From Dysgonomonas hofstadii (GTDB lineage: Bacteria > Bacteroidota > Bacteroidia > Bacteroidales > Dysgonomonadaceae): 64,000 nucleotides of DNA. Position 1 is the stretch's first letter. The number at the start of each line of letters is the position of its first letter. Location: the NCBI RefSeq assembly GCF_014196915.1, contig NZ_JACIEP010000006.1, positions 1 to 64,000 of the forward strand. Reading direction: 5' to 3'. Shown here piece by piece: positions 1 to 64,000 of this stretch. The translations under genes were made by a program, and so were the position numbers. The notes below the pieces were generated by a model. That model saw nothing but the letters and a program-made list of their open reading frames with translations. It was not told the DNA's origin and ran no database searches.

Positions 1-91
1 AATTATGAATTGTGAATTAAAAATTATAAATCTCTAATCATGATAATATAATCCTTCCCAGTACTACACTTCTTGGATGTTGTTGTCATTT

Positions 92-204
92 CTTTTCAAA
101 GATCGCCCGCTTTACTTAAAAATCCATTATTTCATCCCTATTTCATGACTCCATTAAGGAGCAAAGCGGGTGCAAAAGTAGAAAACTATTCAATCCCTTC
201 CAAA
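92..204 (-). promoter_or_regulatory. Probable rRNA-operon promoter and leader, reading left out of the window
   Basis: On the minus strand a TTTG box (201-204) is followed after 20 bases by TACTTTTG (173-180) and then CACCCGC, a typical strong Bacteroidetes promoter arrangement. About 70 bases downstream is GATCTTTGAAAAG (92-104), which resembles the boxA-like antitermination element of Bacteroidetes rRNA leaders. Between them CCCGCTTT and AAAGCGGG can pair. No rRNA sequence is inside the window, so the call is an inference: a 16S gene should begin shortly beyond position 1. The rest of 205-493 is AT-rich and shows nothing I can name. Confidence 0.55.
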
Positions 205-493
205 TATTTTATAGCCTTTTTTTATTTTTATTTCAGAACAATATTAGACATATAAACTAAATACCTATATCACAATATGTTGTTAAACATAAAATAAAGA
301 AAGAAAAGAATTTATCTTTTATCCAAACTATATTTTTCTTAATATTTAGCGACAACATTATGAAAGTTGTTTTTTCAAATTTTACTATTTAATTAAAATA
401 AAAACGCAGAACACAAACAATTCCCTGACTCTTTTTATATAGATAAATATGAAATAAAAAAATCCAAGTTTTATCAAATTTGATTATAATTAA

Positions 494-501
494 TATCTTT
501 G
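494..501 (+). promoter_or_regulatory. Promoter -7 box (TATCTTTG) for the thioredoxin-fold lipoprotein gene
   Basis: This is an exact match to the Bacteroidetes primary-sigma -7 consensus TAnnTTTG. It lies 32 bases before the ATG at 534, so the mRNA should have a short leader of about 25 nt. Confidence 0.6.
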
Positions 502-533
502 CTGCTCATTATATAATATAAAAACAGATATAC

Positions 534-1706
534 ATGAAAACGTCTTCTTTATCAAAGTTTATATTTCTTATAGCCACATGCTGTATTCTTTTTTCCTGTA
601 AAGATAAAAATCCTCAATTCTCAATTGAAGGCACAATAACAAATGCTGACACAACAATGCTTTATCTGGAAAGAAGGACTTTAACCGAGACAACTGTTAT
701 CGATTCCATAAAACTGGATAAAGACGGAAACTTCAAATTCGAAGAAGATGCTCTCGAATACCCGGAGTTCTATCTGTTAAGACTGAACGGCCAAAGAATA
801 AATCTGGCTATAGACTCGACCGAAACAATCATAGTAAAAGCTCCGAAAGAAACCTTTGCCATGGATTATACGATCGAAGGTTCCGACGCTTCAGTAAAAA
901 TAAAGGAGGTTGTATTAGCTCAGAATAAACTAAGTCAGGCTCTTTCCGATTTAGATAACAAATACGAAAAGAAAGAAATATCCGACGATGAATACCTGCA
1001 ATCTTTCAAAGAGGCTATAGATGAATATAAAACAAAGGCCAAAGATATGATCTTTTCCGATTATACCAGCCTGGCATCTTATTTTGCTTTATTCCAGAAA
1101 GTAGACAATTATCTGATATTTGATCCTTACGACAAAAAAGACATCGGAGCATTCCAAGCCTTAGCTACCGTATGGGATCAGTATAAGCCAAAATCGCCGC
1201 GATCGGCCCATTTAAAAACCTTCACTCTTTCAGCGCTTGCTGAAGTACGCAAACTTGCAGGACAGGAAGAGACCTTGAAGAAGCTGGAAAATACGCAAGC
1301 TGCAGAAGACAATGTCTATTATGAGATTTCATTACCAGATATCAATGATAAGGAAATAAGCACCTCCTCTTTAAGAGGAAAAGTTGTTATACTTGACTTT
1401 ACTGCGTATCAGACAGAGTTTTCTCCGGCACATAATATTGCGCTGAATAATATATATACAAAATACAGAGGAAAGCTTGAAATCTATCAGGTGTCGCTCG
1501 ACACAGATATGCATGCATGGAAAAACAGTGCGATTAATCTGCCCTGGATATGTGTAAGGGATGCAAAATCTCTGACATCTGCGCTCGTTACCAAATTTAA
1601 TATACAGGGAGTACCAACTACTTTTATTCTTAACAAGAACGGAGACATTGTAAAAAGGCTGTCTTCGAACGATGATATAGACAAAGAAGTTCAAAGATTA
1701 TTATAA
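534..1706 (+). CDS. DUF4369/thioredoxin-fold lipoprotein without redox cysteines
   Basis: The 390-residue product starts with a lipoprotein signal (lipobox around ILFSC, Cys at about 22) and is probably anchored in the periplasm or outer membrane. Residues 30-130 look like the DUF4369 beta domain found before TlpA-like domains in Bacteroidetes. The C-terminal 120 residues have a thioredoxin-like fold, with VVILDFTA and the cis-proline motif GVPTTF. At the place of the usual WCxxC motif the sequence reads AYQTEFSPAH, so no redox pair is present. A disulfide-reductase activity is therefore unlikely, and a binding or structural role is more plausible. The gene stands alone, with its own promoter, ahead of greA. 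Confidence 0.8.
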   Translation: MKTSSLSKFIFLIATCCILFSCKDKNPQFSIEGTITNADTTMLYLERRTLTETTVIDSIKLDKDGNFKFEEDALEYPEFYLLRLNGQRINLAIDSTETIIVKAPKETFAMDYTIEGSDASVKIKEVVLAQNKLSQALSDLDNKYEKKEISDDEYLQSFKEAIDEYKTKAKDMIFSDYTSLASYFALFQKVDNYLIFDPYDKKDIGAFQALATVWDQYKPKSPRSAHLKTFTLSALAEVRKLAGQEETLKKLENTQAAEDNVYYEISLPDINDKEISTSSLRGKVVILDFTAYQTEFSPAHNIALNNIYTKYRGKLEIYQVSLDTDMHAWKNSAINLPWICVRDAKSLTSALVTKFNIQGVPTTFILNKNGDIVKRLSSNDDIDKEVQRLL

Positions 1707-1747
1707 AAAGATAAGAAAAATATTTTGAAAGTATAAAAAATATCCCT

Positions 1748-1755
1748 TATCTTTG
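1748..1755 (+). promoter_or_regulatory. greA promoter -7 box (TATCTTTG)
   Basis: This exact TAnnTTTG match lies 118 bases upstream of the greA ATG. It predicts a leader of about 110 nt, which contains the hairpin at 1770-1819. Confidence 0.6.
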
Positions 1756-1769
1756 CTTACAACGATCTG

Positions 1770-1820
1770 AAAAGGAAAAGGAGTTCTGGCCTCTGAGGGC
1801 AAGGATTCTTTTTCTTTTTG
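1770..1820 (+). terminator. Terminator-like hairpin in the greA leader (possible attenuator)
   Basis: AAAAGGAAAAGGA (1770-1782) can pair with the T-rich arm at 1806-1819 through at least 13 pairs, two of them G.U. The 3' arm is itself T-rich, as in an intrinsic terminator. The hairpin lies between the predicted start site and the greA start codon, so it could end part of the transcription as a short leader RNA. Confidence 0.45.
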
Positions 1821-1872
1821 TCGCTTTAATTAATCAAAAAGATATATAGTCACCAATTAATTTAAAATTACC

Positions 1873-2340
1873 ATGGCTATCACGTACATGACCGAAGACG
1901 GTTACAAAAAATTAAAAGAAGACATCGCTGCTCTCGAAAGCGAAAGACCTTCTATTTCGAAGCAAATAGCAGAAGCGCGCGATAAAGGCGACCTGTCTGA
2001 AAATGCTGAATATGATGCTGCCAAAGAAGCTCAGGGACTGCTGGAAGCAAAAATTGCGCAGTTAAAGAATCTGTTGGCAAATGCTCGTCTGATCAATGAA
2101 GAATCTATTGGGACAGACGTTGTGCAGATACTTAACAAGGTTACCATCCGTAACACGAAGAACAACCAGCAGATGACCTACACCCTGGTTGCTGAGAGCG
2201 AAGCCAATCTGAAAGAAAATAAGATTGCTGTCAGCACTCCTATCGCTCAGGGACTGATGGGCAAGAAAGTTGGCGATGTGGCCGAAATAAAGGTTCCTGC
2301 CGGCATTATGAACTTTGAAATTGTAAACATCTCAATTTAA
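1873..2340 (+). CDS. greA: Transcription elongation factor GreA
   Basis: At 155 residues this has the family length and layout. The N-terminal coiled coil (about 1-75, with the conserved LSENAEYDAAKEAQ segment) enters the RNA polymerase secondary channel. The C-terminal FKBP-like domain ends in the SPIAQGLMGKKVGD-type motif, here with STPIAQGL. GreA stimulates cleavage of backtracked transcripts. The ATG at 1873 is supported by the family N-terminus. The HIT gene starts 6 bases after the stop, so the two are probably co-transcribed from the promoter at 1748. Confidence 0.97.
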   Translation: MAITYMTEDGYKKLKEDIAALESERPSISKQIAEARDKGDLSENAEYDAAKEAQGLLEAKIAQLKNLLANARLINEESIGTDVVQILNKVTIRNTKNNQQMTYTLVAESEANLKENKIAVSTPIAQGLMGKKVGDVAEIKVPAGIMNFEIVNISI

Positions 2341-2346
2341 AGTCCT

Positions 2347-2739
2347 ATGGCAAGCATTTTCAGCAGGATAGCAGCCGGCGAGATTCCGTCTTACAAGGTG
2401 GCAGAAAACGATAAGTTCTTTGCTTTCCTCGACATCAACCCTATGGCAAAAGGTCATACATTAGTTATACCAAAACAGGAGGTGGACTACATCTATGATC
2501 TGGACGATGCTACCCTTGCAGAACTCAATGTCTTTGCCAAGAAAGTAGCCAAAGCTATAGAGAAAGCCGTGCCATGCAAACGCGTAGGTGTAATGGTGCT
2601 GGGCATGGAAGTTCCACATGCACATATCCACCTGATTCCTATAAATAAGGAATCGGATATGCTTTTGTCTAATCGCAAACTAAAGCTGGAACAGGCCGAG
2701 TTTGAGGCTATAGCACAGAAAATAAGGGATAACATATAA
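2347..2739 (+). CDS. HIT family nucleotide hydrolase/transferase
   Basis: The 130-residue protein is of the HINT/Hit branch. Residues 2-15 (ASIFSRIAAGEIPS) are the typical start. The middle carries FLDINPMAKGHTLVIPK, and the catalytic histidine triad appears as PHAHIHLIPI near residues 97-106. Such proteins hydrolyse AMP-linked substrates such as adenosine phosphoramidates. The true substrate is not known for this branch. It follows greA by 6 bases, a common arrangement in Bacteroidales, and ends at a strong terminator. Confidence 0.93.
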   Translation: MASIFSRIAAGEIPSYKVAENDKFFAFLDINPMAKGHTLVIPKQEVDYIYDLDDATLAELNVFAKKVAKAIEKAVPCKRVGVMVLGMEVPHAHIHLIPINKESDMLLSNRKLKLEQAEFEAIAQKIRDNI

Positions 2740-2766
2740 GTCCTGTCTCATACACAATATATGAGA

Positions 2767-2796
2767 GACCGGCTTTGAGTAAGCCGGTCTTTTTTC
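2767..2796. terminator. Intrinsic terminator between the convergent HIT and UPF0597 genes
   Basis: A perfect 9-bp stem GACCGGCTT/AAGCCGGTC with loop TGAGT is followed by six T on the plus strand. On the minus strand the hairpin follows the stop of the UPF0597 gene, so it may act in both directions. Confidence 0.88.
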
Positions 2797-2802
2797 TTAT
2801 AG

Positions 2803-4098
2803 CTATTTGCTTGTCATTATTTTCAATACGAGCTTATCGGTTTCCTGCATCCCGATAGTTCCTATGCTGGTAAGGTTTTCGATAGTCTTATCCACATCGT
2901 CGTCTATAATACCCTCCATAGAACTGACGACTCCGTCCTCCATGGCCATTATCGCCGATAATACTGCCGTTGATACTCCGCTCGATATTTTCAGGGCACA
3001 ACTTGGTTTTGCGCCGTCGCAGATCATACCTGTAATGTTTGCGGCCATATTTTTTACGGCAAAAGTTATCTGATCGTAACTTCCTCCCATCAGATAGGTA
3101 ATACCACAACTGGCTCCCGTAGCAGCAACCACACATCCGCAAAGGGCTGACAAACGTCCCAGTTTTTGCTTGATATACACGACTGTCAGGTGGCTCAGCA
3201 TTAACGCCCTGACAAGGTCATCTTCACAGGCCTTAATATCTTCGGCATAGGTCAGAACCGGAAGTGTGGCCGTTATCCCCTGATTACCACTGCCCGAATT
3301 ACTCATCACGGGTATCATAGCTCCGTCCATACGTGCATCACAGGCTGCAGCCGTATAAGACATCATATGCGACAACACAGAATCGCCGAATATTTGTTTC
3401 CCCAGCTTGCCACTTACAGTCTTACCAACATTATGCCCGTAACTGCCTTCCGACGAGAGGCGGGCTGCTGCACGGTTAAGTTCCGCAGCTTTTAGGATAA
3501 AGCATATATCTTTTATCGGGACTGTGGTTGCAAATTCATATACCTTCGAAAAAGAAAGGGCTATCTCATCTTCTGCTGCTTTGCAATCCCCTTTCAGACT
3601 GCACTCATGAAGAATCTCACCATTCCTTGAGATATATGAAAAGTTGGTATGCGAGGTTTTTATAACAGCAATAGCTTCGTCTTCTCCGCTTAAACAATGC
3701 GCCTCTATATACAAATTGTCTTCAATATCTTCTTTTAAAGCGATCTCAATCCGTTTCCCGGAAATATATTCTCTCCCCCTTTCCACATCGGCAGGAGTCA
3801 GGTCTTTCAATACCTGCAAACCATATTCACTTTTGCCGATAGATGTCCCCAGGGCAATAGCAATGGGCAATCCGACCATCTTGGTGCCGGGAATTCCCAC
3901 TCCCATCGCATTCTTCAGAATATTGGCACTCAGATAGACTTTGATCTTTTCGGGCAGGCACCCTAATACTTCTGTGGCCTTGGCCACACATAACGATACG
4001 GCGACAGGTTCGGTACAACCAATGGCTGGAACCACTTCTTTTTTTACAAGACTGACAATTTGATCTATCTCTAACTTTGAAAGCATAGTATTATCCAA
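2803..4098 (-). CDS. UPF0597 / L-cysteine desulfidase (serine dehydratase alpha-like) family enzyme
   Basis: The 431-residue protein matches the UPF0597 (YhaM/CyuA-like) family over its full length. Known members degrade L-cysteine to pyruvate, ammonia and sulfide using an Fe-S cluster. The conserved features are AIGCTEPVAVSLC near residues 26-38, SNSGSGNQG in the middle, and the cysteines in ALCGCVVAATGASCGI near 310, which agree with cluster ligands. It is cytoplasmic, with no signal peptide. The gene is monocistronic on the minus strand, with a TATCTTTG promoter box just upstream (4116-4123). L-serine rather than L-cysteine as substrate cannot be excluded. Confidence 0.88.
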   Translation of the reverse strand: MDNTMLSKLEIDQIVSLVKKEVVPAIGCTEPVAVSLCVAKATEVLGCLPEKIKVYLSANILKNAMGVGIPGTKMVGLPIAIALGTSIGKSEYGLQVLKDLTPADVERGREYISGKRIEIALKEDIEDNLYIEAHCLSGEDEAIAVIKTSHTNFSYISRNGEILHECSLKGDCKAAEDEIALSFSKVYEFATTVPIKDICFILKAAELNRAAARLSSEGSYGHNVGKTVSGKLGKQIFGDSVLSHMMSYTAAACDARMDGAMIPVMSNSGSGNQGITATLPVLTYAEDIKACEDDLVRALMLSHLTVVYIKQKLGRLSALCGCVVAATGASCGITYLMGGSYDQITFAVKNMAANITGMICDGAKPSCALKISSGVSTAVLSAIMAMEDGVVSSMEGIIDDDVDKTIENLTSIGTIGMQETDKLVLKIMTSK

Positions 4099-4115
4099 TT
4101 AACTATATATTAAAG

Positions 4116-4123
4116 CAAAGATA
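4116..4123 (-). promoter_or_regulatory. Promoter -7 box (TATCTTTG) for the UPF0597 gene
   Basis: This is an exact TAnnTTTG match on the minus strand, 18 bases before the start codon at 4098. It implies a very short leader. Confidence 0.55.
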
Positions 4124-4256
4124 CATTGATTATCATTATCTTTTTGATATAAACTCAATAAAATTAACAGGCTATTCAAAAAATAGTAGTTAAAGTAGTC
4201 AGAGGAATTAAGTAGTCAAGAACTTTTTTAACAAAAACCTGACAAACCTTACAAAA

Positions 4257-4868
4257 TCAAGCTCCTCCTGACCTCCCCGCAGGGGAGGACCTGTTTTCCC
4301 CCGCCGGGGGAACTAAAGGGGGCTCTTCATTCTCGATCCTCTCCCTTTCTTCCTTCGTCGCCATCCTGATGACCTGGCTGTCCTCCCCGTTCAGGTGCTT
4401 ATCCAGTTTAATAAACAAGTCGGCCTCATGCTGGTTATTTACATAAATAATTTGCTGCCGTAGTTTCGGCTTTTCCTGTTTTTCTTTCTCTTTGCGTTTC
4501 TCTTCCCGTTCCAGCACATAGTTTATCGCCCTCAGGTCGGGGTCTTTCTGTTTGGTTTTCACCACTTTCTTTTTCAGGATCATAACCGACGGGTTGCTGA
4601 CCGCAGGCTGATAGGTGCAATGCTCTTCGATGGTTGTATATCCCGTCAGTTTTTTCTTCAGTGACGAGCGGGCTATTTTCACCAGTTCATCGTCGCGACG
4701 TTCTTCGGCTTCGTCTACCCTGCGTCTGAAATCGGGATTCTTTTCTTTCCAATAGTAGAACGTATTTCGGCTGATCTTCATAGCCGTGCATATCTCGGAG
4801 ATTGTGTACAGGTCGGCTTCGATGAGCCTTTCGATGCGGGACACCAGTTTTTCGTTGTATTTTGCCAT
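4257..4868 (-). CDS. Orphan terminase small-subunit-like helix-turn-helix protein
   Basis: The 203-residue product has an N-terminal helix-turn-helix (about 1-50, with LYTISEICTAMKISRNTFYYW) followed by a charged helical region. This resembles phage DNA-packaging small subunits of the phBC6A51 type. Residues 110-140 are Lys/Glu-rich and probably coiled. No large terminase, portal or capsid gene is nearby, so it is an orphan or a phage relic. The last 20 or so residues (PPLVPPAGENRSSPAGRSGG) are encoded by a palindromic GC-rich repeat (4261-4325), which appears to have replaced or extended the original C-terminus. A similar repeat lies just before the ATG. Family assignment is moderate. Confidence 0.6.
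   Translation of the reverse strand: MAKYNEKLVSRIERLIEADLYTISEICTAMKISRNTFYYWKEKNPDFRRRVDEAEERRDDELVKIARSSLKKKLTGYTTIEEHCTYQPAVSNPSVMILKKKVVKTKQKDPDLRAINYVLEREEKRKEKEKQEKPKLRQQIIYVNNQHEADLFIKLDKHLNGEDSQVIRMATKEERERIENEEPPLVPPAGENRSSPAGRSGGA
4261..4325. repeat. GC-rich double-palindrome repeat, copy 1 (overlaps a CDS 3' end)
   Basis: Two small palindromes, CCTCCCCGCAGGGGAGG and CCCCCGCCGGGGG, are followed by AAAGGGGG. The unit resembles the REP-like repeats dispersed in many Bacteroidetes genomes. It supplies the C-terminal codons of the terminase-like gene. Copy 2 (4887-4940) lies on the other side of the gene in the same orientation. Confidence 0.75.
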
Positions 4869-4886
4869 AATGATTAAGAATTAAGA

Positions 4887-4940
4887 GCCCCTCCCACCTC
4901 CCCAAGGGGAGGCTAATTTCCCCTTCGGGGTTAGGGGGCC
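4887..4940. repeat. GC-rich double-palindrome repeat, copy 2
   Basis: CCTCCCCAAGGGGAGG and CCCCTTCGGGG are followed by TTAGGGGG, matching copy 1 in order and orientation. The two copies frame the terminase-like gene as imperfect direct repeats about 560 bases apart. Confidence 0.75.
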
Positions 4941-5200
4941 GTTTTTCCCTATAGATAATTAATTCTTAATTTGATGAATCTTTATGATAAGATATTAAAT
5001 ATAGCTACTAAAGAATATATGGTATCATTCATATAGTCTTATACAAACGAAATCATCCCGACTTTTTATTTTTTACCACAGAGTCAAAAGAGTTAAAGGA
5101 GTTTTTCCCTTTAAGTCGAAAAAAGAGTATATTATTTACGTGAATTCGACACAAAGGATGCAATGCAATTCACTGTACATAAGTGTGTTTTATTAATTCA
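4941..5200. other. AT-rich intergenic stretch, no gene seen
   Basis: No supported coding frame, promoter or terminator is visible. The segment around 5080-5110 (CACAGAGTCAAAAGAG) resembles degenerate intergenic repeat sequence also seen near 53960-54059. Confidence 0.4.
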
Positions 5201-5763
5201 TGTGAATCAGTAGTTAGATTTAACAGTTCAATTTTACTAACGTGCCTGTCGGCTTGTTTTCTTAACTTTTGTCTTGATACAAAAGTTACAAAAAATCAAG
5301 GCTGCATTCCTCGGCGACCCAAAACCGCCGTTACGGCTGAACAAAAAGAACTCGCTCATCAGCAGGGCTAAATACGAATCTTATGTGTAAGCTCGAACAG
5401 CTTTTTGTTCTACGCCTTCACTGCCGGATTGGGTGCCCCGCCTGCGGAACGTATGCCCGGGGCGCAATGCGGCGAGAAGAATATTCTGCCTTGTCAGGCG
5501 TCCGCCCAGTGGCATTAGTCCGTAGTGCGGGGCATCCGTCAGGTGAAAGGGGCGTGAAACCAAATACTGTCTGAGCCGCAGGCGAGTTTATTTGGTTTAG
5601 TCCCTGAGCCTGTAACGGGTCGCATGAAGGATGAGCCACCAAAGCATTTTTGCATCCTTTTTTTGCTTAGGAAAAAAGGATGGCAAGTAATCTTTGATTA
5701 CGCGCAGTAAAAAATTGAACGATTATTTTTCACAATCTTAATAATTTCAACTACTGATTGGCA
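5201..5763. mobile_element. MITE-like structured repeat element, copy A (decayed ends)
   Basis: This segment of about 560 bp is repeated in the same orientation at 53371-53924, with high similarity through most of its length. A shorter relative occurs inverted at 7289-7460. The ends form imperfect inverted repeats (TGTGAATCAGTAGTTAGATT at the left, the complement of TGCCAATCAGTAGTTGAAAT at the right). Inside are several palindromes: AACTTTTGT/ACAAAAGTT at 5264-5287, AAACCAAATA paired with TATTTGGTTT, GTAATC/GATTAC, and a CATCC...GGATG arm pair. AATTC occurs on both sides (5195-5199 and 5765-5769) and may be a target duplication. There is no conserved reading frame, so it is non-autonomous. 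Confidence 0.75.
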
Positions 5764-5951
5764 TAATTCCTTGTGTACTTTGTGGTAAAAAAGACGGTTT
5801 AACCACTAAGAACACAAAGTTTTAAACGAAGTTCACAAGAGAAATTTATAACAGATTGATATTTAAACAGACTCTTAATTGATGTTTTACAGACAGAATC
5901 TTTTTTACTCTGTATTGAAAAAGTCAAGATGAGTTCAACGAATATAGATTT
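5764..5951. other. Intergenic stretch with degenerate repeat remnants
   Basis: No gene is supported here. A segment around 5897-5938 (ACTCTGTATTGAAAAAGTCA) closely matches one just right of element copy B (about 53968-53999), so the similarity between the two loci continues beyond the element ends. Confidence 0.45.
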
Positions 5952-6104
5952 TTATTCCAACTTTTTTCTTCCCTTTATCAGGATAAAAAGAGAAACAACA
6001 ATCGTTATCAAAAGTATTACATAAAAAACCGGTCCCTGAAACCGGACTAAATACCCAACGACGACACATACAATAACGAATACAACGGGTAGTAATTTCA
6101 ACAT
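5952..6104 (-). CDS. Small two-helix membrane protein (50 aa), unknown function
   Basis: The minus-strand frame from an ATG at 6104 to TAA at 5952 encodes 50 residues. It begins MLKLLPVVFVIVCVVVGYLV, has a short polar turn (RFQGP), a second hydrophobic helix, and ends with a basic tail (KGRKKLE). The order of helix, turn, helix and positive tail is what a small inner-membrane protein would look like and is unlikely in random AT-rich DNA. No family is recognised. The neighbours on both sides (a MITE-like element and a lipid-kinase gene) give no functional hint. Confidence 0.5.
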   Translation of the reverse strand: MLKLLPVVFVIVCVVVGYLVRFQGPVFYVILLITIVVSLFILIKGRKKLE

Positions 6105-6273
6105 ATTTTCTAAATTAATAAAGTCCTACTTTTTAAGTAAATCTATGCCTGCATCCGGCATTTCGTCTTTACTCATCCCCCCACAAGTCAAAATTAGTTA
6201 AAAAAATCAATTAATTTATATGATATACTTTCCTAATTCAACACAAACATTTGGTCTATGCTTGTGAATATGT

Positions 6274-6281
6274 TACTTTTG
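6274..6281 (+). promoter_or_regulatory. Promoter -7 box (TACTTTTG) for the lipid kinase gene
   Basis: This TAnnTTTG match has a TTG at 6251-6253, 20 bases upstream, the usual Bacteroidetes spacing. The start codon is 26 bases downstream. Confidence 0.65.
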
Positions 6282-6306
6282 TGTTCCAAACCATTTCTTC
6301 TACGCA

Positions 6307-7260
6307 ATGGACAGCCAGAAAAAGAAAGTATACGTTATAATCAATCCGAAATCGGGGACTTCATCGAAACAGAATCTCCCGCATAAGATAGCTGATACAT
6401 TTGACGCTCATTTGTTTGATGTACACATATTTATTACCGGTTATGCAGGACACGGATCGGAAATCGCGCAACAGGCCGTGAAGGAGAAAGCCGACTATGT
6501 GATTGCAGTCGGGGGAGATGGCACTGTCAACGAAGTAGCTCGTGCCTTGGTTGACTCCGACACTGCGCTGGGAATATTACCGTTAGGTTCTGGCAACGGA
6601 CTTGCCCGTGATTTGAATATATCCATCGAAGTAAAGAAGGCATTGAGTGTGCTGACAGAAGAAAATGTTATCTCCATTGATTATGGCAAAGTGAACGACC
6701 GCATATTCTTTTGTACCTGCGGTGTAGGGTTCGACGCCGAAGTGGCAGCCATGTCTTCGGGCAAAAAGAACAGGGGATCGTTGATGTACTTTAAAAATAT
6801 GCTGGAAATGTTTTTCAAGCAAAAACCTCAAACTTACGAAATCATCTGCCCCGAAGGCACAATAAAAGATGAAGCCTTTGTTGTAACCTGCGCAAATGCT
6901 TCTCAATATGGATACAATGCCCATATAGCCCCACATGCCGATATTCAGGACGGAATGATGAATATAGCCATACTGAAACCGTTGTCGATACTCGACGTTG
7001 CTCAGACCTCTTTGCAACTTTTCGCTAAAAAAATAGATGAAAATAGCAAGATGATAGAGCTTGTAACCAATGAGGTTACTATCAAACGTGAAAAGGAGGG
7101 TTTGATGCATATCGATGGCGATCCGGTGAAAATGGGAAAAGAAATAAATGTAAAGATCATTCCACAGGGACTAAAAGTTCTCGTTCCCAAAGACCCGCCT
7201 AAAAAGAATCCATTGGATCCACAGGAAATACTGATGAGAATAGCAGGCGCTTTTTCATAA
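6307..7260 (+). CDS. YegS/BmrU-type diacylglycerol (lipid) kinase
   Basis: The 317-residue protein has the diacylglycerol-kinase catalytic fold. It opens with the nucleotide-binding segment KKVYVIINPKSGTSSK and carries the signature GGDGTVNEVARAL near residues 68-80, followed by LGILPLGSGNGLARDL. The C-terminal half contains MHIDGDPV, typical of the YegS/DgkB lid domain. Members phosphorylate diacylglycerol or related lipids with ATP at the cytoplasmic membrane face, recycling lipid for phospholipid synthesis. The exact lipid is not deducible here. The gene is monocistronic. Confidence 0.92.
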   Translation: MDSQKKKVYVIINPKSGTSSKQNLPHKIADTFDAHLFDVHIFITGYAGHGSEIAQQAVKEKADYVIAVGGDGTVNEVARALVDSDTALGILPLGSGNGLARDLNISIEVKKALSVLTEENVISIDYGKVNDRIFFCTCGVGFDAEVAAMSSGKKNRGSLMYFKNMLEMFFKQKPQTYEIICPEGTIKDEAFVVTCANASQYGYNAHIAPHADIQDGMMNIAILKPLSILDVAQTSLQLFAKKIDENSKMIELVTNEVTIKREKEGLMHIDGDPVKMGKEINVKIIPQGLKVLVPKDPPKKNPLDPQEILMRIAGAFS

Positions 7261-7288
7261 AAGTGTGATCACTGATTATTATCATATT

Positions 7289-7460
7289 TAATTGTTCGAT
7301 TTTACTGCGCGTAATCAAAGATTACTTGTCATCCTTTTTTCCTAAGCAAAAAAAGGATGTAAAAATGCTTTGGTGGGTCTGTGAGGACTGCAGCCTTGAT
7401 CTTTTGTAACTTTTGTATCAAGACAAAAGTTGAAAAAAAACAAACCTTTGTTTTTCTCAA
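7289..7460. repeat. Internally deleted, inverted relative of the MITE-like element (copy C)
   Basis: Read on the minus strand, this stretch keeps the left part of the element (AACTTTTGTCTTGATACAAAAGTT-type palindrome, ATCAAGGCTGCA) joined directly to its right part (ACCAAAGCATTTTTACATCC, AGTAATCTTTGATTACGCGC). About 330 bases of the middle are missing. The terminal repeats are barely recognisable. It fills most of the 327-bp gap between the lipid kinase and patB-like genes. Confidence 0.7.
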
Positions 7461-7551
7461 TCAACTGATCCATATAATTCGTATCAATAAATAATAAAAT
7501 TTATTTAACACGAAAAGCAAAAATATCAACTATTAGCTGTAATAAATGAAT

Positions 7552-7559
7552 TATCTTTG
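7552..7559 (+). promoter_or_regulatory. Promoter -7 box (TATCTTTG) for the PatB-type lyase gene
   Basis: This exact TAnnTTTG match lies 29 bases before the ATG at 7588. Confidence 0.6.
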
Positions 7560-7587
7560 CTCACAATCATAAAAATAACCTTCTTTG

Positions 7588-8772
7588 ATGAAATATAATT
7601 TTGATGAAATAATAGACCGCAGGGGTACCCATGCCATCAAGACCGATGCTTTAGGTCCCCGCTACGGAAACCCCGACCTTATCTCCCTATGGGTAGCCGA
7701 TATGGATTTCAAGTCGCCTCCGGCTGTTGCCGAAGCCATTATCGAACGAGCTAAACACGGAATATTCGGATATACCGAAGCCGGACAGGAATATTATGAC
7801 GCTATTATTAATTGGGTAAACCGTCATCATAACTGGAAACCCGAACAGGAATGGATATCCTTTATTCCCGGTATAGTAAAAGGAATTGCCTTTGCTATCG
7901 ACTGCTTTTCGTCAAAAGACCATAAAGTCATCATACAACCACCAGTTTACCATCCTTTCCGCATTGTGCCAACTATGCACGAACGAATTGTTGCAGACAA
8001 TCCGTTAATATTGGAAGCCGGACAATACCGGATGGATATAGAGGGTCTGAAGTCAATAATAGATCCGTCATGCCGTATATTGATATTATGTAACCCTCAC
8101 AATCCGGGAGGAAGAGTATGGACTCGTCAGGAACTGGCTGATATTGCCGAAATTTGTTACAATAACAACATACTTGTCATTTCCGACGAAATACATTCCG
8201 ACCTGGCTTTTGCACCGCACAGGCACATACCCTTTGCCAGCGTTTCTGACAAAGCGGCACAAAACAGTATCACATTCATGGCACCCAGCAAAACATTCAA
8301 TATAGCGGGCATAGTCAGTTCATTCTCTGTCATTCCAAATAATGAATTAAGGGAAAAATTCCATGCTTATCTGGAAAGAAGCGAATTACAGGAAGGACAT
8401 ATATTCGCCTATCTGGCTGCACAGGCCGCTTACGATAATGGAGACGAATGGCTCGCCGAAGCAAAGGATTATCTCTGGAAAAATATTACCTTTGTGGACG
8501 GATATCTGAAAGCTAACATACCACAGATAAAAGCCATGCTTCCACAGGCATCGTTCCTTATCTGGCTCGATTGCCGGGAATTGGGACTATCGCAGGAAAA
8601 ACTGGTATCGCTGTTTGTCGATGATGCCAAACTGGCGCTCAACAATGGTGTAATGTTCGGTATAGAAGGGAAAGGTTATATGCGCATAAATATAGGTACG
8701 CCAAAAGCCAATATTGAAAAAGCGTTGGATAATCTTAAAAAGGCATTCGAATCAAAACATATACGTCCCTGA
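7588..8772 (+). CDS. PatB/MalY-type PLP-dependent C-S lyase (putative cystathionine beta-lyase)
   Basis: The 394-residue protein is an aminotransferase fold-type I enzyme of the PatB/MalY group. The N-terminal RRGTHAIKTDAL and LWVADMDFKSPPAV motifs (residues 10-45) are diagnostic. The PLP site is complete: CNPHNPGGRVW near 172, SDEIHSDL near 205, and the Schiff-base lysine in APSKTFNIAGI near 236. Such enzymes cleave cystathionine or other C-S bonds, releasing thiols or hydrogen sulfide. A TTG directly before the ATG extends the frame by one codon, but the ATG at 7588 is preferred. No terminator is obvious after it. Confidence 0.92.
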   Translation: MKYNFDEIIDRRGTHAIKTDALGPRYGNPDLISLWVADMDFKSPPAVAEAIIERAKHGIFGYTEAGQEYYDAIINWVNRHHNWKPEQEWISFIPGIVKGIAFAIDCFSSKDHKVIIQPPVYHPFRIVPTMHERIVADNPLILEAGQYRMDIEGLKSIIDPSCRILILCNPHNPGGRVWTRQELADIAEICYNNNILVISDEIHSDLAFAPHRHIPFASVSDKAAQNSITFMAPSKTFNIAGIVSSFSVIPNNELREKFHAYLERSELQEGHIFAYLAAQAAYDNGDEWLAEAKDYLWKNITFVDGYLKANIPQIKAMLPQASFLIWLDCRELGLSQEKLVSLFVDDAKLALNNGVMFGIEGKGYMRINIGTPKANIEKALDNLKKAFESKHIRP

Positions 8773-8872
8773 GTTTGTTTTATCCAAAATTGGGCACGGT
8801 TATTGTCATATAAAAGAAAAACAATAAGTCTGGTAGGCTTGAATTATTAATTTAAACAAACAAATACTTAAA

Positions 8873-9490
8873 ATGAAAATCTCAACTAATAAGTTTGTTT
8901 CTTTATCGTACGACCTGAATGTGGGTGAAGGTGAAGAACGTGAACTGATGGAAAAAGCAACGTCAGAAAACCCTCTTGAATTTATCTATGGAACAAACTC
9001 CATGCTTGAGGCTTTTGAAAAAAATCTTGACGGTCTGGCGGAAGGTGATTCTTTCGATTTTGTACTGACTCCTGATGAAGCATACGGAGAATACGATGAC
9101 GAAGCTATCGTTGATCTTCCTCGCAATATATTCGAACAAGACGGAAAACTGAACGAAGAAGTTATTTTCGAAGGAAATATGGTACCTATGATGGACACTA
9201 ACGGTAACCGTCTGAATGGTTCTGTTGTAGAAGTGAAGGACGATATCGTGAAAATGGACTTCAATCATCCGCTTGCAGGAGAAACGTTGAACTTCAGCGG
9301 AAAAGTTCTTACTGTAAGGGAATCTACTCCGGAAGAAATCGCAGCATTGTTTGCCCCACAGGGAGGTTGTGGCTGCGGATCAGGTTGTGGTTGCGGAGAC
9401 GAGGAAGGTGATTCTTGTGGATGCGGAAGTGAAAAAGAAATGGCCGGAGCCGGTGGATGCGGATCAGGCTGTGGTTGTGGCGGACACTAA
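8873..9490 (+). CDS. slyD: SlyD-type FKBP peptidyl-prolyl isomerase with a Cys/Gly-rich tail
   Basis: The 205-residue protein has an FKBP domain interrupted by the insert-in-flap chaperone domain of SlyD (FVLTPDEAYGEYDDEAIVDL near 62-82, NHPLAGETLNF near 130-140). It catalyses proline isomerisation and acts as a chaperone. The last 45 residues are almost only Gly and Cys with acidic patches (GCGCGSGCGCGDEEGDSC and a second similar block, ending GCGCGGH). Metal-binding tails of this kind bind nickel or other metals in SlyD proteins. This tail is unusually cysteine-rich and has only one histidine. The gene is monocistronic, with a terminator 20 bases after the stop. Confidence 0.93.
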   Translation: MKISTNKFVSLSYDLNVGEGEERELMEKATSENPLEFIYGTNSMLEAFEKNLDGLAEGDSFDFVLTPDEAYGEYDDEAIVDLPRNIFEQDGKLNEEVIFEGNMVPMMDTNGNRLNGSVVEVKDDIVKMDFNHPLAGETLNFSGKVLTVRESTPEEIAALFAPQGGCGCGSGCGCGDEEGDSCGCGSEKEMAGAGGCGSGCGCGGH

Positions 9491-9510
9491 TCGAACATGA
9501 TATAAATGTA

Positions 9511-9545
9511 AAAGACAGGCTTCATCAGAAACCTGTCTTTTTTTA
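9511..9545 (+). terminator. Intrinsic terminator of slyD
   Basis: AAAGACAGG pairs with CCTGTCTTT around a 12-base loop and runs into T7. It also lies at the 3' end of the convergent amylase gene. Confidence 0.85.
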
Positions 9546-9560
9546 TTATGGTATTATTAT

Positions 9561-11009
9561 TTATTTTGCTTTCTTCACCCAAATGGCCAGATTTCCTCCC
9601 TGTACAAGAAAATCGCCATCTCCGTTTTCATCTATGGTCACAGTTTTTTTGATATTTCCGGTAAGCTCAAACCATGTCTCCCCTGCCCTTTCTTTACCTA
9701 CATTCATTTTCTTATCTCCATCTTCTCCGTTCGATATCAACAGAGCCAAACCCGAATCCCGATGGTCTTTATCACCCATACGCACGAATCCAACCGTAGC
9801 GGGATGATCAAAATAATCCACCTGATTACCATATGCATATTTCCGGCGTGCATCTAAGATTATGTCAATAATAAGCTTATGAGGGGATTTCTTTCCCTTC
9901 ACCCCATAATAATCACCATAAAAAATAGTAGGGTATCCATCTTTCATCAACAAGATTAATCCGTAAGCCGACGGTTTGAACCAATCCTGAATCTGTGATT
10001 CAAGAGAGCTCTCCGCCTGCGAATCGTGGTTGTCTACAAATGTTACCGCCAGTTCCGGATGAGAAACAACCAATGCGTCATTCAGGAGTTTCCGCATATC
10101 ATATTTCTTCCCTTGTTCAGAAGCGGCAAAAAGATTATAATGTAGCGGCACATCGAACAGGTCGACAGAGCCTTCAACCGATTTTGCATAGTTATCCAAT
10201 GTTTTCAGATCTCCGTTCCAATATTCGCCTACTGCATAAAAATCATTTCCTCTTTCCTTCCTTACAGCTTCGAGAAACTGTTTAACAAACGAACTGTTCA
10301 TATGCTTAACCGCATCCAGACGCATGCCATCCAGATTCAGTTCTTTAGATACCCACACACCCCAAAAGTTCAGTTCTTTTATCACTTCCGGATGATTCAG
10401 GTCGAGATCGTTGCCTAACAGGAAATCGTAATTCCCGTTTTCGGCATCTACCCCTTCACTCCATGACTTGTTTTCACCTTGTATCTGGAATATACCGCTC
10501 TTTTTCGCAGCATCATTATAGTCTGTACCCGAAAAATGATACCAGTGCCATTGAAAATCGGAATATTTATTATCACGTCCGGGAAAGTTATAACCTGTCC
10601 ATCCTTGTATCTCAAATGGCTTCGAGATTGCTTGGGTACGGTCTTTTGGATTGACCTCCACCACTTCGAAACGCTCTGTAAAATCGCCCCACGACTTATG
10701 ATTCATCACAGCATCCAGATAGACCGATATCTTGTATTTATGCAGTTCACCGATCATCTCCTTCAATTCCTGCTTCATCCCGTATTTAGTCCTGACAGTA
10801 TTTTTCTGATTGAATTCGCCCAGATCGAACAGATCGTAGGTTGCATAACCTTCATCTTGTTGTTCGTCAGCTTTATATGCCGGGGGAATCCAGACTGCGG
10901 TAATCCCGATCTCGCTCAAATGTTTAGCATCGGCTTTCAACTGTTTCCATAAATTCCCGTCGTTGGGCAGATTCCACTCAAAATACTGCATCAATACGCC
11001 ATTTTTCAT
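9561..11009 (-). CDS. Cytoplasmic alpha-amylase (GH13, subfamily 5-like)
   Basis: The 482-residue enzyme has the four conserved GH13 regions: DAVMNHK near 95, GMRLDAVKH near 230 with the nucleophile Asp, AVGEYW near 260 with the acid/base Glu, and FVDNHD near 328. It starts MKNGVLMQYFEWNLPNDG, the characteristic start of intracellular AmyA-type amylases, and has no signal peptide. It therefore probably cleaves internal maltodextrins or glycogen in the cytoplasm. A TTG 15 codons upstream keeps the frame open, but the ATG at 11009 fits the family better. It is not linked to a polysaccharide-utilisation locus here. Confidence 0.93.
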   Translation of the reverse strand: MKNGVLMQYFEWNLPNDGNLWKQLKADAKHLSEIGITAVWIPPAYKADEQQDEGYATYDLFDLGEFNQKNTVRTKYGMKQELKEMIGELHKYKISVYLDAVMNHKSWGDFTERFEVVEVNPKDRTQAISKPFEIQGWTGYNFPGRDNKYSDFQWHWYHFSGTDYNDAAKKSGIFQIQGENKSWSEGVDAENGNYDFLLGNDLDLNHPEVIKELNFWGVWVSKELNLDGMRLDAVKHMNSSFVKQFLEAVRKERGNDFYAVGEYWNGDLKTLDNYAKSVEGSVDLFDVPLHYNLFAASEQGKKYDMRKLLNDALVVSHPELAVTFVDNHDSQAESSLESQIQDWFKPSAYGLILLMKDGYPTIFYGDYYGVKGKKSPHKLIIDIILDARRKYAYGNQVDYFDHPATVGFVRMGDKDHRDSGLALLISNGEDGDKKMNVGKERAGETWFELTGNIKKTVTIDENGDGDFLVQGGNLAIWVKKAK

Positions 11010-11095
11010 TCCTTTATAGCCTTTAGTTTGCGTAAATTTTCCTTTCTTAAACAAGCAGAAACGGAAAAAGGTTTATGTATGGATGAAGTAAAAGA

Positions 11096-11500
11096 TTAAA
11101 ATATCTTTTCCATTACGACATAATCATAACCGTTTTTAGAGAAACGATCATCTGTCTCTTTATATCCGAATTTCTCATAGAAGCCGGTTGCATTGACACG
11201 GGCATTGCACCAAAGCTTATCAAATTTCATATCGTTGGCATAATCTGTCAACCACTGCATTAGAGCAGATGCATAGCCTTTTCCCTGTTCATCTGTCCGG
11301 GTAGCCAGCTTGCGAAACTGAACCTCACGTCCATGTAGAAAAACAGACATAACGGAAACCAGTACATCATTTTCATAAACTCCGATATGCAGTCCCATAT
11401 TATCATCCGGCAGTTTCACAAAATCAATATCCTTGTCGGGATACATCGCGTCCTTTCTTAAAATAAGAACATCCTCGTATGGGACTTCATTTATTATCAT
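11096..11500 (-). CDS. GNAT family N-acetyltransferase
   Basis: The 134-residue protein has the GNAT acetyl-CoA-binding core: RKLATRTDEQGKGYASALMQ near residues 66-85 (the Q/R-x-x-G-x-G/A loop is QGKGYA) and ATGFYEKFGYKE near 107-118. The substrate cannot be told. The start codon lies 4 bases after the stop of the DUF3943 gene on the same strand, so the two form an operon. Confidence 0.88.
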   Translation of the reverse strand: MIINEVPYEDVLILRKDAMYPDKDIDFVKLPDDNMGLHIGVYENDVLVSVMSVFLHGREVQFRKLATRTDEQGKGYASALMQWLTDYANDMKFDKLWCNARVNATGFYEKFGYKETDDRFSKNGYDYVVMEKIF

Positions 11501-11504
11501 AGGG

Positions 11505-12986
11505 TTAGAATTTATATGTGAGCATCAATCGCCCTTCGTACGTTTTTGAAAACACATCATCGAAATACCTGTAATTGGTATCACGGGTATAATTGTAACC
11601 AATTCCCGTCAGGAAGAGATGATCTCTTAACTTCAGGTCAGCTCTGAGGCTTATGGCATGTAGGATAGCCTGCGAACGGTCGCCCTGATAATCGAATTCA
11701 TGTACATTTATATTATCCCAGTCCACATCCTGAGGATAACCTTTCCATGTAAACATACGATATACCTCATAATTGCCCGATACACTGAGCCTGTCTTTGA
11801 ATGCGAAGTTAAATCCGGCCTTTGTACTGAATCCACTGGCCAGATTATAATTACGCATATCCACTACATAGTGATCACTGAGAGCTCCGCCCAACAGAAC
11901 CAGATTGGCATGCAGGTAAGCATCGAATGAGAAATATCTTGTACGGTTACTTCTGTAAATCAATCCTGTGCCGACTGATGCCGGGGTACAGAATTTATAT
12001 GGAATTTTATTAGAAACATCAGATATTGTATCCGAATCGTAATAATCGAAATGCTGGTAAACACCAAAACTCAGGAAATCGGTCTTCGTATCTATCCAAT
12101 CGGTAACGTATAATCGTCCCACAATATTCAGCTGACTGAGAAATGGTTGCGAACTATGGGCATTCAGGTTACTCTTGAATGTAAAATAATCATACGGTTT
12201 CTGGTTTTCGGTAGAAAAACGATCTCCGTATTCGATATTTATATCCAATGCTGCACCCACACCTTTGTCCAGTATTTCTCCTTTAAATTCCAATGCCCTG
12301 ACCCCTGTAGATATTTCGACACTCACATCGGGCACCCCGAATTGCTTGCCCGAAGTAGACCGCCTGCGCCATGCATCTCCATTGATAACACGGGTAAGTC
12401 CCCGCATAGGGGAGATAACAAAGCCTGCAGCTTCACGCCCGAATCGTCCCCAGCCTGTCTTTCTGTCATCGAGCACCAAGTCGGAGGTACGGTAAAAAAC
12501 CTCGCCCAACGCCAATCCGCCAATAGGTGTAGCCATTATATCATTGACCGACGGATATTCGTTTTCCATAAATAATTCCCACATAGCGCTACCGCCCAAA
12601 GTGAAAGCTCCTGATTCCCAGAAATTATAGCCATTGGAACGGGCAGCGTTAAAGTACAAATTGCCATGATATGGATGCAGGAACATGTTATTTCCCATAT
12701 CATCATTATCCCACACCCACCTATGCTTTAGGTTTTTCCTTATCGTATGTATACTTATATATGCGTAATCCTGTTTTGCCACATACCTGTTGAATGCCCA
12801 TAGACCCATATTCATCGAGAATATTTTTGTAGCGGCAGCCCAGCCGTTTTTCTTGGAATAATAGGCTATATCGAGCGAATCGGCCGGTTTGGGCGGAACA
12901 ACCTGATAGCGGATAGCAAACTGGGAATATGCAGATAATGATATAAGGAAAAAAAATCCTATTAACACACGGGTTCTATTTTGCAT
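11505..12986 (-). CDS. DUF3943 family outer-membrane protein
   Basis: The 493-residue protein begins with a signal peptide (MQNRTRVLIGFFFLISLSAYSQ). Residues 90-200 carry the DUF3943 pattern, including HPYHGNLYFNAARSNGYNF and YRTSDLVLDD. The remainder shows alternating amphipathic strands and ends in a terminal aromatic (LMLTYKF), as in an outer-membrane beta barrel. The function is unknown for the family. It is the first gene of a two-gene operon with a GNAT enzyme and has a TATCTTTG promoter box at 13030-13037. Confidence 0.85.
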   Translation of the reverse strand: MQNRTRVLIGFFFLISLSAYSQFAIRYQVVPPKPADSLDIAYYSKKNGWAAATKIFSMNMGLWAFNRYVAKQDYAYISIHTIRKNLKHRWVWDNDDMGNNMFLHPYHGNLYFNAARSNGYNFWESGAFTLGGSAMWELFMENEYPSVNDIMATPIGGLALGEVFYRTSDLVLDDRKTGWGRFGREAAGFVISPMRGLTRVINGDAWRRRSTSGKQFGVPDVSVEISTGVRALEFKGEILDKGVGAALDINIEYGDRFSTENQKPYDYFTFKSNLNAHSSQPFLSQLNIVGRLYVTDWIDTKTDFLSFGVYQHFDYYDSDTISDVSNKIPYKFCTPASVGTGLIYRSNRTRYFSFDAYLHANLVLLGGALSDHYVVDMRNYNLASGFSTKAGFNFAFKDRLSVSGNYEVYRMFTWKGYPQDVDWDNINVHEFDYQGDRSQAILHAISLRADLKLRDHLFLTGIGYNYTRDTNYRYFDDVFSKTYEGRLMLTYKF

Positions 12987-13029
12987 GCGAAATTGCGAAA
13001 AGTTTAACTCAATAGATGTAAATAAGAAG

Positions 13030-13037
13030 CAAAGATA
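13030..13037 (-). promoter_or_regulatory. Promoter -7 box (TATCTTTG) for the DUF3943-GNAT operon
   Basis: This minus-strand exact TAnnTTTG match lies 44 bases before the start codon at 12986. Confidence 0.6.
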
Positions 13038-13144
13038 ATTGTTTAATGATAAGTTAATAGCAATTAATAAAATATTTCATCAAAATATGGAAAAGGAGGA
13101 TGACATAGATATGCGATTCTCTTTGTTTATGCCATATTACATAT

Positions 13145-14356
13145 TTACTGAACGGGGTGCTTCCGGTATTCCTCCCCCATATTTATCCTGCTGAAAACAA
13201 TGACGAAAGCCAGAATACTGCACAAGAAGAAAGCAATGCCTACCGCAACTATCGACCCGTCACTGATAAAACTTGAAAGAATGGTACAGACAAATGCCAT
13301 CGCAAGCTGTATAGAGCCGAAAAGCGCTGATGCCGTACCACTGTTGTTTGTATCGGCAAAGGGCGTTATAGCCAGTTCTGTCGTGGTCGGGAACAATATA
13401 CCTATCGGGAATACATAGAAGAACAGAACAATAAGAATTGCGTTCATATTTACATTCATATACATGGCGGCAAGCAATACTACACTTGCAAAAGACATAA
13501 ATAATAAAGCATATTTCACCAGATTATTTGTCTTCACATATTTCTGAAAGATCGTGGTCAGGTAAGACCCCAGCATTAGCCCAAAAGCATTTACGGCAAA
13601 TATAATACTGAACGCGTCACTCGAAAAACCTCCTTTTTCCATTATCAGGAAAGGGCCATTGGCAACATAGATCATCAATGCACCGTTTACAATTCCTGCG
13701 ATCAATGAATAAATCACGAATTTCCGGTTTTTAAGTATCTGCAGATAATCTTTTACGACATTCACTTTCGCTGCGGGTTTGCTTTGCTTATGTGTTTCGG
13801 GCAAAAAAAAGAGTGTTAAGGCAAAAAGAATTATTCCCAGAGACATCATTGTCCCGAACAAACCCTTCCAGCTAAAATATTGTAATACCGCATTCCCTAT
13901 AGATGGTGCCAAAATAGGGGCAATACCCATAATCAACGCCAGTAAGGCAAATATTTTCAATGTTTTACTTTTATCATAATAATCGGTTACTATTGCCCGT
14001 GATATGACTACACCCGCACATCCCCCAATGGCCTGTACAAAGCGGATAACCCACAGTTGCTCTATCGAACGAACATACATACAGGCTACTGATGCCAGAA
14101 TAAAAATAACAAGAGATACTAGTATCGGCTTCTTTCTGCCAAATTTATCGGCAAGAGGCCCCCAGATCAATTGTCCGACAGCAAATCCTGCAAGGAAAGT
14201 AGATAATGAAATCTGAACCGAAGCTACCGATGTGGATAACGATTCGGAAATCATCAGAAATCCGGGTAAATACAAATCGATACTAAGTGGCTCTAAGGCA
14301 GTCAACAAGGCGAGAATAATAACAACAATCCATTGTGTAAGTGTAAATCCTTTCAT
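13145..14356 (-). CDS. Bcr/CflA-type MFS multidrug exporter
   Basis: The 403-residue protein has about 12 transmembrane helices. Motif A of the drug-exporting MFS proteins is seen as GPLADKFGRKKPI near residues 66-80, and the N-terminal LEPLSIDLYLPGF matches the Bcr/CflA family. It would exchange protons for drugs or metabolites such as bicyclomycin or sulfonamides across the inner membrane. The AraC-type regulator gene lies upstream on the same strand, and a TACTTTTG box sits in the 86-bp gap, so it may be transcribed separately and controlled by that regulator. Confidence 0.9.
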   Translation of the reverse strand: MKGFTLTQWIVVIILALLTALEPLSIDLYLPGFLMISESLSTSVASVQISLSTFLAGFAVGQLIWGPLADKFGRKKPILVSLVIFILASVACMYVRSIEQLWVIRFVQAIGGCAGVVISRAIVTDYYDKSKTLKIFALLALIMGIAPILAPSIGNAVLQYFSWKGLFGTMMSLGIILFALTLFFLPETHKQSKPAAKVNVVKDYLQILKNRKFVIYSLIAGIVNGALMIYVANGPFLIMEKGGFSSDAFSIIFAVNAFGLMLGSYLTTIFQKYVKTNNLVKYALLFMSFASVVLLAAMYMNVNMNAILIVLFFYVFPIGILFPTTTELAITPFADTNNSGTASALFGSIQLAMAFVCTILSSFISDGSIVAVGIAFFLCSILAFVIVFSRINMGEEYRKHPVQ

Positions 14357-14379
14357 ACTTTTTCTTTTTTTTGAGGGAG

Positions 14380-14387
14380 CAAAAGTA
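14380..14387 (-). promoter_or_regulatory. Promoter -7 box (TACTTTTG) for the MFS exporter gene
   Basis: This minus-strand TAnnTTTG match lies between the AraC-type gene and the exporter, 24 bases before the exporter start. Confidence 0.55.
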
Positions 14388-14442
14388 AACAGGATAGGTT
14401 GTTACACACTTATACTTATGGTCCTATTACTTGGACAAATGG

Positions 14443-15261
14443 TCAGCTATCGCGAAACTCGGTGGGTGTCTGTGATGTTTGTTGTTTAAAAAAGCGGGTG
14501 AAGTAGGCGGCTTCGTTGAAGCCCAGATCGAAAGCGATTTCTTTAAGGTTCTTTTTGCCTATGCGTATTTCTTTCTTTATTTCAATGATCAGCCTTTCCT
14601 GAAGATGTTGTTTTACTGTTTTTCCTGTGCCTTTCTTGCTTATTTCGTTTATCGTTTTGCACGACATACCGAAACAGTCCGCATAGAATTCGGTCTCACG
14701 CTGGTGAATAAAATGAGTATCGATCAGCCTCATCAATTCTCCTACGATTGTATCTTTTCCATTCTCAGGGCTATGAAGCGAAGAAACCAAATAGAGGAAA
14801 GATTGCATATAACTTATCATCAGGGGCAAACGATTTTCTGAACGAGACTCCTGTAAAAGAAGTCCATTTAATTGCCTGAGCATGGATTCAGTTTGTTTGT
14901 CCGGCTTTAAAAAGGCATTCGAAACATACCCGCGCAGATAATCGGACTGTATGTATTCACTTATTCTGAAAAACAGATCGTTATGAATAGCGTAGAGGAA
15001 ACCTTCCTTTCCCTGTGGATCGAGCTTGTCTATCTGCCCCGGAAAGATCAGAATAAATTGATTCTCCTCTAAAGTATATTCTTCAAAATCGAGAAAGTAA
15101 GTTGTATCTCCCGATACTTTTGTAAACCAAAGCAACTGATAAAAATCGTAACGCTGGTAATTACCAAAAATAGTATCATCAGTCAGTTCTTCCAGCCTGA
15201 AAATCTCAATAAAAGGATTTTCATTCAGCTGATTAAGAAATATGTGTTTATTTTCTGTCAC
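14443..15261 (-). CDS. AraC family transcriptional regulator
   Basis: The 272-residue protein has an N-terminal ligand-sensing region (about 1-160) and a C-terminal double helix-turn-helix (about 175-272). The second helix region, KNLKEIAFDLGFNEAAYFTRFFKQQTSQTPTEFR, is the AraC/XylS signature. The gene is immediately upstream of a Bcr/CflA exporter on the same strand, so regulation of that exporter by a drug or metabolite is the likely role, though this is inferred from position only. Confidence 0.92.
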   Translation of the reverse strand: MTENKHIFLNQLNENPFIEIFRLEELTDDTIFGNYQRYDFYQLLWFTKVSGDTTYFLDFEEYTLEENQFILIFPGQIDKLDPQGKEGFLYAIHNDLFFRISEYIQSDYLRGYVSNAFLKPDKQTESMLRQLNGLLLQESRSENRLPLMISYMQSFLYLVSSLHSPENGKDTIVGELMRLIDTHFIHQRETEFYADCFGMSCKTINEISKKGTGKTVKQHLQERLIIEIKKEIRIGKKNLKEIAFDLGFNEAAYFTRFFKQQTSQTPTEFRDS

Positions 15262-15285
15262 CCTGCTATAACTATATTACAGGAA

Positions 15286-15293
15286 CAAAAATA
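15286..15293 (-). promoter_or_regulatory. Promoter -7 box (TATTTTTG) for the AraC-type gene
   Basis: This minus-strand TAnnTTTG match lies 25 bases before the start at 15261, in the divergent gap with crcB. Confidence 0.5.
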
Positions 15294-15390
15294 ATAAACA
15301 ATTCGTCCTCTTACCGAACAATAACCGGAAATATATGGTTTCTCTCAATATAAATAAATCAAAGCTTAGCGATCTTAAAAAATAATCATG

Positions 15391-15398
15391 TAAATTTG
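15391..15398 (+). promoter_or_regulatory. Promoter -7 box (TAAATTTG) touching the crcB start
   Basis: This TAnnTTTG match ends only 4 bases before the crcB ATG. If it is used, transcription would begin at or within a few bases of the start codon, giving a leaderless or nearly leaderless mRNA. Confidence 0.4.
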
Positions 15399-15402
15399 AG
15401 GG

Positions 15403-15759
15403 ATGTTAAAACAAATACTATTAGTTGGTGCAGGTGGTGCAGTGGGAAGCATTTTCAGGTTTCTCACTTCGGTTTTCGTTACCCGGTCAGAGCCATGGCC
15501 ATTTCCTGTGGCTACTTTCTTTGTAAACATCATCGGCTGTTTTTGTATCGGGCTGTTTGCCAACCTGATACCATCGAATAACCTGCGTTTTCTTATGATC
15601 ACCGGATTCTGCGGAGGATTTACCACATTCTCCACTTTTGCCAGTGAAAACCTCAGCCTTATCAACAACAATCAACTCTTTATAGCCGTTATATATATCG
15701 TAGCCAGTGTAATAATCGGACTGGGTGCAGTCTGGTTGGGAATGTACATTACAAAATAA
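15403..15759 (+). CDS. crcB: Fluoride ion channel CrcB/Fluc
   Basis: The 118-residue protein has four membrane helices. The family motifs are GGAVGSIFRF near residues 9-18, PVATFFVNIIGCF near 34-46, and GFCGGFTTFSTFASE near 67-81, which holds the fluoride-path phenylalanines and the sodium-site region. Fluc dimers expel fluoride from the cytoplasm. No fluoride riboswitch is recognisable upstream. The gene is monocistronic and divergent from the AraC-type gene. Confidence 0.96.
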   Translation: MLKQILLVGAGGAVGSIFRFLTSVFVTRSEPWPFPVATFFVNIIGCFCIGLFANLIPSNNLRFLMITGFCGGFTTFSTFASENLSLINNNQLFIAVIYIVASVIIGLGAVWLGMYITK

Positions 15760-15868
15760 CACAACTGCTTTACAAAATTTAACTTTAGTATATTTAACTT
15801 TTCCTTTTGTGAAAAGTCTATTATAAGAACATCAATATCTGTACAGAAAACAATAAAAATTCCACAAT

Positions 15869-18800
15869 ATGAGAAGGCAAATTTTAATTGGTTTAATATT
15901 TTTACTTAGCATGACTATGTTCGCGCAAACAAACAACAATAAATACGAGAACGAGTGGAAGCAGGTCGGGGAATTCGACACTCAAAGCCTTCCTCAATCG
16001 GCGATGAAACAGGTAGATGAAATCCTGCAAAAAGCCATTGCTGATAAAAATAACCCGCAAGTGATCAAAGCCCTGATATATAAGAATAAATACAAGAAAA
16101 ATATAGACAGGAATGATAATATTGGCCTTTTTTCGGACTTGCAGGGTTTATTATCCCGGACAAATGACATCGCCGAAAAAGCCTTGCTGCATTCTATGCT
16201 GGCAGAGCTGTATGCCGATTATTACCAGAATAACCAATGGCAAATACAACAACGCACTGCCTTGACAGACGTTGTACCCGAAGATATCAAAGAATGGCCG
16301 GCAAACATTTTTATGGATAAAATGGTAGAGAATCTCGACCAGTCGGTAAAAGATGTGGAAACTCTAAAAACCTACAATACAAAACAATACGATGACATTA
16401 TAGCTATAGGTACTGACGGACAAAAATATTACCCTACCCTCTATGACTTTCTTGCCCTGCGAACAATCGGTGTCGCTCAAATGGCAGGAAACATAGGCTA
16501 TTACAATTTCGACCTGTCTGCGACAGGTATAGACACAAAAGAATTCTTCACTCCGGCTGCAGATTATATAAAACTGAATATAAAGCCTGATATTGACAAG
16601 CAATTGTGTGTGTTGCGATATTACCAGATATATTCGGCCGATCTGTTGAAAAGAAATCTTATTCCGACTGTTATACTCACCGACATCGATCGTATCGAGT
16701 ATCTGGGACAGAAGTCCCGTTCTTTTTCACAGGAAAATATATCTGAAGCTTATGAAACGCTGTATAAAAATTATGAAAACAACGAAGCTTCTATCGAGAT
16801 AATCGTAAAACTTGTAGATTCTTATGGCTATAGCCCTTTAGAGATGCAATTTGTAGGAACTGATGCAATTAAATATTCTGCAAGTAAAAAAATATACGAC
16901 TGGCTAAATAAAGGAATACAAAAATATCCTGATTATCTTACGACAAATGTTCTCCGGAATAAACTGGCCGACATCACAAACCCCAGGCTGAATATAAAAG
17001 TGAAACCTGTAATTCATAGTCAGCAAGCAGTAAAGCTGGATATCGAGCACAAAAATATCCAGGCACTTGAAAAACCTCCGGTATTTAAACTTTATAAAAT
17101 AGAAAAAGACGAATATAAAGAGCAAAAAGATTATCCTTTAAAATTAGTTTCCGATGCCCCTTACGATTTCGATACGCTCTCAATTGATTTAGGAAAACTT
17201 CCTGTCGGTAGATATTGTTTCAGCGACCAATCTACCGATGAATTAGACATTGATGACTTCGGAAAAAACAACAAGGTCAACAAGGTTGACTTTGTTGTAT
17301 CGAATCTGATAACATTTTCACGGAACAGTAAAAAAGATGAATTCGAAATCTTTGTAGTAGACCGTATTTCTGGTAAGCCGGTAAAAGACGCAACTGTAAA
17401 AATATATGACCGTGACAACTATAATTATAACATACCCGATCCTGACGATCTGTTAACGACATTAAAAACCAATGAGCTCGGACTGGCTTTATACAAACAC
17501 GAGAGAAAGAATGACAAGAATAGCTATTATACAGTATCTTACACTGTCGAATTGGGAGCTGACAATAGCTTAAATACTGCGCGACTGGACGGCAATAGCT
17601 ACAGGTGGGAAAAGCCTGACAGAGATTCCGATGAAGAATCCATCAGTATTTTCACCGACAGGAGTATCTATCGTCCGGGACAAACGGTTTATTTCAAGGC
17701 GATAGTACTGGATGCAAACTCGAAACCTAAAGTAAAGAAAGAATATACAGTCGAGTTGTATAACGCAAACAATGACCACATCGAAGAAGTGGAGTTGACA
17801 ACAAACGAATTCGGTTCTTTAGCAGGCAATTTTATTCTACCTAAAACCGGACTACTGGGGCAGTACTCTATCGAGATAGATGATGCCTCCATCTATTTCA
17901 GCGTGGAAGAATATAAGCGTCCTACATTCGAAATCACATTCGACAAAATAGACAAGACCTATACATTCGGCGAAGAAGTGAAACTGAAAGGATATGCAAA
18001 AAACTTCTCAGGTATTAGCTTGCAGGATGCCGACGTGCAGTATTCCATCTCACGCGAACAGTACAATTTCTGGTGGGGCGGTGGCAACCAGTCGCAATTT
18101 GCCGATGGTAGTGTAAAGACAAACGCCGACGGATCATTCGAAATAATATTTACTCCCGAGGCCGGAGACAACAATCAGCCGTTGATACGTCCTTTGACTG
18201 ACAAGCAGATATACAGGTTTAATGTCACAGCGACTGTTACCGATATGAATGGCGAAACCCAGTCCAACAACTTTAACCTCGTAGTCGGCAATGTATCTAT
18301 GGTGATCAATATTGATATGCCTGAAAAAATAGAAAAATCGGAAAAGGATGATAAAATAAAGATCGAAGCCCGCAACTTGCAAGGAGATACGATCGCAACT
18401 TCGGGAAAATATGAGATACACAATACTGATGGTTCTATTACTGTTCCTCCCCAGACAGGGACATTCAACACAGGAGAGCAAGCCCGGCTTATGACAAGGA
18501 TCAAAGGTTTGACATCAGGTAAATATCGCCTACAAATAAAAGCGCTGGATAGCAAAAATAACGAAATAGAAGAAAATAAGGAATTTGTTGTCTTCTCTTA
18601 TACCGATAAAAAACCACCTATAGAAACCGAGAAATGGGTTGCACAAAAGAATGTTATATTCGATGGAAATAAGCCGGTGGAAGTTGTATTCGGAACTTCG
18701 AAAAAAGACGCTTATGTCCTCTATCAGTTATCGAATGACAAGCAGGTATTTGAACGCCGCATAGTCAAACTAAGTAATGCCAACCAGTTGTTCAAAGTAC

Positions 18801-21800
18801 CATATAAAGCTGAATATGGCGATATGCTGAATATGACATTCACTTATGTGAAAGACGAACAACTATACAGCGAAAACGTATCGCTATTCAAAAAGAAGAA
18901 AGAAATTGCGGATACCAATCTGAAAATAAAACTGGAATCATTCCGGGATAAACTTCGTCCCGGACAGGAAGAAACATGGACTATCAGCGTGAAGGACAGT
19001 AAGGATAATCCGGCATCTGCCGAAATTCTGGCTTCGATGTACGATATATCGCTGGATAAGCTTCGTCCGTATTTATCATGGCAATTGAACCGTCCATACA
19101 TATATACCGATTATCTATATGCTGTCCAATATACTTTGCCATGGCAGGGAATGAGTTATCCGGTAAATTTCAATCTGGATTATAATACAAAATATGAGAA
19201 AGTACTGGCCCGGACAAGTGATGTTATCAACTGGTTCGGATATATAAACAATTACTACCGGAATAACATTCTGGGCGGAAAGATAAATCCATCGAAATAC
19301 GACACTTATATTGAGGAAGAGGGCAATTTGGATGAAGTGGTAGTCGTGGGATATGGAACCCAAAGGAAAGCGATGATGACAGGAGCTGTAAGTCAGGTTG
19401 TAGTAAGAGGCGCTGCTTCACCTGCGCTGGAAGGAAAAGTCGCAGGACTTGCTATTGCCGCGGATGCCGTTGCGCCAAACGAACTTGCTGAATCCGAAAC
19501 GATAAATGGTGGAAGTTTAGAAAAACAAGAAGAATCCACTCCTCAAATCCGTCAGAACTTCAACGAAACAGCCTTCTTCTATCCTCAGCTGCGTACAAAT
19601 GAAAAAGGGGAGACACTGATCTCATTCACTGTACCGGAAAGCAATACCACATGGCGATTCAGAGCATGGGCTCACGATAAAGATGCCAAAGTAGGTGCTT
19701 TGGAGCAAATGGTAGTTACCCGCAAAGAGTTGATGGTGACACCAAATATGCCCCGCTTTGTACGTCAGGGTGATAAAACCGGCATTTCGACCAAAATCTC
19801 AAACTTATCGGACAATGCCATTGCTGGTAATGTACGTATCGAATTCTTCGATCCGGTAACAGATAAAAGCATCGACCTGAACATTGCCAGTCAAAAACAA
19901 GCGTTCTCCATTGCGAAAGACGCATCAACATCAGCAAGCTGGACATTTGACATTCCATCAGGAATAGATCTGATCGGATGCCGTATTGTCGCCGAAAGCG
20001 AGACATTCAGCGACGGAGAACAACATGTACTTGCCGTTTTGCCAAACCGCATGCTGGTAACTGAAAGTATGCCGATAGACATAACAGATAAGGGCACACA
20101 CACATTCACTTTTGATAAATTATATAATAACAAATCAACCTCATCCGACAATTATAAGCTAACGCTTGAATATGCATCCAACCCTGCATGGTATGCTGTA
20201 CAGGCATTGCCAACGATGAGTAATCCGGCGAACGAAAACGCTGTTAACTGGTTTGCCAGCTATTATGTAAATGAATTGGGTTCGTCTATCGTCCGTCAAT
20301 ACCCTAAAGTATCGGCGATGATACAGGCATGGGCTAAGCAAGGCGGAGATAAGCAAACTTTGGTTTCGAAACTTCAGAAAGATGAAGAACTGAAAGCTGT
20401 TTTGCTCGAAGAAACCCCTTGGGTACTGGAAGCGAAAAACGAGACTGACCAGATGAATCGCCTGTCACTGTTATTCGATCTGAATAATACCCGTCAGCTG
20501 ACATCTGCCGCTACGCAGAAACTGTCCGATTTGATGACAAGCGAAGGCGGATGGTCGTGGTACAAAGGATTTTATCCAAGCCGAAGCATTACCCAGTATA
20601 TTCTGTACGGATATGCCAGCCTGCAACAAGTGGGACAAGTACAATACCCGGAAGAAATAAAGAAGATGCAAATGAATGCATTGAAATATATCGATGCCCA
20701 GATACTGAAAGATTTTAATAACCTGAAAAAGAATAATAAGGATTGGGAAAAATCGACTTATGTATCGACCAACCAGATCGAATATGCATACGTACGCTCG
20801 TTCTACCGCGATATACCGATCGATCAGGAAACCCGTGCTGCCGAACGCTTCTATACCGATGTCGCAAGCAAAAACTGGACAAAACTGGGATTATATGAAC
20901 GCTCTATCTTATCGGTTGTGCTTAATAGGAATGGAGATAAAACTTTGGCTGACAAGATCGTTAAATCGATAAAAGAACATTCGGTCAACGATAAGAAACT
21001 AGGTATGTACTGGCCAAATAATACCAGCAATGTATTTATGTCGTTGTCTGCAATCAGCACACACACATTCCTCATGGATGCTTTACAGGAAAACGGAGCT
21101 ACCGAAAAGGAAATGAACGCTATGAAACGCTGGTTACTAATGCAAAAACAAACCCAGATATGGAAATCAACCCATGCTACGATCGATGCGATCAGTGCAT
21201 TGTTAAGTACAGGTTCCGACTGGTTTGCGGGAGAAACCACACCTACGGAAATAACCGTCGGAAACAAGAAAGTAGAACCTGAAAGCAAAGAACAGGGAAC
21301 AGGTTATTTCAAAAAAGCATGGGATAAAGCTGAGATAACCAGCGATATGGCTAAAGTTACTGTAACCACGCCAAGTACCGATCCTGCTTACGGAGCACTC
21401 TACTGGCAGTATTTCGAAGACCTCGACAAGATCACCTCTCAGAAAGGGGAGCTGAATGTAGAAAAACAGCTATTTAAGGAAAATGTATCTTCGGCAGGCA
21501 CAGGATTAATATTGGTTACAGAAAATAATCCGTTAGCCGTAGGCGATAAAGTAGTCATACGCCTGACTGTACGTGTCGACAGGGATATGGAATTCGTCCA
21601 GTTGAAAGACATGCGCGCTCCATGTTTCGAACCTATACAAACCACATCAGGCACAAGATGGGCTGACAGGTTGCTATACTACCAGATGCCAAAAGATGCG
21701 TCTACTAATTTCTATTTCGACCATCTGCCAAAAGGAACCTACGTACTGGAATATCCGGTATATGTAAACCGTTCGGGTGAATATTCAAACGGCATAACAA

Positions 21801-21877
21801 CAATCCAATGCTTGTATGCACCGCAGTATGTATCGCATACACAGGGGATAAAAGTAACTGTAAAAGATAAAGAATGA
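15869..21877 (+). CDS. Alpha-2-macroglobulin family protein with an embedded SusC plug-like segment
   Basis: The 2002-residue exported protein has a type I signal peptide (MRRQILIGLIFLLSMTMFAQ). After an N-terminal helical region, macroglobulin beta domains follow, with the MG2 motif SIFTDRSIYRPGQTVYFKA near 592-610. The A2M domain starts about 1226 (FNETAFFYPQLRTNEKGETL). The terpenoid-toroid region follows from about 1440. Where a thioester CGEQ would stand it reads MSNPANENAVN, so there is no thioester. Residues about 1153-1200, in or near the bait-region position, read DEVVVVGYGTQRKAMMTGAV and then ALEGKVAGL, which is the TonB-box and plug signature of SusC/RagA receptors. It probably acts in the periplasm or at the outer membrane as a protease trap. 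The stop overlaps the next gene by 4 bases. Confidence 0.9.
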   Translation: MRRQILIGLIFLLSMTMFAQTNNNKYENEWKQVGEFDTQSLPQSAMKQVDEILQKAIADKNNPQVIKALIYKNKYKKNIDRNDNIGLFSDLQGLLSRTNDIAEKALLHSMLAELYADYYQNNQWQIQQRTALTDVVPEDIKEWPANIFMDKMVENLDQSVKDVETLKTYNTKQYDDIIAIGTDGQKYYPTLYDFLALRTIGVAQMAGNIGYYNFDLSATGIDTKEFFTPAADYIKLNIKPDIDKQLCVLRYYQIYSADLLKRNLIPTVILTDIDRIEYLGQKSRSFSQENISEAYETLYKNYENNEASIEIIVKLVDSYGYSPLEMQFVGTDAIKYSASKKIYDWLNKGIQKYPDYLTTNVLRNKLADITNPRLNIKVKPVIHSQQAVKLDIEHKNIQALEKPPVFKLYKIEKDEYKEQKDYPLKLVSDAPYDFDTLSIDLGKLPVGRYCFSDQSTDELDIDDFGKNNKVNKVDFVVSNLITFSRNSKKDEFEIFVVDRISGKPVKDATVKIYDRDNYNYNIPDPDDLLTTLKTNELGLALYKHERKNDKNSYYTVSYTVELGADNSLNTARLDGNSYRWEKPDRDSDEESISIFTDRSIYRPGQTVYFKAIVLDANSKPKVKKEYTVELYNANNDHIEEVELTTNEFGSLAGNFILPKTGLLGQYSIEIDDASIYFSVEEYKRPTFEITFDKIDKTYTFGEEVKLKGYAKNFSGISLQDADVQYSISREQYNFWWGGGNQSQFADGSVKTNADGSFEIIFTPEAGDNNQPLIRPLTDKQIYRFNVTATVTDMNGETQSNNFNLVVGNVSMVINIDMPEKIEKSEKDDKIKIEARNLQGDTIATSGKYEIHNTDGSITVPPQTGTFNTGEQARLMTRIKGLTSGKYRLQIKALDSKNNEIEENKEFVVFSYTDKKPPIETEKWVAQKNVIFDGNKPVEVVFGTSKKDAYVLYQLSNDKQVFERRIVKLSNANQLFKVPYKAEYGDMLNMTFTYVKDEQLYSENVSLFKKKKEIADTNLKIKLESFRDKLRPGQEETWTISVKDSKDNPASAEILASMYDISLDKLRPYLSWQLNRPYIYTDYLYAVQYTLPWQGMSYPVNFNLDYNTKYEKVLARTSDVINWFGYINNYYRNNILGGKINPSKYDTYIEEEGNLDEVVVVGYGTQRKAMMTGAVSQVVVRGAASPALEGKVAGLAIAADAVAPNELAESETINGGSLEKQEESTPQIRQNFNETAFFYPQLRTNEKGETLISFTVPESNTTWRFRAWAHDKDAKVGALEQMVVTRKELMVTPNMPRFVRQGDKTGISTKISNLSDNAIAGNVRIEFFDPVTDKSIDLNIASQKQAFSIAKDASTSASWTFDIPSGIDLIGCRIVAESETFSDGEQHVLAVLPNRMLVTESMPIDITDKGTHTFTFDKLYNNKSTSSDNYKLTLEYASNPAWYAVQALPTMSNPANENAVNWFASYYVNELGSSIVRQYPKVSAMIQAWAKQGGDKQTLVSKLQKDEELKAVLLEETPWVLEAKNETDQMNRLSLLFDLNNTRQLTSAATQKLSDLMTSEGGWSWYKGFYPSRSITQYILYGYASLQQVGQVQYPEEIKKMQMNALKYIDAQILKDFNNLKKNNKDWEKSTYVSTNQIEYAYVRSFYRDIPIDQETRAAERFYTDVASKNWTKLGLYERSILSVVLNRNGDKTLADKIVKSIKEHSVNDKKLGMYWPNNTSNVFMSLSAISTHTFLMDALQENGATEKEMNAMKRWLLMQKQTQIWKSTHATIDAISALLSTGSDWFAGETTPTEITVGNKKVEPESKEQGTGYFKKAWDKAEITSDMAKVTVTTPSTDPAYGALYWQYFEDLDKITSQKGELNVEKQLFKENVSSAGTGLILVTENNPLAVGDKVVIRLTVRVDRDMEFVQLKDMRAPCFEPIQTTSGTRWADRLLYYQMPKDASTNFYFDHLPKGTYVLEYPVYVNRSGEYSNGITTIQCLYAPQYVSHTQGIKVTVKDKE

Positions 21878-22542
21878 AAAAATCGATCTGGTTCATATTA
21901 TCTGTATTATTAATTACAACAACCTCTTTTATCATGTGTAGCAACACAAATGGCAGCAATAATACTAATGATAAAAAGACAGATAAAAAACTAGCCGAAA
22001 AGCAGGCCGCTTTTGCCCGCCTGAAGGCAAAAGCGGATACGGCAATGGTTTACTGTAAACAAAAAGGACTGAACACAGACTATTGCATTCTTATCGATTT
22101 TAGTATACATTCCGGCAAAAATCGTTTTTTTGTCTGGGATTTTAAGAACGATACGATAAAACACCGGAGTCTGGTTTGTCATGGATACGGACAAAAAAGC
22201 ACACAGAAAACCCCTGTTTTTTCCAATACAGAAGGCAGTTATTGTTCATCACTGGGCAAATACAAAATGGGCATCCGTTCTTACAGCAGTTGGGGCATTA
22301 ATGTACATTACAAGATGCACGGATTGGAAAGAACCAACAACAACGCCTTTAAACGGATTATAGTGCTGCATTCGCACAATCCGATGCCCGACGAAGAAAT
22401 ATATCCGCGCCATTTGCCACTGGGCTGGAGTCAGGGTTGCCCCGTCATTGATAATAAATCGATGAAAGATATTGACAACTTACTGAAAGAACAAAAAAAA
22501 CCACTATTGATGTGGATATATATGAGTATAAGGCATATGTGA
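21874..22542 (+). CDS. Murein L,D-transpeptidase catalytic domain protein (YkuD_2 type)
   Basis: The 222-residue product has an N-terminal signal segment with a possible lipobox (SFIMC, Cys at 22), then a polar linker and a catalytic domain. The active site is seen as IVLHSHNP near 163-170 and WSQGCPVID near 185-193, with Cys in the SxGCP motif as nucleophile. L,D-transpeptidases crosslink or modify peptidoglycan stem peptides. The ATG overlaps the stop of the macroglobulin gene (ATGA), so the two are translationally coupled. This parallels the pairing of macroglobulins with the peptidoglycan synthase PBP1c in proteobacteria. Confidence 0.85.
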   Translation: MKKSIWFILSVLLITTTSFIMCSNTNGSNNTNDKKTDKKLAEKQAAFARLKAKADTAMVYCKQKGLNTDYCILIDFSIHSGKNRFFVWDFKNDTIKHRSLVCHGYGQKSTQKTPVFSNTEGSYCSSLGKYKMGIRSYSSWGINVHYKMHGLERTNNNAFKRIIVLHSHNPMPDEEIYPRHLPLGWSQGCPVIDNKSMKDIDNLLKEQKKPLLMWIYMSIRHM

Positions 22543-22606
22543 GTATACCTGACGAATACTAATGTGAAATAATATAAAAAACAAACAGGTAGTCATTTTT
22601 TATTGT

Positions 22607-22614
22607 TACCTTTG
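22607..22614 (+). promoter_or_regulatory. Promoter -7 box (TACCTTTG) for the DUF1573 gene
   Basis: This exact TAnnTTTG match lies 67 bases before the start at 22681. Confidence 0.55.
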
Positions 22615-22680
22615 TAGCTTACATATCACATTATTACAAAACTAAATTTATTTAGTAAATTATTAGATTAAGGGAAAAAT

Positions 22681-23073
22681 ATGAAAAAGATTGGATTTAT
22701 ACTATTTGTATTACTTTTCTCGTTAGGCGTTGCTACAGCACAGAACGGGAAGAAATCACCGAACGCAGTCTTTGAAAAATCCGTACATGAATTTGGAAAA
22801 ATTGCAGAAAGTGCAGGAACTGTGTCATGTGAATTTAAATTTAAAAACACCGGAGATGCACCTCTTATTATACAAAGGGTACGTACTACGTGCGGATGCA
22901 CAACTCCTGATTATACAAAAGAGCCTATACTACCGGGCAAGGATGGTAAAATAACCGTTACCTATTCCACAACCGGCAGACCAGGTACGTTCAATAAAGA
23001 AATAACTATCTTTACAAATGTACCGGATTCTATTTACAAGGTTTATATCAAAGGAGAAGTTATACGTAAATAA
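22681..23073 (+). CDS. DUF1573 domain exported protein
   Basis: The 130-residue protein has a signal peptide (MKKIGFILFVLLFSLGVATAQ) and a single Ig-like DUF1573 domain. It carries the usual pattern EFGKIAESAGTVSCEFKFKN, RTTCGCTTPDY and GKITVTYSTTGRPGTFNK. The two cysteines in CGC are conserved in the family. The function is unknown, and many Bacteroidetes have several copies. It has its own promoter and terminator. Confidence 0.92.
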   Translation: MKKIGFILFVLLFSLGVATAQNGKKSPNAVFEKSVHEFGKIAESAGTVSCEFKFKNTGDAPLIIQRVRTTCGCTTPDYTKEPILPGKDGKITVTYSTTGRPGTFNKEITIFTNVPDSIYKVYIKGEVIRK

Positions 23074-23093
23074 GTAGCAGAAAGAACTAAAAT

Positions 23094-23130
23094 AAAAAGG
23101 ATATATCTTTTCCGGATATATCCTTTTTTT
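23094..23130 (+). terminator. Intrinsic terminator of the DUF1573 gene
   Basis: A perfect 14-bp stem (AAAAAGGATATATC / GATATATCCTTTTT) with a 7-base loop runs into a T tract. Confidence 0.85.
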
Positions 23131-23146
23131 ATAATACTATGAATCC

Positions 23147-23917
23147 ATGAAATCTCCCTATATCCTGTTATTTATCATAACATTCTGGGCTTTCTCTCTC
23201 CTGAATGCACAGGAAAATACTACATATCCCGAAAATGTAAACAAGCTGCTCAATGCATACCCCGAATGGATAACCGGATACGACGGGGCAAATCTATTAA
23301 TGAAAGACGGAAGTAGAATCCCTTATAAAGAAACCCGGCCGAAACCTCATCCGGAACTAATGAACAGTGAAGATATAGGTGATATTTTCACCTATACCTA
23401 CCTCAAAGGAGAAGTAAAAGAAATACCTGAAAATTACGACCCGGGACGTATACGAAGCGAGAAACTCCTGAAAAAAATGTACGGAGAAACTTTCGCCGAA
23501 GTGCAAAAAAATCTGGTCTCTATAACATGGTGTCCTAAACTTGTCAATCAAAAATTAAGAGTAACCTCTGTCAATGGAATAGATAAACAATTACAAAAAG
23601 TATCGGATGAACTGGACAAACATCCCGAACTAAAAGATTATTTAAAAAACGCAGGTACATTCAACTGGAGAAAAGTGAGAGGTACCAACCGGCTTAGCTC
23701 ACATAGCTTTGGTACTGCAATCGACCTGAATGTCAAATATTCAAATTACTGGCAATGGGACTGTCGTTGTACAACAGAAGAGGCTGACCTGAAATATAGA
23801 AACCGTATACCTCAACTGATAGTCGATGTATTTGAAAAACATGGATTTATATGGGGAGGAAAGTGGTATCACTACGATACCATGCACTTCGAGTACAGAC
23901 CCGAATTATTATTCTGA
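23147..23917 (+). CDS. M15 family D-alanyl-D-alanine carboxypeptidase-like peptidase
   Basis: The 256-residue protein has a signal peptide (MKSPYILLFIITFWAFSLLNAQ). The C-terminal half is a zinc peptidase domain of the M15 type. The metal ligands are seen in LSSHSFGTAIDLN near 183-195 and in HYDTMHFEYRPEL at the C-terminus. Such enzymes cleave D-Ala or L-Ala-D-Glu bonds in peptidoglycan. It lies in the same direction as the L,D-transpeptidase and DUF1573 genes, which makes a cell-wall theme for 15.9-23.9 kb, but a terminator separates it from them. Confidence 0.85.
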   Translation: MKSPYILLFIITFWAFSLLNAQENTTYPENVNKLLNAYPEWITGYDGANLLMKDGSRIPYKETRPKPHPELMNSEDIGDIFTYTYLKGEVKEIPENYDPGRIRSEKLLKKMYGETFAEVQKNLVSITWCPKLVNQKLRVTSVNGIDKQLQKVSDELDKHPELKDYLKNAGTFNWRKVRGTNRLSSHSFGTAIDLNVKYSNYWQWDCRCTTEEADLKYRNRIPQLIVDVFEKHGFIWGGKWYHYDTMHFEYRPELLF

Positions 23918-23965
23918 AATTTAACGGAAAGCGCATTTCATAATTAAGTAAAATAATCCTGATGC

Positions 23966-23995
23966 TTGTTTTTTAAATATTAATCACTATTTTTG
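23966..23995 (+). promoter_or_regulatory. Promoter for the surface-protein cluster, upstream of the AG tract
   Basis: TTG (23966-23968) and TATTTTTG (23988-23995) are 19 bases apart, the best-formed promoter in the 700-bp gap. Transcription from about 24002 would carry the AG microsatellite and about 620 bases of leader into the gene at 24625. No better promoter was seen after the tract. Confidence 0.5.
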
Positions 23996-24113
23996 TCTCT
24001 TGAAGACGTTTATTGTACCCGAGCACACGAGACAATGATAAAATTAACTAAGCAAAACACAGTCCTAAACCGTATTTTAACCTCTGAATATTTGGAGGTT
24101 ACAGCTATTTTAT

Positions 24114-24162
<49 letters not shown>

Positions 24163-24326
24163 ACCGATTAGCATATCTTTTTTTAACAGAAATATTTTTA
24201 TGCGCATATATTTATAAACATGCGCATATATATCTGTGTGCACGAAATCTAAAGAATATTTTCTATATATCAAAATTCCATAAAATTTACTGTGTTAAAT
24301 TTTATGATAGACTTTCATTATTCTGC

Positions 24327-24734
24327 ATGGAACGGTCTATATTAAAAACCACAAAAAAAATTAATGTAATAAGACCGCCGGAGATAGATTCGTCTTTTCT
24401 GTGTATCCTGTTATCTAATATTGCTTTATTGTCTTTAATATTTGTCCTACTGTTTGTGAAAATAGTCTGCAAAAAGGATTTTACTCATAAGACGTTTTCT
24501 GGCGGTTCTATTACATTAAAAAATTATACTTACGGAATTAAAAAAGAAGACAAATTACATATAAAACAAGAAAGCTTCCCATACGATGAGGAAGCGGACC
24601 TATCAAAATTTAGACATTACATTTATGAAGACAAACAAACGAACAAAACATTTATTACTTGTACTACTTTTCTGTTTTGTGCACATAGTACATGTAGATG
24701 CACAGGTAACAATCGGCTCAGGACAAGCTCCTGA
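24327..24734 (+). CDS. Possible small membrane protein in the surface-cluster leader (doubtful)
   Basis: An ATG-started frame of 135 codons has a hydrophobic stretch (FLCILLSNIALLSLIFVLLF near residues 24-43) flanked by charged residues. This would fit a one-helix membrane protein. The last 37 codons overlap the well-supported signal-peptide gene at 24625 in another frame and look non-coding. It could be a real short gene, or chance within a long leader. No family is recognised. Confidence 0.22.
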   Translation: MERSILKTTKKINVIRPPEIDSSFLCILLSNIALLSLIFVLLFVKIVCKKDFTHKTFSGGSITLKNYTYGIKKEDKLHIKQESFPYDEEADLSKFRHYIYEDKQTNKTFITCTTFLFCAHSTCRCTGNNRLRTSS

Positions 24735-25266
24735 TGATAATGCCATATTAGATCTCAAAAATGCAGAAAGCGGACCTTCTACAAAAGGATTACTATTACC
24801 TCGTGTTGAACTGGAATCGACCACTTCATTTAAACCTCTGGCAAATCATGTAGCGGGCATGCTTGTGTATAACACTGCAACAGTAGGAGATGTTACTCCG
24901 GGGCAATATTACAATGACGGTGGCAAATGGGTTAGAATTGCTACGGGTAATTCAGCTTCTGATTTTTTCTATATGCCTTCCATTGTTTTGCCGACAGACA
25001 TTACTGATCCGGCACATACTGCTGGTACTTTTACGATTGATCTGCATCAAAAATATTCGACACAGTTTGCAACAACGATAAAAAGTTCAACGGCGACTCT
25101 TACTGTATTAGCCAAAGACAAACTGGATTATTTCGTTACTTATTATGACAATACGGTTTTTCAGGATGTTCAGATAAGTGCTGCCGGAGTTCTGACTTAT
25201 AAGTTACAAGCCGGTTTTACTATAACTGAAAATACCTTTATGAATATTGTTTTTAAACCCAAATAA
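24625..25266 (+). CDS. Exported surface protein, first gene of a three-gene cluster
   Basis: Starting from the ATG at 24625 the protein has 213 residues and a clear signal peptide (KHLLLVLLFCFVHIVHVDAQ). The upstream in-frame Met would place 13 polar residues before it. The mature start VTIGSGQAPDDNAILDLKN, followed by GLLLPRVEL and AGMLVYNTATVGDVTPGQYY, is the common N-terminal module of Bacteroidetes surface and adhesin proteins. The C-terminal half is beta-rich and unrecognised. It is 25 bases upstream of the next gene and so in one operon with it. Confidence 0.8.
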   Translation: MKTNKRTKHLLLVLLFCFVHIVHVDAQVTIGSGQAPDDNAILDLKNAESGPSTKGLLLPRVELESTTSFKPLANHVAGMLVYNTATVGDVTPGQYYNDGGKWVRIATGNSASDFFYMPSIVLPTDITDPAHTAGTFTIDLHQKYSTQFATTIKSSTATLTVLAKDKLDYFVTYYDNTVFQDVQISAAGVLTYKLQAGFTITENTFMNIVFKPK

Positions 25267-25291
25267 CATATTCATCAAAAACGGATAAATC

Positions 25292-25795
25292 ATGAAAATA
25301 TTTTTTTTAACAATATTTAGCGTATGCTCTTTTTGTGTATATGCTCAAATGCCCTACATGAGTCCTAGCGACGGTGCATACCTGTTCCGGAAAGCAAGCC
25401 TGTCTGTTTTGAACCAGAAAACAAAGCAGGTAATAGATACCCGCACAGTGGAAGATGCCGCACAGATAGATATAAATGATTTCCATTTCAGGGGAGTACC
25501 CCTTCAAGTTCGGTTGCATCTGGAAAAACTGACTCAATGTATTATGGCCGATAATAAGGTGTATACCGTGGAAAATACATTTATGCTGGTTCGTCCATCC
25601 ATTGACGAAAGCGATATCCTCTACAAAAGCACAGGGGGTAATGAGGAGGACGAAACAGACCCGGGAAACCTGCGTCCGTATTCGTTGAAGGTGGAGGGTA
25701 AGGTACTGACCCTTAATTTTATCTATTCATACGGGCAGTCCGATTTCAACTTTCCGTTGGAAGGGCAACTAACCGTAACCTTTACTAAACAATAA
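25292..25795 (+). CDS. Small exported protein of unknown function in the surface cluster
   Basis: The 167-residue protein has a signal peptide (MKIFFLTIFSVCSFCVYAQ) and then a mostly beta sequence with an acidic patch (GGNEEDETDPGN near 115-126). I do not recognise a domain. Its position between two large exported proteins, with gaps of 25 and 11 bases, suggests a partner, chaperone or anchoring component of the same surface structure. Confidence 0.75.
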   Translation: MKIFFLTIFSVCSFCVYAQMPYMSPSDGAYLFRKASLSVLNQKTKQVIDTRTVEDAAQIDINDFHFRGVPLQVRLHLEKLTQCIMADNKVYTVENTFMLVRPSIDESDILYKSTGGNEEDETDPGNLRPYSLKVEGKVLTLNFIYSYGQSDFNFPLEGQLTVTFTKQ

Positions 25796-25806
25796 TTGGG
25801 ATTACG

Positions 25807-28776
25807 ATGAAAAAATACATATATATAATTTTCGGATTTTTGCTGTTATCCTTTCCCTTTGGCAAGGTGATGGGGCAAAATTGCGATTATACACTCGAGG
25901 TTTCTACTGCGCCATCCACTTGCCAGTCGAACGGAACGGTGACGGTAACCATAAAAGGCGAGATGAGCACCTTAAAAGACATAGACTATTCGCTGGAATC
26001 GGCTGGCTTCAATCAGTTGGCACAGAGTAGCAATGTATTCAACGGAGTGCCTTCCGGTACGTATACTGTCACTGTACGCGCATTTTGTGTCGATGGTGGT
26101 GCAGAGGTGGTAAAGATAGAAAAAAATGTGACGGTAGGCGGAAACTATCAGGTGCCGGTGTTAAGGTTAAGTACATCCGATTCACGTAAATCGTATGCAG
26201 AGTGTAATTCGGGTAAAATAGCCCTCGAGGTTGTCGGCGGTTCCGGCACTTTCACTTTCACTATCCTGTCGGCTCCGACAGGATCACCTACCGGGCTAGT
26301 TACCGCTACACGCAAAGGCACTACGAATATATACGACCTTACAGGTGAAAATTATCCTGCGGGAAGCTATCAGGTAGAGGTGGACGACGGTTGTTACACA
26401 GGTTCCCTGACATTTACCTTAGGTACGGTTACCGGGTTGCCTGACATTCCGGGCACTACGAATGAGGCATGGTATTTTGGGTATCCTACCGATGGTAATT
26501 GCAGTATTTTACCATATAGCCCATATGCTCCAAGTAGCTCTCTGACGGACTATTATCGTTATTATAGTGATGGATTGTATGAGTTAGCCGTTGCACCCGA
26601 AGGGGTTACACCTTCCGCCGGAGATTGGTTCACTTGGAAATCAAGTGAGTCAACCAACATAAACATATCCCCATATACCCTTGCTGATTTTTATGAGTCG
26701 CCCGTAGGTACTAAAAATTTATCTATATATATGCGTCTTAAGGGGTGTGCTACGGTTAATAAGTTTGAGAATATTAGATTCTCCAGCCGCATGTCCAGCA
26801 ATCGAGACCAAGAGTGTGATGGGGCTAAATTCACATTGGATCTTGCATATAATTATTCAAATACCACAAAGACGCTGGTTTGTTTTCCACTGTCGGTCAC
26901 AGTAACCAAAAGGATCGGTAGCACTATTGTATATACTCAAACGGGTATAAACGACATAACTGCTGCACGCAACGTTGTGTTTACATTGCCATATGATGCA
27001 AGTACTTATGATATAGAAGTAAGAGATGGCAGCAATAAAGTAATATCCAACAGTTTCTCTATATCAACTCCCACGGAAATTTCAGTAAGTAACCGAACCC
27101 TAATTGAATCACTGTATTGCGATTACTATACTTTTGGCTCTTATCCCAACTATATTGCTTGTTACCCCATTGAAGTAACTGCTATACACCCCACAACAGG
27201 TGCTACGCAAACAGGAACTATAGACGGACCAAATAAAGCAATCTCTCCGCGTTTAATACTTGATTATAACACAACATATAATCTGGAGTACAAGTTTACA
27301 AATGCGAACCCCGTACAGATCGTGAAAGCCACTGAGAGGAAAACTTCACCTATTTCCACTAGCTATACTTTTGGTATATCGCCTACTACATATTCTAATA
27401 CCACTAGTTATTACTGTACCGAAAACGGAGGATTTCTAACGCTCAAACCCGATAAATATTATCCGGTTGGAACCACCATTACCATTACTGGTCCTCCGGG
27501 ATATACAACACAAACGGTTACCACCACTTCTTCGAGTTCATCAGCAAGAGAAATGCCTTTTACTGTTTTACCTCCCGGTCACTATACGGCAACTATAGAC
27601 CAAGGTTGTGGTACCCCTATTGTAGTGGAAGCCGACTTCAATGGGATGTATGCGGTGAAGAATGATATCTTTACCTATACCAAAACAGAGGATGACTGTG
27701 CCGGTCTGAAGATAACCCCTGTCGGCACCCTTACATATCAGGGAATGGATGCCGATACTTACTACCGTATTACAAAAGGTCCGGACGGAGTGAATTACGA
27801 TAAGACTGTAAAGATACCCGGCGAGAGCTTCTTCATTACGGCTTCGGGTACTTATACACTGGGAATTATGACTCGTAATTTGCAGACTGGTTGTACCCTC
27901 AGAACGATAGATATAGAATGCGACGTACAGCAGTTCCAGCTAGACCCCAAAGAAACCAGTGCGTATGTTTGTGTGGGTGGCTATCAGGGTATAATACTGG
28001 CTAAGGCAATAGGCGGTTTCGGCTCAAATACCTACAGCTACGAATTGTGGGATGCCAACAATACAGCAAAAATAAACGAGGCTACACCAACTATACTCCC
28101 GGACGGCCGTGTACGCTTTGACTACGGAGCCGGAGGTGATACCTATACAGTGCGCTTTGAAGACGATTGTGGAAACAAATTTTCGCAAATTGTTACATTA
28201 GCCGATCTTAAAACCGCCCGTATCGTTTCAGGTACTACCGAAGTTTGCTCAGGTGATCCCATACAGCTCAACTGCCTTACTTTAGGGAATACCAAATATG
28301 AATGGACAGGGCCTAACGGCTTTACTTCAGACGAACAGAATCCCAATATACCCATTGCAGATGCAAGTATGAGTGGAGTATATAAGGTATCTGTAGAGCC
28401 GGAATTCTGCGGTGTTCCTGTAGAACAAGAGATAACCGTTAATGTTTATGGAGACCTTATACCGGCTGTTGCCAGCAACGTAAATGTATGTTCCAGATCA
28501 AGTGGTGTAAGTTTGGAGAGTATAACTACAGGAGGAAAAATCAGTAGCTATACCTATCAGTGGCAAACAAGTACCGACGGTATATCCGGTTGGACAGACA
28601 TAGCAGGAGCCACACAGGCTACATATACACCACCAACCACACAGCAAGGAACTTTCTATTTCCGAAAAGTGACTACGGATGTGTGTAGTACGGTTCCCAG
28701 CGGCGTTATAACTATAAATGTAGCGCCATGCTATATTCCTGTAAACCCTGATATCCAGATAAAAACAGAACGATAG
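25807..28776 (+). CDS. Large exported repeat/Ig-like surface protein
   Basis: The 989-residue protein has a signal peptide ending at VMGQ. The first 200 residues resemble SprB-type repeats (STCQSNGTVTVTIKGEMSTL, later VVGGSGTFTFTI). The C-terminal part carries Ig/PKD-like modules (GDPIQLNCLTLGNTKYEWTG near 817). A further Ig-like unit, SYTYQWQTSTDGISGWTDI near 916, is typical of adhesins. The protein ends CYIPVNPDIQIKTER. No type IX secretion C-terminal sorting domain is evident. It is probably an adhesin or matrix protein exposed at the cell surface. It is the last gene before a strong terminator. Confidence 0.82.
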   Translation: MKKYIYIIFGFLLLSFPFGKVMGQNCDYTLEVSTAPSTCQSNGTVTVTIKGEMSTLKDIDYSLESAGFNQLAQSSNVFNGVPSGTYTVTVRAFCVDGGAEVVKIEKNVTVGGNYQVPVLRLSTSDSRKSYAECNSGKIALEVVGGSGTFTFTILSAPTGSPTGLVTATRKGTTNIYDLTGENYPAGSYQVEVDDGCYTGSLTFTLGTVTGLPDIPGTTNEAWYFGYPTDGNCSILPYSPYAPSSSLTDYYRYYSDGLYELAVAPEGVTPSAGDWFTWKSSESTNINISPYTLADFYESPVGTKNLSIYMRLKGCATVNKFENIRFSSRMSSNRDQECDGAKFTLDLAYNYSNTTKTLVCFPLSVTVTKRIGSTIVYTQTGINDITAARNVVFTLPYDASTYDIEVRDGSNKVISNSFSISTPTEISVSNRTLIESLYCDYYTFGSYPNYIACYPIEVTAIHPTTGATQTGTIDGPNKAISPRLILDYNTTYNLEYKFTNANPVQIVKATERKTSPISTSYTFGISPTTYSNTTSYYCTENGGFLTLKPDKYYPVGTTITITGPPGYTTQTVTTTSSSSSAREMPFTVLPPGHYTATIDQGCGTPIVVEADFNGMYAVKNDIFTYTKTEDDCAGLKITPVGTLTYQGMDADTYYRITKGPDGVNYDKTVKIPGESFFITASGTYTLGIMTRNLQTGCTLRTIDIECDVQQFQLDPKETSAYVCVGGYQGIILAKAIGGFGSNTYSYELWDANNTAKINEATPTILPDGRVRFDYGAGGDTYTVRFEDDCGNKFSQIVTLADLKTARIVSGTTEVCSGDPIQLNCLTLGNTKYEWTGPNGFTSDEQNPNIPIADASMSGVYKVSVEPEFCGVPVEQEITVNVYGDLIPAVASNVNVCSRSSGVSLESITTGGKISSYTYQWQTSTDGISGWTDIAGATQATYTPPTTQQGTFYFRKVTTDVCSTVPSGVITINVAPCYIPVNPDIQIKTER

Positions 28777-28815
28777 GATATTGAGAATACTGATATCCAT
28801 TAATTTATAAATTGG

Positions 28816-28850
28816 CAGGAGTGTATGAACAATACACTCCTGTCTATTTT
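28816..28850 (+). terminator. Intrinsic terminator of the surface-protein operon
   Basis: A perfect 11-bp stem CAGGAGTGTAT/ATACACTCCTG with loop GAACA is followed by TCTATTTTC. Confidence 0.8.
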
Positions 28851-28921
28851 CTATCTCATACATTTTCAATTTAAAATGCCTTTTAATGTACTGCAATTGG
28901 TACAATATTCAAGTATTATAA

Positions 28922-29782
28922 TTGCAAAAATTAAATTACATATTCACGCCTTTTTATTGCATAATTACGCCAAAACTAAAAAATAATGTCCCTATATTTG
29001 CGGTCAGGAACAAACGTATAACGATAGGCGCGCATTGGGATAATGTGGACTGGAGTGTCATCGGCGCAGGATGGCGGCCGATAGAAGGGATATTCTACAA
29101 TTGGTATGCAGCAACAGGGCGTAGTTACAACGATAACCCTGACTCAGGTGTAGGGACATCAATACAGGAAGGAGCTAATGGAAATATAGGTAACGAACCG
29201 GCACAAAGACAAGGAATTTGTCCGAATGGCTGGTACCTGCCTACCGATAGAGAATGGAACCAGCTGGAACAGTACGTCTATGAAAATATAACTACAGGAC
29301 AATATAAAACAGTATACGATGCGGTAGACCAGGCAGCCTGGGCCAGTCAAATATCTTCTACTCCATGGCAGACGACATGGAACACAACTGCCGGACAAAG
29401 AGGTGGGCCAATAGATAATCACCACATAGGACATGGCGGTGCTATGAAAGACATATGTCCGCCCACAGCTTCAGATGGAAACAAAACCGTATTCTCATAT
29501 ATTCAGGGATCAATAGGATACAGTTCGGAACTTTATCTGGGAGGGTTCAACGCCATCGCAGTTGGCAGGATCAAAGCGACAACAGACAATTCCACTGATG
29601 AATATGCAAGAAGGATGATACATCTTGCCCGTGCTTACAATGTTAATTATTGGACAAGTGCACAGAACAACAACATCGGATCTGCCTGGATGCGTGATTT
29701 CAACACTGCCTATGGAAGTGTGAACAGAACGGCTTATGTAAAAACAAATTTATTATCAGTACGCTGTAAGAAAAAAGACTAA
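28922..29782 (+). pseudogene. FISUMP-domain surface protein fragment without an evident start
   Basis: The open frame encodes a FISUMP (Fibrobacter succinogenes major paralogous) domain: WRPIEGIFYNWYAATGRSY, GICPNGWYLPTDREWNQLE, and NYWTSAQNNN, ending LLSVRCKK. Full-length relatives have a signal peptide and N-terminal adhesin modules. Here there is none, no ATG or GTG lies in frame before the domain, and only a TTG at 28922 could start it. A terminator lies just upstream and no promoter is seen. It is best read as a 5'-truncated gene, possibly a silent cassette for the cluster upstream. Translation from an unusual start cannot be excluded. Confidence 0.6.
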
Positions 29783-29812
29783 TTCAGTTCATAATAAAAA
29801 TACTATTCTAGC

Positions 29813-29852
29813 AAGAGAGAGCCCGCATCGGATTGATACGGGCTCTCTTTTA
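29813..29852. terminator. Intrinsic terminator after the FISUMP fragment
   Basis: AAGAGAGAGCCCG pairs almost perfectly with CGGGCTCTCTTTT around a 13-base loop. It lies between convergent units and may also serve the sigma-factor gene on the minus strand. Confidence 0.82.
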
Positions 29853-29875
29853 TTATATAATAATGTATTATTTTT

Positions 29876-30466
29876 TCAAAGAGTCAAAACTATATTGTTT
29901 TCATCAGCCATGCGACGCATATTCAATATAGCATAACGCATACGCCCCAATGCCGTATTTATACTTACTCCGGTTTGCTCGGCGATTTCCTTGAAACTTA
30001 AATCCTGATAATAGCGCATCTCAAGCACTTCTTTCTGATTATCGGGAAGATAAGACACCAGTTTGCGGATATCCGATGTTATTTGCTTTTTCACCAGATA
30101 ATCTTCGATAGTGCCGTCGCATAGCGTAGGGTTGTTCAGCAGGTCGACGGGAGCCTCGTCATTCGACACCGTATTTTCATTTTTTTCCTGACGAAAATGG
30201 TCTATAATCAGATTATGGGCTATACGTGAGATCCAGGCACGAAACTTGCCGTTTTCGGTATATCGCCCCTGCTTGATCGTCATAATAGCTTTTATAAAAG
30301 TTTCCTGAAAAATATCCTCGGCCAGTTCCCTGTTGCGCACAGTAAAACATATGTAGTTAAATACGCTTTGTTTGTGGCGCATAAGTAGTATATCAAAAGC
30401 AAGATTGTTGCCATCAGAATAATCTTTAACCAACTGCTCGTCGGTCATAGTTATTAATGTTTCCAT
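29876..30466 (-). CDS. ECF-type RNA polymerase sigma factor
   Basis: The 196-residue protein has sigma region 2 (about 25-95, with LAEDIFQETFIKAI and the -10-binding FRAWISRIAHNLIIDHFR) and region 4 (about 130-190, with LPDNQKEVLEMRYYQDLSF and EIAEQTGVSINTALGRMRYA). This is the layout of extracytoplasmic-function sigma factors. No anti-sigma factor gene is adjacent on either side, so its regulation and regulon cannot be deduced. It is monocistronic. Confidence 0.95.
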   Translation of the reverse strand: METLITMTDEQLVKDYSDGNNLAFDILLMRHKQSVFNYICFTVRNRELAEDIFQETFIKAIMTIKQGRYTENGKFRAWISRIAHNLIIDHFRQEKNENTVSNDEAPVDLLNNPTLCDGTIEDYLVKKQITSDIRKLVSYLPDNQKEVLEMRYYQDLSFKEIAEQTGVSINTALGRMRYAILNMRRMADENNIVLTL

Positions 30467-30639
30467 TATCTCTTATATTTAAAATTTCAAAAGAGTAATG
30501 ATTATTCTATAGGCTTATAATTTTGAGGTTTATATTATAATAACATCGTTAGTAATGCAAATAAAGAATAAATTTATGAAAGATACAAGAAGCAAAGGAT
30601 TATTTAACAATGGTGTAGCGTTTTACTTAATTTTATTAT

Positions 30640-30675
30640 AAACAGAAACAGAGCCCTCTTTCGGGAGAGCCCTGT
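30640..30675 (-). terminator. Intrinsic terminator of aqpZ
   Basis: Read on the minus strand, ACAGGGCTCT pairs with AGGGCTCTGT (10 bp, two G.U) around CCCGAAAG and is followed by TTCTGTTT. Confidence 0.6.
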
Positions 30676-30695
30676 CGAATATATAATGCTAAATC

Positions 30696-31397
30696 TTATT
30701 CTTTATCTGTGTCTACAGCTTTCCATACCAAAGCAGAAAGGGCGGCTCCGATAAACGGACCTACAATAAATATCCATAGCTGTGAGAGAGCCTCACCACC
30801 CTGGAAAATAGCAGGGCCGATACTACGTGCAGGGTTTACCGATGTTCCTGTAAGAGGGATACATACAATGTGAACCAAGACAAGAGAAAGACCTATTGCC
30901 AGTCCGGCAAAGTTTCCTGCTCCATTTTTAGATGTAGTACCCAGAACCACTAAAACAAACACAAATGTAAAAATGATTTCTGCCAGCAATCCTCCTGTAA
31001 GGCTAACCCCTGGCTGCAATCCGTTTGCTCCGGTAGTTGTCGCAAAAACTCCGTCCTTTGCTATGTAAGATGCCGACCCTGCATCTATCGACGATACAAT
31101 AGCATACAGAATAGTAGCTCCTATTATAGCTCCTATCACCTGAAACAACATATACATTCCGGCATCTTTCGCCGACATTCTTTTTGATAGAAATACCCCT
31201 AATGTAATAGCCGGATTGATATGACAACCCGAAACTTTACCAATTGTGTATGCCATAGCTACAACCGATAGACCGAAACCAAATGCTACCGTAAGGACCT
31301 GTGCTGTAGTACCTACTCCCCAATTGAAAATAGCGCTACCGCATCCCATAAGAACCAGAACCATAGTTCCGATCATTTCTGCTAAATACTTTTTCAT
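30696..31397 (-). CDS. aqpZ: Aquaporin Z-type water channel
   Basis: The 233-residue protein has six membrane helices and both pore motifs: GCHINPAITLG near 63-73 and GTSVNPARSIGPA near 184-196. The start MKKYLAEMIGTMVLVLMGCGSA is typical of AqpZ. The narrow selectivity-filter pattern with Arg after the second NPA supports water rather than glycerol transport. It is monocistronic, with a terminator directly downstream. Confidence 0.93.
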   Translation of the reverse strand: MKKYLAEMIGTMVLVLMGCGSAIFNWGVGTTAQVLTVAFGFGLSVVAMAYTIGKVSGCHINPAITLGVFLSKRMSAKDAGMYMLFQVIGAIIGATILYAIVSSIDAGSASYIAKDGVFATTTGANGLQPGVSLTGGLLAEIIFTFVFVLVVLGTTSKNGAGNFAGLAIGLSLVLVHIVCIPLTGTSVNPARSIGPAIFQGGEALSQLWIFIVGPFIGAALSALVWKAVDTDKE

Positions 31398-31543
31398 TGA
31401 TTTTATTTTTTAATTAAACATTTGTTTTGTAAGATGTGCTTTATTATTATAGTTTCGCTAAACGAAGGTATAATAAAATCAGGTAAATTTATATAAAAAG
31501 CACTTTTTTTATTATTTCCTCATTTTTAATATCTCTCATTAAT

Positions 31544-31551
31544 TATATTTG
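31544..31551 (+). promoter_or_regulatory. Promoter -7 box (TATATTTG)
   Basis: This exact TAnnTTTG match lies 28 bases before the ATG at 31579. Confidence 0.6.
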
Positions 31552-31578
31552 CATTGTCAATTTCTTAATCTAAATAAC

Positions 31579-32088
31579 ATGAAAAAAGCACTTTTTGTTG
31601 TTGTAACGTCCATTTTTTTTAGCTTCTCAATTTCAGCACAGGATTATAACGTTCCCAGGAACTATAAGTTTGATAATAAAGAAGACTATTCTGCGTACGA
31701 ACCCGAGGTAAAAGAAACAATAAACTGGATACTGCAAACACCCTTAGGCAAAGAGGAATCGAAGAGGAAAGATGCCAATACGTTTCTTATCGCATGGCTT
31801 ACCGGCTCACCGGCTGTCAGCGTCGATGTCAATACTGACTTCATTACTTTTTTCAAAGCCAATGCCGAGTTGCTTGTGATCTACATCGCAGGATGGACTA
31901 AATATTCTTTAGAGAACAATTATTCAAAAGACAAATTGCAGGGCTATAAAGCCGGAATAGAAGCCTCTGTGGAATTTTATAAGAAAAACAAAAGTTACCT
32001 GAAAAAGGATAAAGAAATAGAGAAGTTTGAAAAACTGATAGAAAAGGGTAAATTAGAAGAAGAAATAAAGAAAAAACTCAAATTATGA
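31579..32088 (+). CDS. Exported hypothetical protein, first gene of a two-gene operon
   Basis: The 169-residue product has a signal peptide (MKKALFVVVTSIFFSFSISAQ). The rest is helical, with a Lys/Glu-rich C-terminus (about 125-169) likely to form a coiled coil. The ATG at 31579 is chosen because an upstream frame extension would place ten residues before the signal peptide and overlap the promoter. No known domain is recognised. The stop overlaps the next start (ATGA), so it is coupled to the ABM-fold lipoprotein. Confidence 0.75.
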   Translation: MKKALFVVVTSIFFSFSISAQDYNVPRNYKFDNKEDYSAYEPEVKETINWILQTPLGKEESKRKDANTFLIAWLTGSPAVSVDVNTDFITFFKANAELLVIYIAGWTKYSLENNYSKDKLQGYKAGIEASVEFYKKNKSYLKKDKEIEKFEKLIEKGKLEEEIKKKLKL

Positions 32089-32498
32089 AAAGAATTATGT
32101 TAAGCGCCTTTATTGGCCTGTTATCATTCACGGCATGTAATCAAAAAACAAATACTGATACTAATAATATTATTGTGGAAAGAACCGATATTATTGAAGA
32201 ACGCACTGGCGACGAATTGAAAATCGTGGCTATATCAACTGTCAAACCAGAAGCAATACAAAAAATATTACCATTATATCAGGCTTTGGTTACAGGTAGT
32301 CAGGAAGAAGATGGATGTATATCCTATAATCTGCATCAGGATATCAACGATTCTACTAAATTTGTAATGCTCGAAGAATGGAAATCGCAGGAAGCCATAA
32401 ATTTCCATAACAACACCAAACACTACAAAGCATTTAAGGAAGCATCGAAAGGTATGGTTGAAAAATCGGAAGTTAGTATTCTGAAGTTAGTCTATTAA
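32085..32498 (+). CDS. ABM-fold (quinol monooxygenase-like) lipoprotein
   Basis: The 137-residue product starts with a lipoprotein signal (LLSFTAC, Cys at 18). Residues 43-137 form an antibiotic-biosynthesis-monooxygenase (dimeric alpha-beta barrel) domain, with ISYNLHQDINDSTKFVMLEEW. It is a close relative of the cytoplasmic protein at 32634. Secreted or membrane-anchored forms of this family are less common. A function in quinone or small-aromatic chemistry is only inferred from the fold. Confidence 0.82.
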   Translation: MKRIMLSAFIGLLSFTACNQKTNTDTNNIIVERTDIIEERTGDELKIVAISTVKPEAIQKILPLYQALVTGSQEEDGCISYNLHQDINDSTKFVMLEEWKSQEAINFHNNTKHYKAFKEASKGMVEKSEVSILKLVY

Positions 32499-32522
32499 TA
32501 GAATAACCCTGCCACTATATAT

Positions 32523-32558
32523 AAGGAGAAAAAGGAAACGTTTTCTCCTTTTCTTTTT
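32523..32558 (+). terminator. Intrinsic terminator between the ABM paralogues
   Basis: A 10-bp stem AAGGAGAAAA/TTTTCTCCTT with an 8-base loop is followed by TTCTTTTTC. Confidence 0.75.
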
Positions 32559-32591
32559 CTATATCTTAGCAACAAACACAAATAAAATCAA

Positions 32592-32599
32592 TATTTTTG
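32592..32599 (+). promoter_or_regulatory. Promoter -7 box (TATTTTTG)
   Basis: This TAnnTTTG match lies 35 bases before the start at 32634. Confidence 0.55.
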
Positions 32600-32633
32600 T
32601 ATCCTTAAAATATAACTTAAAACAACAAAGGCT

Positions 32634-32924
32634 ATGATGGAATTGAAGATCGTTGCAGTTATTGTAGTGAAAGCTGCTTATCAGGAAGAATTGGAAAAAG
32701 TGTTTCGCACAGTTGTAGATGGCACCCGCAAAGAAGCAGGAAATGTTTCGTATGATCTGCATCAGGATTGTAAAGACCCGCTAAAATATACAATCCTTGA
32801 AGTATGGAAATCGCAGCAGGCTATCGATGAGCACAACAAAAGTGACCACTTCAAAGCTTTTGTTGCCGGAATAGAAGGCAAAGTTGAAAGCCTCACCGTA
32901 GACGTTATGAAACAGATTTACTAA
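32634..32924 (+). CDS. Putative quinol monooxygenase (ABM domain), cytoplasmic
   Basis: The 96-residue protein is a single antibiotic-biosynthesis-monooxygenase domain of the YgiN type. It begins [12 protein letters not shown] and carries [21 protein letters not shown], then [10 protein letters not shown]. It has no signal peptide. About half of its residues match the domain of the lipoprotein upstream, so the two are tandem paralogues with different locations. Either of the first two ATG codons (32634 or 32637) could be used. aspS starts 22 bases after the stop, so read-through is possible. Confidence 0.85.
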
Positions 32925-32946
32925 GAATATAATATATATAATAAAT

Positions 32947-34701
32947 ATGTACAGAGATCACACTTGTGGCGAACTTACCATAAAGAATGCAGAGCAGAAT
33001 GTAATATTGGCAGGATGGATACATGCTATCCGTAAATTAGGCGGCGGCGTGACTTTTATCGATCTGCGCGACCGTTACGGTATCACCCAGTTATCATTCA
33101 GCAAAGATATCAATAACGACCTTTACGAACAGGCCAATAAGCTTGGACGTGAATATGTACTTCAGGTAAGCGGAATGGTCAAAGAGCGTTCCAACAAGAA
33201 TATGAACAGGACGACAGGAGAAATTGAGATCATCGTGGAAAAACTGACTGTACTCAACACATCCGAAACCCCGCCTTTCACCATCGAAGATAATACTGAT
33301 GGAGGGGATGATGTCCGCATGAAATACCGTTATCTGGATCTGCGCCGTGATACTGTACGTAAAAATCTGGAATTGCGCCATAAAATAGCGTTTGAAACAC
33401 GCCGCTATCTGGACGAACGCCAGTTTCTGGAAGTGGAAACACCTATTCTTGTAGGTTCTACTCCTGAAGGAGCGCGCGACTTCGTCGTACCATCCCGTAT
33501 GAATCCGGGAGAGTTCTATGCCCTACCCCAATCACCCCAGCTATTGAAACAGTTGCTGATGGTGTCGGGTTTCGACCGTTATTTCCAGATTGTGAAATGT
33601 TTCCGTGATGAAGACTTGCGTGCTGACCGCCAGCCGGAATTCACACAGATAGATTGCGAGATGTCCTTCGTTAATCAGGAAGACGTACTTAATATGTTCG
33701 AAGGGCTGACAAAACACCTCTTCAAAGTAGTAAAAGGTATTGATCTACCGGATTTTCCGCGCATGACTTATACGCATGCTATGAAATATTATGGTTCCGA
33801 TAAACCGGACACCCGTTTCGGCATGGAGTTCGTTGAGATCAAAGACCTGACCACAGGTAAAGACTTCGTCGTATTTGACTCTTCCGAATATGTGGGTGCT
33901 ATCTGTGCTAAAGGCGCAGCATCATACACCCGCAAACAACTGGACGAACTCACCAACTTTGTTAAACGCCCACAGATAGGAGCCAAAGGCCTTGTATATG
34001 CCCGTTATGAAGCAGATGGCACATTGAAATCGTCTGTTGATAAATTCTACTCGCCGGAAGACCTCAAAAAATGGGCTGACCGCTGCCAGGCAGAACCGGG
34101 AGACCTTATCCTCATCATCTGCGGAGAAACAGAGAAAGCGCAAAAACAATTGTGTGAACTTCGCCTCGAAGTGGGAGAACAACTCGGACTTCGTAATAAG
34201 AATACCTTTAACTGCCTTTGGGTAATCGATTTCCCTCTGTTGGAAAAAGACGAGGAATTAGGCCGTTACTTTGCAAAGCATCATCCGTTCACCAGTCCTA
34301 AAGAAGAAGATATTCCTCTGTTGGATACTGATCCGGGAGCAGTGCGTGCCAATGCTTACGATATGGTTATCAATGGTGTTGAAGTGGGCGGCGGTTCTCT
34401 CCGTATCTATAACAGCCAGTTGCAGAATAAGATGTTCCATGTTTTAGGATTTACCGAAGAAAAAGCCCAGGCTCAGTTCGGATTCCTGATGAACGCCTTT
34501 AAATATGGTGCTCCTCCTCATGCAGGTATAGCGTTCGGGCTCGACCGTGTTGTCTCTATATTTGCCGGTCTGGACAGTATCCGCGACTGCATCGCTTTCC
34601 CTAAAAACAATTCGGGACGTGATGTAATGCTCGATGCTCCGTCTCTATTAGATCAGGCACAACTGGATGAACTGAATCTGAAAGTGGAGATAAAAGAGTA
34701 A
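32947..34701 (+). CDS. aspS: Aspartyl-tRNA synthetase
   Basis: The 584-residue enzyme charges tRNA-Asp. It has the N-terminal OB-fold anticodon-binding domain (about 1-105, with [25 protein letters not shown]). The class II catalytic core follows: motif 2 is [20 protein letters not shown] near 220-239, and motif 3 includes AFGLDRVV near 531. The GAD insertion domain lies between about 280 and 420. The length is normal for bacterial AspRS. A GyrI-like gene starts 7 bases after the stop. Confidence 0.98.
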
Positions 34702-34708
34702 TGCCCCG

Positions 34709-35269
34709 ATGAAGAAACTGGTAAAGATACTTTTTGTAATCGTTGTAGCATTTGTGGTTATCATTACAGCTGTATATGCCTATTATGGAGGATTCAAGTC
34801 TATTGATCTCAAAATAGAAGAAACCGGAGGTGAGATCTTTGTTTATTCGGATATGACAGGTGATTATAATCAAAGCCCCGTTTATATGGACAGTGTATAT
34901 TACTTCTTGTTGAATGATCTGAATATAGCTACAACAAAGGGAGTCGGCATATATTATGATAATCCGCAACAAGTGGAAACCAGTAAACTCCGCTCCGAGA
35001 TAGGTTGTTTTTTGGATTCTCCGGTAGATAGTATTCAAATGGCTAAAATCTCTGAAAAGTTCAGGATAAAAGAAATAGCCAAAGGACAATATCTTACCAC
35101 CGAGTTTCCAAATAAAGGCATGTTATCAATTATAGTAGGAATTATCAAGGTTTATCCTGCAATGACAAAGTTCATGGAAGAAAATGGCTATAAAGATCAG
35201 AGTCCTGTAACGGAGATATACGACGAGCCAACCAAAACAATTATATACAGAAAAGAGATCAAAAACTAG
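34709..35269 (+). CDS. Membrane-anchored GyrI-like small-molecule-binding protein
   Basis: The 186-residue product has an N-terminal membrane helix (LVKILFVIVVAFVVIITAVY). Residues 35-186 resemble a GyrI/effector-binding domain (GVGIYYDNPQQVETSKLRSE, GQYLTTEFPNKGMLS, PVTEIYDEPT). Such domains bind hydrophobic or cationic ligands. The membrane anchor with an external domain is common in Bacteroidetes relatives. It probably shares the aspS transcript (7-base gap), but no functional link is known. Confidence 0.78.
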   Translation: MKKLVKILFVIVVAFVVIITAVYAYYGGFKSIDLKIEETGGEIFVYSDMTGDYNQSPVYMDSVYYFLLNDLNIATTKGVGIYYDNPQQVETSKLRSEIGCFLDSPVDSIQMAKISEKFRIKEIAKGQYLTTEFPNKGMLSIIVGIIKVYPAMTKFMEENGYKDQSPVTEIYDEPTKTIIYRKEIKN

Positions 35270-35273
35270 GTAG

Positions 35274-35304
35274 AAAAGGAGGATTTAATTGATCCTCCTT
35301 TTTC
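35274..35304. terminator. Bidirectional terminator between the GyrI-like and aldo/keto reductase genes
   Basis: An 11-bp stem AAAAGGAGGAT/ATCCTCCTTTT with a 7-base loop and T5 lies between convergent genes. The A-rich left arm gives a T tract on the minus strand. Confidence 0.82.
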
Positions 35305-35310
35305 GTTTTA

Positions 35311-36264
35311 TCAAGCCAGTATTCTTTCTATTATATTCAGTTCCTCATCAGAGAAATCAGCATTTTCTCTTGCTTTCAGATTATCTTTTAACTGAGTCAA
35401 AGAACTCGTTCCGATAATCACCGAAGTTACCTTCTCGTTGTGCAATAGCCAGGCGAGTGCCATTTCGGCAAGAGTCTGTCCGCGCTGCAAAGCCAGGTCA
35501 TTCAAGGCTGAAACTTTCCTTATCACATCCGGTGTCACTTCATCTTCCTGTAAGAAACCATGGCTTTTATGAGCACGTGAAGTTTCGGGAATACCATGTA
35601 AGTATTTATTGGTAAGAAGCCCTTGCGCCAGAGGTGAAAAAGCAATAAAACCAACCCCATATTTCTCATTTATTGCCATATGTTCTTTCTCCGGATTACG
35701 AACCAGCATACTGTACTTATCCTGATAGATGAGGCAGGGTACATTCTGTGACCTTAATATTTCATAAGCCCGCATTTGTTTTTCCGGTGGATATTTTGAT
35801 ATGCCTACATAAAGGGCTTTCCCCTGCCGGACAATATCTATCAATGCCTGCATAGTCTCCTCGATTGGCGTCTGCGGATCATAACGGTGCGAGTAGAATA
35901 TATCAAAATACTCCAGCCCCGTACGTTTCAGGCTCTGATCTATGCTCGCCATAATATATTTACGTGAACCGCCATCCCCGTAGGGCCCATCCCACATCAG
36001 ATGTCCGGCTTTCGATGAAATAATCAGTTCATCCCGATGCTCTTTCAGTTCTTTAGCCAACACCTTACCAAAATTTGTTTCGGCACTTCCCGGAGGCGGC
36101 CCGTAATTATTCGCCAGATCAAAATGAGTTACTCCACTATCGAAAGCATGTACAATCATAGATGTTGCCATCCCAAAGTTATCTACATCTCCAAAATTAT
36201 GCCACAGCCCTAAAGATATTTCGGGCAATTGCAAACCGCTGTTCCCGCAAAAATTGTATTTCAT
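35311..36264 (-). CDS. Aldo/keto reductase (YghZ/GPR-like)
   Basis: The 317-residue TIM-barrel oxidoreductase has the AKR signature GVTHFDLANNYGPPPGSAE near 50-68, catalytic Tyr in NNYG, Lys in SSKAGHL and His in YSHRYDP. It most resembles the L-glyceraldehyde-3-phosphate reductase (YghZ) group (DGPYGDGGSRKYI). It would use NADPH to reduce aldehydes such as methylglyoxal. It is cytoplasmic and monocistronic. Confidence 0.9.
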   Translation of the reverse strand: MKYNFCGNSGLQLPEISLGLWHNFGDVDNFGMATSMIVHAFDSGVTHFDLANNYGPPPGSAETNFGKVLAKELKEHRDELIISSKAGHLMWDGPYGDGGSRKYIMASIDQSLKRTGLEYFDIFYSHRYDPQTPIEETMQALIDIVRQGKALYVGISKYPPEKQMRAYEILRSQNVPCLIYQDKYSMLVRNPEKEHMAINEKYGVGFIAFSPLAQGLLTNKYLHGIPETSRAHKSHGFLQEDEVTPDVIRKVSALNDLALQRGQTLAEMALAWLLHNEKVTSVIIGTSSLTQLKDNLKARENADFSDEELNIIERILA

Positions 36265-36345
36265 AAACTGCTGTTTTAATTTATAAGTTGATAAAGTTAA
36301 AAGAAAAAACTTTACAGTTAGCAGTCAACAGTTATCAGTTAACAA

Positions 36346-36589
36346 AAAAGTTACAAAAGTTACACTTTTGCAACTTTTAGCTATTAGTTTATAGCCAATA
36401 GCCTTTCTAAAACCTGGCAAAACTTACACATATTTTCCCTTCTTAATCAATAGCCTCCTGCTTTAGCAGGAGGCTATTCATATTTTAACTAAAACAGTAC
36501 AAACCGTACACTTTCCCACTATTTCAAAGATCCCCCGTTCTTCCGGATTTGCAATCCGGAAGTTTTTAAGTGCGGATTTTAAATCCGCT
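36346..36589. repeat. Cluster of four palindromes in a 553-bp gap
   Basis: The gap between the aldo/keto reductase and pcrA holds four palindromes. They are a 15-bp inverted pair with one mismatch (36346-36360/36364-36378, AAAAGTTACAAAAGT type), a perfect 13-bp hairpin AATAGCCTCCTGC-TTTA (36449-36478), TTCCGGATT-TGC-AATCCGGAA (36541-36561), and GCGGATTTTAAATCCGC (36572-36588). The last two resemble REP-like palindromes common in Bacteroidetes. No gene is seen. Confidence 0.75.
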
Positions 36590-36789
36590 ATGTATATAAA
36601 TCATCGGATTACAACCAACGGTCAACGGAGAGAAACATAGTTAAATCTCAAAAAACGAAAAACTTGTTTACTTGTATCTCGTTTACTTGTCAACTTTATT
36701 TATTTCAATGATCGCTTTCTACTGTCTACTAACATAGATAAACTTTTCAACACTTCATCAGACTATTTTCACATTGACATATTATTTAA

Positions 36790-36797
36790 TATCTTTG
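36790..36797 (+). promoter_or_regulatory. Promoter -7 box (TATCTTTG) for pcrA
   Basis: This exact TAnnTTTG match lies 21 bases before the start at 36818. Confidence 0.6.
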
Positions 36798-36817
36798 TTT
36801 TCCTATCACAAATATCT

Positions 36818-39154
36818 ATGGATAATCTTCTCAATCATCTGAATCAGCAACAACGCGAAGCTGTAGAATATATAACCGGGCCTTCCCTGATAATCGCAGG
36901 TGCAGGTTCGGGTAAAACACGTGTACTTACTTACAAGATAGCCTACCTGATGCAACAAGGCTATTATCCGCAAAGTATACTTGCCCTTACCTTTACCAAT
37001 AAGGCCGCACGAGAAATGAAAGAACGTATAGCGCAGCTTATCGGCTGGCAGTATGCCCGTTACCTGTGGATGGGTACGTTCCACTCGGTATTTTCCCGGA
37101 TATTACGTGCTGAAGCCGAAAAAATAGGTTTTACTTCCAACTTTACCATCTTTGATTCGGCTGATTCACGTAATATGATAAAAACAATTATCAAGCAATA
37201 TCAGCTCGATGATAAAATATATAAACCGGCAAAAGTGCAGGCGATTATATCCAATGCGAAAAATGCGTTAATCTCGCCGCAGGCTTATGCCCAGAACAAA
37301 GAGCTATTGGAATATGACCAACGGGCCAAAATACCCGCTTTGAAAGATATTTACCGTGATTATAACAACAGGCTGAAAGCATCCAACACCATGGATTTCG
37401 ACGACCTGTTATTTTATACAAACTGCCTGTTCAGGGACAATCCTGATGTATTGAAATCTTATCAGGAACGTTATCAATTTATACTGGTAGATGAGTATCA
37501 GGATACGAATTTTGCACAATATCTGGTTGTAAAGCAATTGGCCGATGCGCACCATCGTGTATGTGTTGTTGGTGACGATGCACAAAGTATCTATTCGTTC
37601 CGTGGAGCAAACATAGACAACATACTCAAATTTAAAGAAGTATATCCTGAGTCAAAATTATTTAAACTGGAACAGAACTACCGCTCTACCCAGAATATTG
37701 TAAACGCGGCCAACAGCCTTATAAAACAAAATAAAGACCAGATAAAGAAAACAATATACTCCGAAAACGATGAGGGCGAACGCATAGAAATAGCCAGTGC
37801 TTTCTCTGATTTTGAAGAAGGAGTTATTGTGTCGAATAAAATTTGGGACTTACGGCGTGAAAAGAAAGCGTCTTACAGCGATTTCGTGATCCTATACCGC
37901 ACCAATGCACAATCCCGTATTTTTGAAGAAGCCTTACGGAAAAAGAACATTCCGTATCGTATCTACGGTGGACTTTCGTTCTACCAGCGCAAAGAAATAA
38001 AAGATGTGATCGCCTACTTCCGTATGGTGGTCAATCCATACGATGAAGAGGCATTCCGTCGTATTATTAATTTTCCTGCACGTGGAATAGGTGCTACCAC
38101 CTTAACAAAAATAGCGAATGCCGCACGCCTGCACAATATCAGCCTATGGGAAGTTATAGGTGATCCGCTGGCTTACAATCTCGATGTGAATGCAGGGACT
38201 GCAAAGAAACTGACAGGATTCCGCGAACTGATAGAAAGCTTTATAGCCGGACTGACCGAATTTAATGCCTACGAACTGTCAACCCGTATAGTAAAGCAAA
38301 GCGGCATAGCCAGTGAAGCCTATCAGGATCAGACACCCGAAGGTATGAGCCGTCAGGAAAATTTACAGGAATTGCTGGGAGGTATACACGAATTCTGTGA
38401 ATCACGCAAAGAAGAAGGTCTGGGAGGCATCGGACTAATGGATTTCCTGTCCGAAGTTTCCCTGTTAAGCGATCAGGACACCGACAAGGAGGCCGATAAG
38501 GAAAAAGTGACCATGATGACCGTACACGCTGCCAAAGGGCTGGAATTCAGCAATGTATTTATAGTCGGACTCGAAGAAGACCTTTTCCCGTCGGCCATGG
38601 CGAAAGAAGAATTCAGAGGATTGGAAGAAGAACGCCGCCTGTTCTATGTCGCCATCACACGGGCAAAGGAATATTGCATGATCTCTTATGCGCGCAGCCG
38701 TTTCCGCAACGGGCAGATCAATGCTTGCAACCCGAGCCGCTTTCTAAAGGATATTGACGAAAAGTTCTTAAATGCAAATGCAGGCGTTCTGGGTAGTGGA
38801 ACATTTGGTGTGCTCAACCGCCCCGAAACTTACACAAATGACCTGTATGATTATTCGAAAAAACAACATCCTGCTCATTTAGACAAAGGACTGGTACAAA
38901 GGCAACCAAATCCTCAGAATATTACATCGCCAACAAACTTCGTGAATGCGAAAAAAGCCATGCCCAAAGCCGACGCAGGAAAAAACAGCGGCGAGGTTCA
39001 GGTAGGAGCTATTATTAAACACGAACGTTTCGGCATAGGAAAAGTAACCGCCGTAACAGGTGACGCCGACAGCAGAAAAGCTACCGTAGAATTCGAAAAC
39101 TCGGGAATAAAACAACTGTTATTAAAATTTGCCCGGTTCGAGATTGTAGAATAA
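36818..39154 (+). CDS. pcrA: UvrD/PcrA-type superfamily 1 DNA helicase
   Basis: The 778-residue protein carries the SF1A helicase motifs in order: LNQQQREAV (Q motif), AGAGSGKTRVL (I, near 29), TFTNKAAREMKER (Ia), VDEYQDTN (II, near 225), VVGDDAQSIYSFRGA (III), LEQNYRS (IV), VTMMTVHAAKGLEF (V, near 568), and LFYVAITRAKE (VI). The C-terminal 50 residues form the Tudor-like domain (VGAIIKHERFGIGKVTAV). It unwinds DNA in repair and removes RecA or stalled complexes. It is monocistronic. Confidence 0.96.
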   Translation: MDNLLNHLNQQQREAVEYITGPSLIIAGAGSGKTRVLTYKIAYLMQQGYYPQSILALTFTNKAAREMKERIAQLIGWQYARYLWMGTFHSVFSRILRAEAEKIGFTSNFTIFDSADSRNMIKTIIKQYQLDDKIYKPAKVQAIISNAKNALISPQAYAQNKELLEYDQRAKIPALKDIYRDYNNRLKASNTMDFDDLLFYTNCLFRDNPDVLKSYQERYQFILVDEYQDTNFAQYLVVKQLADAHHRVCVVGDDAQSIYSFRGANIDNILKFKEVYPESKLFKLEQNYRSTQNIVNAANSLIKQNKDQIKKTIYSENDEGERIEIASAFSDFEEGVIVSNKIWDLRREKKASYSDFVILYRTNAQSRIFEEALRKKNIPYRIYGGLSFYQRKEIKDVIAYFRMVVNPYDEEAFRRIINFPARGIGATTLTKIANAARLHNISLWEVIGDPLAYNLDVNAGTAKKLTGFRELIESFIAGLTEFNAYELSTRIVKQSGIASEAYQDQTPEGMSRQENLQELLGGIHEFCESRKEEGLGGIGLMDFLSEVSLLSDQDTDKEADKEKVTMMTVHAAKGLEFSNVFIVGLEEDLFPSAMAKEEFRGLEEERRLFYVAITRAKEYCMISYARSRFRNGQINACNPSRFLKDIDEKFLNANAGVLGSGTFGVLNRPETYTNDLYDYSKKQHPAHLDKGLVQRQPNPQNITSPTNFVNAKKAMPKADAGKNSGEVQVGAIIKHERFGIGKVTAVTGDADSRKATVEFENSGIKQLLLKFARFEIVE

Positions 39155-39231
39155 GGGTGTCAATCTAATCAGATTAGGGTGTCTATCTGTTTTATGTTAA
39201 AACAGAAGCCATATTGTATTGTTTTCAATAA

Positions 39232-39239
39232 TATATTTG
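39232..39239 (+). promoter_or_regulatory. Promoter -7 box (TATATTTG) for the pectate lyase gene
   Basis: This TAnnTTTG match lies 26 bases before the start at 39265. Confidence 0.55.
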
Positions 39240-39264
39240 CAGATATATATATCTTCACATATTC

Positions 39265-40773
39265 ATGAAATACATATACTTGCGGTTTACCCTTTCAATA
39301 ATACTATCCGGTTTTATAATCATCAATAGCTCCTGTTCATCAGACACAGAAGAACAAAACCCGGTAGAAACCCCAACCCCTGATCCTGATCCGGGATTAA
39401 CCACTTATCCTGCTCCGAACAGGGATACCGTTCCGTCATTCCCGGGTGCGGATGGTGCCGGTAAATATGTAAAAGGTGGTGCTGAAGGTAAAACTCTCAT
39501 CGTCAATAGTCTGGAAGATGATGCATCGAAACAAGGGACTTTGCGCTGGGCTATTAATCAGTCCGGGGCTCGCATTATTGTATTCGCCATCAGTGGAATA
39601 ATAGAACTAAAAAATACCCTCGAAATAAAAAACGGAGACCTTACTATTGCCGGACAAACGGCCCCCGGCGATGGCATTTGCCTGAAAAATTACGCGACAA
39701 GCATTAAAGCTGACAATGTTATAATCAGGTATATACGTTTTCGCATGGGAGATGAGACGCAAACCGAAGATGATGCCTTGTGGGGCCGCGAACGTAAAAA
39801 TATCATCATCGACCACTGTTCGATGAGTTGGTCAACAGATGAATGTTCATCATTCTACGACAACCAGAATTTTACCATGCAATGGTGTATCCTTTCCGAG
39901 AGCCTTACCAATTCAGTACATGGGAAAGGTTCTCACGGCTATGGCGGAATATGGGGCGGGCAAGGCGTAACATTCCACCACAATCTGCTTGCACATCATA
40001 ACAGCCGTAATCCCCGCCTTTGCGGAAGCCGGTATACAGGTGAACCCGAACTGGAAAAAGTAGACATCCGTAATAACGTATTTTACAACTGGGGGTCTGC
40101 CACAGATGGCAATAGCGGTTATGCGGGTGAAGGCGGTTCCTACAATTTCGTAAATAATTATTATAAACCGGGACCATCAACAGCTACAAAAAAGAATATC
40201 GTTTACCGGATATTCGAGGCTTATGCAAATAACGGAGTACATGGATATTTCTATCTTAACGGTAATAATTTTGACGCGACATCTTCATCCGTATCACAAT
40301 ACAGCGCCGAAATAGCCAGTGTAAACAATGACAATTGGTTTGGCTTTACAGTCAAAGTATCCGATGTTGTTTTCACGAAAGAGGAATGTAAGGTAACCAG
40401 CGAATTCGCCATGGCCGATTGTGAAACCCATAGTGCGCAGGAAGCGTATAATCTCGTGTTACAACAAGCCGGAGCATCTTACAAACGGGATAAAGTCGAT
40501 GAACGCATCATAAATGAAGTCAGGAACGGGACATATACCTATCCGGGATCTAACGGCAGCACGAACGGAATTATCGACTCCCAGAGCGACGTAGGCGGAT
40601 GGCCGGCTTACAGTTCAACCGCAGCACTCAAAGACACCGACGGCGACGGTATACCCGACGAATGGGAAACTAAAATGGGGCTCGACCCGAACGATAGCAG
40701 TGACACAAATAAATATAATTTAAGCAGGTCTTATACCAATCTGGAAGTATATATAAATTCAATAATAGAATAA
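39265..40773 (+). CDS. Pectate lyase-like lipoprotein (PL1 family)
   Basis: The 502-residue product has a lipoprotein signal (IIINSSC, Cys at 24) and a Pro/Asp linker. A right-handed beta-helix domain follows from about residue 50 ([38 protein letters not shown]). The catalytic region around [28 protein letters not shown] and HNSRNPR resembles pectate lyases of family PL1. The C-terminus ([21 protein letters not shown]) is a calcium-binding TSP3-like segment. It would cleave polygalacturonan at the cell surface. No other pectin gene is nearby. The exact substrate is inferred. Confidence 0.85.
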
Positions 40774-40814
40774 AATATCAGGTAAGATAAATTAGGTTTT
40801 TTTAGGTTATTCTC

Positions 40815-40851
40815 AGAGGTTGCCATCCGAAAGGAAGCAACCTCTTCTTTT
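40815..40851 (+). terminator. Intrinsic terminator of the pectate lyase gene
   Basis: A perfect 9-bp stem AGAGGTTGC/GCAACCTCT with a 13-base loop is followed by TCTTTT. The rest of the 385-bp gap to the next gene holds only its promoter (41021). Confidence 0.8.
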
Positions 40852-41020
40852 ATAAAATTGATTCTATATGAAACGCTCCCATCTTCCTAAAAGCCTCTTA
40901 TATGACCTGCGTCAGCTTTACTCATATTTTTAATACTTATTTAACATAATTAAACGCAACAAATTCCTCTTTAAATGCATCTTTCATATATAAACCCATT
41001 GAGAAAGAAATAAATTATTG

Positions 41021-41028
41021 TATATTTG
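41021..41028 (+). promoter_or_regulatory. Promoter -7 box (TATATTTG)
   Basis: This exact TAnnTTTG match lies about 130 bases upstream of the start at 41159, giving a long leader. Confidence 0.5.
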
Positions 41029-41158
41029 TTTATTATCTATTAAATTTATAACAAGAATTAAACCTTTTAATTGGCAGCTAGTCTAAACTATAAATTGTAA
41101 AGGTATTTGTCATAAAAGGACACAAATGTTTAGAAAATTAAAAATAGGAGAGCACATT

Positions 41159-42610
41159 ATGAAAGCAAAACAATTATTATTAATGTTTCTGGTGTCTGCA
41201 ATTCCGTTCTTTGCCTTTGCGCAGGAGGAATGGGATGACATCTATGCTTCTTCTAAACCGAAAGAAAACAAGAAGAAAGAAGTCAAACAAACAACAGTAT
41301 CTCAGAAACAGGTAAACCCGACACAGGTACTTGTCGTTCGCGATAATGGAGACGTTACGCTGGAAACTACAGGTAACGTCAATATCGATGTTGATGCATA
41401 CAACCGCCGCGGCGGCAATGTAGAAGTATACGAAACCCCTCAGGACACTACCGAATATCAGGACTTTGAATATACAGACCGTATAGTAAAATTCCATGAT
41501 CCGGAGAATAGTGTAAAAATAACAAGTGATAATGAGATTAATGTATACGTTACAAATGACCTGTATAGTAATTATTATCACAACCGGGGATGGAACTTCA
41601 ACGTAAACCTTGGTTGGGGATGGGGATTCAGCTACTACCCTTGGTACGATTCATGGTATGATCCATGGTATTATGGTTCTTGGGGATGGGGTTGGAGCAG
41701 ACCTTGGTACTATAGTTCCTGGGGATGGCACGATCCTTGGTATTACAACTCTTGGGGATGGGGTTGGAACAGACCTTATTACGGTGGCTGGTACGGACAT
41801 CACCATCACTATTACTCAAGTCCTGTACGTTATAGCGGAGCAGGCCGTTCAAGAGGAGCTTATTACGGATCGAGATATTCATCTGGCGGACGTTATGCGA
41901 CTAGCAGTGGAGGAAGATATTCGTCTAATTCCCGGCCATCGTATAATAGTTCAACCTCAAGACCGAATAGCCGTCCGAGCTATAATAGTTCCAATTCAAC
42001 AAGGCCAAACACTCGTCCTAGCTATAACGGATCAAGTTCTACAAGACCGAACACACGTCCGAGCTATAACGGATCATCCAGTAGTTCTACAAGGCCTACT
42101 ACCAGACCAAGTTACAACGGATCATCCAACAGCTCAACAAGGCCTACTACCAGACCTAGCTATAACGGATCATCCAGTAGCTCAACAAGACCAAGCTATA
42201 ACGGATCGAGCAGTACATCATCGCGTCCGTCGACAAGACCAAGCTACAACGGGTCTAGCTCAAGCAGCAGTTCTTCAAGACCGAGCTACAGTGGTTCAAG
42301 TTCTTCTAGTAGCAGCTCTTCAAGGCCAAGCTATAGCGGATCATCCAGCAGTTCTCGTCCAAGTTACAGCGGATCAAGCTCTAGCAGCAGTTCTTCAAGA
42401 CCAAGTTACAGCGGATCGAGCAGCAGTTCGAGACCGAGCTCTAGCAGTAGCAGCAGTTCTTCAAGATCAAGCAGTAGCTACAGCAGTTCTTCGAGTTCTT
42501 CCAGAAGCTCCTCTTCCTATAGCTCAGGAAGCTCTTCTTCAAGCAGTCGTTCATCAGGCGGTGGCGGAAGCAGTAGCAGTAGCAGAAGTAGTGGTGGACG
42601 CGGCAGATAA
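41159..42610 (+). CDS. Low-complexity exported protein: Trp/Tyr/Gly block plus Ser-rich repeats
   Basis: The start at 41159 is chosen because AGGAG (41147-41151) is well spaced and the signal peptide (LLLMFLVSAIPFFAFAQ) begins there. The 483-residue product has three zones. Residues 20-140 are ordinary and polar. About 145-225 is dominated by Trp, Tyr, Gly and Asp (WYDSWYDPWYYGSWGWGWSR). About 240-483 repeats RPSYNGSSSS-type units and ends in an Arg/Ser/Gly tail. Similar proteins occur beside OmpP1-like porins in Bacteroidales, but no function is established. It could form a surface or matrix layer. A hairpin terminator lies between it and the porin gene, so read-through is needed for co-expression. 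Confidence 0.8.
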   Translation: MKAKQLLLMFLVSAIPFFAFAQEEWDDIYASSKPKENKKKEVKQTTVSQKQVNPTQVLVVRDNGDVTLETTGNVNIDVDAYNRRGGNVEVYETPQDTTEYQDFEYTDRIVKFHDPENSVKITSDNEINVYVTNDLYSNYYHNRGWNFNVNLGWGWGFSYYPWYDSWYDPWYYGSWGWGWSRPWYYSSWGWHDPWYYNSWGWGWNRPYYGGWYGHHHHYYSSPVRYSGAGRSRGAYYGSRYSSGGRYATSSGGRYSSNSRPSYNSSTSRPNSRPSYNSSNSTRPNTRPSYNGSSSTRPNTRPSYNGSSSSSTRPTTRPSYNGSSNSSTRPTTRPSYNGSSSSSTRPSYNGSSSTSSRPSTRPSYNGSSSSSSSSRPSYSGSSSSSSSSSRPSYSGSSSSSRPSYSGSSSSSSSSRPSYSGSSSSSRPSSSSSSSSSRSSSSYSSSSSSSRSSSSYSSGSSSSSSRSSGGGGSSSSSRSSGGRGR

Positions 42611-42639
42611 AAGCTGATAAACTGAACAATTAATAAAAC

Positions 42640-42681
42640 AAAGCTGTTTCAAGAATGCTAATAATTGAAGCAGCTTTTTTA
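42640..42681 (+). terminator. Intrinsic terminator between the Ser-rich protein and porin genes
   Basis: AAAGCTGTTTCAA pairs with TTGAAGCAGCTTT (13 bp, one G.U) around a 12-base loop and ends in T6. It stands only 13 bases before the porin start and could act as an attenuator. Confidence 0.75.
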
Positions 42682-42693
42682 AAAATACACAAA

Positions 42694-44241
42694 ATGAATA
42701 TTATGAGACGTAGAGTTTTATCTTTAGCGGCACTTATCATTTCGGCCGGAAGCATTTTTGCCCAGGGAGAAATGGATGCTTACAAACTGTCACAAACCGA
42801 CCTTACGGGTACTGCACGTGCCGTATCTATGGGAGGCGCATTTGGCGCATTGGGTGGTGATATATCGGGGATAGCGATCAATCCGGCAGGTATCGGTGTT
42901 TATCGCAGTTCGGAAATAGTTACCACAATGAATTTCCAAAATGCGAAAACAACTATTGAATCGAATCTGGAAAAGAGAGACGACAGTAAATTTAAGTTTA
43001 CTTTTGATAATCTGGCTTTTGTTGCCGCCTTCCCAACCTCCGATGATGTTGTACCATTCATCAATTTTGGATTTTCATACAACCGAGTAAAGAACTTTGA
43101 CCGTAAATATTCGATGGGTGTAACAAATCCAGATAATCACACTATGGCCGATTATATGGCCGACAGGGCAAACGCAGTCAACTTTGGAGGAAAAGATCCG
43201 GCCAGCGAACTAAGTAAAATGAGTGGAAATTATTACACAGCATTAGATAACTACGACTGGATGGCTGTTTTTGGATATAACAGTGGATTGATCGGATTAA
43301 ATGGTGGTCGATTTAATGTTCTGGATCAGCTATATCCTAACTCAGACAACTATTTGGCCGTCAGAGAAAAGGGATCTGTAGACACATATGATTTTAATGT
43401 AGGGACAACGTTTTCGGATATTGTAAGCGTAGGACTGACAGTATCAGTTACCGACCTGAAATACCGTATGTATTCACAATTTGACGAACTCTATACAAAT
43501 GATTCTTACGCCTATCTTGATAATGATATAAGAACCGACGGAACAGGTTACCAGGTGAGTGCCGGAATTATTGTAAAACCTGTCAATGAACTGCGCATCG
43601 GACTGGCATATCACTCACCGACATGGTATAATATGACCGATTCTTATGCCGCCGATTTCGAATATAATCTTCAAGAATATGGACTAAAAGAAGGATGGAT
43701 CAGTACAGACTTCTACCATTATGATTATAAATTGCGTACGCCAGACAGATGGACAGCCAGCCTGGCGGGGGTAATCGGTAACACTGCAATTATCAGTGCC
43801 GACTATGAGTACACAAATTATGGCAGTAACATGAAATTGTACGATGATCACGGAGATCCGTTGAACTATGATGCAAACGTAGATATTAAAAATCATTTTA
43901 AAGGATCATCAACTTTACGTGTGGGTGCTGAAATCCGTATCACTCCCCAGTTCTCGGGACGTATAGGATACCAATGGAAACAAAGTCCGCTTAAAAAAGA
44001 CTTCAAAGATGGCAACCAGGAGGTGATGACAGCCGGAACCACCAATCATTATACTCTGGACGGCGATACCAACTATATCACCTACGGATTGGGATACCGG
44101 TTCTCAAAGAATTTCTATACAGATATCGCTTTCGTAATGAGAACTCAAAAAAGTGATATATACACTTTCTATGGCTCAGAAAAATCGGAATGGAAAGACA
44201 ATACATTCCAGGGATTAATGACTTTAGGTTATAGGTTCTAA
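42694..44241 (+). CDS. OmpP1/FadL-like outer-membrane transport protein
   Basis: The 515-residue product starts at the ATG 42694, where a signal peptide follows (VLSLAALIISAGSIFAQ). The segment after it, TDLTGTARAVSMGGAFGALGGDISGIAINPAGIGVYRSSE, is the FadL/OmpP1 family start, which forms the inner hatch. The rest is rich in amphipathic strands and ends LMTLGYRF with the terminal Phe of a barrel. It probably transports hydrophobic molecules, but the ligand is unknown. Confidence 0.9.
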   Translation: MNIMRRRVLSLAALIISAGSIFAQGEMDAYKLSQTDLTGTARAVSMGGAFGALGGDISGIAINPAGIGVYRSSEIVTTMNFQNAKTTIESNLEKRDDSKFKFTFDNLAFVAAFPTSDDVVPFINFGFSYNRVKNFDRKYSMGVTNPDNHTMADYMADRANAVNFGGKDPASELSKMSGNYYTALDNYDWMAVFGYNSGLIGLNGGRFNVLDQLYPNSDNYLAVREKGSVDTYDFNVGTTFSDIVSVGLTVSVTDLKYRMYSQFDELYTNDSYAYLDNDIRTDGTGYQVSAGIIVKPVNELRIGLAYHSPTWYNMTDSYAADFEYNLQEYGLKEGWISTDFYHYDYKLRTPDRWTASLAGVIGNTAIISADYEYTNYGSNMKLYDDHGDPLNYDANVDIKNHFKGSSTLRVGAEIRITPQFSGRIGYQWKQSPLKKDFKDGNQEVMTAGTTNHYTLDGDTNYITYGLGYRFSKNFYTDIAFVMRTQKSDIYTFYGSEKSEWKDNTFQGLMTLGYRF

Positions 44242-44261
44242 AAATAAAACCCAATATAGAG

Positions 44262-44296
44262 AATAGCATATCTTGAGAGGTATGCTATTTTTTTTT
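44262..44296 (+). terminator. Intrinsic terminator of the porin gene
   Basis: A perfect 9-bp stem AATAGCATA/TATGCTATT with a 10-base loop is followed by T8. Confidence 0.85.
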
Positions 44297-44393
44297 GTAA
44301 ACCACTTATAATCTTTTTTAAAGCTTTTTAGACAATAACTTTAAACATAGTATGTTAAATAGGAGTACATTTGCTTTGAATAAAAATAAAGGA

Positions 44394-45218
44394 ATGAAGA
44401 ATATAATTACCATTGTTTCACTGTTTTGTCTTTCTTTAATCAGTTCGCACGCCCAAACATACGAAGAGATGGTGAGCCGCTCGATCGACTATGTGGAGAT
44501 GAACGATTACGCCGCTGCCGAACAGGCACTGAAAGCCGCCCTCAGGAAAGAACCCGCCAACCCCAACAACACGATGTTGATGGTCAACTTGGGAACCATA
44601 CAACGCAATCTGGGCAAGCTGGATGAAGCACTTCTGTCATATAACGTAGCTATTGAAAAATTTCCGGAATCTGCATTTATCAGGCACAACAGAGCAGCTT
44701 TGTATTGCGAAATGAACCGCTTCAGCGACGCAATGAAAGACTATAACACAATTCTTCTGAGTGATCCCAAAGATACGGAAGCGATATACAGAAGAGCACT
44801 GATATATATGAGTGAAAAAAATCTGATGTCTGCCGAAGAAGATTTTGAGAAAATACTAGAAATCGAACCTAAGAATCTGAATGCCGAAATGGGACTGGCT
44901 TTGATACTGAAACGAAGAAGCCAATGGAAAGAAGCCGAGGAGAAATATAGTGACCTCATATACGAAAACAAATCTGTAGCAGAGTTATACTCTCACAGAG
45001 CCGAATGCTATTTACGCCTCAATCGCCTGGCCCGTGCACGGGAAGATATAGCAAAGGCATTGGAACTTGGATATGAAGATCCGTCTATCTATATGATAAG
45101 AGGGCAGTTACGGCTTGCTCAATATGAAAAAAAGCTGGCAAAGGCTGATTTTCTGAGAGCAAAGGAAATGGGCGTGGAAGAAAGCATCGTTGAAGATTTC
45201 CTAAGATTGTGTAAATAA
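44394..45218 (+). CDS. Exported tetratricopeptide-repeat protein
   Basis: The 274-residue product has a signal peptide (IITIVSLFCLSLISSHAQ) when begun at 44394. An in-frame ATG 14 codons upstream would add a polar segment before it. At least six TPR units follow (DYAAAEQALKAALRKEPANP, GKLDEALLSYNVAIEKFP, RFSDAMKDYNTILLSDPKD and others). It is a periplasmic or outer-membrane-associated scaffold with unknown partners. It converges with the DUF4835/OmpA pair. Confidence 0.87.
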   Translation: MKNIITIVSLFCLSLISSHAQTYEEMVSRSIDYVEMNDYAAAEQALKAALRKEPANPNNTMLMVNLGTIQRNLGKLDEALLSYNVAIEKFPESAFIRHNRAALYCEMNRFSDAMKDYNTILLSDPKDTEAIYRRALIYMSEKNLMSAEEDFEKILEIEPKNLNAEMGLALILKRRSQWKEAEEKYSDLIYENKSVAELYSHRAECYLRLNRLARAREDIAKALELGYEDPSIYMIRGQLRLAQYEKKLAKADFLRAKEMGVEESIVEDFLRLCK

Positions 45219-45253
45219 AGAATTAGTAGGACAAGTAGTTAGTAGACAGCAAA

Positions 45254-46150
45254 CTACTCTAATCCTTTTATAATAGCACCACGGGTAGGAAAAAATTTGG
45301 ATAACATATCTTTCATGCTCCTTTTCTCTTCGGTTGTACCCTGCGAACTTATCCTCACTATTTCATCAAGCTTGGTATCGCCGATAACTGTAAGCAAAAT
45401 GGATGAAGGACGAGCTTCGTATAATTTATTGAGTCCGGTAAAAGCTTCCATTGCTCTTATTCTTCCTCTCGATGCATTCGAAACCATCTCGTCAAGGCCT
45501 GTGCGGTGATAGGCATACCACATATCATGAAAGCTGGATGAACTCTCTTCAGTCAGGGCCATTGCCAGATCGTAACGGTTATTATTCTTTCCGGAGAAAG
45601 GCTCCCATCCTTTTGTATTCAGCGACTGAGCCATATTTGCGATCTCCGTGGCCTTGGCAAAATAAGGTTTTCCCCCATTCAGGGAGAAAGAATCAAAGTC
45701 GAGACCAAGAATGATATTCGCATAGAAAGATATGACGGCCACAATGTTATTATCGATATTCAGACTATTAAAGTCCAAAGACTCTCCTTGCATATATTTA
45801 AATTCAAACTGGGTGTCCCTGAAATTGAACATCGTGGTTACATATGTGGAATTATAAGCGGGACGACTCGACGTAACTTGGATTTCACCTTTAAAAGCAT
45901 TCTCCGCTGTCATCTCATTTACCGTAATCGTCATAGTACAATTGATGCGTTCATTTTGATTGAATGTGACATTCGACCATTTTTGATCATTCAATATACG
46001 GATCAGGTTACTTTCAAGAGAAGCAAACAGCTCCTTACTGGGCGTAGGCAGGCGTTGCGTATTGATAGTGAGCTTGGTATTCAACTCCTGCGCCTGCATT
46101 CCAAATGAGAACAGCAATATAGTAATAATATATATGATCAGCCTTTTCAT
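45254..46150 (-). CDS. DUF4835 family protein (type IX secretion PorD-like)
   Basis: The 298-residue product has a signal peptide (LIIYIITILLFSFGMQAQ). It matches DUF4835 over its length, with ELNTKLTINTQRLPTPSKE, INCTMTITVNEMT, and SRPAYNSTYVTTMFNFRD. Flavobacterial members are named PorD and linked to type IX secretion, but relatives also occur in species without that system. The start codon abuts the stop of the OmpA-family gene, so both come from one transcript. Confidence 0.85.
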   Translation of the reverse strand: MKRLIIYIITILLFSFGMQAQELNTKLTINTQRLPTPSKELFASLESNLIRILNDQKWSNVTFNQNERINCTMTITVNEMTAENAFKGEIQVTSSRPAYNSTYVTTMFNFRDTQFEFKYMQGESLDFNSLNIDNNIVAVISFYANIILGLDFDSFSLNGGKPYFAKATEIANMAQSLNTKGWEPFSGKNNNRYDLAMALTEESSSSFHDMWYAYHRTGLDEMVSNASRGRIRAMEAFTGLNKLYEARPSSILLTVIGDTKLDEIVRISSQGTTEEKRSMKDMLSKFFPTRGAIIKGLE

Positions 46151-48136
46151 TTATTCCAGATTATAGGTTACACTCAATACCTTAAACTCGGTGCGGCGAT
46201 TTACCTGATCGGCCATCTCCTGCTGCTCGGGCGATAGTTCTTTTATAAAATCTTCAGTCAGTATTTGCCCTTCTTCCAGAAAATCGTATTTCTTCTTTAT
46301 TCCCCGCGTTACAGTCTTAGGCTCTGTTTTTCCTTTTCCCACAGCTGTAAGCCGGTCTTTAGCGATACCACCTTTGATCAGGTAATCGACAACGGCCTCA
46401 GCTCTTCGTTGCGACAGCACATTGTTATATTCATCACTGCCTTTCCGGTCGGTATGCGCCGACAACTCTATTGTCACATTTGAATTTAAGGTCAGCAAAT
46501 CAATCAGTCCATCCAATTCTTCTTTCGACTCGGGACGCAACGTATATCGATCAAAATCGAAAAAGATATTTTCTAAAACCACAGGTCTGTTTATCGGGGT
46601 GAGGATAAAATCGACAAGGTAAACCGAGTCTTTCTCCTGCTCCACAGTTTTCAGCGACATGCGGGTATTCAGGAAATTCTCAGCACTGGCAAGGAATACA
46701 TAATTCACACCCTGGTTGACATCGAGACTGTAAGAACCGTCATTTTTGCCGGGAAACCGTTTATTTGTTCCGTCCCTACCTACTATTCGGATCGTAGATT
46801 TTGTGACAAACTCATCATCAGTATCAACAATATAGCCTTCAACAACAGTCTTAATCACAGGATAATCAAATGAATAAATATGGTCATATCCTTTTGCATC
46901 GCCCCGGTTCGAACTAAAAAAGCCCCGCTCCTTCTCTCCTTCGAACGTAATGCCGAAATCATCTGCAAAGGAATTTACCGGGTATTTCATATTTTCAACA
47001 CTCCATTTTTCAGTACGGGAATGATATGATGCTTTATAAATATCCAGACCTCCCATCCCAACATGTCCGTCGGATGAAAAATACAATGTAGAATCGTTTC
47101 TCAGATAAGGAAACATCTCGTCTCCGGCAGTGTTTATCTCCGGTCCCAGATTTTCCACATATTCTACCAGATCGCCGACCATGGAAGCCCGCCAGATATC
47201 CTTGCCCCCATATCCTCCGGGCATATCCGATACAAAATAAAGGAAATTTCCGTTTGCACTGACAGTGGGGTGAGCATATACATGGGAAGAATCCCTTCTG
47301 TTTAGCTCTATCTTAGTACCGGCTCCCCATGAACCGCCTGACCGTTGCGAAACATATATGGCGGGATAGGATGCTTCCAGCGAATCTTTTACACGGGTAT
47401 GTGTATAGTACATGGAAGTGCCCACGACGGAAAAAAACGGGGTTCCTTCGTCTGACGGTGTATTAAGTGCAGATTCTATAATCTCTGGCTTCATCCAGTT
47501 TCCACTTTCATCTTTCCTTGCCATGAATATATCATTCAGTTTTGCACCAGTGATTCCACTGATCGTATCACCTGTGGCTTCTTTGCGGTTAGATGAAAAA
47601 TAAACCTGATCATAATCGGGGGGTAATAGCATCGGACTGAATTCTCCCCTGTTGGAGTTGAACAGATCCATTTTTGCCACCTTATACTTTGTTGGCTTAC
47701 TACGCCATTCGGGGGCTACCTTAGTACCCTCCAGACCATTTATCGCAAACTGGTTCCCGGGGAATAATTCCAAAAACTCTGCATAATATTTTGCCGCATT
47801 CCTGTAATCACCCGCTTTATGCAAAGACCGGGCATATTGCAATGTTACAGTACTGTCGCCCACATTATAGCGGATGGCATTTGCATAAGCGACATTCGCA
47901 CGGGCAGGATAGTTTATCAGGCGGTAACTTTCGGCCATACGCAAAGCGATTTCACCTCTGAGTTCGCGTTTTTGGGGGGATGTCTTGCGATATACTTTAC
48001 GATACATATCTGAGGCGACAAAGTATTCACCCTGAGCAAATTTGAGATCGGCATCCTCCAGCTTAACCGATTTACAGTAGTTGAAGAATGGCAGAAGCAA
48101 TAATGAGCTTAATATATAAACGATATGTTTTTTCAA
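46151..48136 (-). CDS. OmpA-family protein with TPR and beta-propeller domains (PorE-like)
   Basis: The 661-residue product has a signal segment ending at NYC (a weak lipobox). Residues 25-135 are TPR-like helices. About 150-430 form a WD40/PD40-type propeller (FSSNRKEATG, FVSDMPGGYGGKDIWRAS, YFSSDGHVGMGGLDIYK). A regulatory-like beta domain (about 435-520) follows, then a C-terminal OmpA peptidoglycan-binding domain (IFFDFDRYTLRPESKEEL, SAHTDRKGSDEYNN). This order is that described for PorE (PG1058) of the Porphyromonas gingivalis type IX secretion system. It would tie an outer-membrane machine to the cell wall. Orthology is inferred from architecture only. Confidence 0.82.
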   Translation of the reverse strand: MKKHIVYILSSLLLLPFFNYCKSVKLEDADLKFAQGEYFVASDMYRKVYRKTSPQKRELRGEIALRMAESYRLINYPARANVAYANAIRYNVGDSTVTLQYARSLHKAGDYRNAAKYYAEFLELFPGNQFAINGLEGTKVAPEWRSKPTKYKVAKMDLFNSNRGEFSPMLLPPDYDQVYFSSNRKEATGDTISGITGAKLNDIFMARKDESGNWMKPEIIESALNTPSDEGTPFFSVVGTSMYYTHTRVKDSLEASYPAIYVSQRSGGSWGAGTKIELNRRDSSHVYAHPTVSANGNFLYFVSDMPGGYGGKDIWRASMVGDLVEYVENLGPEINTAGDEMFPYLRNDSTLYFSSDGHVGMGGLDIYKASYHSRTEKWSVENMKYPVNSFADDFGITFEGEKERGFFSSNRGDAKGYDHIYSFDYPVIKTVVEGYIVDTDDEFVTKSTIRIVGRDGTNKRFPGKNDGSYSLDVNQGVNYVFLASAENFLNTRMSLKTVEQEKDSVYLVDFILTPINRPVVLENIFFDFDRYTLRPESKEELDGLIDLLTLNSNVTIELSAHTDRKGSDEYNNVLSQRRAEAVVDYLIKGGIAKDRLTAVGKGKTEPKTVTRGIKKKYDFLEEGQILTEDFIKELSPEQQEMADQVNRRTEFKVLSVTYNLE

Positions 48137-48221
48137 ATCGCAACTTTATTTGTATCTGGTTTTCGATAGATAACAGATCTGTAAATATAACTGATTTATA
48201 TGCAGAATATTGCCTGTTTTG

Positions 48222-48857
48222 TTAGTCTTCTCCTCTCAGCACCGGAAGTTTCAGATGATATTTTGTCGCCAGTATCCTTATTACAACAACAAATACGGCC
48301 GTAGCTATTTCCGTTACAACCAGATCGACATGCAGATAACTCAATATACTGAATAAGATACCTCCCAGAATACATGCCACGGCATATAGCTCCTGTGTAA
48401 AGATGATCGGTATTTCATTGATAAGGATATCACGTATCATTCCACCTACAATGCCTGTTATAGTAGCCATCGACACACATACCCAAACCGGATATTCAAG
48501 CGCCATGGCTTTCTCATATCCTACCACAACAAAGAGCCCCAAACCGATACAGTCGAACCAAAATATAGTATTATTCAAGTGTACCAGATATTTCTTGAAA
48601 AAGAGGACAATTATAAATGCAAAAAGCGTACACCATATATAACGGCTGGCTTGCATCCAGAATATAGGAACATCGAGCAGGAGATCACGCAACGTCCCCC
48701 CTCCTACTGCGGTTACAAAACCTATAACAATAGCCCCAAACCAATCGAAATGCTTGGCGGAAGCTAATCGTATACCACTGATAGCAAACGCTATAGTCCC
48801 TAAGAACTCGATAATATCGACAACTTCAATCTGAGTCAGATCATCAAAAAGGAACAT
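48222..48857 (-). CDS. TRIC-type / UPF0126 membrane protein
   Basis: The 211-residue protein has about seven membrane helices and two copies of the UPF0126 (YicG) unit: IEFLGTIAFAISGIRLA with AVGGGTLRDLLLD, and FDCIGLGLFVVVGYEKA with GIVGGMIRDILI. Glycine-rich helix breaks of this kind form the pore in prokaryotic TRIC cation channels. Ion selectivity is not known here. Confidence 0.9.
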   Translation of the reverse strand: MFLFDDLTQIEVVDIIEFLGTIAFAISGIRLASAKHFDWFGAIVIGFVTAVGGGTLRDLLLDVPIFWMQASRYIWCTLFAFIIVLFFKKYLVHLNNTIFWFDCIGLGLFVVVGYEKAMALEYPVWVCVSMATITGIVGGMIRDILINEIPIIFTQELYAVACILGGILFSILSYLHVDLVVTEIATAVFVVVIRILATKYHLKLPVLRGED

Positions 48858-48934
48858 GAGTAATAATTATAAGTTATGGATTATGAGTTATAAATATCAT
48901 TTTCAAATTTGCTAATATTCAAATTATCAAATTA

Positions 48935-50008
48935 TCATTCTTCATTAGAAATCATCCCGCTGCCGATACAAAGTTTAGATTCGGCATCATACACCACACC
49001 AAACTGTCCTGCGGCAATGCCCTGTATCTTTTCGTCGGAATATATGCGGTAAATATCTCCTATCTTTTCTATACGACCTTTGGTAAATTCGGGCGTATGA
49101 CGGATTTTAAAAGTTACGTCTTTCGATCCCGTAAAATCACCCCATATATCGTCTGTTATAAAAGAGAAACCGGCAAGGTTAACCACATTTCCATATTGAG
49201 TGGCAGGGTCATAGCCATTAGACACATAGATAATATTGCGGCGGGTGTCTTTCTTTATCACAAACCAGGGCCCTCCGCTAAGCCCCAAGCCTTTACGCTG
49301 ACCAATAGTATGGAACCAATAGCCGTCATGTTTTCCCAGAACCGTTCCGGTTTCCAGTTCCACGATCTTACCTTTTCTTTCCCCGAGGTAACGACGGATA
49401 AAATCATTGTAGTTGATTTTGCCCAGAAAGCATATTCCCTGGCTATCTTTCCGTTGTGCCGATGGCAAAGCCTGTTGTGCAGCTATTGCACGCACTTCGC
49501 TTTTCAGTAAATTTCCTATTGGGAACATCAGCTTAGAGACCTGCATATAGTCTATCTGCCCCAGAAAGTAAGTCTGGTCTTTCACATGGTCTTTTGCTGT
49601 CGAAAGCCATGTTTTTCCGCCAAGTTCGGTAGTCGTTGCATAATGCCCCGTAGCGATCTTATCAAATTCGTGCCCCCACTTTTGCTCAAAGCATCCGAAT
49701 TTGATCATTTTGTTGCACATCATATCCGGATTAGGGGTAAGTCCCCGCTTCACGGCATCGATAGTATAACTCACCACATTTTCCCAATATTCTTCGTGCA
49801 GAGACACAACCTCCATCTTACAACCATATTTTTTGGCAATGTAGGTGGTGATCTCTATATCTTCTTCGGCAGGACAATCGATATAGCCCTGCTCGTCTTC
49901 CATGCCTATGCGTATATAAAATATCGTCGGATCATAGCCCTGTTCCTTTAGTTGATGTACAACCACCGAACTATCTACCCCGCCCGATACCAATGCTGCT
50001 ATCTTCAT
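48935..50008 (-). CDS. mnmA: tRNA-specific 2-thiouridylase MnmA
   Basis: The 357-residue enzyme thiolates U34 of tRNA for Glu, Gln and Lys. The PP-loop SGGVDSSVV is at residues 8-16. The catalytic cysteines are in [12 protein letters not shown] (near 102) and in [13 protein letters not shown] (near 198). The family segments GHYATT and TKDQTYFL-like ([13 protein letters not shown]) are present. The next gene on the strand ends 12 bases before its start, so they may be co-transcribed. Confidence 0.97.
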
Positions 50009-50020
50009 TCCTGTAAATCC

Positions 50021-50530
50021 CTACCAGATCTTTGTTTTTACAAAATTCTTAAATGTACCTATTCCAAAATTCACTCCCAGGCGCAAAAAGAACTGTTGTT
50101 CACCGCCTGTAACATTAAAATCATATCCTGCTTTCAGAAAAACGCCCTTATAATCGAAATAAGCATTGGGTGTAATAACTATCCCGTCTTTTCCATGCCT
50201 GAAATTGAACAGATATCCGGCATCACACCCTACAAGGAATGTGAATGACTTACTATTGAACAATGATTCGCTTAGGAATGATGTGATCTGCAGTGGTTTT
50301 ATATTCAATCCTGACACGGGAGTACTTCCACCTGTGTAATCGATACCACTGGCTATAAAGGTATTCATCGGGTTCTTTTTGTGCCATACGGGAAACGCCG
50401 CATTAGCAGCAAACTGGATAGCATTACCTCCTTCCTGAGGTGTGGCATACTGCCCGCCAACGCTTAACAATTGTGCCGATGCTGTCAGAGGCAATATGAG
50501 AAAGAGTAATATGATCTTTATTATCTTCAT
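50021..50530 (-). CDS. Small exported beta-rich protein, probably outer membrane
   Basis: Using the ATG at 50530 the product has 169 residues and a signal peptide (IIKIILLFLILPLTASAQ). A TTG three codons earlier is a weaker start. The mature part alternates polar and hydrophobic residues with several aromatic strand ends (TFLVGCDAGYLFNFRHGKDG, FFLRLGVNFGIG), as in a small outer-membrane barrel. No family is recognised. It lies 12 bases upstream of mnmA. Confidence 0.7.
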   Translation of the reverse strand: MKIIKIILLFLILPLTASAQLLSVGGQYATPQEGGNAIQFAANAAFPVWHKKNPMNTFIASGIDYTGGSTPVSGLNIKPLQITSFLSESLFNSKSFTFLVGCDAGYLFNFRHGKDGIVITPNAYFDYKGVFLKAGYDFNVTGGEQQFFLRLGVNFGIGTFKNFVKTKIW

Positions 50531-50570
50531 GTGAATCAATAATCTAAATTTGAAACTACAAAAATACGAT

Positions 50571-51509
50571 TTATTTTCCTTCTTTCACTCCTTCAGCCTC
50601 CAAATCGGCCCGGGATTTACTCACAGTCACCAGATAAACTCCGGCAAAGATCAGTATACCGGCAATCAGTTTCTCTATAGTGAACCGATCCATCCCCATC
50701 GATATGGCAACGCCCGAAGCGATCAACGGCTGCATATTGTTATACATAGAGATTGTTGTAGGCCTTATCCGTCTCTGAGCCAGAGGGATGAGCATGTATG
50801 TAATAAATGTTGCCCCAACCAATGTGAATGATAATAACATATATGGCATGATATCCGGCTGAGTGAACAATGGTGCTTCCGCAACATATTTAAAGCCTAT
50901 CGGCAAGTCTATCAATGCAGCAAACAGGAACATCCACTTCATCATGGTGATAGGAGAATACTTTGTAGCCAATGGGCGGGTAATAACCAGATAGAAAGCA
51001 TAAAACAATTGTGCAGTAAGAACAGATATATCGCCGATAATAGCCGAACCTTGTCCTGGCACAACTACCTGTGTACTCGAGTAGACCAGAAATATAGCCC
51101 CGGCCGCACCGACAAGCACTCCTCCTACTTTTTTTGTAGTAATAGGCTCTTTCAGTATAATTGCGGCTAAAACCATGGCAAACAATGGTCCACTGGTGGT
51201 TATAATCGACGCATCCACCGAAGAGGTTTGTCCCAACCCTATTGCAAAGAGGCTCTGATTGATAAGCATACCGCTAAGGCCTCCGATGGCCAGAATCGAT
51301 ATATCTCTTTTATCTACTTTCTCCTTCTTTGTGAACAGGGAAACTATCCAGAATGCAATAGCAGCAAATCCCATACGCAACAGAGTCATTGCCATAGGCG
51401 ACAATAATTCATTTGCATACAGGTATTTATTTATGGGGATATTTAGCCCGAATATTGTCATCACCAGTAGCATAAGGAGATGACCTTGTTGTTTTTGTGA
51501 AAGCATCAT
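50571..51509 (-). CDS. EamA/DMT superfamily transporter
   Basis: The 312-residue protein has about ten membrane helices in two EamA repeats (LLVMTIFGLNIPINKYLYAN first, then SVLTAQLFYAFYLVITRPL). Members export amino acids, nucleobases or other metabolites. The substrate is unknown here. It is the last gene of the ribE operon, 6 bases after the YjdF-like gene, which could hint at export of a flavin-related or other product, but this is only positional. Confidence 0.88.
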   Translation of the reverse strand: MMLSQKQQGHLLMLLVMTIFGLNIPINKYLYANELLSPMAMTLLRMGFAAIAFWIVSLFTKKEKVDKRDISILAIGGLSGMLINQSLFAIGLGQTSSVDASIITTSGPLFAMVLAAIILKEPITTKKVGGVLVGAAGAIFLVYSSTQVVVPGQGSAIIGDISVLTAQLFYAFYLVITRPLATKYSPITMMKWMFLFAALIDLPIGFKYVAEAPLFTQPDIMPYMLLSFTLVGATFITYMLIPLAQRRIRPTTISMYNNMQPLIASGVAISMGMDRFTIEKLIAGILIFAGVYLVTVSKSRADLEAEGVKEGK

Positions 51510-51515
51510 GTCATA

Positions 51516-52139
51516 TTACTTCTCTGACTGTAATTTTTCTATTTTGCCAATTTGCCTGTTCTGTAACCGCGAGAAAAAAACCAGCATACATATCGCCCCA
51601 ATCATGGCCATGAACATATCTGATTGGGTATCCCATTCGTATCCCTGCATACCGAGAAAGTCTTCGGCTCCATCACCCGACAAGACGGCAACCCACCATT
51701 CGATCAACTCATAGAAAGCACTTATCGCCATACAGATAGAAACGACAAAAAATGGTATCCATCCCCTTTTTCTCACTACATCGAGACGGATTATTAATTC
51801 GCGGGCTATCATAGCCGGAATAAACCCTTGTGCAAAATGTCCTACCTTATCATAATTGTTACGATCCTGGTCGAAGACCTCTCTTATCCAGTCGAATAAA
51901 GGAACCCGGGCATAAGAATAATGCGCGCCGACAAAAAGGATGATAAGATGAATCAGGATAAACACATAGGTCATATCCGTAAAACGAAAACGTTTGAATG
52001 TAAAGATCAGAATAGCAACACCGGCCAGACACATTCCCGCCTCGAGAAACCACAGTCCTGTCTCGTAAGGATTGATTCCCGACCAGATGGCCACTATAAA
52101 GAATATGGCAAGAAATATCCAGTATTTTTTCTCTATCAT
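51516..52139 (-). CDS. DUF2238 (YjdF-like) membrane protein
   Basis: The 207-residue protein has about five or six membrane helices and the DUF2238 core: HYSYARVPLFDWIREVF, NNYDKVGHFAQGFIPAMIAREL, ISAFYELIEWWVAVL and WDTQSDMFMAMIGA. The conserved charged and His residues within the helices suggest an enzyme or transporter, but no function is known. It is the third gene of the ribE operon. Confidence 0.88.
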   Translation of the reverse strand: MIEKKYWIFLAIFFIVAIWSGINPYETGLWFLEAGMCLAGVAILIFTFKRFRFTDMTYVFILIHLIILFVGAHYSYARVPLFDWIREVFDQDRNNYDKVGHFAQGFIPAMIARELIIRLDVVRKRGWIPFFVVSICMAISAFYELIEWWVAVLSGDGAEDFLGMQGYEWDTQSDMFMAMIGAICMLVFFSRLQNRQIGKIEKLQSEK

Positions 52140-52153
52140 CAGTATAATATAGT

Positions 52154-52708
52154 TTATTTGTATGTGTTATATGATATTATCTCTTCGGCCGGTTTACGTT
52201 TTTTCTCCCGTACCAATTGTGCGGGATAGCCCAGCACGATGTCCAGTACTACACGTTTACTGTCCGGTATATTCAGTAATTTCTTCATTTTTCCCTCGGC
52301 AAACCAGCCCAGGATGCATGTACCCAACCCTTCGGCCTCTGCTGCCAGGCAAATATGTGCAGCGGCAATGCCGATATCTAGAAATGCGAAATGTTTATCC
52401 TTGACCAGACCACCGATTCCCGAACTTAGATTTACTTTTTCCTCAATCACTATAATGTGTACCGGAGCCTGTTTAGTGAAGTGGTTCATACCAAGCAAGC
52501 GTGCAGATGCCGCATCCGCTACTTTATTTTTTAGTTCCGGTTCATCGACCACAATAAAATGCCACGGCTGAGCATTACAAGCAGAAGGCGACAGACGTCC
52601 GGCTTCGAGTATCCGGTTTATTATTTCACGGTCAACGGTGCGGTCTGTATCATATGCCCGTGTACTCTGACGATGTTTTACCAGTTCATAAAACTCAGTC
52701 TTATCCAT
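52154..52708 (-). CDS. Nitroreductase family FMN oxidoreductase
   Basis: The 184-residue protein begins with the family motif KHRQSTRAYDTDRTVD. It has SPSACNAQPWHFIVVDEP near 37-54 and GLGTCILGWFAEGKMK near 128-143. It should bind FMN as a homodimer and reduce nitroaromatics, quinones or similar compounds with NAD(P)H. It starts 3 bases after the ribE stop, a fitting position for a flavin enzyme. Confidence 0.92.
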   Translation of the reverse strand: MDKTEFYELVKHRQSTRAYDTDRTVDREIINRILEAGRLSPSACNAQPWHFIVVDEPELKNKVADAASARLLGMNHFTKQAPVHIIVIEEKVNLSSGIGGLVKDKHFAFLDIGIAAAHICLAAEAEGLGTCILGWFAEGKMKKLLNIPDSKRVVLDIVLGYPAQLVREKKRKPAEEIISYNTYK

Positions 52709-52711
52709 GAT

Positions 52712-53311
52712 TTAAAGTTGGGTTATACGGCTGATATATTTTCCAATGATATCGAATTCGATATTTACCACACTCCCTACTTTTAATTGATGAAAATTTG
52801 TAAATTCATAAGTATATGGAATAATGGCCACCTCAAATGTATTATTGGTAGGAGCCACAACTGTAAGGCTTACTCCATTGACGGTTACCGATCCTTTATC
52901 TACGGTCAGATATCCTTTTTTAGCCATCTCCCTGTCAAAATCGTACTCAAATTTAAAATACCAGCTACCGTCAGCCTCACGGATTTCCACGCATTTTGCT
53001 GTCTGGTCTACATGTCCTTGTACAATATGTCCGTCCAGACGGCCGTTCATCAACATACTGCGTTCGAGGTTCACCTTATCTCCAACCTGCAAAAGACCAA
53101 GATTTGATCTTTCCAGAGTTTCCTTTATAGCAGTTACGGTATACGTTTCTCCATCCAGATTAACGACAGTCAGACAAACTCCGTTATGAGATACACTCTG
53201 ATCTATTTTCAACTCGTGAGTGAACGAACACTTCATTGTCAGATGAAGATTTTCTGCTTCTTTACGCAAAGAAACTACTGTGGCTGCTTCTTCTATTATA
53301 CCTGAAAACAT
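52712..53311 (-). CDS. ribE: Riboflavin synthase
   Basis: The 199-residue protein has the two tandem lumazine-binding barrels of riboflavin synthase. The first begins MFSGIIEEAATVVSL with SHNGVCLTVV near 42. The second begins GHIVQGHVDQTAKC near 95, with GVSLTVV near 146. It dismutates two 6,7-dimethyl-8-ribityllumazine molecules to riboflavin. No FMN riboswitch is recognisable in the short region upstream. It leads an operon with nitroreductase, YjdF-like and EamA genes. Confidence 0.96.
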   Translation of the reverse strand: MFSGIIEEAATVVSLRKEAENLHLTMKCSFTHELKIDQSVSHNGVCLTVVNLDGETYTVTAIKETLERSNLGLLQVGDKVNLERSMLMNGRLDGHIVQGHVDQTAKCVEIREADGSWYFKFEYDFDREMAKKGYLTVDKGSVTVNGVSLTVVAPTNNTFEVAIIPYTYEFTNFHQLKVGSVVNIEFDIIGKYISRITQL

Positions 53312-53338
53312 CTCTTTATATTTTTATATTTTGTGGTA

Positions 53339-53346
53339 CAAAGGTA
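53339..53346 (-). promoter_or_regulatory. Promoter -7 box (TACCTTTG) for the ribE operon
   Basis: This minus-strand TAnnTTTG match lies 28 bases before the ribE start. The left end of the MITE-like element (53371) lies only 25 bases upstream of the box, where the -33 element should be. Confidence 0.6.
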
Positions 53347-53370
53347 CGGAATTTATTAGAGAATAAAATA

Positions 53371-53924
53371 TGTGAATCAGTAGTTAAATTTAAATGTTCG
53401 TTTTTTTACTACCACGTCAGCCGGCTTGTTTTCTTTCAACTTTTTTCTTGATAAAAAAGTTACAAAAAATCAAGGCTGCATTCCTCCGGCGACCCAAAAC
53501 CGGCGTTGCGGCTGAACAAAAAGAACTCGCTCATAAGCAGGGCTAAATACGAATCTTATGCCTAAGCTCGGACAGCTTTTTGTTCTACGCCTCCACTGCC
53601 GGATTGGGTGCCCCGCCTGCGGAACGTATGCCGGAGTCGCAATGCGACGACAAAGGTTACCCCTGCCTTGTCAGGCGTCCGCCCGGTGGCATTAGTCCGA
53701 AGTGTGGGGCACCCGTCAGGCGAAAGGGGCGTGAAACCAAATACTGTTTGAGCCGCAGGCGAGTTTATTTGGTTTAGCTCCTGAGTCTGTGGCGGGTCGC
53801 ACGAAGGATGAGCCACCAAAGCATTTTTGCATCCTTTTTTTGCTTAGGAAAAAAGGATGGCAAGTAATCTTTGATTACGCGCAGTAGAAAAACGAACATT
53901 TAAATTTAACTACTGATTCGCATC
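53371..53924. mobile_element. MITE-like structured repeat element, copy B (intact ends)
   Basis: The 554-bp element begins and ends with 40-bp inverted repeats that differ at only two positions (53371-53410 and 53885-53924, outer part TGTGAATCAGTAGTTAAATT). The interior matches copy A (5201-5763) closely and keeps its palindromes. The left hairpin is AACTTTTTT/AAAAAAGTT here, against AACTTTTGT/ACAAAAGTT in copy A, a paired change that keeps the stem. No frame is conserved between copies, so it is non-autonomous. No clear target duplication is seen. Confidence 0.82.
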
Positions 53925-53957
53925 AATAATTTATTTTATATCCAGATAGACTCTTTT

Positions 53958-54059
53958 TTACTTCTTTTACTCTGTGTTGAAAAAGTCAGGATGAGTTCAG
54001 AGAAAACATTTATAGAAATTAGTTCGACTTTTGTAAAAAACACAGAGTAAAAGAAGTAA
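53958..54059. repeat. 21-bp perfect inverted repeat around a 60-base spacer
   Basis: The arm at 53958-53978 (TTACTTCTTTTACTCTGTGT plus T) is exactly complementary to 54039-54059. The inner part also matches a segment near 5905-5938. It may be a second, shorter palindromic mobile repeat, or a strong hairpin upstream of the PDZ gene. Confidence 0.8.
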
Positions 54060-54137
54060 CACCTGATTTAATAAAGATTCATGCATTAAAATACGGCTAA
54101 ACCCCTCATTCAAAATAAGAAATTGATAAAAAAAGCA

Positions 54138-54145
54138 TATCTTTG
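54138..54145 (+). promoter_or_regulatory. Promoter -7 box (TATCTTTG) for the PDZ protein gene
   Basis: This exact TAnnTTTG match lies 30 bases before the start at 54175. Confidence 0.6.
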
Positions 54146-54174
54146 CAAGCAAATTTTTCACAACAGACTCTAAA

Positions 54175-55614
54175 ATGAAGAAAATACTCTTTTTATGTAT
54201 TCTTACAGGTGTATTCACCATCAATATACGATCTCAGGTTTATGATAAGAATTGCTATTTCGGCTTTACGTTCGAAGTCAGTAAAAACCAGAACTGGGGC
54301 TACGGGGAACTGGTCATTACTGATGTTGAACCTAATTCTCCCGCCGAAAAGACCGGAATAAAGGTTGGGGATATTATCATGGAGATAGATGGTAAAGCAA
54401 CTTATCTGCGCGACAATCCGACAATAGCCAGCTGGCTCTTCGACAATATGTATGCACCTACCGTAAAATTCACCATACGAAATATGAATACGTATTTCAA
54501 GGAATACACACTGTATCGTGAATGTATTGCCACCAGTTCAGTCAATGAAAGGCAACTGTCACAGATATTCTCATTCTACAGTCTTGAAAACACGAATCAG
54601 CGCAGTTTTTCTTTACCTCTGAATGTAACTCCAAACAAGGAAGTCGATTTTACAGATTATCACTCTTTCGATATTTACTCGGATGGGAAAAATGTACCTG
54701 CTATCGATGCGCAAATTACAGCCTTACTTGAGAAGGAATTAGTAGAAAAAGGGCTGGTAAGAGACACTTCCGATCCCGACATCGTAGTCCAGGCATATTA
54801 CAGTTATGGACCGAACCCGAGTTTCACCGGGCTGAACAATCCGAATTATGCTCCGGGTGTCTGGAGGTTCGATTCTGATAAGCAACAAATGGTTAATCTG
54901 GCAATATTCGATCCAAATGAGCCGAACAAGGAAAAAGGCGGACAATATACAGTTGAGTACGGCTTCAGTTTTTATGATCGTAAATATATAGATACAAGCA
55001 GGCTGACCCAGATATGGGACTGCAATATCAAAGATTACCTGTCGTCATCTTATTCGCTTGCCGATTATGTAAAATTGCATACGCCTTTGATGCTAAAACA
55101 ATTTCCGTTCACCAATCCGAAAAACGGAGAAGCGAAATATAGGGTAGACTTTAATCAATATAACTATACAGGCATGCATTTTGATGCGGACGACCTGATA
55201 ACAATAAAAGATGTCGATATGGGATCTCCGGCTTATGAAGCAGGCATCCGTACAGGTTATATCATTCAGAAAATAAACGACAAAAAATTCGATCATTCAA
55301 AGGGAAGCTTATCTGAAGCGTATAAACGCTTTATTTCAGAAACAATGGCGTATAGGGATGCATCTACGAAGTTTACTAATGCCGAAGGATTTACCGATTG
55401 TATGTTCTGGAATAAGGTCTATTATCAGGATATAGCCAAAGAATTCGGTAAGTCACAATATCAGACACATTTTTCTTATCTATATGATTTTGAGAAATAT
55501 GTGAATAGCAGAGGTGATAACAGAATCCTTATCGAAGCTTGGGACGGGAAACAATTACGCAAATTCACCATTGTACCTCAGATACGAAAATCCATTATTC
55601 TAAAAGCATTATAA
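54175..55614 (+). CDS. Exported protein with two PDZ domains and a DUF4136-like middle
   Basis: The 479-residue product has a signal peptide (ILFLCILTGVFTINIRSQ). The first PDZ domain (about 20-110) has ELVITDVEPNSPAEKTGIKVGDIIMEID. Residues 155-310 resemble DUF4136 (DPDIVVQAYYSYGPNPSF). A second PDZ segment (about 335-385) has IKDVDMGSPAYEAGIRTGYIIQKIND. No protease domain is present, so it probably binds C-termini or scaffolds envelope proteins. It is monocistronic. Confidence 0.82.
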   Translation: MKKILFLCILTGVFTINIRSQVYDKNCYFGFTFEVSKNQNWGYGELVITDVEPNSPAEKTGIKVGDIIMEIDGKATYLRDNPTIASWLFDNMYAPTVKFTIRNMNTYFKEYTLYRECIATSSVNERQLSQIFSFYSLENTNQRSFSLPLNVTPNKEVDFTDYHSFDIYSDGKNVPAIDAQITALLEKELVEKGLVRDTSDPDIVVQAYYSYGPNPSFTGLNNPNYAPGVWRFDSDKQQMVNLAIFDPNEPNKEKGGQYTVEYGFSFYDRKYIDTSRLTQIWDCNIKDYLSSSYSLADYVKLHTPLMLKQFPFTNPKNGEAKYRVDFNQYNYTGMHFDADDLITIKDVDMGSPAYEAGIRTGYIIQKINDKKFDHSKGSLSEAYKRFISETMAYRDASTKFTNAEGFTDCMFWNKVYYQDIAKEFGKSQYQTHFSYLYDFEKYVNSRGDNRILIEAWDGKQLRKFTIVPQIRKSIILKAL

Positions 55615-55638
55615 TGCCGGAATAAGGCAAAAAATTTG

Positions 55639-55646
55639 TACCTTTG
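55639..55646 (+). promoter_or_regulatory. Promoter -7 box (TACCTTTG) for the ABC-F gene
   Basis: This TAnnTTTG match lies 80 bases before the start at 55727. Confidence 0.6.
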
Positions 55647-55720
55647 CGCCCGAATTCAAATTTCATTTCAAAATTCAGTATTAGCGGCAGGATAAACCAT
55701 CGTGCCACATAAAGTTTTAA

Positions 55721-57343
<1,623 letters not shown>

Positions 57344-57395
57344 CAAATAACAGCTATTAACCTAAAATAAAATACGAATCCACACTTATATCGGC

Positions 57396-57430
57396 AAAAG
57401 AGACCAAAATAATTTGGTCTCTTTTTATTT
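57396..57430 (+). terminator. Intrinsic terminator of the ABC-F gene
   Basis: A perfect 13-bp stem AAAAGAGACCAAA/TTTGGTCTCTTTT with loop ATAA runs into a T-rich tract. Confidence 0.88.
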
Positions 57431-57497
57431 TTTTAACAAAACAAGATTTATAGTGTTATTTTAACACAATAAATTCGTTTGTTAAATTAACAATACA

Positions 57498-57505
57498 TAC
57501 ATTTG
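57498..57505 (+). promoter_or_regulatory. Promoter -7 box (TACATTTG) with no protein gene downstream
   Basis: This is an exact TAnnTTTG match on the plus strand. A TTG lies at 57479-57481, spaced 16 bases rather than the usual 19-20. The next genes are all on the minus strand, so it can only serve an RNA gene such as the structure at 57588. Confidence 0.5.
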
Positions 57506-57587
57506 TCATGTAATACAAACATCATTACTATAACGCTTCTAATCCTACAAATGACATATACATCTCTTTATATAATATTGCGGAGGA

Positions 57588-57732
57588 GTTATCTACAAGG
57601 TGTTCTGGGCATTTAAACCTCCAGCGGCTATGTAAGTCTCCTTACTTTTACCGACCTTACTACCCAAATATTTGCTTGAGAAAGTTGATTTTGGCCATTA
57701 TGGCCGTTGGTGTATAACTCCTCCCTACATAC
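57588..57732 (+). ncRNA. Candidate structured small RNA
   Basis: GGAGGAGTTAT (57593-57603) is complementary to ATAACTCCTCC near 57714-57724, closing a domain of about 130 nt. Inside are GTAAG-TCTC-CTTAC, GGCCAT-TATGGCC and CTGG/CCAG pairings. The segment is more GC-rich than its flanks, carries no plausible coding frame, and lies between a promoter box (57498) and a hairpin (57736-57768). A long closed rod of this kind recalls 6S RNA, but I cannot confirm the family. The minus strand would fold similarly, so the strand is an inference from the promoter. Confidence 0.45.
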
Positions 57733-57735
57733 AAA

Positions 57736-57768
57736 TTAAGCCTTCTGCCTGAAACACAGAAGGCTTAA
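57736..57768. terminator. 12-bp perfect hairpin between the RNA candidate and serB
   Basis: TTAAGCCTTCTG/CAGAAGGCTTAA with a 9-base loop. The T tract is weak on the plus strand and short on the minus strand (TTAATTTGT), so it may end serB, the RNA, or both. Confidence 0.65.
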
Positions 57769-57789
57769 TAAATATATTGAAAAATCTTA

Positions 57790-59010
57790 TTATTCTTCTC
57801 CTACAAGCATAGAGTCTCTGTATCCAAGGAAGTAAAGAATACCATCGAGACCTACGGTAGACAACGATTGTTTCGCATTTTCTTTAACTTTAGGTTTTGC
57901 ATGGAAAGCAATACCCAATCCGGCAATACCCAGCATCGGCAGATCATTTGCACCATCACCAACCGCTACAGTCTGACGCATATCCACTTTTTCTACCTGA
58001 GCCAGCAAACGAAGAAGTTCAGCTTTACGCTTTCCATCAACGATATCGCCTACATAATTTCCGGTTAGTTTACCGTCAACTATTTCCAGCTCATTGGCAT
58101 ACACGTAATCGAAGCCGTATTTATCCCTGAGGTAGTTGCCAAAATATGTAAATCCTCCTGACAAAATAGCAAGTTTATAGCCACCTTTTTTGAGGATGCG
58201 GATCAGACGTGTCATACCTTCGGTTATCGGTAAGTTTTCAGCAATTTCCTTCATCACCGACTCATCCAGCCCTTTGAGCAGGCTCACCCGCTTTTTGAAA
58301 CTTTCCGAAAAATCTATCTCGCCACGCATCGCGGCTTCAGTAATAGCTTTTACCTGCTCTCCCACTCCGGCGCGCTCTGCCAGTTCGTCTATCACCTCAG
58401 TTTGAATCAAAGTAGAATCCATATCGAAACAAACAAGGCGGCGCATACGGCGGTACATGCTCTCCACCTGAAAAGCAATATCTATTTCCTGCTCATCAGC
58501 AAGCTTCATAAAATCATGCTTCAACTGCTGCACATCTTCGACTGTTCCCCGGATAGCCATCTCTACGCAAGAGCGGCTCGGACGATCTTCGGCCTGCAAT
58601 GGCACACGACCTGTAAGCCGGATAATCTTCTCTATATTCAGTTTATATTTCTGGCTAATATTGGCCACGGAGGATATCTGAGCCGGTTTTAAAGTGCGGC
58701 CTAATACAGTTACTATATAACGGTTTTTTGTCCCCTGAAGGCACACCCAACGAGTATACTCTTCTTTGCTGACAGGAGAAAAACGAATCATCACCCCTAC
58801 TTCCGATGCTTTGAAAAGAAGATCTTTTATGACCTCTCCTGCATTTTTGGCTTCGAACATGATAGCCAGAGATAATGAATGGTGAATATTGGCCTGTCCT
58901 ATGTCAAGAATATTGGCATCATGCTCGGCCAACACGGCTGTCAACGCCGCAGTCACACCCGGTTTGTCCTCTCCGGACAGACTAGCTAATATTATTTCTG
59001 AATCTTCCAT
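57790..59010 (-). CDS. serB: Phosphoserine phosphatase with N-terminal ACT domains
   Basis: The 406-residue enzyme completes serine synthesis by removing phosphate from phosphoserine. The N-terminal half has two ACT-like domains (about 1-85 and 90-170, beginning ILASLSGEDKPGVTAALTAV), which usually sense serine. The HAD domain follows, with the nucleophile motif FDMDSTLIQTEVIDELA near 194, AILSGGFTYFG near 284 and VGDGANDLPML near 345. It is the last gene of the pyrE-argH-serB group, 33 bases after argH. Confidence 0.96.
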   Translation of the reverse strand: MEDSEIILASLSGEDKPGVTAALTAVLAEHDANILDIGQANIHHSLSLAIMFEAKNAGEVIKDLLFKASEVGVMIRFSPVSKEEYTRWVCLQGTKNRYIVTVLGRTLKPAQISSVANISQKYKLNIEKIIRLTGRVPLQAEDRPSRSCVEMAIRGTVEDVQQLKHDFMKLADEQEIDIAFQVESMYRRMRRLVCFDMDSTLIQTEVIDELAERAGVGEQVKAITEAAMRGEIDFSESFKKRVSLLKGLDESVMKEIAENLPITEGMTRLIRILKKGGYKLAILSGGFTYFGNYLRDKYGFDYVYANELEIVDGKLTGNYVGDIVDGKRKAELLRLLAQVEKVDMRQTVAVGDGANDLPMLGIAGLGIAFHAKPKVKENAKQSLSTVGLDGILYFLGYRDSMLVGEE

Positions 59011-59043
59011 TATAAGAGGAACTTGTTTAGTTATAATACGTGA

Positions 59044-60384
59044 TTAATTAACTGAATCTAATAAAGCTTTTTCGGCATTCGCTATTTTGCTAAAATCGAA
59101 TTGCTCTACAATTTGTTGCCTGAGCAAATCAATACGGTCGTTACACAGATTGCCGATACTTCCTTCGTGTGTATGATGTACTTTTTTATTGTGTGTAAAG
59201 TTCCCTTTCTCTATTTCCAGCCCCACCTGCTTATAGGCATCACGGAACGGAACTCCTTCCAGTACCAGGCGATTCACCTCTTCGACACTGAATATGAGAA
59301 GATACTTAGGATCGTCCAGTATTTGTTCATTTACTTTTATCTCGCCAATCATACGATTTACCATTTGCAGGCAATCATTCATCTCTTCGAAAGACGGGAT
59401 GAACTGTTCTTTGATAATCTGCAAATCACGAAAATATCCAGACGGCAGATTATTCATAATCAACGTTATATCATTCGGCAGTGCCTGCAATTTATTACAT
59501 TTGGCACGGGTCAGTTCAAATACGTCGGGATTCTTCTTGTGAGGCATTATGCTTGATCCGGTTGTATATTCATCAGCCAGCTTAATAAACCCAAAGTTCT
59601 GGCTGTTGTACAAACAGGCATCATACGCCAATTTAGATAGTGTCCCTGCAATGGAAGCGATGGCAAAAGCGACGGAACGTTCCATCTTTCCACGCCCCAT
59701 TTGTGCATAAACCACATTGTAATCCATAGAATCGAAACCTAACAGGTCGGTAGTCATCTGCCTGTTGAGAGGGAAAGACGAACCATATCCTGCAGCTGAT
59801 CCCAACGGATTCCTGTTGCAGATCTTATATGCAGCCAATAACATCTGTAGATCGTCGACCAGACTTTCGGCATAAGCCCCAAACCAAAGGCCGAATGACG
59901 AAGGCATGGCTATCTGCAAATGAGTATAGCCCGGCATTAATATATTTTTATATCGTTCGCTCTGAGCCAGAAGAGTATCAATAAGAGAGGAAACGGAGTT
60001 AACCAAAAAATGTATCTGGTCTCGGGTAAATAGCTTCAGGTCTACCAGAACCTGATCGTTGCGGGAACGGCCGCTATGTATTTTTTTGCCTGTATCGCCC
60101 AGTTTGCGGGTAAGCATCAGTTCGACCTGGGAATGAACATCTTCAATGCCTTCCTCGATTACAAACCGGCCATCAACAGCAATTTGATATATTTCTTTGA
60201 GTTCTTTCAGCAGAACCGGAAGTTCTTCGTGAGACAAAAGACCTATCGACTCGAGCATGGTTATGTGAGCCATAGAACCCAAAACATCGTAAGGAGCCAG
60301 ATATACATCCAGTTCTTTATCGCGTCCTACCGTGTAAGCCTCTACATCTTTATTTACCTGAACATTTTTTTCCCAAAGTTTCAT
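59044..60384 (-). CDS. argH: Argininosuccinate lyase
   Basis: The 446-residue enzyme splits argininosuccinate into arginine and fumarate. The fumarase/lyase signature GSSIMPHKKNPDVFEL is near 276-291. HSRSNDQ-like residues (IHSGRSRNDQVLVDL) are near 102-116. TGYTHLQ-type sequence (MPGYTHLQIAMPSS) is near 149. It is somewhat shorter than the usual 460 residues but complete. Its start codon directly abuts the stop of the SRPBCC gene. Confidence 0.96.
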   Translation of the reverse strand: MKLWEKNVQVNKDVEAYTVGRDKELDVYLAPYDVLGSMAHITMLESIGLLSHEELPVLLKELKEIYQIAVDGRFVIEEGIEDVHSQVELMLTRKLGDTGKKIHSGRSRNDQVLVDLKLFTRDQIHFLVNSVSSLIDTLLAQSERYKNILMPGYTHLQIAMPSSFGLWFGAYAESLVDDLQMLLAAYKICNRNPLGSAAGYGSSFPLNRQMTTDLLGFDSMDYNVVYAQMGRGKMERSVAFAIASIAGTLSKLAYDACLYNSQNFGFIKLADEYTTGSSIMPHKKNPDVFELTRAKCNKLQALPNDITLIMNNLPSGYFRDLQIIKEQFIPSFEEMNDCLQMVNRMIGEIKVNEQILDDPKYLLIFSVEEVNRLVLEGVPFRDAYKQVGLEIEKGNFTHNKKVHHTHEGSIGNLCNDRIDLLRQQIVEQFDFSKIANAEKALLDSVN

Positions 60385-60831
60385 CTATTCATTATCTATT
60401 GAGCTTCTGTTCAAAATATCGGAATATGGTAATGATGCCAAACCGTCTGCCACTTTATCTAATCCTGCCTGTAACGGTTTTGAGACCATCGGCTTCAGGA
60501 ATGGATTCAGATCGGCTTTTACGGTAAGCTTCATTTTAGATTCTCCTTCATTTACAGGGAGAAGCTGTATCCACATACTTACCCCGAAAGGTAGTTGCTC
60601 TGCCTCAAATTTTATAGTTTTATTCGGTTCTCTTTCAACGACCACAAACCGAACCTTTCCTACGGGGTCTATTGTTATGGTACAAGAATCTGAATCAAAT
60701 GAAAAATCCTTGATCTTATCTTGTGGTATTTTATCTTTTGCCAGTTCTAAATTATTCAGATCGGAAAGGACTGAATATACATCCGCATCGGCATGCGGAA
60801 TAAGTTTTACCTCACTTACAAATTCTGTCAT
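60385..60831 (-). CDS. SRPBCC (START-like) family protein
   Basis: The 148-residue protein has the helix-grip fold pattern of the SRPBCC superfamily. It starts EFVSEVKLIPHADADVYSVL and has a hydrophobic pocket region (MWIQLLPVNEGESKMKLTVKADL) before a long C-terminal helix. Such domains bind hydrophobic ligands. The gene sits between pyrE and argH on one strand with no gap to argH, an order seen in related Bacteroidales, but its role is unknown. Confidence 0.8.
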   Translation of the reverse strand: MTEFVSEVKLIPHADADVYSVLSDLNNLELAKDKIPQDKIKDFSFDSDSCTITIDPVGKVRFVVVEREPNKTIKFEAEQLPFGVSMWIQLLPVNEGESKMKLTVKADLNPFLKPMVSKPLQAGLDKVADGLASLPYSDILNRSSIDNE

Positions 60832-60930
60832 CTTTTATCATTATGTAGGAGAAATGTATCAATGCAACAATATTCAATTATAACCAAATGTTGCCCCTAT
60901 ACATATAAAAGTAATAAAAGGCCTGTAACC

Positions 60931-61560
60931 TTATTTCCAGTCGGCCGGAGCTTTTCTCCACTCCTGTAAGGTTTCGAGATCCGATTCGGCTATATAATCG
61001 ATACGCAAAGCTTCTGTCAAAACAGCGTCGTAATTAGTCAAAGTCAGCAACTCAACACCGGCTTCTTTAAATTTACTTGTAGCTATAGGGAAGCCATATG
61101 TAAAATTGGCGACCATACCTATCACCTCTGAGCCATCGCGACGTATGGCTTCTACGGCTTTCAGGCTACTCGACCCTGTGGATACCAGATCTTCTACGAC
61201 AACAACTTTACTGCCCGGTTTCAACTCGCCTTCAATCAGGTTTTCCAACCCGTGATCTTTAGGTGTGGCACGTATATACACGAATGGAAGTCCTAATGCA
61301 TCGGCGACCAAAGCTCCGGGAGCTATAGCGCCTGTTGCAACGCCAGCTATAGCATCTACATTCTGAAAGTTTTCGAGAATAAGGCGGGACAATTCTATCT
61401 TAATAAAAGTCCGTATTTTAGGGTACGAATTCAACTTTCGGTTATCACAATAAATGGGAGATTTCCAGCCCGATGCCCATGTAAAGGGATTTGAGGGCTG
61501 CAATTTAATGGCCCTGATACTAAGAAGCTTTTCGGCTGTTTGTTTCTCTAAAGTGTTCAT
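60931..61560 (-). CDS. pyrE: Orotate phosphoribosyltransferase
   Basis: The 209-residue enzyme transfers ribose phosphate from PRPP to orotate in pyrimidine synthesis. The PRPP-binding loop VVVVEDLVSTGSSSLKAVEA is near 118-137, GVATGAIAPGAL near 73, and SGWKSPIYCDNRKL near 30. It leads a minus-strand group with the SRPBCC, argH and serB genes. A TATATTTG promoter box lies about 43 bases upstream. Confidence 0.96.
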   Translation of the reverse strand: MNTLEKQTAEKLLSIRAIKLQPSNPFTWASGWKSPIYCDNRKLNSYPKIRTFIKIELSRLILENFQNVDAIAGVATGAIAPGALVADALGLPFVYIRATPKDHGLENLIEGELKPGSKVVVVEDLVSTGSSSLKAVEAIRRDGSEVIGMVANFTYGFPIATSKFKEAGVELLTLTNYDAVLTEALRIDYIAESDLETLQEWRKAPADWK

Positions 61561-61602
61561 TTTTATCTTATATAAATAACAACAATCAACATTATCCGGC
61601 TA

Positions 61603-61610
61603 CAAATATA
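61603..61610 (-). promoter_or_regulatory. pyrE promoter -7 box (TATATTTG)
   Basis: This exact minus-strand TAnnTTTG match lies 43 bases before the pyrE start, downstream of the terminator of the RNA candidate, so pyrE need not depend on the upstream transcript. Confidence 0.6.
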
Positions 61611-61667
61611 CAATTAATAGGTATAATAAAAGAAAATATAGCATAAAGAAAATCTGAAAAAAGATGA

Positions 61668-61900
61668 AAGAAAAAGAACGCCCATCTGTAAACAGACAGG
61701 CGTTCTTTATATAAAAGCCGTATTGGTGGATATGCCGAAACTCCGTAAAACAGGATTTGAGTGCTTCGATCCCTTTGTAATCCACTGCGCTAAGCAACCC
61801 GAAGGTGTGGCCCGCCATTAGAATCAAAAGCTTGTCTCGGATATGTTATTAATTGATGAGCTTCCCAATCGACCAACACGACTTAAGTCATCATTTTTTA
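61668..61900 (-). ncRNA. Candidate small RNA (or short gene) with its own promoter and terminator
   Basis: A minus-strand promoter (61909-61938) is followed by about 200 bases of higher-GC sequence and a long terminator hairpin. Its arms are AAGAACGCCTGTCTG and CAGATGGGCGTTCTT, about 61675-61708 with G.U pairs, and it ends in TTTTTC. Inside, GTGGAT/ATCCAC and other short pairings are possible. A 75-codon frame (61600-61827) also crosses it, containing HTFGLLSAVDYKGIEALKSC, but it runs through the terminator into hydrophobic AT-rich codons. An RNA gene is preferred. A short peptide or a pyrE leader is the alternative. Confidence 0.45.
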
Positions 61901-61908
61901 TCTTTAAT

Positions 61909-61938
61909 CAAAATTACGGAAAACAATTGAATATTCCA
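61909..61938 (-). promoter_or_regulatory. Promoter of the small-RNA candidate upstream of pyrE
   Basis: On the minus strand TTG precedes TAATTTTG (61909-61916) by 20 bases, matching the Bacteroidetes -33/-7 arrangement well. The start site should lie near 61900. Confidence 0.6.
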
Positions 61939-61947
61939 AGAAAGGAA

Positions 61948-62106
61948 TCAATATTTTACCGCTTTATGTTTTGTGCTGCAGCCACAATTAGAACAGCCGC
62001 AACTTCCTTTTTGTTCATTCTTTGAAAAGAAGAATCCGTATATTTTATATGTAACAATCAGAAGTACAATGACTCCGATCACTCCTACTATTATTTCCTG
62101 AAACAT
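61948..62106 (-). CDS. FeoB-associated Cys-rich membrane peptide
   Basis: From the ATG at 62106 the product has 52 residues: one membrane helix (EIIVGVIGVIVLLIVTYKIY) followed by a Cys-rich tail (GSCGCSNCGCS). This is the pattern of FeoB-associated Cys-rich proteins, thought to assist ferrous iron uptake. No feoA or feoB gene is in the window. An in-frame ATG ten codons earlier adds only polar residues. Confidence 0.8.
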   Translation of the reverse strand: MFQEIIVGVIGVIVLLIVTYKIYGFFFSKNEQKGSCGCSNCGCSTKHKAVKY

Positions 62107-62187
62107 TTTATTTTTCCTCTTTCTTTCTGTATTCAAAGTTATATAACATGTAGAAAAGAAAGAGTTAATAAGGGGTTAAAAGAAATA

Positions 62188-62222
62188 AAAAAAACCTCCA
62201 GAAGACTTCTGGAGGTTTTTTT
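62188..62222 (-). terminator. Intrinsic terminator of the susC-susD operon
   Basis: The near-perfect palindrome AACCTCCAGAAG-A-CTTCTGGAGGTT has A-rich and T-rich flanks, giving a T tract on both strands. It directly follows the susD stop at 62226. Confidence 0.82.
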
Positions 62223-62225
62223 ATT

Positions 62226-63686
62226 TTAACTACCGTATCCCGGATTTTGTTCCATATTCGGATTAGCATCCATTTCCGCCTGAGGAATTGGCAATGCTAA
62301 TCTGTCATCACCTACATTTATTGTTGCTCCAATAGCACCTGTACCGGTTGTTGCCCCAATTATAGTTTGCTGCAAACGTTTCAGATCATGGAAGTAATGT
62401 CCCTCGAATGCCAGCTCTTTACGCTTTTCGAGAAGGATATCGTCTATCAGATCCTGACCTGTTGCGGTAGAGGCAGCTGCTGTCGGAATAGCTCTTTGTC
62501 TGATCGCATCCAGATATCCTCTTGCTGTTTCTTCGTTTGCTGCACCTCCTATTCTGGCTGCAGCTTCAGCAGCGATCAGATACATTTCAGATACTCTGAA
62601 TATATTATAATTATCCAGACCCGGCTTACCTAAACGTCCAGGATATTTACCAGAGACATAGTCAAAATTCGCCTTGGAAGCAGCAACTCCTTTTTTATAC
62701 CATTTCAATCGGATATCAGTTGGTTCTTCATTCATTAATGTCATGAATGTAGGGCTGGCAAATAAGTCTCCATATCCGGCTTCAACATATATATAGCCTA
62801 ATGCTGCTGTTTGGTTATAATCTATATCACTATATGATAATGTAAGGATAGATTCTGTTGTATAGACCTCAGCCCATGAATCAAGATATTTATCATCATT
62901 TGGCACCAGAGTATAAGCCGGAATCAATTGCTCCGCATATTCTTTTGCTTTTGCATAGTTACCCATAAACAGATATACTCTTGCATACAAAGCCTTCAAT
63001 GCATTAGGTGAGAAAAAGTAAGGGCCACCGGTTGTTGATCTCATAGTAGTAATCAACTTAGCAGCTTCTTCCAGATCCGCCAACACATTTGTATATACAT
63101 CACTCACTTTGTCGCGAGCAGGAGTATTCGCCGGATTATGCACTTTTACATAAGGAATACCTAAGTGAGAATGGTCTGCTGTGAAATTGTAATTCTGAGC
63201 AAACAAACGAACTAAGTCAAAATGCAGCATAGCCCGTATAGCATAAGCTTCACCGACAATCTGATTTTTCAATTTTTCTTGTGTTGCCTGATTCTTTGTC
63301 GCATCTAGAGCAATAGACGGGGCGTTGATTATATTATTCACATCGTTTATTATAGCATAGGTCTTTGCCCAGTAATTCGAATAATCGGCATTAGACGGAG
63401 TCCACGACCAAGCGGCCTCACCTGTAAACCTGTTAGAGTTAGTAGGGCTTATACGAACATTATTTGTCAGCACATCACCAAATACTACAAATTCTCTTCC
63501 ATATGAATAATAATGCTGAATCGCATCATACGCTCCAATCAAAGAAGCTTCGGCGTTAGTGGTATTAGTTATCGCTTTGTCAGCGTCTATACCTGAGTAT
63601 GGAGCTGTTTCAAGAAAGCCATCGCACGAGGACAAAAACATGGCACTTAAAACCACCAGTATATTTATTTTAATTTTATTCTTCAT
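62226..63686 (-). CDS. SusD/RagB family nutrient-binding outer-membrane lipoprotein
   Basis: The 486-residue product has a lipoprotein signal (LSAMFLSSC, Cys at 21) and the SusD helical TPR scaffold. GEAYAIRAMLHFDLVRLFAQ near 139-158 is the characteristic motif, and NIFRVSEMYLIAAEAAARIG and RRKELAFEGHYFHDLKR-like sequence (LLEKRKELAFEGHYFHDLKR) occur near the C-terminus. It binds glycans or peptides at the cell surface and lids the SusC pore. The glycan cannot be deduced. susC ends 51 bases upstream. Confidence 0.95.
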   Translation of the reverse strand: MKNKIKINILVVLSAMFLSSCDGFLETAPYSGIDADKAITNTTNAEASLIGAYDAIQHYYSYGREFVVFGDVLTNNVRISPTNSNRFTGEAAWSWTPSNADYSNYWAKTYAIINDVNNIINAPSIALDATKNQATQEKLKNQIVGEAYAIRAMLHFDLVRLFAQNYNFTADHSHLGIPYVKVHNPANTPARDKVSDVYTNVLADLEEAAKLITTMRSTTGGPYFFSPNALKALYARVYLFMGNYAKAKEYAEQLIPAYTLVPNDDKYLDSWAEVYTTESILTLSYSDIDYNQTAALGYIYVEAGYGDLFASPTFMTLMNEEPTDIRLKWYKKGVAASKANFDYVSGKYPGRLGKPGLDNYNIFRVSEMYLIAAEAAARIGGAANEETARGYLDAIRQRAIPTAAASTATGQDLIDDILLEKRKELAFEGHYFHDLKRLQQTIIGATTGTGAIGATINVGDDRLALPIPQAEMDANPNMEQNPGYGS

Positions 63687-63737
63687 ATTTATTTTTTTTA
63701 TTAAGATGGATTTTTATTAACCTTTAATCACACGCTA

Positions 63738-64000
63738 TTAAAAATTGTAATTAAATCCAAAAGTAATGGTTTTACTTACAGGGTAACCAAACCATGGGTC
63801 TCCTGCGATGCCGACTTCCGGATCAAGTCCTTTATAATCAGTGATTGTAAATAAATTTGTACCCTGGAAGTAAATTCTCATTCCCGGTAATACAGAATCA
63901 GGAAGGGTGTATCCGATATTTAAGTTTCTCAAACGGATAAATGATCCATCATATACATATCTTGTCGACATAGGTGCATATGTTGCTGAACTGGCTCCAT
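63738..64000 (-). CDS. SusC/RagA TonB-dependent receptor, C-terminal part only
   Basis: The frame is open to the window edge, so only the last 87 or so residues are seen. They include STRYVYDGSFIRLRNLNIGY, FQGTNLFTITDYKGLDPEVG and the barrel end TITFGFNYNF. These are the conserved final strands of SusC-type receptors. It pairs with the SusD gene downstream to import an oligomer across the outer membrane. Confidence 0.93.
   Translation of the reverse strand, partial: GASSATYAPMSTRYVYDGSFIRLRNLNIGYTLPDSVLPGMRIYFQGTNLFTITDYKGLDPEVGIAGDPWFGYPVSKTITFGFNYNF

Follow-up and report, generated by a model that had tools for sequence, protein, structure and literature searches.

Copies A, B, and C in the 64-kb window

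The window, i.e., the whole 64-kb stretch of DNA that was analysed, harbors three copies of a gene-less element, referred to as copies A, B, and C. Copy B (53371..53922, plus strand), located beside the riboflavin synthase gene ribE, is a full-length MITE of 552 bp with paired ends. Its left terminal inverted repeat (53371..53410, plus strand), the start of which was set by the end consensus, pairs with the right one (53883..53922, minus strand); the two are 95% identical over 40-41 bp, in agreement with an earlier note on this DNA that had described 40-bp inverted ends with two mismatches. The same note had extended the copy from 53371 to 53924; the start stands, while the end consensus moves the end to 53922, making the copy 2 bp shorter. 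The left end is followed by a left pseudoknot-type module of the CTTGA type (53437..53477, plus strand), which was detected both by the plan search described below and by model R1 (62.2 bits, E 2.9e-14). Next comes a central portion (53478..53819) made up of long imperfect hairpins and swapped modules, as disclosed by the whole-element fold z and by the module alignment, and then a right pseudoknot-type module of another sequence on the opposite strand (53820..53858, minus strand; plan search; R1 17.1 bits, E 0.015).

Copy A (5201..5763, plus strand; 563 bp), recognised from its paired ends and by alignment, has the same interior as copy B, as had been claimed, being 90% identical to it over bases 1-540 of copy B. 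It contains a left pseudoknot-type module (5263..5303, plus strand; plan search; R1 66.9 bits, E 1.8e-15) and a right one (5643..5681, minus strand; plan search; R1 17.1 bits). Its ends had been regarded as decayed, but they are not simply so: both are recognised by the end model, and the right one is of a second, longer type (TGCCAATCAGTAGTTGAAATTATTATGATTGTAAAAAATAATC...), also seen in other copies. Copy C (7289..7460, minus strand) is inverted, internally deleted, and decayed, and aligns with copy B in two pieces (91-93% identity), confirming its inversion and the loss of about 330 internal bases; its ends are too decayed to be recognised by the end model. It retains a left-type pseudoknot-type module (7392..7432, minus strand; plan search; R1 62.1 bits, E 3.1e-14) and a second one of the right type (7331..7369, plus strand), whose end is approximate and which was disclosed by the plan search only. 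The view of the three copies as three decay states of one element is not supported: only copy C is clearly decayed, and copies A and B are members of a family that is mosaic, its ends being of two types and its interior modules interchangeable. The plan search, run on both strands of the window, returned six sites, every one of them within copy A, B, or C. The 7-mers flanking copy A (TAATTCA / TAATTCC) are identical at six of seven positions, those flanking copy B (TAAAATA / TCAATAA) at only four.

The description of the interior as GC-richer than the genome and full of palindromes was also correct. The GC content is 44-45% in copies A and B, each taken together with about 20 bp of flanking sequence, vs 40.5% for the window, and the fold of copy B has a z of -14.7 on the plus strand and of -13.1 on the minus strand, none of 100 shuffles being as stable on either strand.

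As for the neighbouring sequences, the motif TACCTTTG, which resembles the Bacteroidota -7 box, is located upstream of ribE (53339-53346, minus strand); copy B starts 24 bp further upstream and might affect the ribE promoter. Beside copy A, a protein (4257-4868, minus strand) gives helix-turn-helix matches of the transposase/terminase-small-subunit type and is possibly a phage remnant. A match to the Rfam family Bacteroidales-1, a suggested 6S RNA, is found at 61710-61883 (minus strand, 146 bits).

The MITE family and its probable mobilising enzyme

The genome to which the window belongs is a draft of 5.04 Mb in 44 contigs, and two contig ends (C7 and C20) fall inside copies of the element. 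The search with the element returned 82 aligned pieces, representing dozens of copies, and the end pattern (with up to three mismatches) matched 139 times, compared with 21 for the pattern read backwards. In the fetched loci, joining each end to the nearest opposite one gave 37 elements of 54 to 1046 bp, although a few of these pairs (e.g., L080, L007, and L021) may be wrong or composite. The end consensus of these elements is TGCSAATCAGYAGTTRRA; ninety distinct ends gave TGCSAATCAGYAGTTRRAWTTA, with the palindromic 7-mer TWAWTWA just before it. Of the 37 elements, 22 have flanking 7-mers that agree at six positions or at all seven, far above the values obtained in 2000 re-pairings (mean 4.7, maximum 11); this is a 7-bp target-site duplication; in the other 15, the imperfect case of copy B included, five positions at most match. 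On the basis of their common inverted ends and matching flanks, copies A, B, and C are members of a MITE-like, gene-less family of mobile elements, as the earlier note had proposed, and the element is not confined to the three loci of the window, its ends recurring elsewhere in this genome and in its relatives.

Matches to the element were found in 15 of 24 genus-mates, in 3 of 12 genomes of other genera of the family, and in 2 of 24 genomes of other families of the order. An element is located 60-68 bp from the ribE start, in identical orientation, in the own genome and in two other species (G003 and G019), and is absent from all six genus-mates in which the gene order could be checked, 15 further loci being uninformative. 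The ribE gap, of 864 bp in the own genome, measures about 134-334 bp in four of these six; in the remaining two, the gap exceeds 1.1 kb and shows no similarity to the element. More generally, 13 of the 37 own-genome elements lie between divergent genes, with no avoidance of divergent gaps. Short arrays of TAAYTYA-like 7-mers (three or more in 90 bp) flank 7 of the 37 elements (e.g., L070, L020, L028, L068, and L006) and are absent from all of 1675 AT-matched segments taken from the window, the element counts including the duplicated target itself. Some elements consist of little beyond two ends, such as one of 35 bp in Bacteroides rodentium (L118:6673-6707) and two of 63 and 54 bp in the own genome (L066 and L069, respectively).

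A phage or plasmid origin was considered and rejected: copy B matches none of 50,697 phage records, and among 72,556 plasmid records it gives one match, of 48 bp, over the left module. A 26-base interior pattern has no match in viral contigs, and the end-motif matches in 28 viral stretches, none with an end pair and TWAWTWA flanks, were taken as chance.

The same ends were found in named genomes in 40 stretches, belonging to Dysgonomonas, Bacteroides, Tannerella, Prevotellaceae, and many Saprospiraceae bins, among others; single end matches were also obtained for Vibrio and for bins of other phyla, where chance or mis-binning may be the cause. Eighteen element pairs were examined in other genomes, and the flanks are identical at all seven positions in L102, L111, L119, L122, L140, L050, and L053. 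In a Bacteroidales bin (L131), an end pair 1058 bp apart, with flanks TTATTAA / TTAATAA (6/7 identical), encloses a gene for a 251-aa protein. This protein matches the IS982 transposase model NF033520 (E 2.1e-23, 83.2 bits, below the curated cut-off of 130), DDE_Tnp_1 (25.9 bits, above the cut-off of 23), and DDE_Tnp_1_3 (24.1 bits, below the cut-off of 27), and is referred to as IS982-like because it remains under the curated NCBIfam cut-off. The target duplication of the IS982 family is about 6-9 bp long, a range that includes the 7-bp flank repeat of L131. A 318-bp element with such ends (L108; flanks 3/7) retains only the N-terminal part of a protein of the L131 type, and a piece of such a protein lies beside the same ends in L126, a locus cut by a contig end. 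Judging from these three elements of other genomes, of which one is full and two are partial, the family has probably been moved by an IS982-like enzyme.

The transposase with the same ends that the earlier note had foreseen thus exists in another genome, but none was found in the own genome or in its 24 genus-mates, where the 1.5-kb flanks of every IS982-domain match are devoid of such an end pair. Several candidate partners were discarded for the same reason, namely, all 22 IS982-domain matches retrieved in 41 relatives, the only IS982-domain match of the own genome (G000:C2:350849-351256, L181; a 298-aa frame), and the rve-type integrases of two own-genome loci. Relatives of the L131 protein, at 22-28% identity, occur in 6 of 295 genomes of the class (the own genome included). 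When alignments covering 80% or more of one copy are considered, no two copies exceed 95.3% identity; this, together with the missing partner, suggests that the family of the own genome is by now orphaned and old.

What lies between the ends is highly variable. The 24 full elements can be aligned as successive modules, and classing them by simple marker strings fully resolved 21 of the 24 into 14 module combinations, in which the end on each side, the left pseudoknot, and the inner hairpin come in two types each, and the left arm and the right pseudoknot in three. The interior is, therefore, a mosaic of two inverted structured units plus long hairpins. One element (L065) joins the family ends to a very different interior, and in other genera the same ends surround other interiors, several of them visibly palindromic (L102, L111, L122, and L140), with flanks matching at 7/7 positions; ends and cargo are separable. 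In Saprospiraceae bins (L102, L109, L111, and L140), MITEs of about 200 bp with the same ends and 6-7/7 flanks have another interior, containing TTTGCTATTTGC-like palindromes.

Base pairing of the module and its distribution in Bacteroidota

The left module is 41 nt long and consists of a stem-loop, the loop of which can pair with a segment located beyond an A-rich linker; in copy B it reads AACTTTTTT-CTTGAT-AAAAAAGTT-ACAAAAA-ATCAAGG, and in copy A its stem is AACTTTTGT/ACAAAAGTT. The right module, on the opposite strand, follows the identical plan with a different sequence. In two genus-mates (G003 and G021; L044 and L055), the same left module occurs with a changed stem sequence and the pairing kept. 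The plan search asked for a perfect 8-bp stem, a loop of 5-10 bases, and five loop bases complementary to a segment downstream of an A-rich stretch; in 1.09 Mb of other loci, many of which had been chosen for carrying the motif, it found 97 sites vs 16 in the reversed sequence.

Two alignments were used to follow the changes at paired positions. The one referred to as A2 consists of 34 distinct strings from matches to the phylum pattern, with no pairing requirement; 99.2% of its cells pair, and it contains 22 double-sided changes, whereas shuffles give 4.0 and slid controls 0-5. In its second helix one pair varies (T-A 26, A-T 4, C-G 3, unpaired 1), the remaining four loop pairs being set by the search pattern and thus uninformative. 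The other alignment, A1, holds 29 of 49 distinct sequences, rows of other spacing and near-duplicates having been left out, and comes from a finder that required six of the eight inner stem pairs; the outermost stem pair, which the finder did not demand, is T-A in 15 cases, G-C in 6, C-G in 4, A-T in 2, and unpaired in 2. The base pairing of the module is thus shown to be under constraint, with compensatory changes in both helices. The two helices would be joined in a single pseudoknot, alternative hairpins in its place being possible.

The bases after the module usually form a long hairpin, with a median z of -2.68 and 21 of 51 units below -3, vs a median of -0.22 and 5 of 50 in control stretches. 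An inverted second pseudoknot was rejected as a general trait of stand-alone units, being present in 4 of 54 of them vs 2-4 in controls; the one in L219 and the pair in L277 look real.

The module extends well beyond the MITE family. A pattern with free bases at the key pairs matched 28 of 395 Bacteroidota genomes, while the same pattern read backwards gave zero among the matches listed, and a second pattern, which was one base too wide, matched nine of the 395. The covariance model of the left module, scored on up to 16 candidates per genome, detected it in at least 112 of the 395 sampled genomes and in 54 of 171 genera (E 0.001 or better), and several genomes harbor 16 or more matches. Thirty pattern loci were fetched: two belong to the own genome and have the ends, and all the other 28 are devoid of a pair of IS982-type ends. 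No Rfam family covers this widespread folded module in the scans performed, neither copy B and the window nor 19 stand-alone-unit loci giving a match to it at the gathering level. In open-licence papers, where a sequence can be found only if it is printed in the text, nothing on the module was found.

Stand-alone units are in some cases clustered. In L362 (G281:C19) and L363 (G653:C5), 11 and 15 matches, respectively, are located on a single strand within a 10-kb stretch, among genes with surface-polysaccharide domains (e.g., sugar transferase, DegT, polysaccharide synthesis, and UDP-sugar dehydrogenase). Some units of the clusters carry an extra hairpin inserted in the loop or in the linker. 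Genome G432 has two loci (L240 and L241) in which the unit is preceded, about 270-280 bp upstream, by the end of a match to domain V of group II introns (64.3 bits, E 1e-10); since the two sites have common upstream sequence, the two pairings of intron and unit may represent one event.

Origin of the folded interior and known systems

The whole body of data is explained in a rather likely way by a MITE family moved by an IS982-like transposase, now orphaned, whose cargo is a captured folded repeat. According to this scheme, copies lying between 7-bp TWAWTWA target duplications would have been moved in trans by an IS982-like DDE transposase recognising their ends. The transposon would have captured a pre-existing folded repeat as passenger DNA, a step suggested by the occurrence of the left module without these ends in other Bacteroidota, and exchange between copies, by gene conversion or recombination, would then have shuffled the modules.

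It might be asked whether the units are instead pseudoknotted functional RNA domains, transcribed from the element or by read-through from a neighbour, with a role in the regulation or stability of transcripts or with an action in trans. The covariation of both helices would fit such a role, and so would the stability of the downstream hairpins and the linker, since known RNA pseudoknots also have an A-rich linker after the stem. The raw energy of the downstream hairpin is lower on the reverse strand by 5.5 kcal/mol on average (P 7e-8), a preference that becomes small after shuffle correction (median z -2.87 vs -2.34, n 50, P 0.035). The favoured strand, moreover, is the complement of the one that gives the pseudoknot a workable order of its loops. 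On either strand, G-U pairs are less frequent than in shuffled sequences (7.7 vs 10.8% and 9.7 vs 14.8%). The orientation of 51 units (the own genome contributing two) relative to their neighbours (ORFs of 90 aa being used as gene stand-ins) is balanced, with 14 and 15 units in the two orientations between co-directional neighbours, 13 between convergent and 2 between divergent ones, and the rest undecided; given this balance and the weak strand difference, the module does not appear to belong to an mRNA of defined sense; a small RNA gene is possible. No sigma-70-type promoter or terminator pattern was found around copy B, by a scan that does not cover Bacteroidota promoters. The suggestion of the earlier note that the middle may encode a folded RNA is, hence, not favoured over folding as DNA, the two strands folding about equally, G-U pairs not being enriched, and Rfam giving no match. 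An RNA function is considered unlikely, and our guess is that the pairing matters as folded DNA.

A second alternative is that the units are the sites of a mobilising or recombining enzyme of their own, acting on folded single-stranded DNA of the REP or attC type, the IS982-type ends having been added later within the genus. Their fixed core with variable arms, their multiple copies in many genomes, and their co-oriented clusters are in line with this possibility, and Y1 transposases are present in 33 of 35 genomes, unit-bearing genomes only having been counted. Yet none of 30 Y1 loci fetched from a longer list has a unit in its flanks, and an integrase domain occurs in none of 20 selected proteins near unit clusters (L258, L362, L363, and L365), so that this alternative appears somewhat unlikely. 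A derivation of the element from a worn-out insertion sequence or gene, the interior being decayed coding sequence, is very improbable. Such an origin could be imagined from the transposase fragment kept between the ends of L108 and from the stop-free stretches of the interior, but the own-genome copies have no similarity to the L131 transposase at E 1e-3, and fold energies lie far outside those of shuffles. As the earlier note had stated, no frame is conserved: copy B lacks ORFs of 100 aa or more, and the stop-free stretches of other copies (80-144 codons) are scattered over several frames of both strands with no evident common start. Substitutions by codon phase number 302, 246, and 208, the phase being arbitrary and the pairs not independent. 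Returning to the IS982-like-moved family, a broader and tentative proposal can be added: it is possible that the units represent an undescribed, phylum-wide class of mobile or recombinogenic repeats with their own enzyme, in which a pseudoknot-type fold matters more than sequence, that the element of the window arose when an IS982-like transposon took up two such units, inverted with respect to each other, and spread them, and that clustered units may help to reshuffle surface-polysaccharide genes.

For a family without a visible transposase in its own genome, these data define the end sequence and the target consensus and point to a candidate enzyme. Since the helices covary, the question of why bacteria keep such palindromes becomes directly testable, and, if clustering in surface-polysaccharide loci were general, the units might help to explain the rearrangement of those loci.

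Among known systems, the attC sites of integrons are recombination sites defined more by the folded strand than by sequence. The units resemble them in being defined by their fold and in forming co-oriented clusters, and differ from them in the conserved core and in the lack of an integrase domain in the 20 proteins mentioned above. Porphyromonas gingivalis belongs to the same order as the source organism. A MITE of this species also has an unusual interior, which is reported to be a minisatellite (PMC4596501). The REP elements associated with RAYT (Y1) transposases, described in PMC3733652 as GTAG and CGTC families of 20-40 bp, with CGTC repeats also in Bacteroidetes, are likewise dispersed folded palindromes; the module described here differs in being 41 nt long, in being followed by a long hairpin, and in lying beside Y1 genes in none of 30 loci. 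The nearest published case found is MITECca01 of Cardinium, a MITE of about 240 bp derived from ISCca4, an IS982-family element that is present in the same genome and has near-identical ends (PMC9769881). The two share the absence of a transposase, the inverted ends, the tie to an IS982-type transposase, and the phylum; the parent is present there and was not found here, and the passages of that report dealing with MITECca01 mention no folded mosaic interior (PMC9769881). As a mechanism, a MITE moved by an IS982-like enzyme is ordinary; the folded, covarying module of its interior is not.
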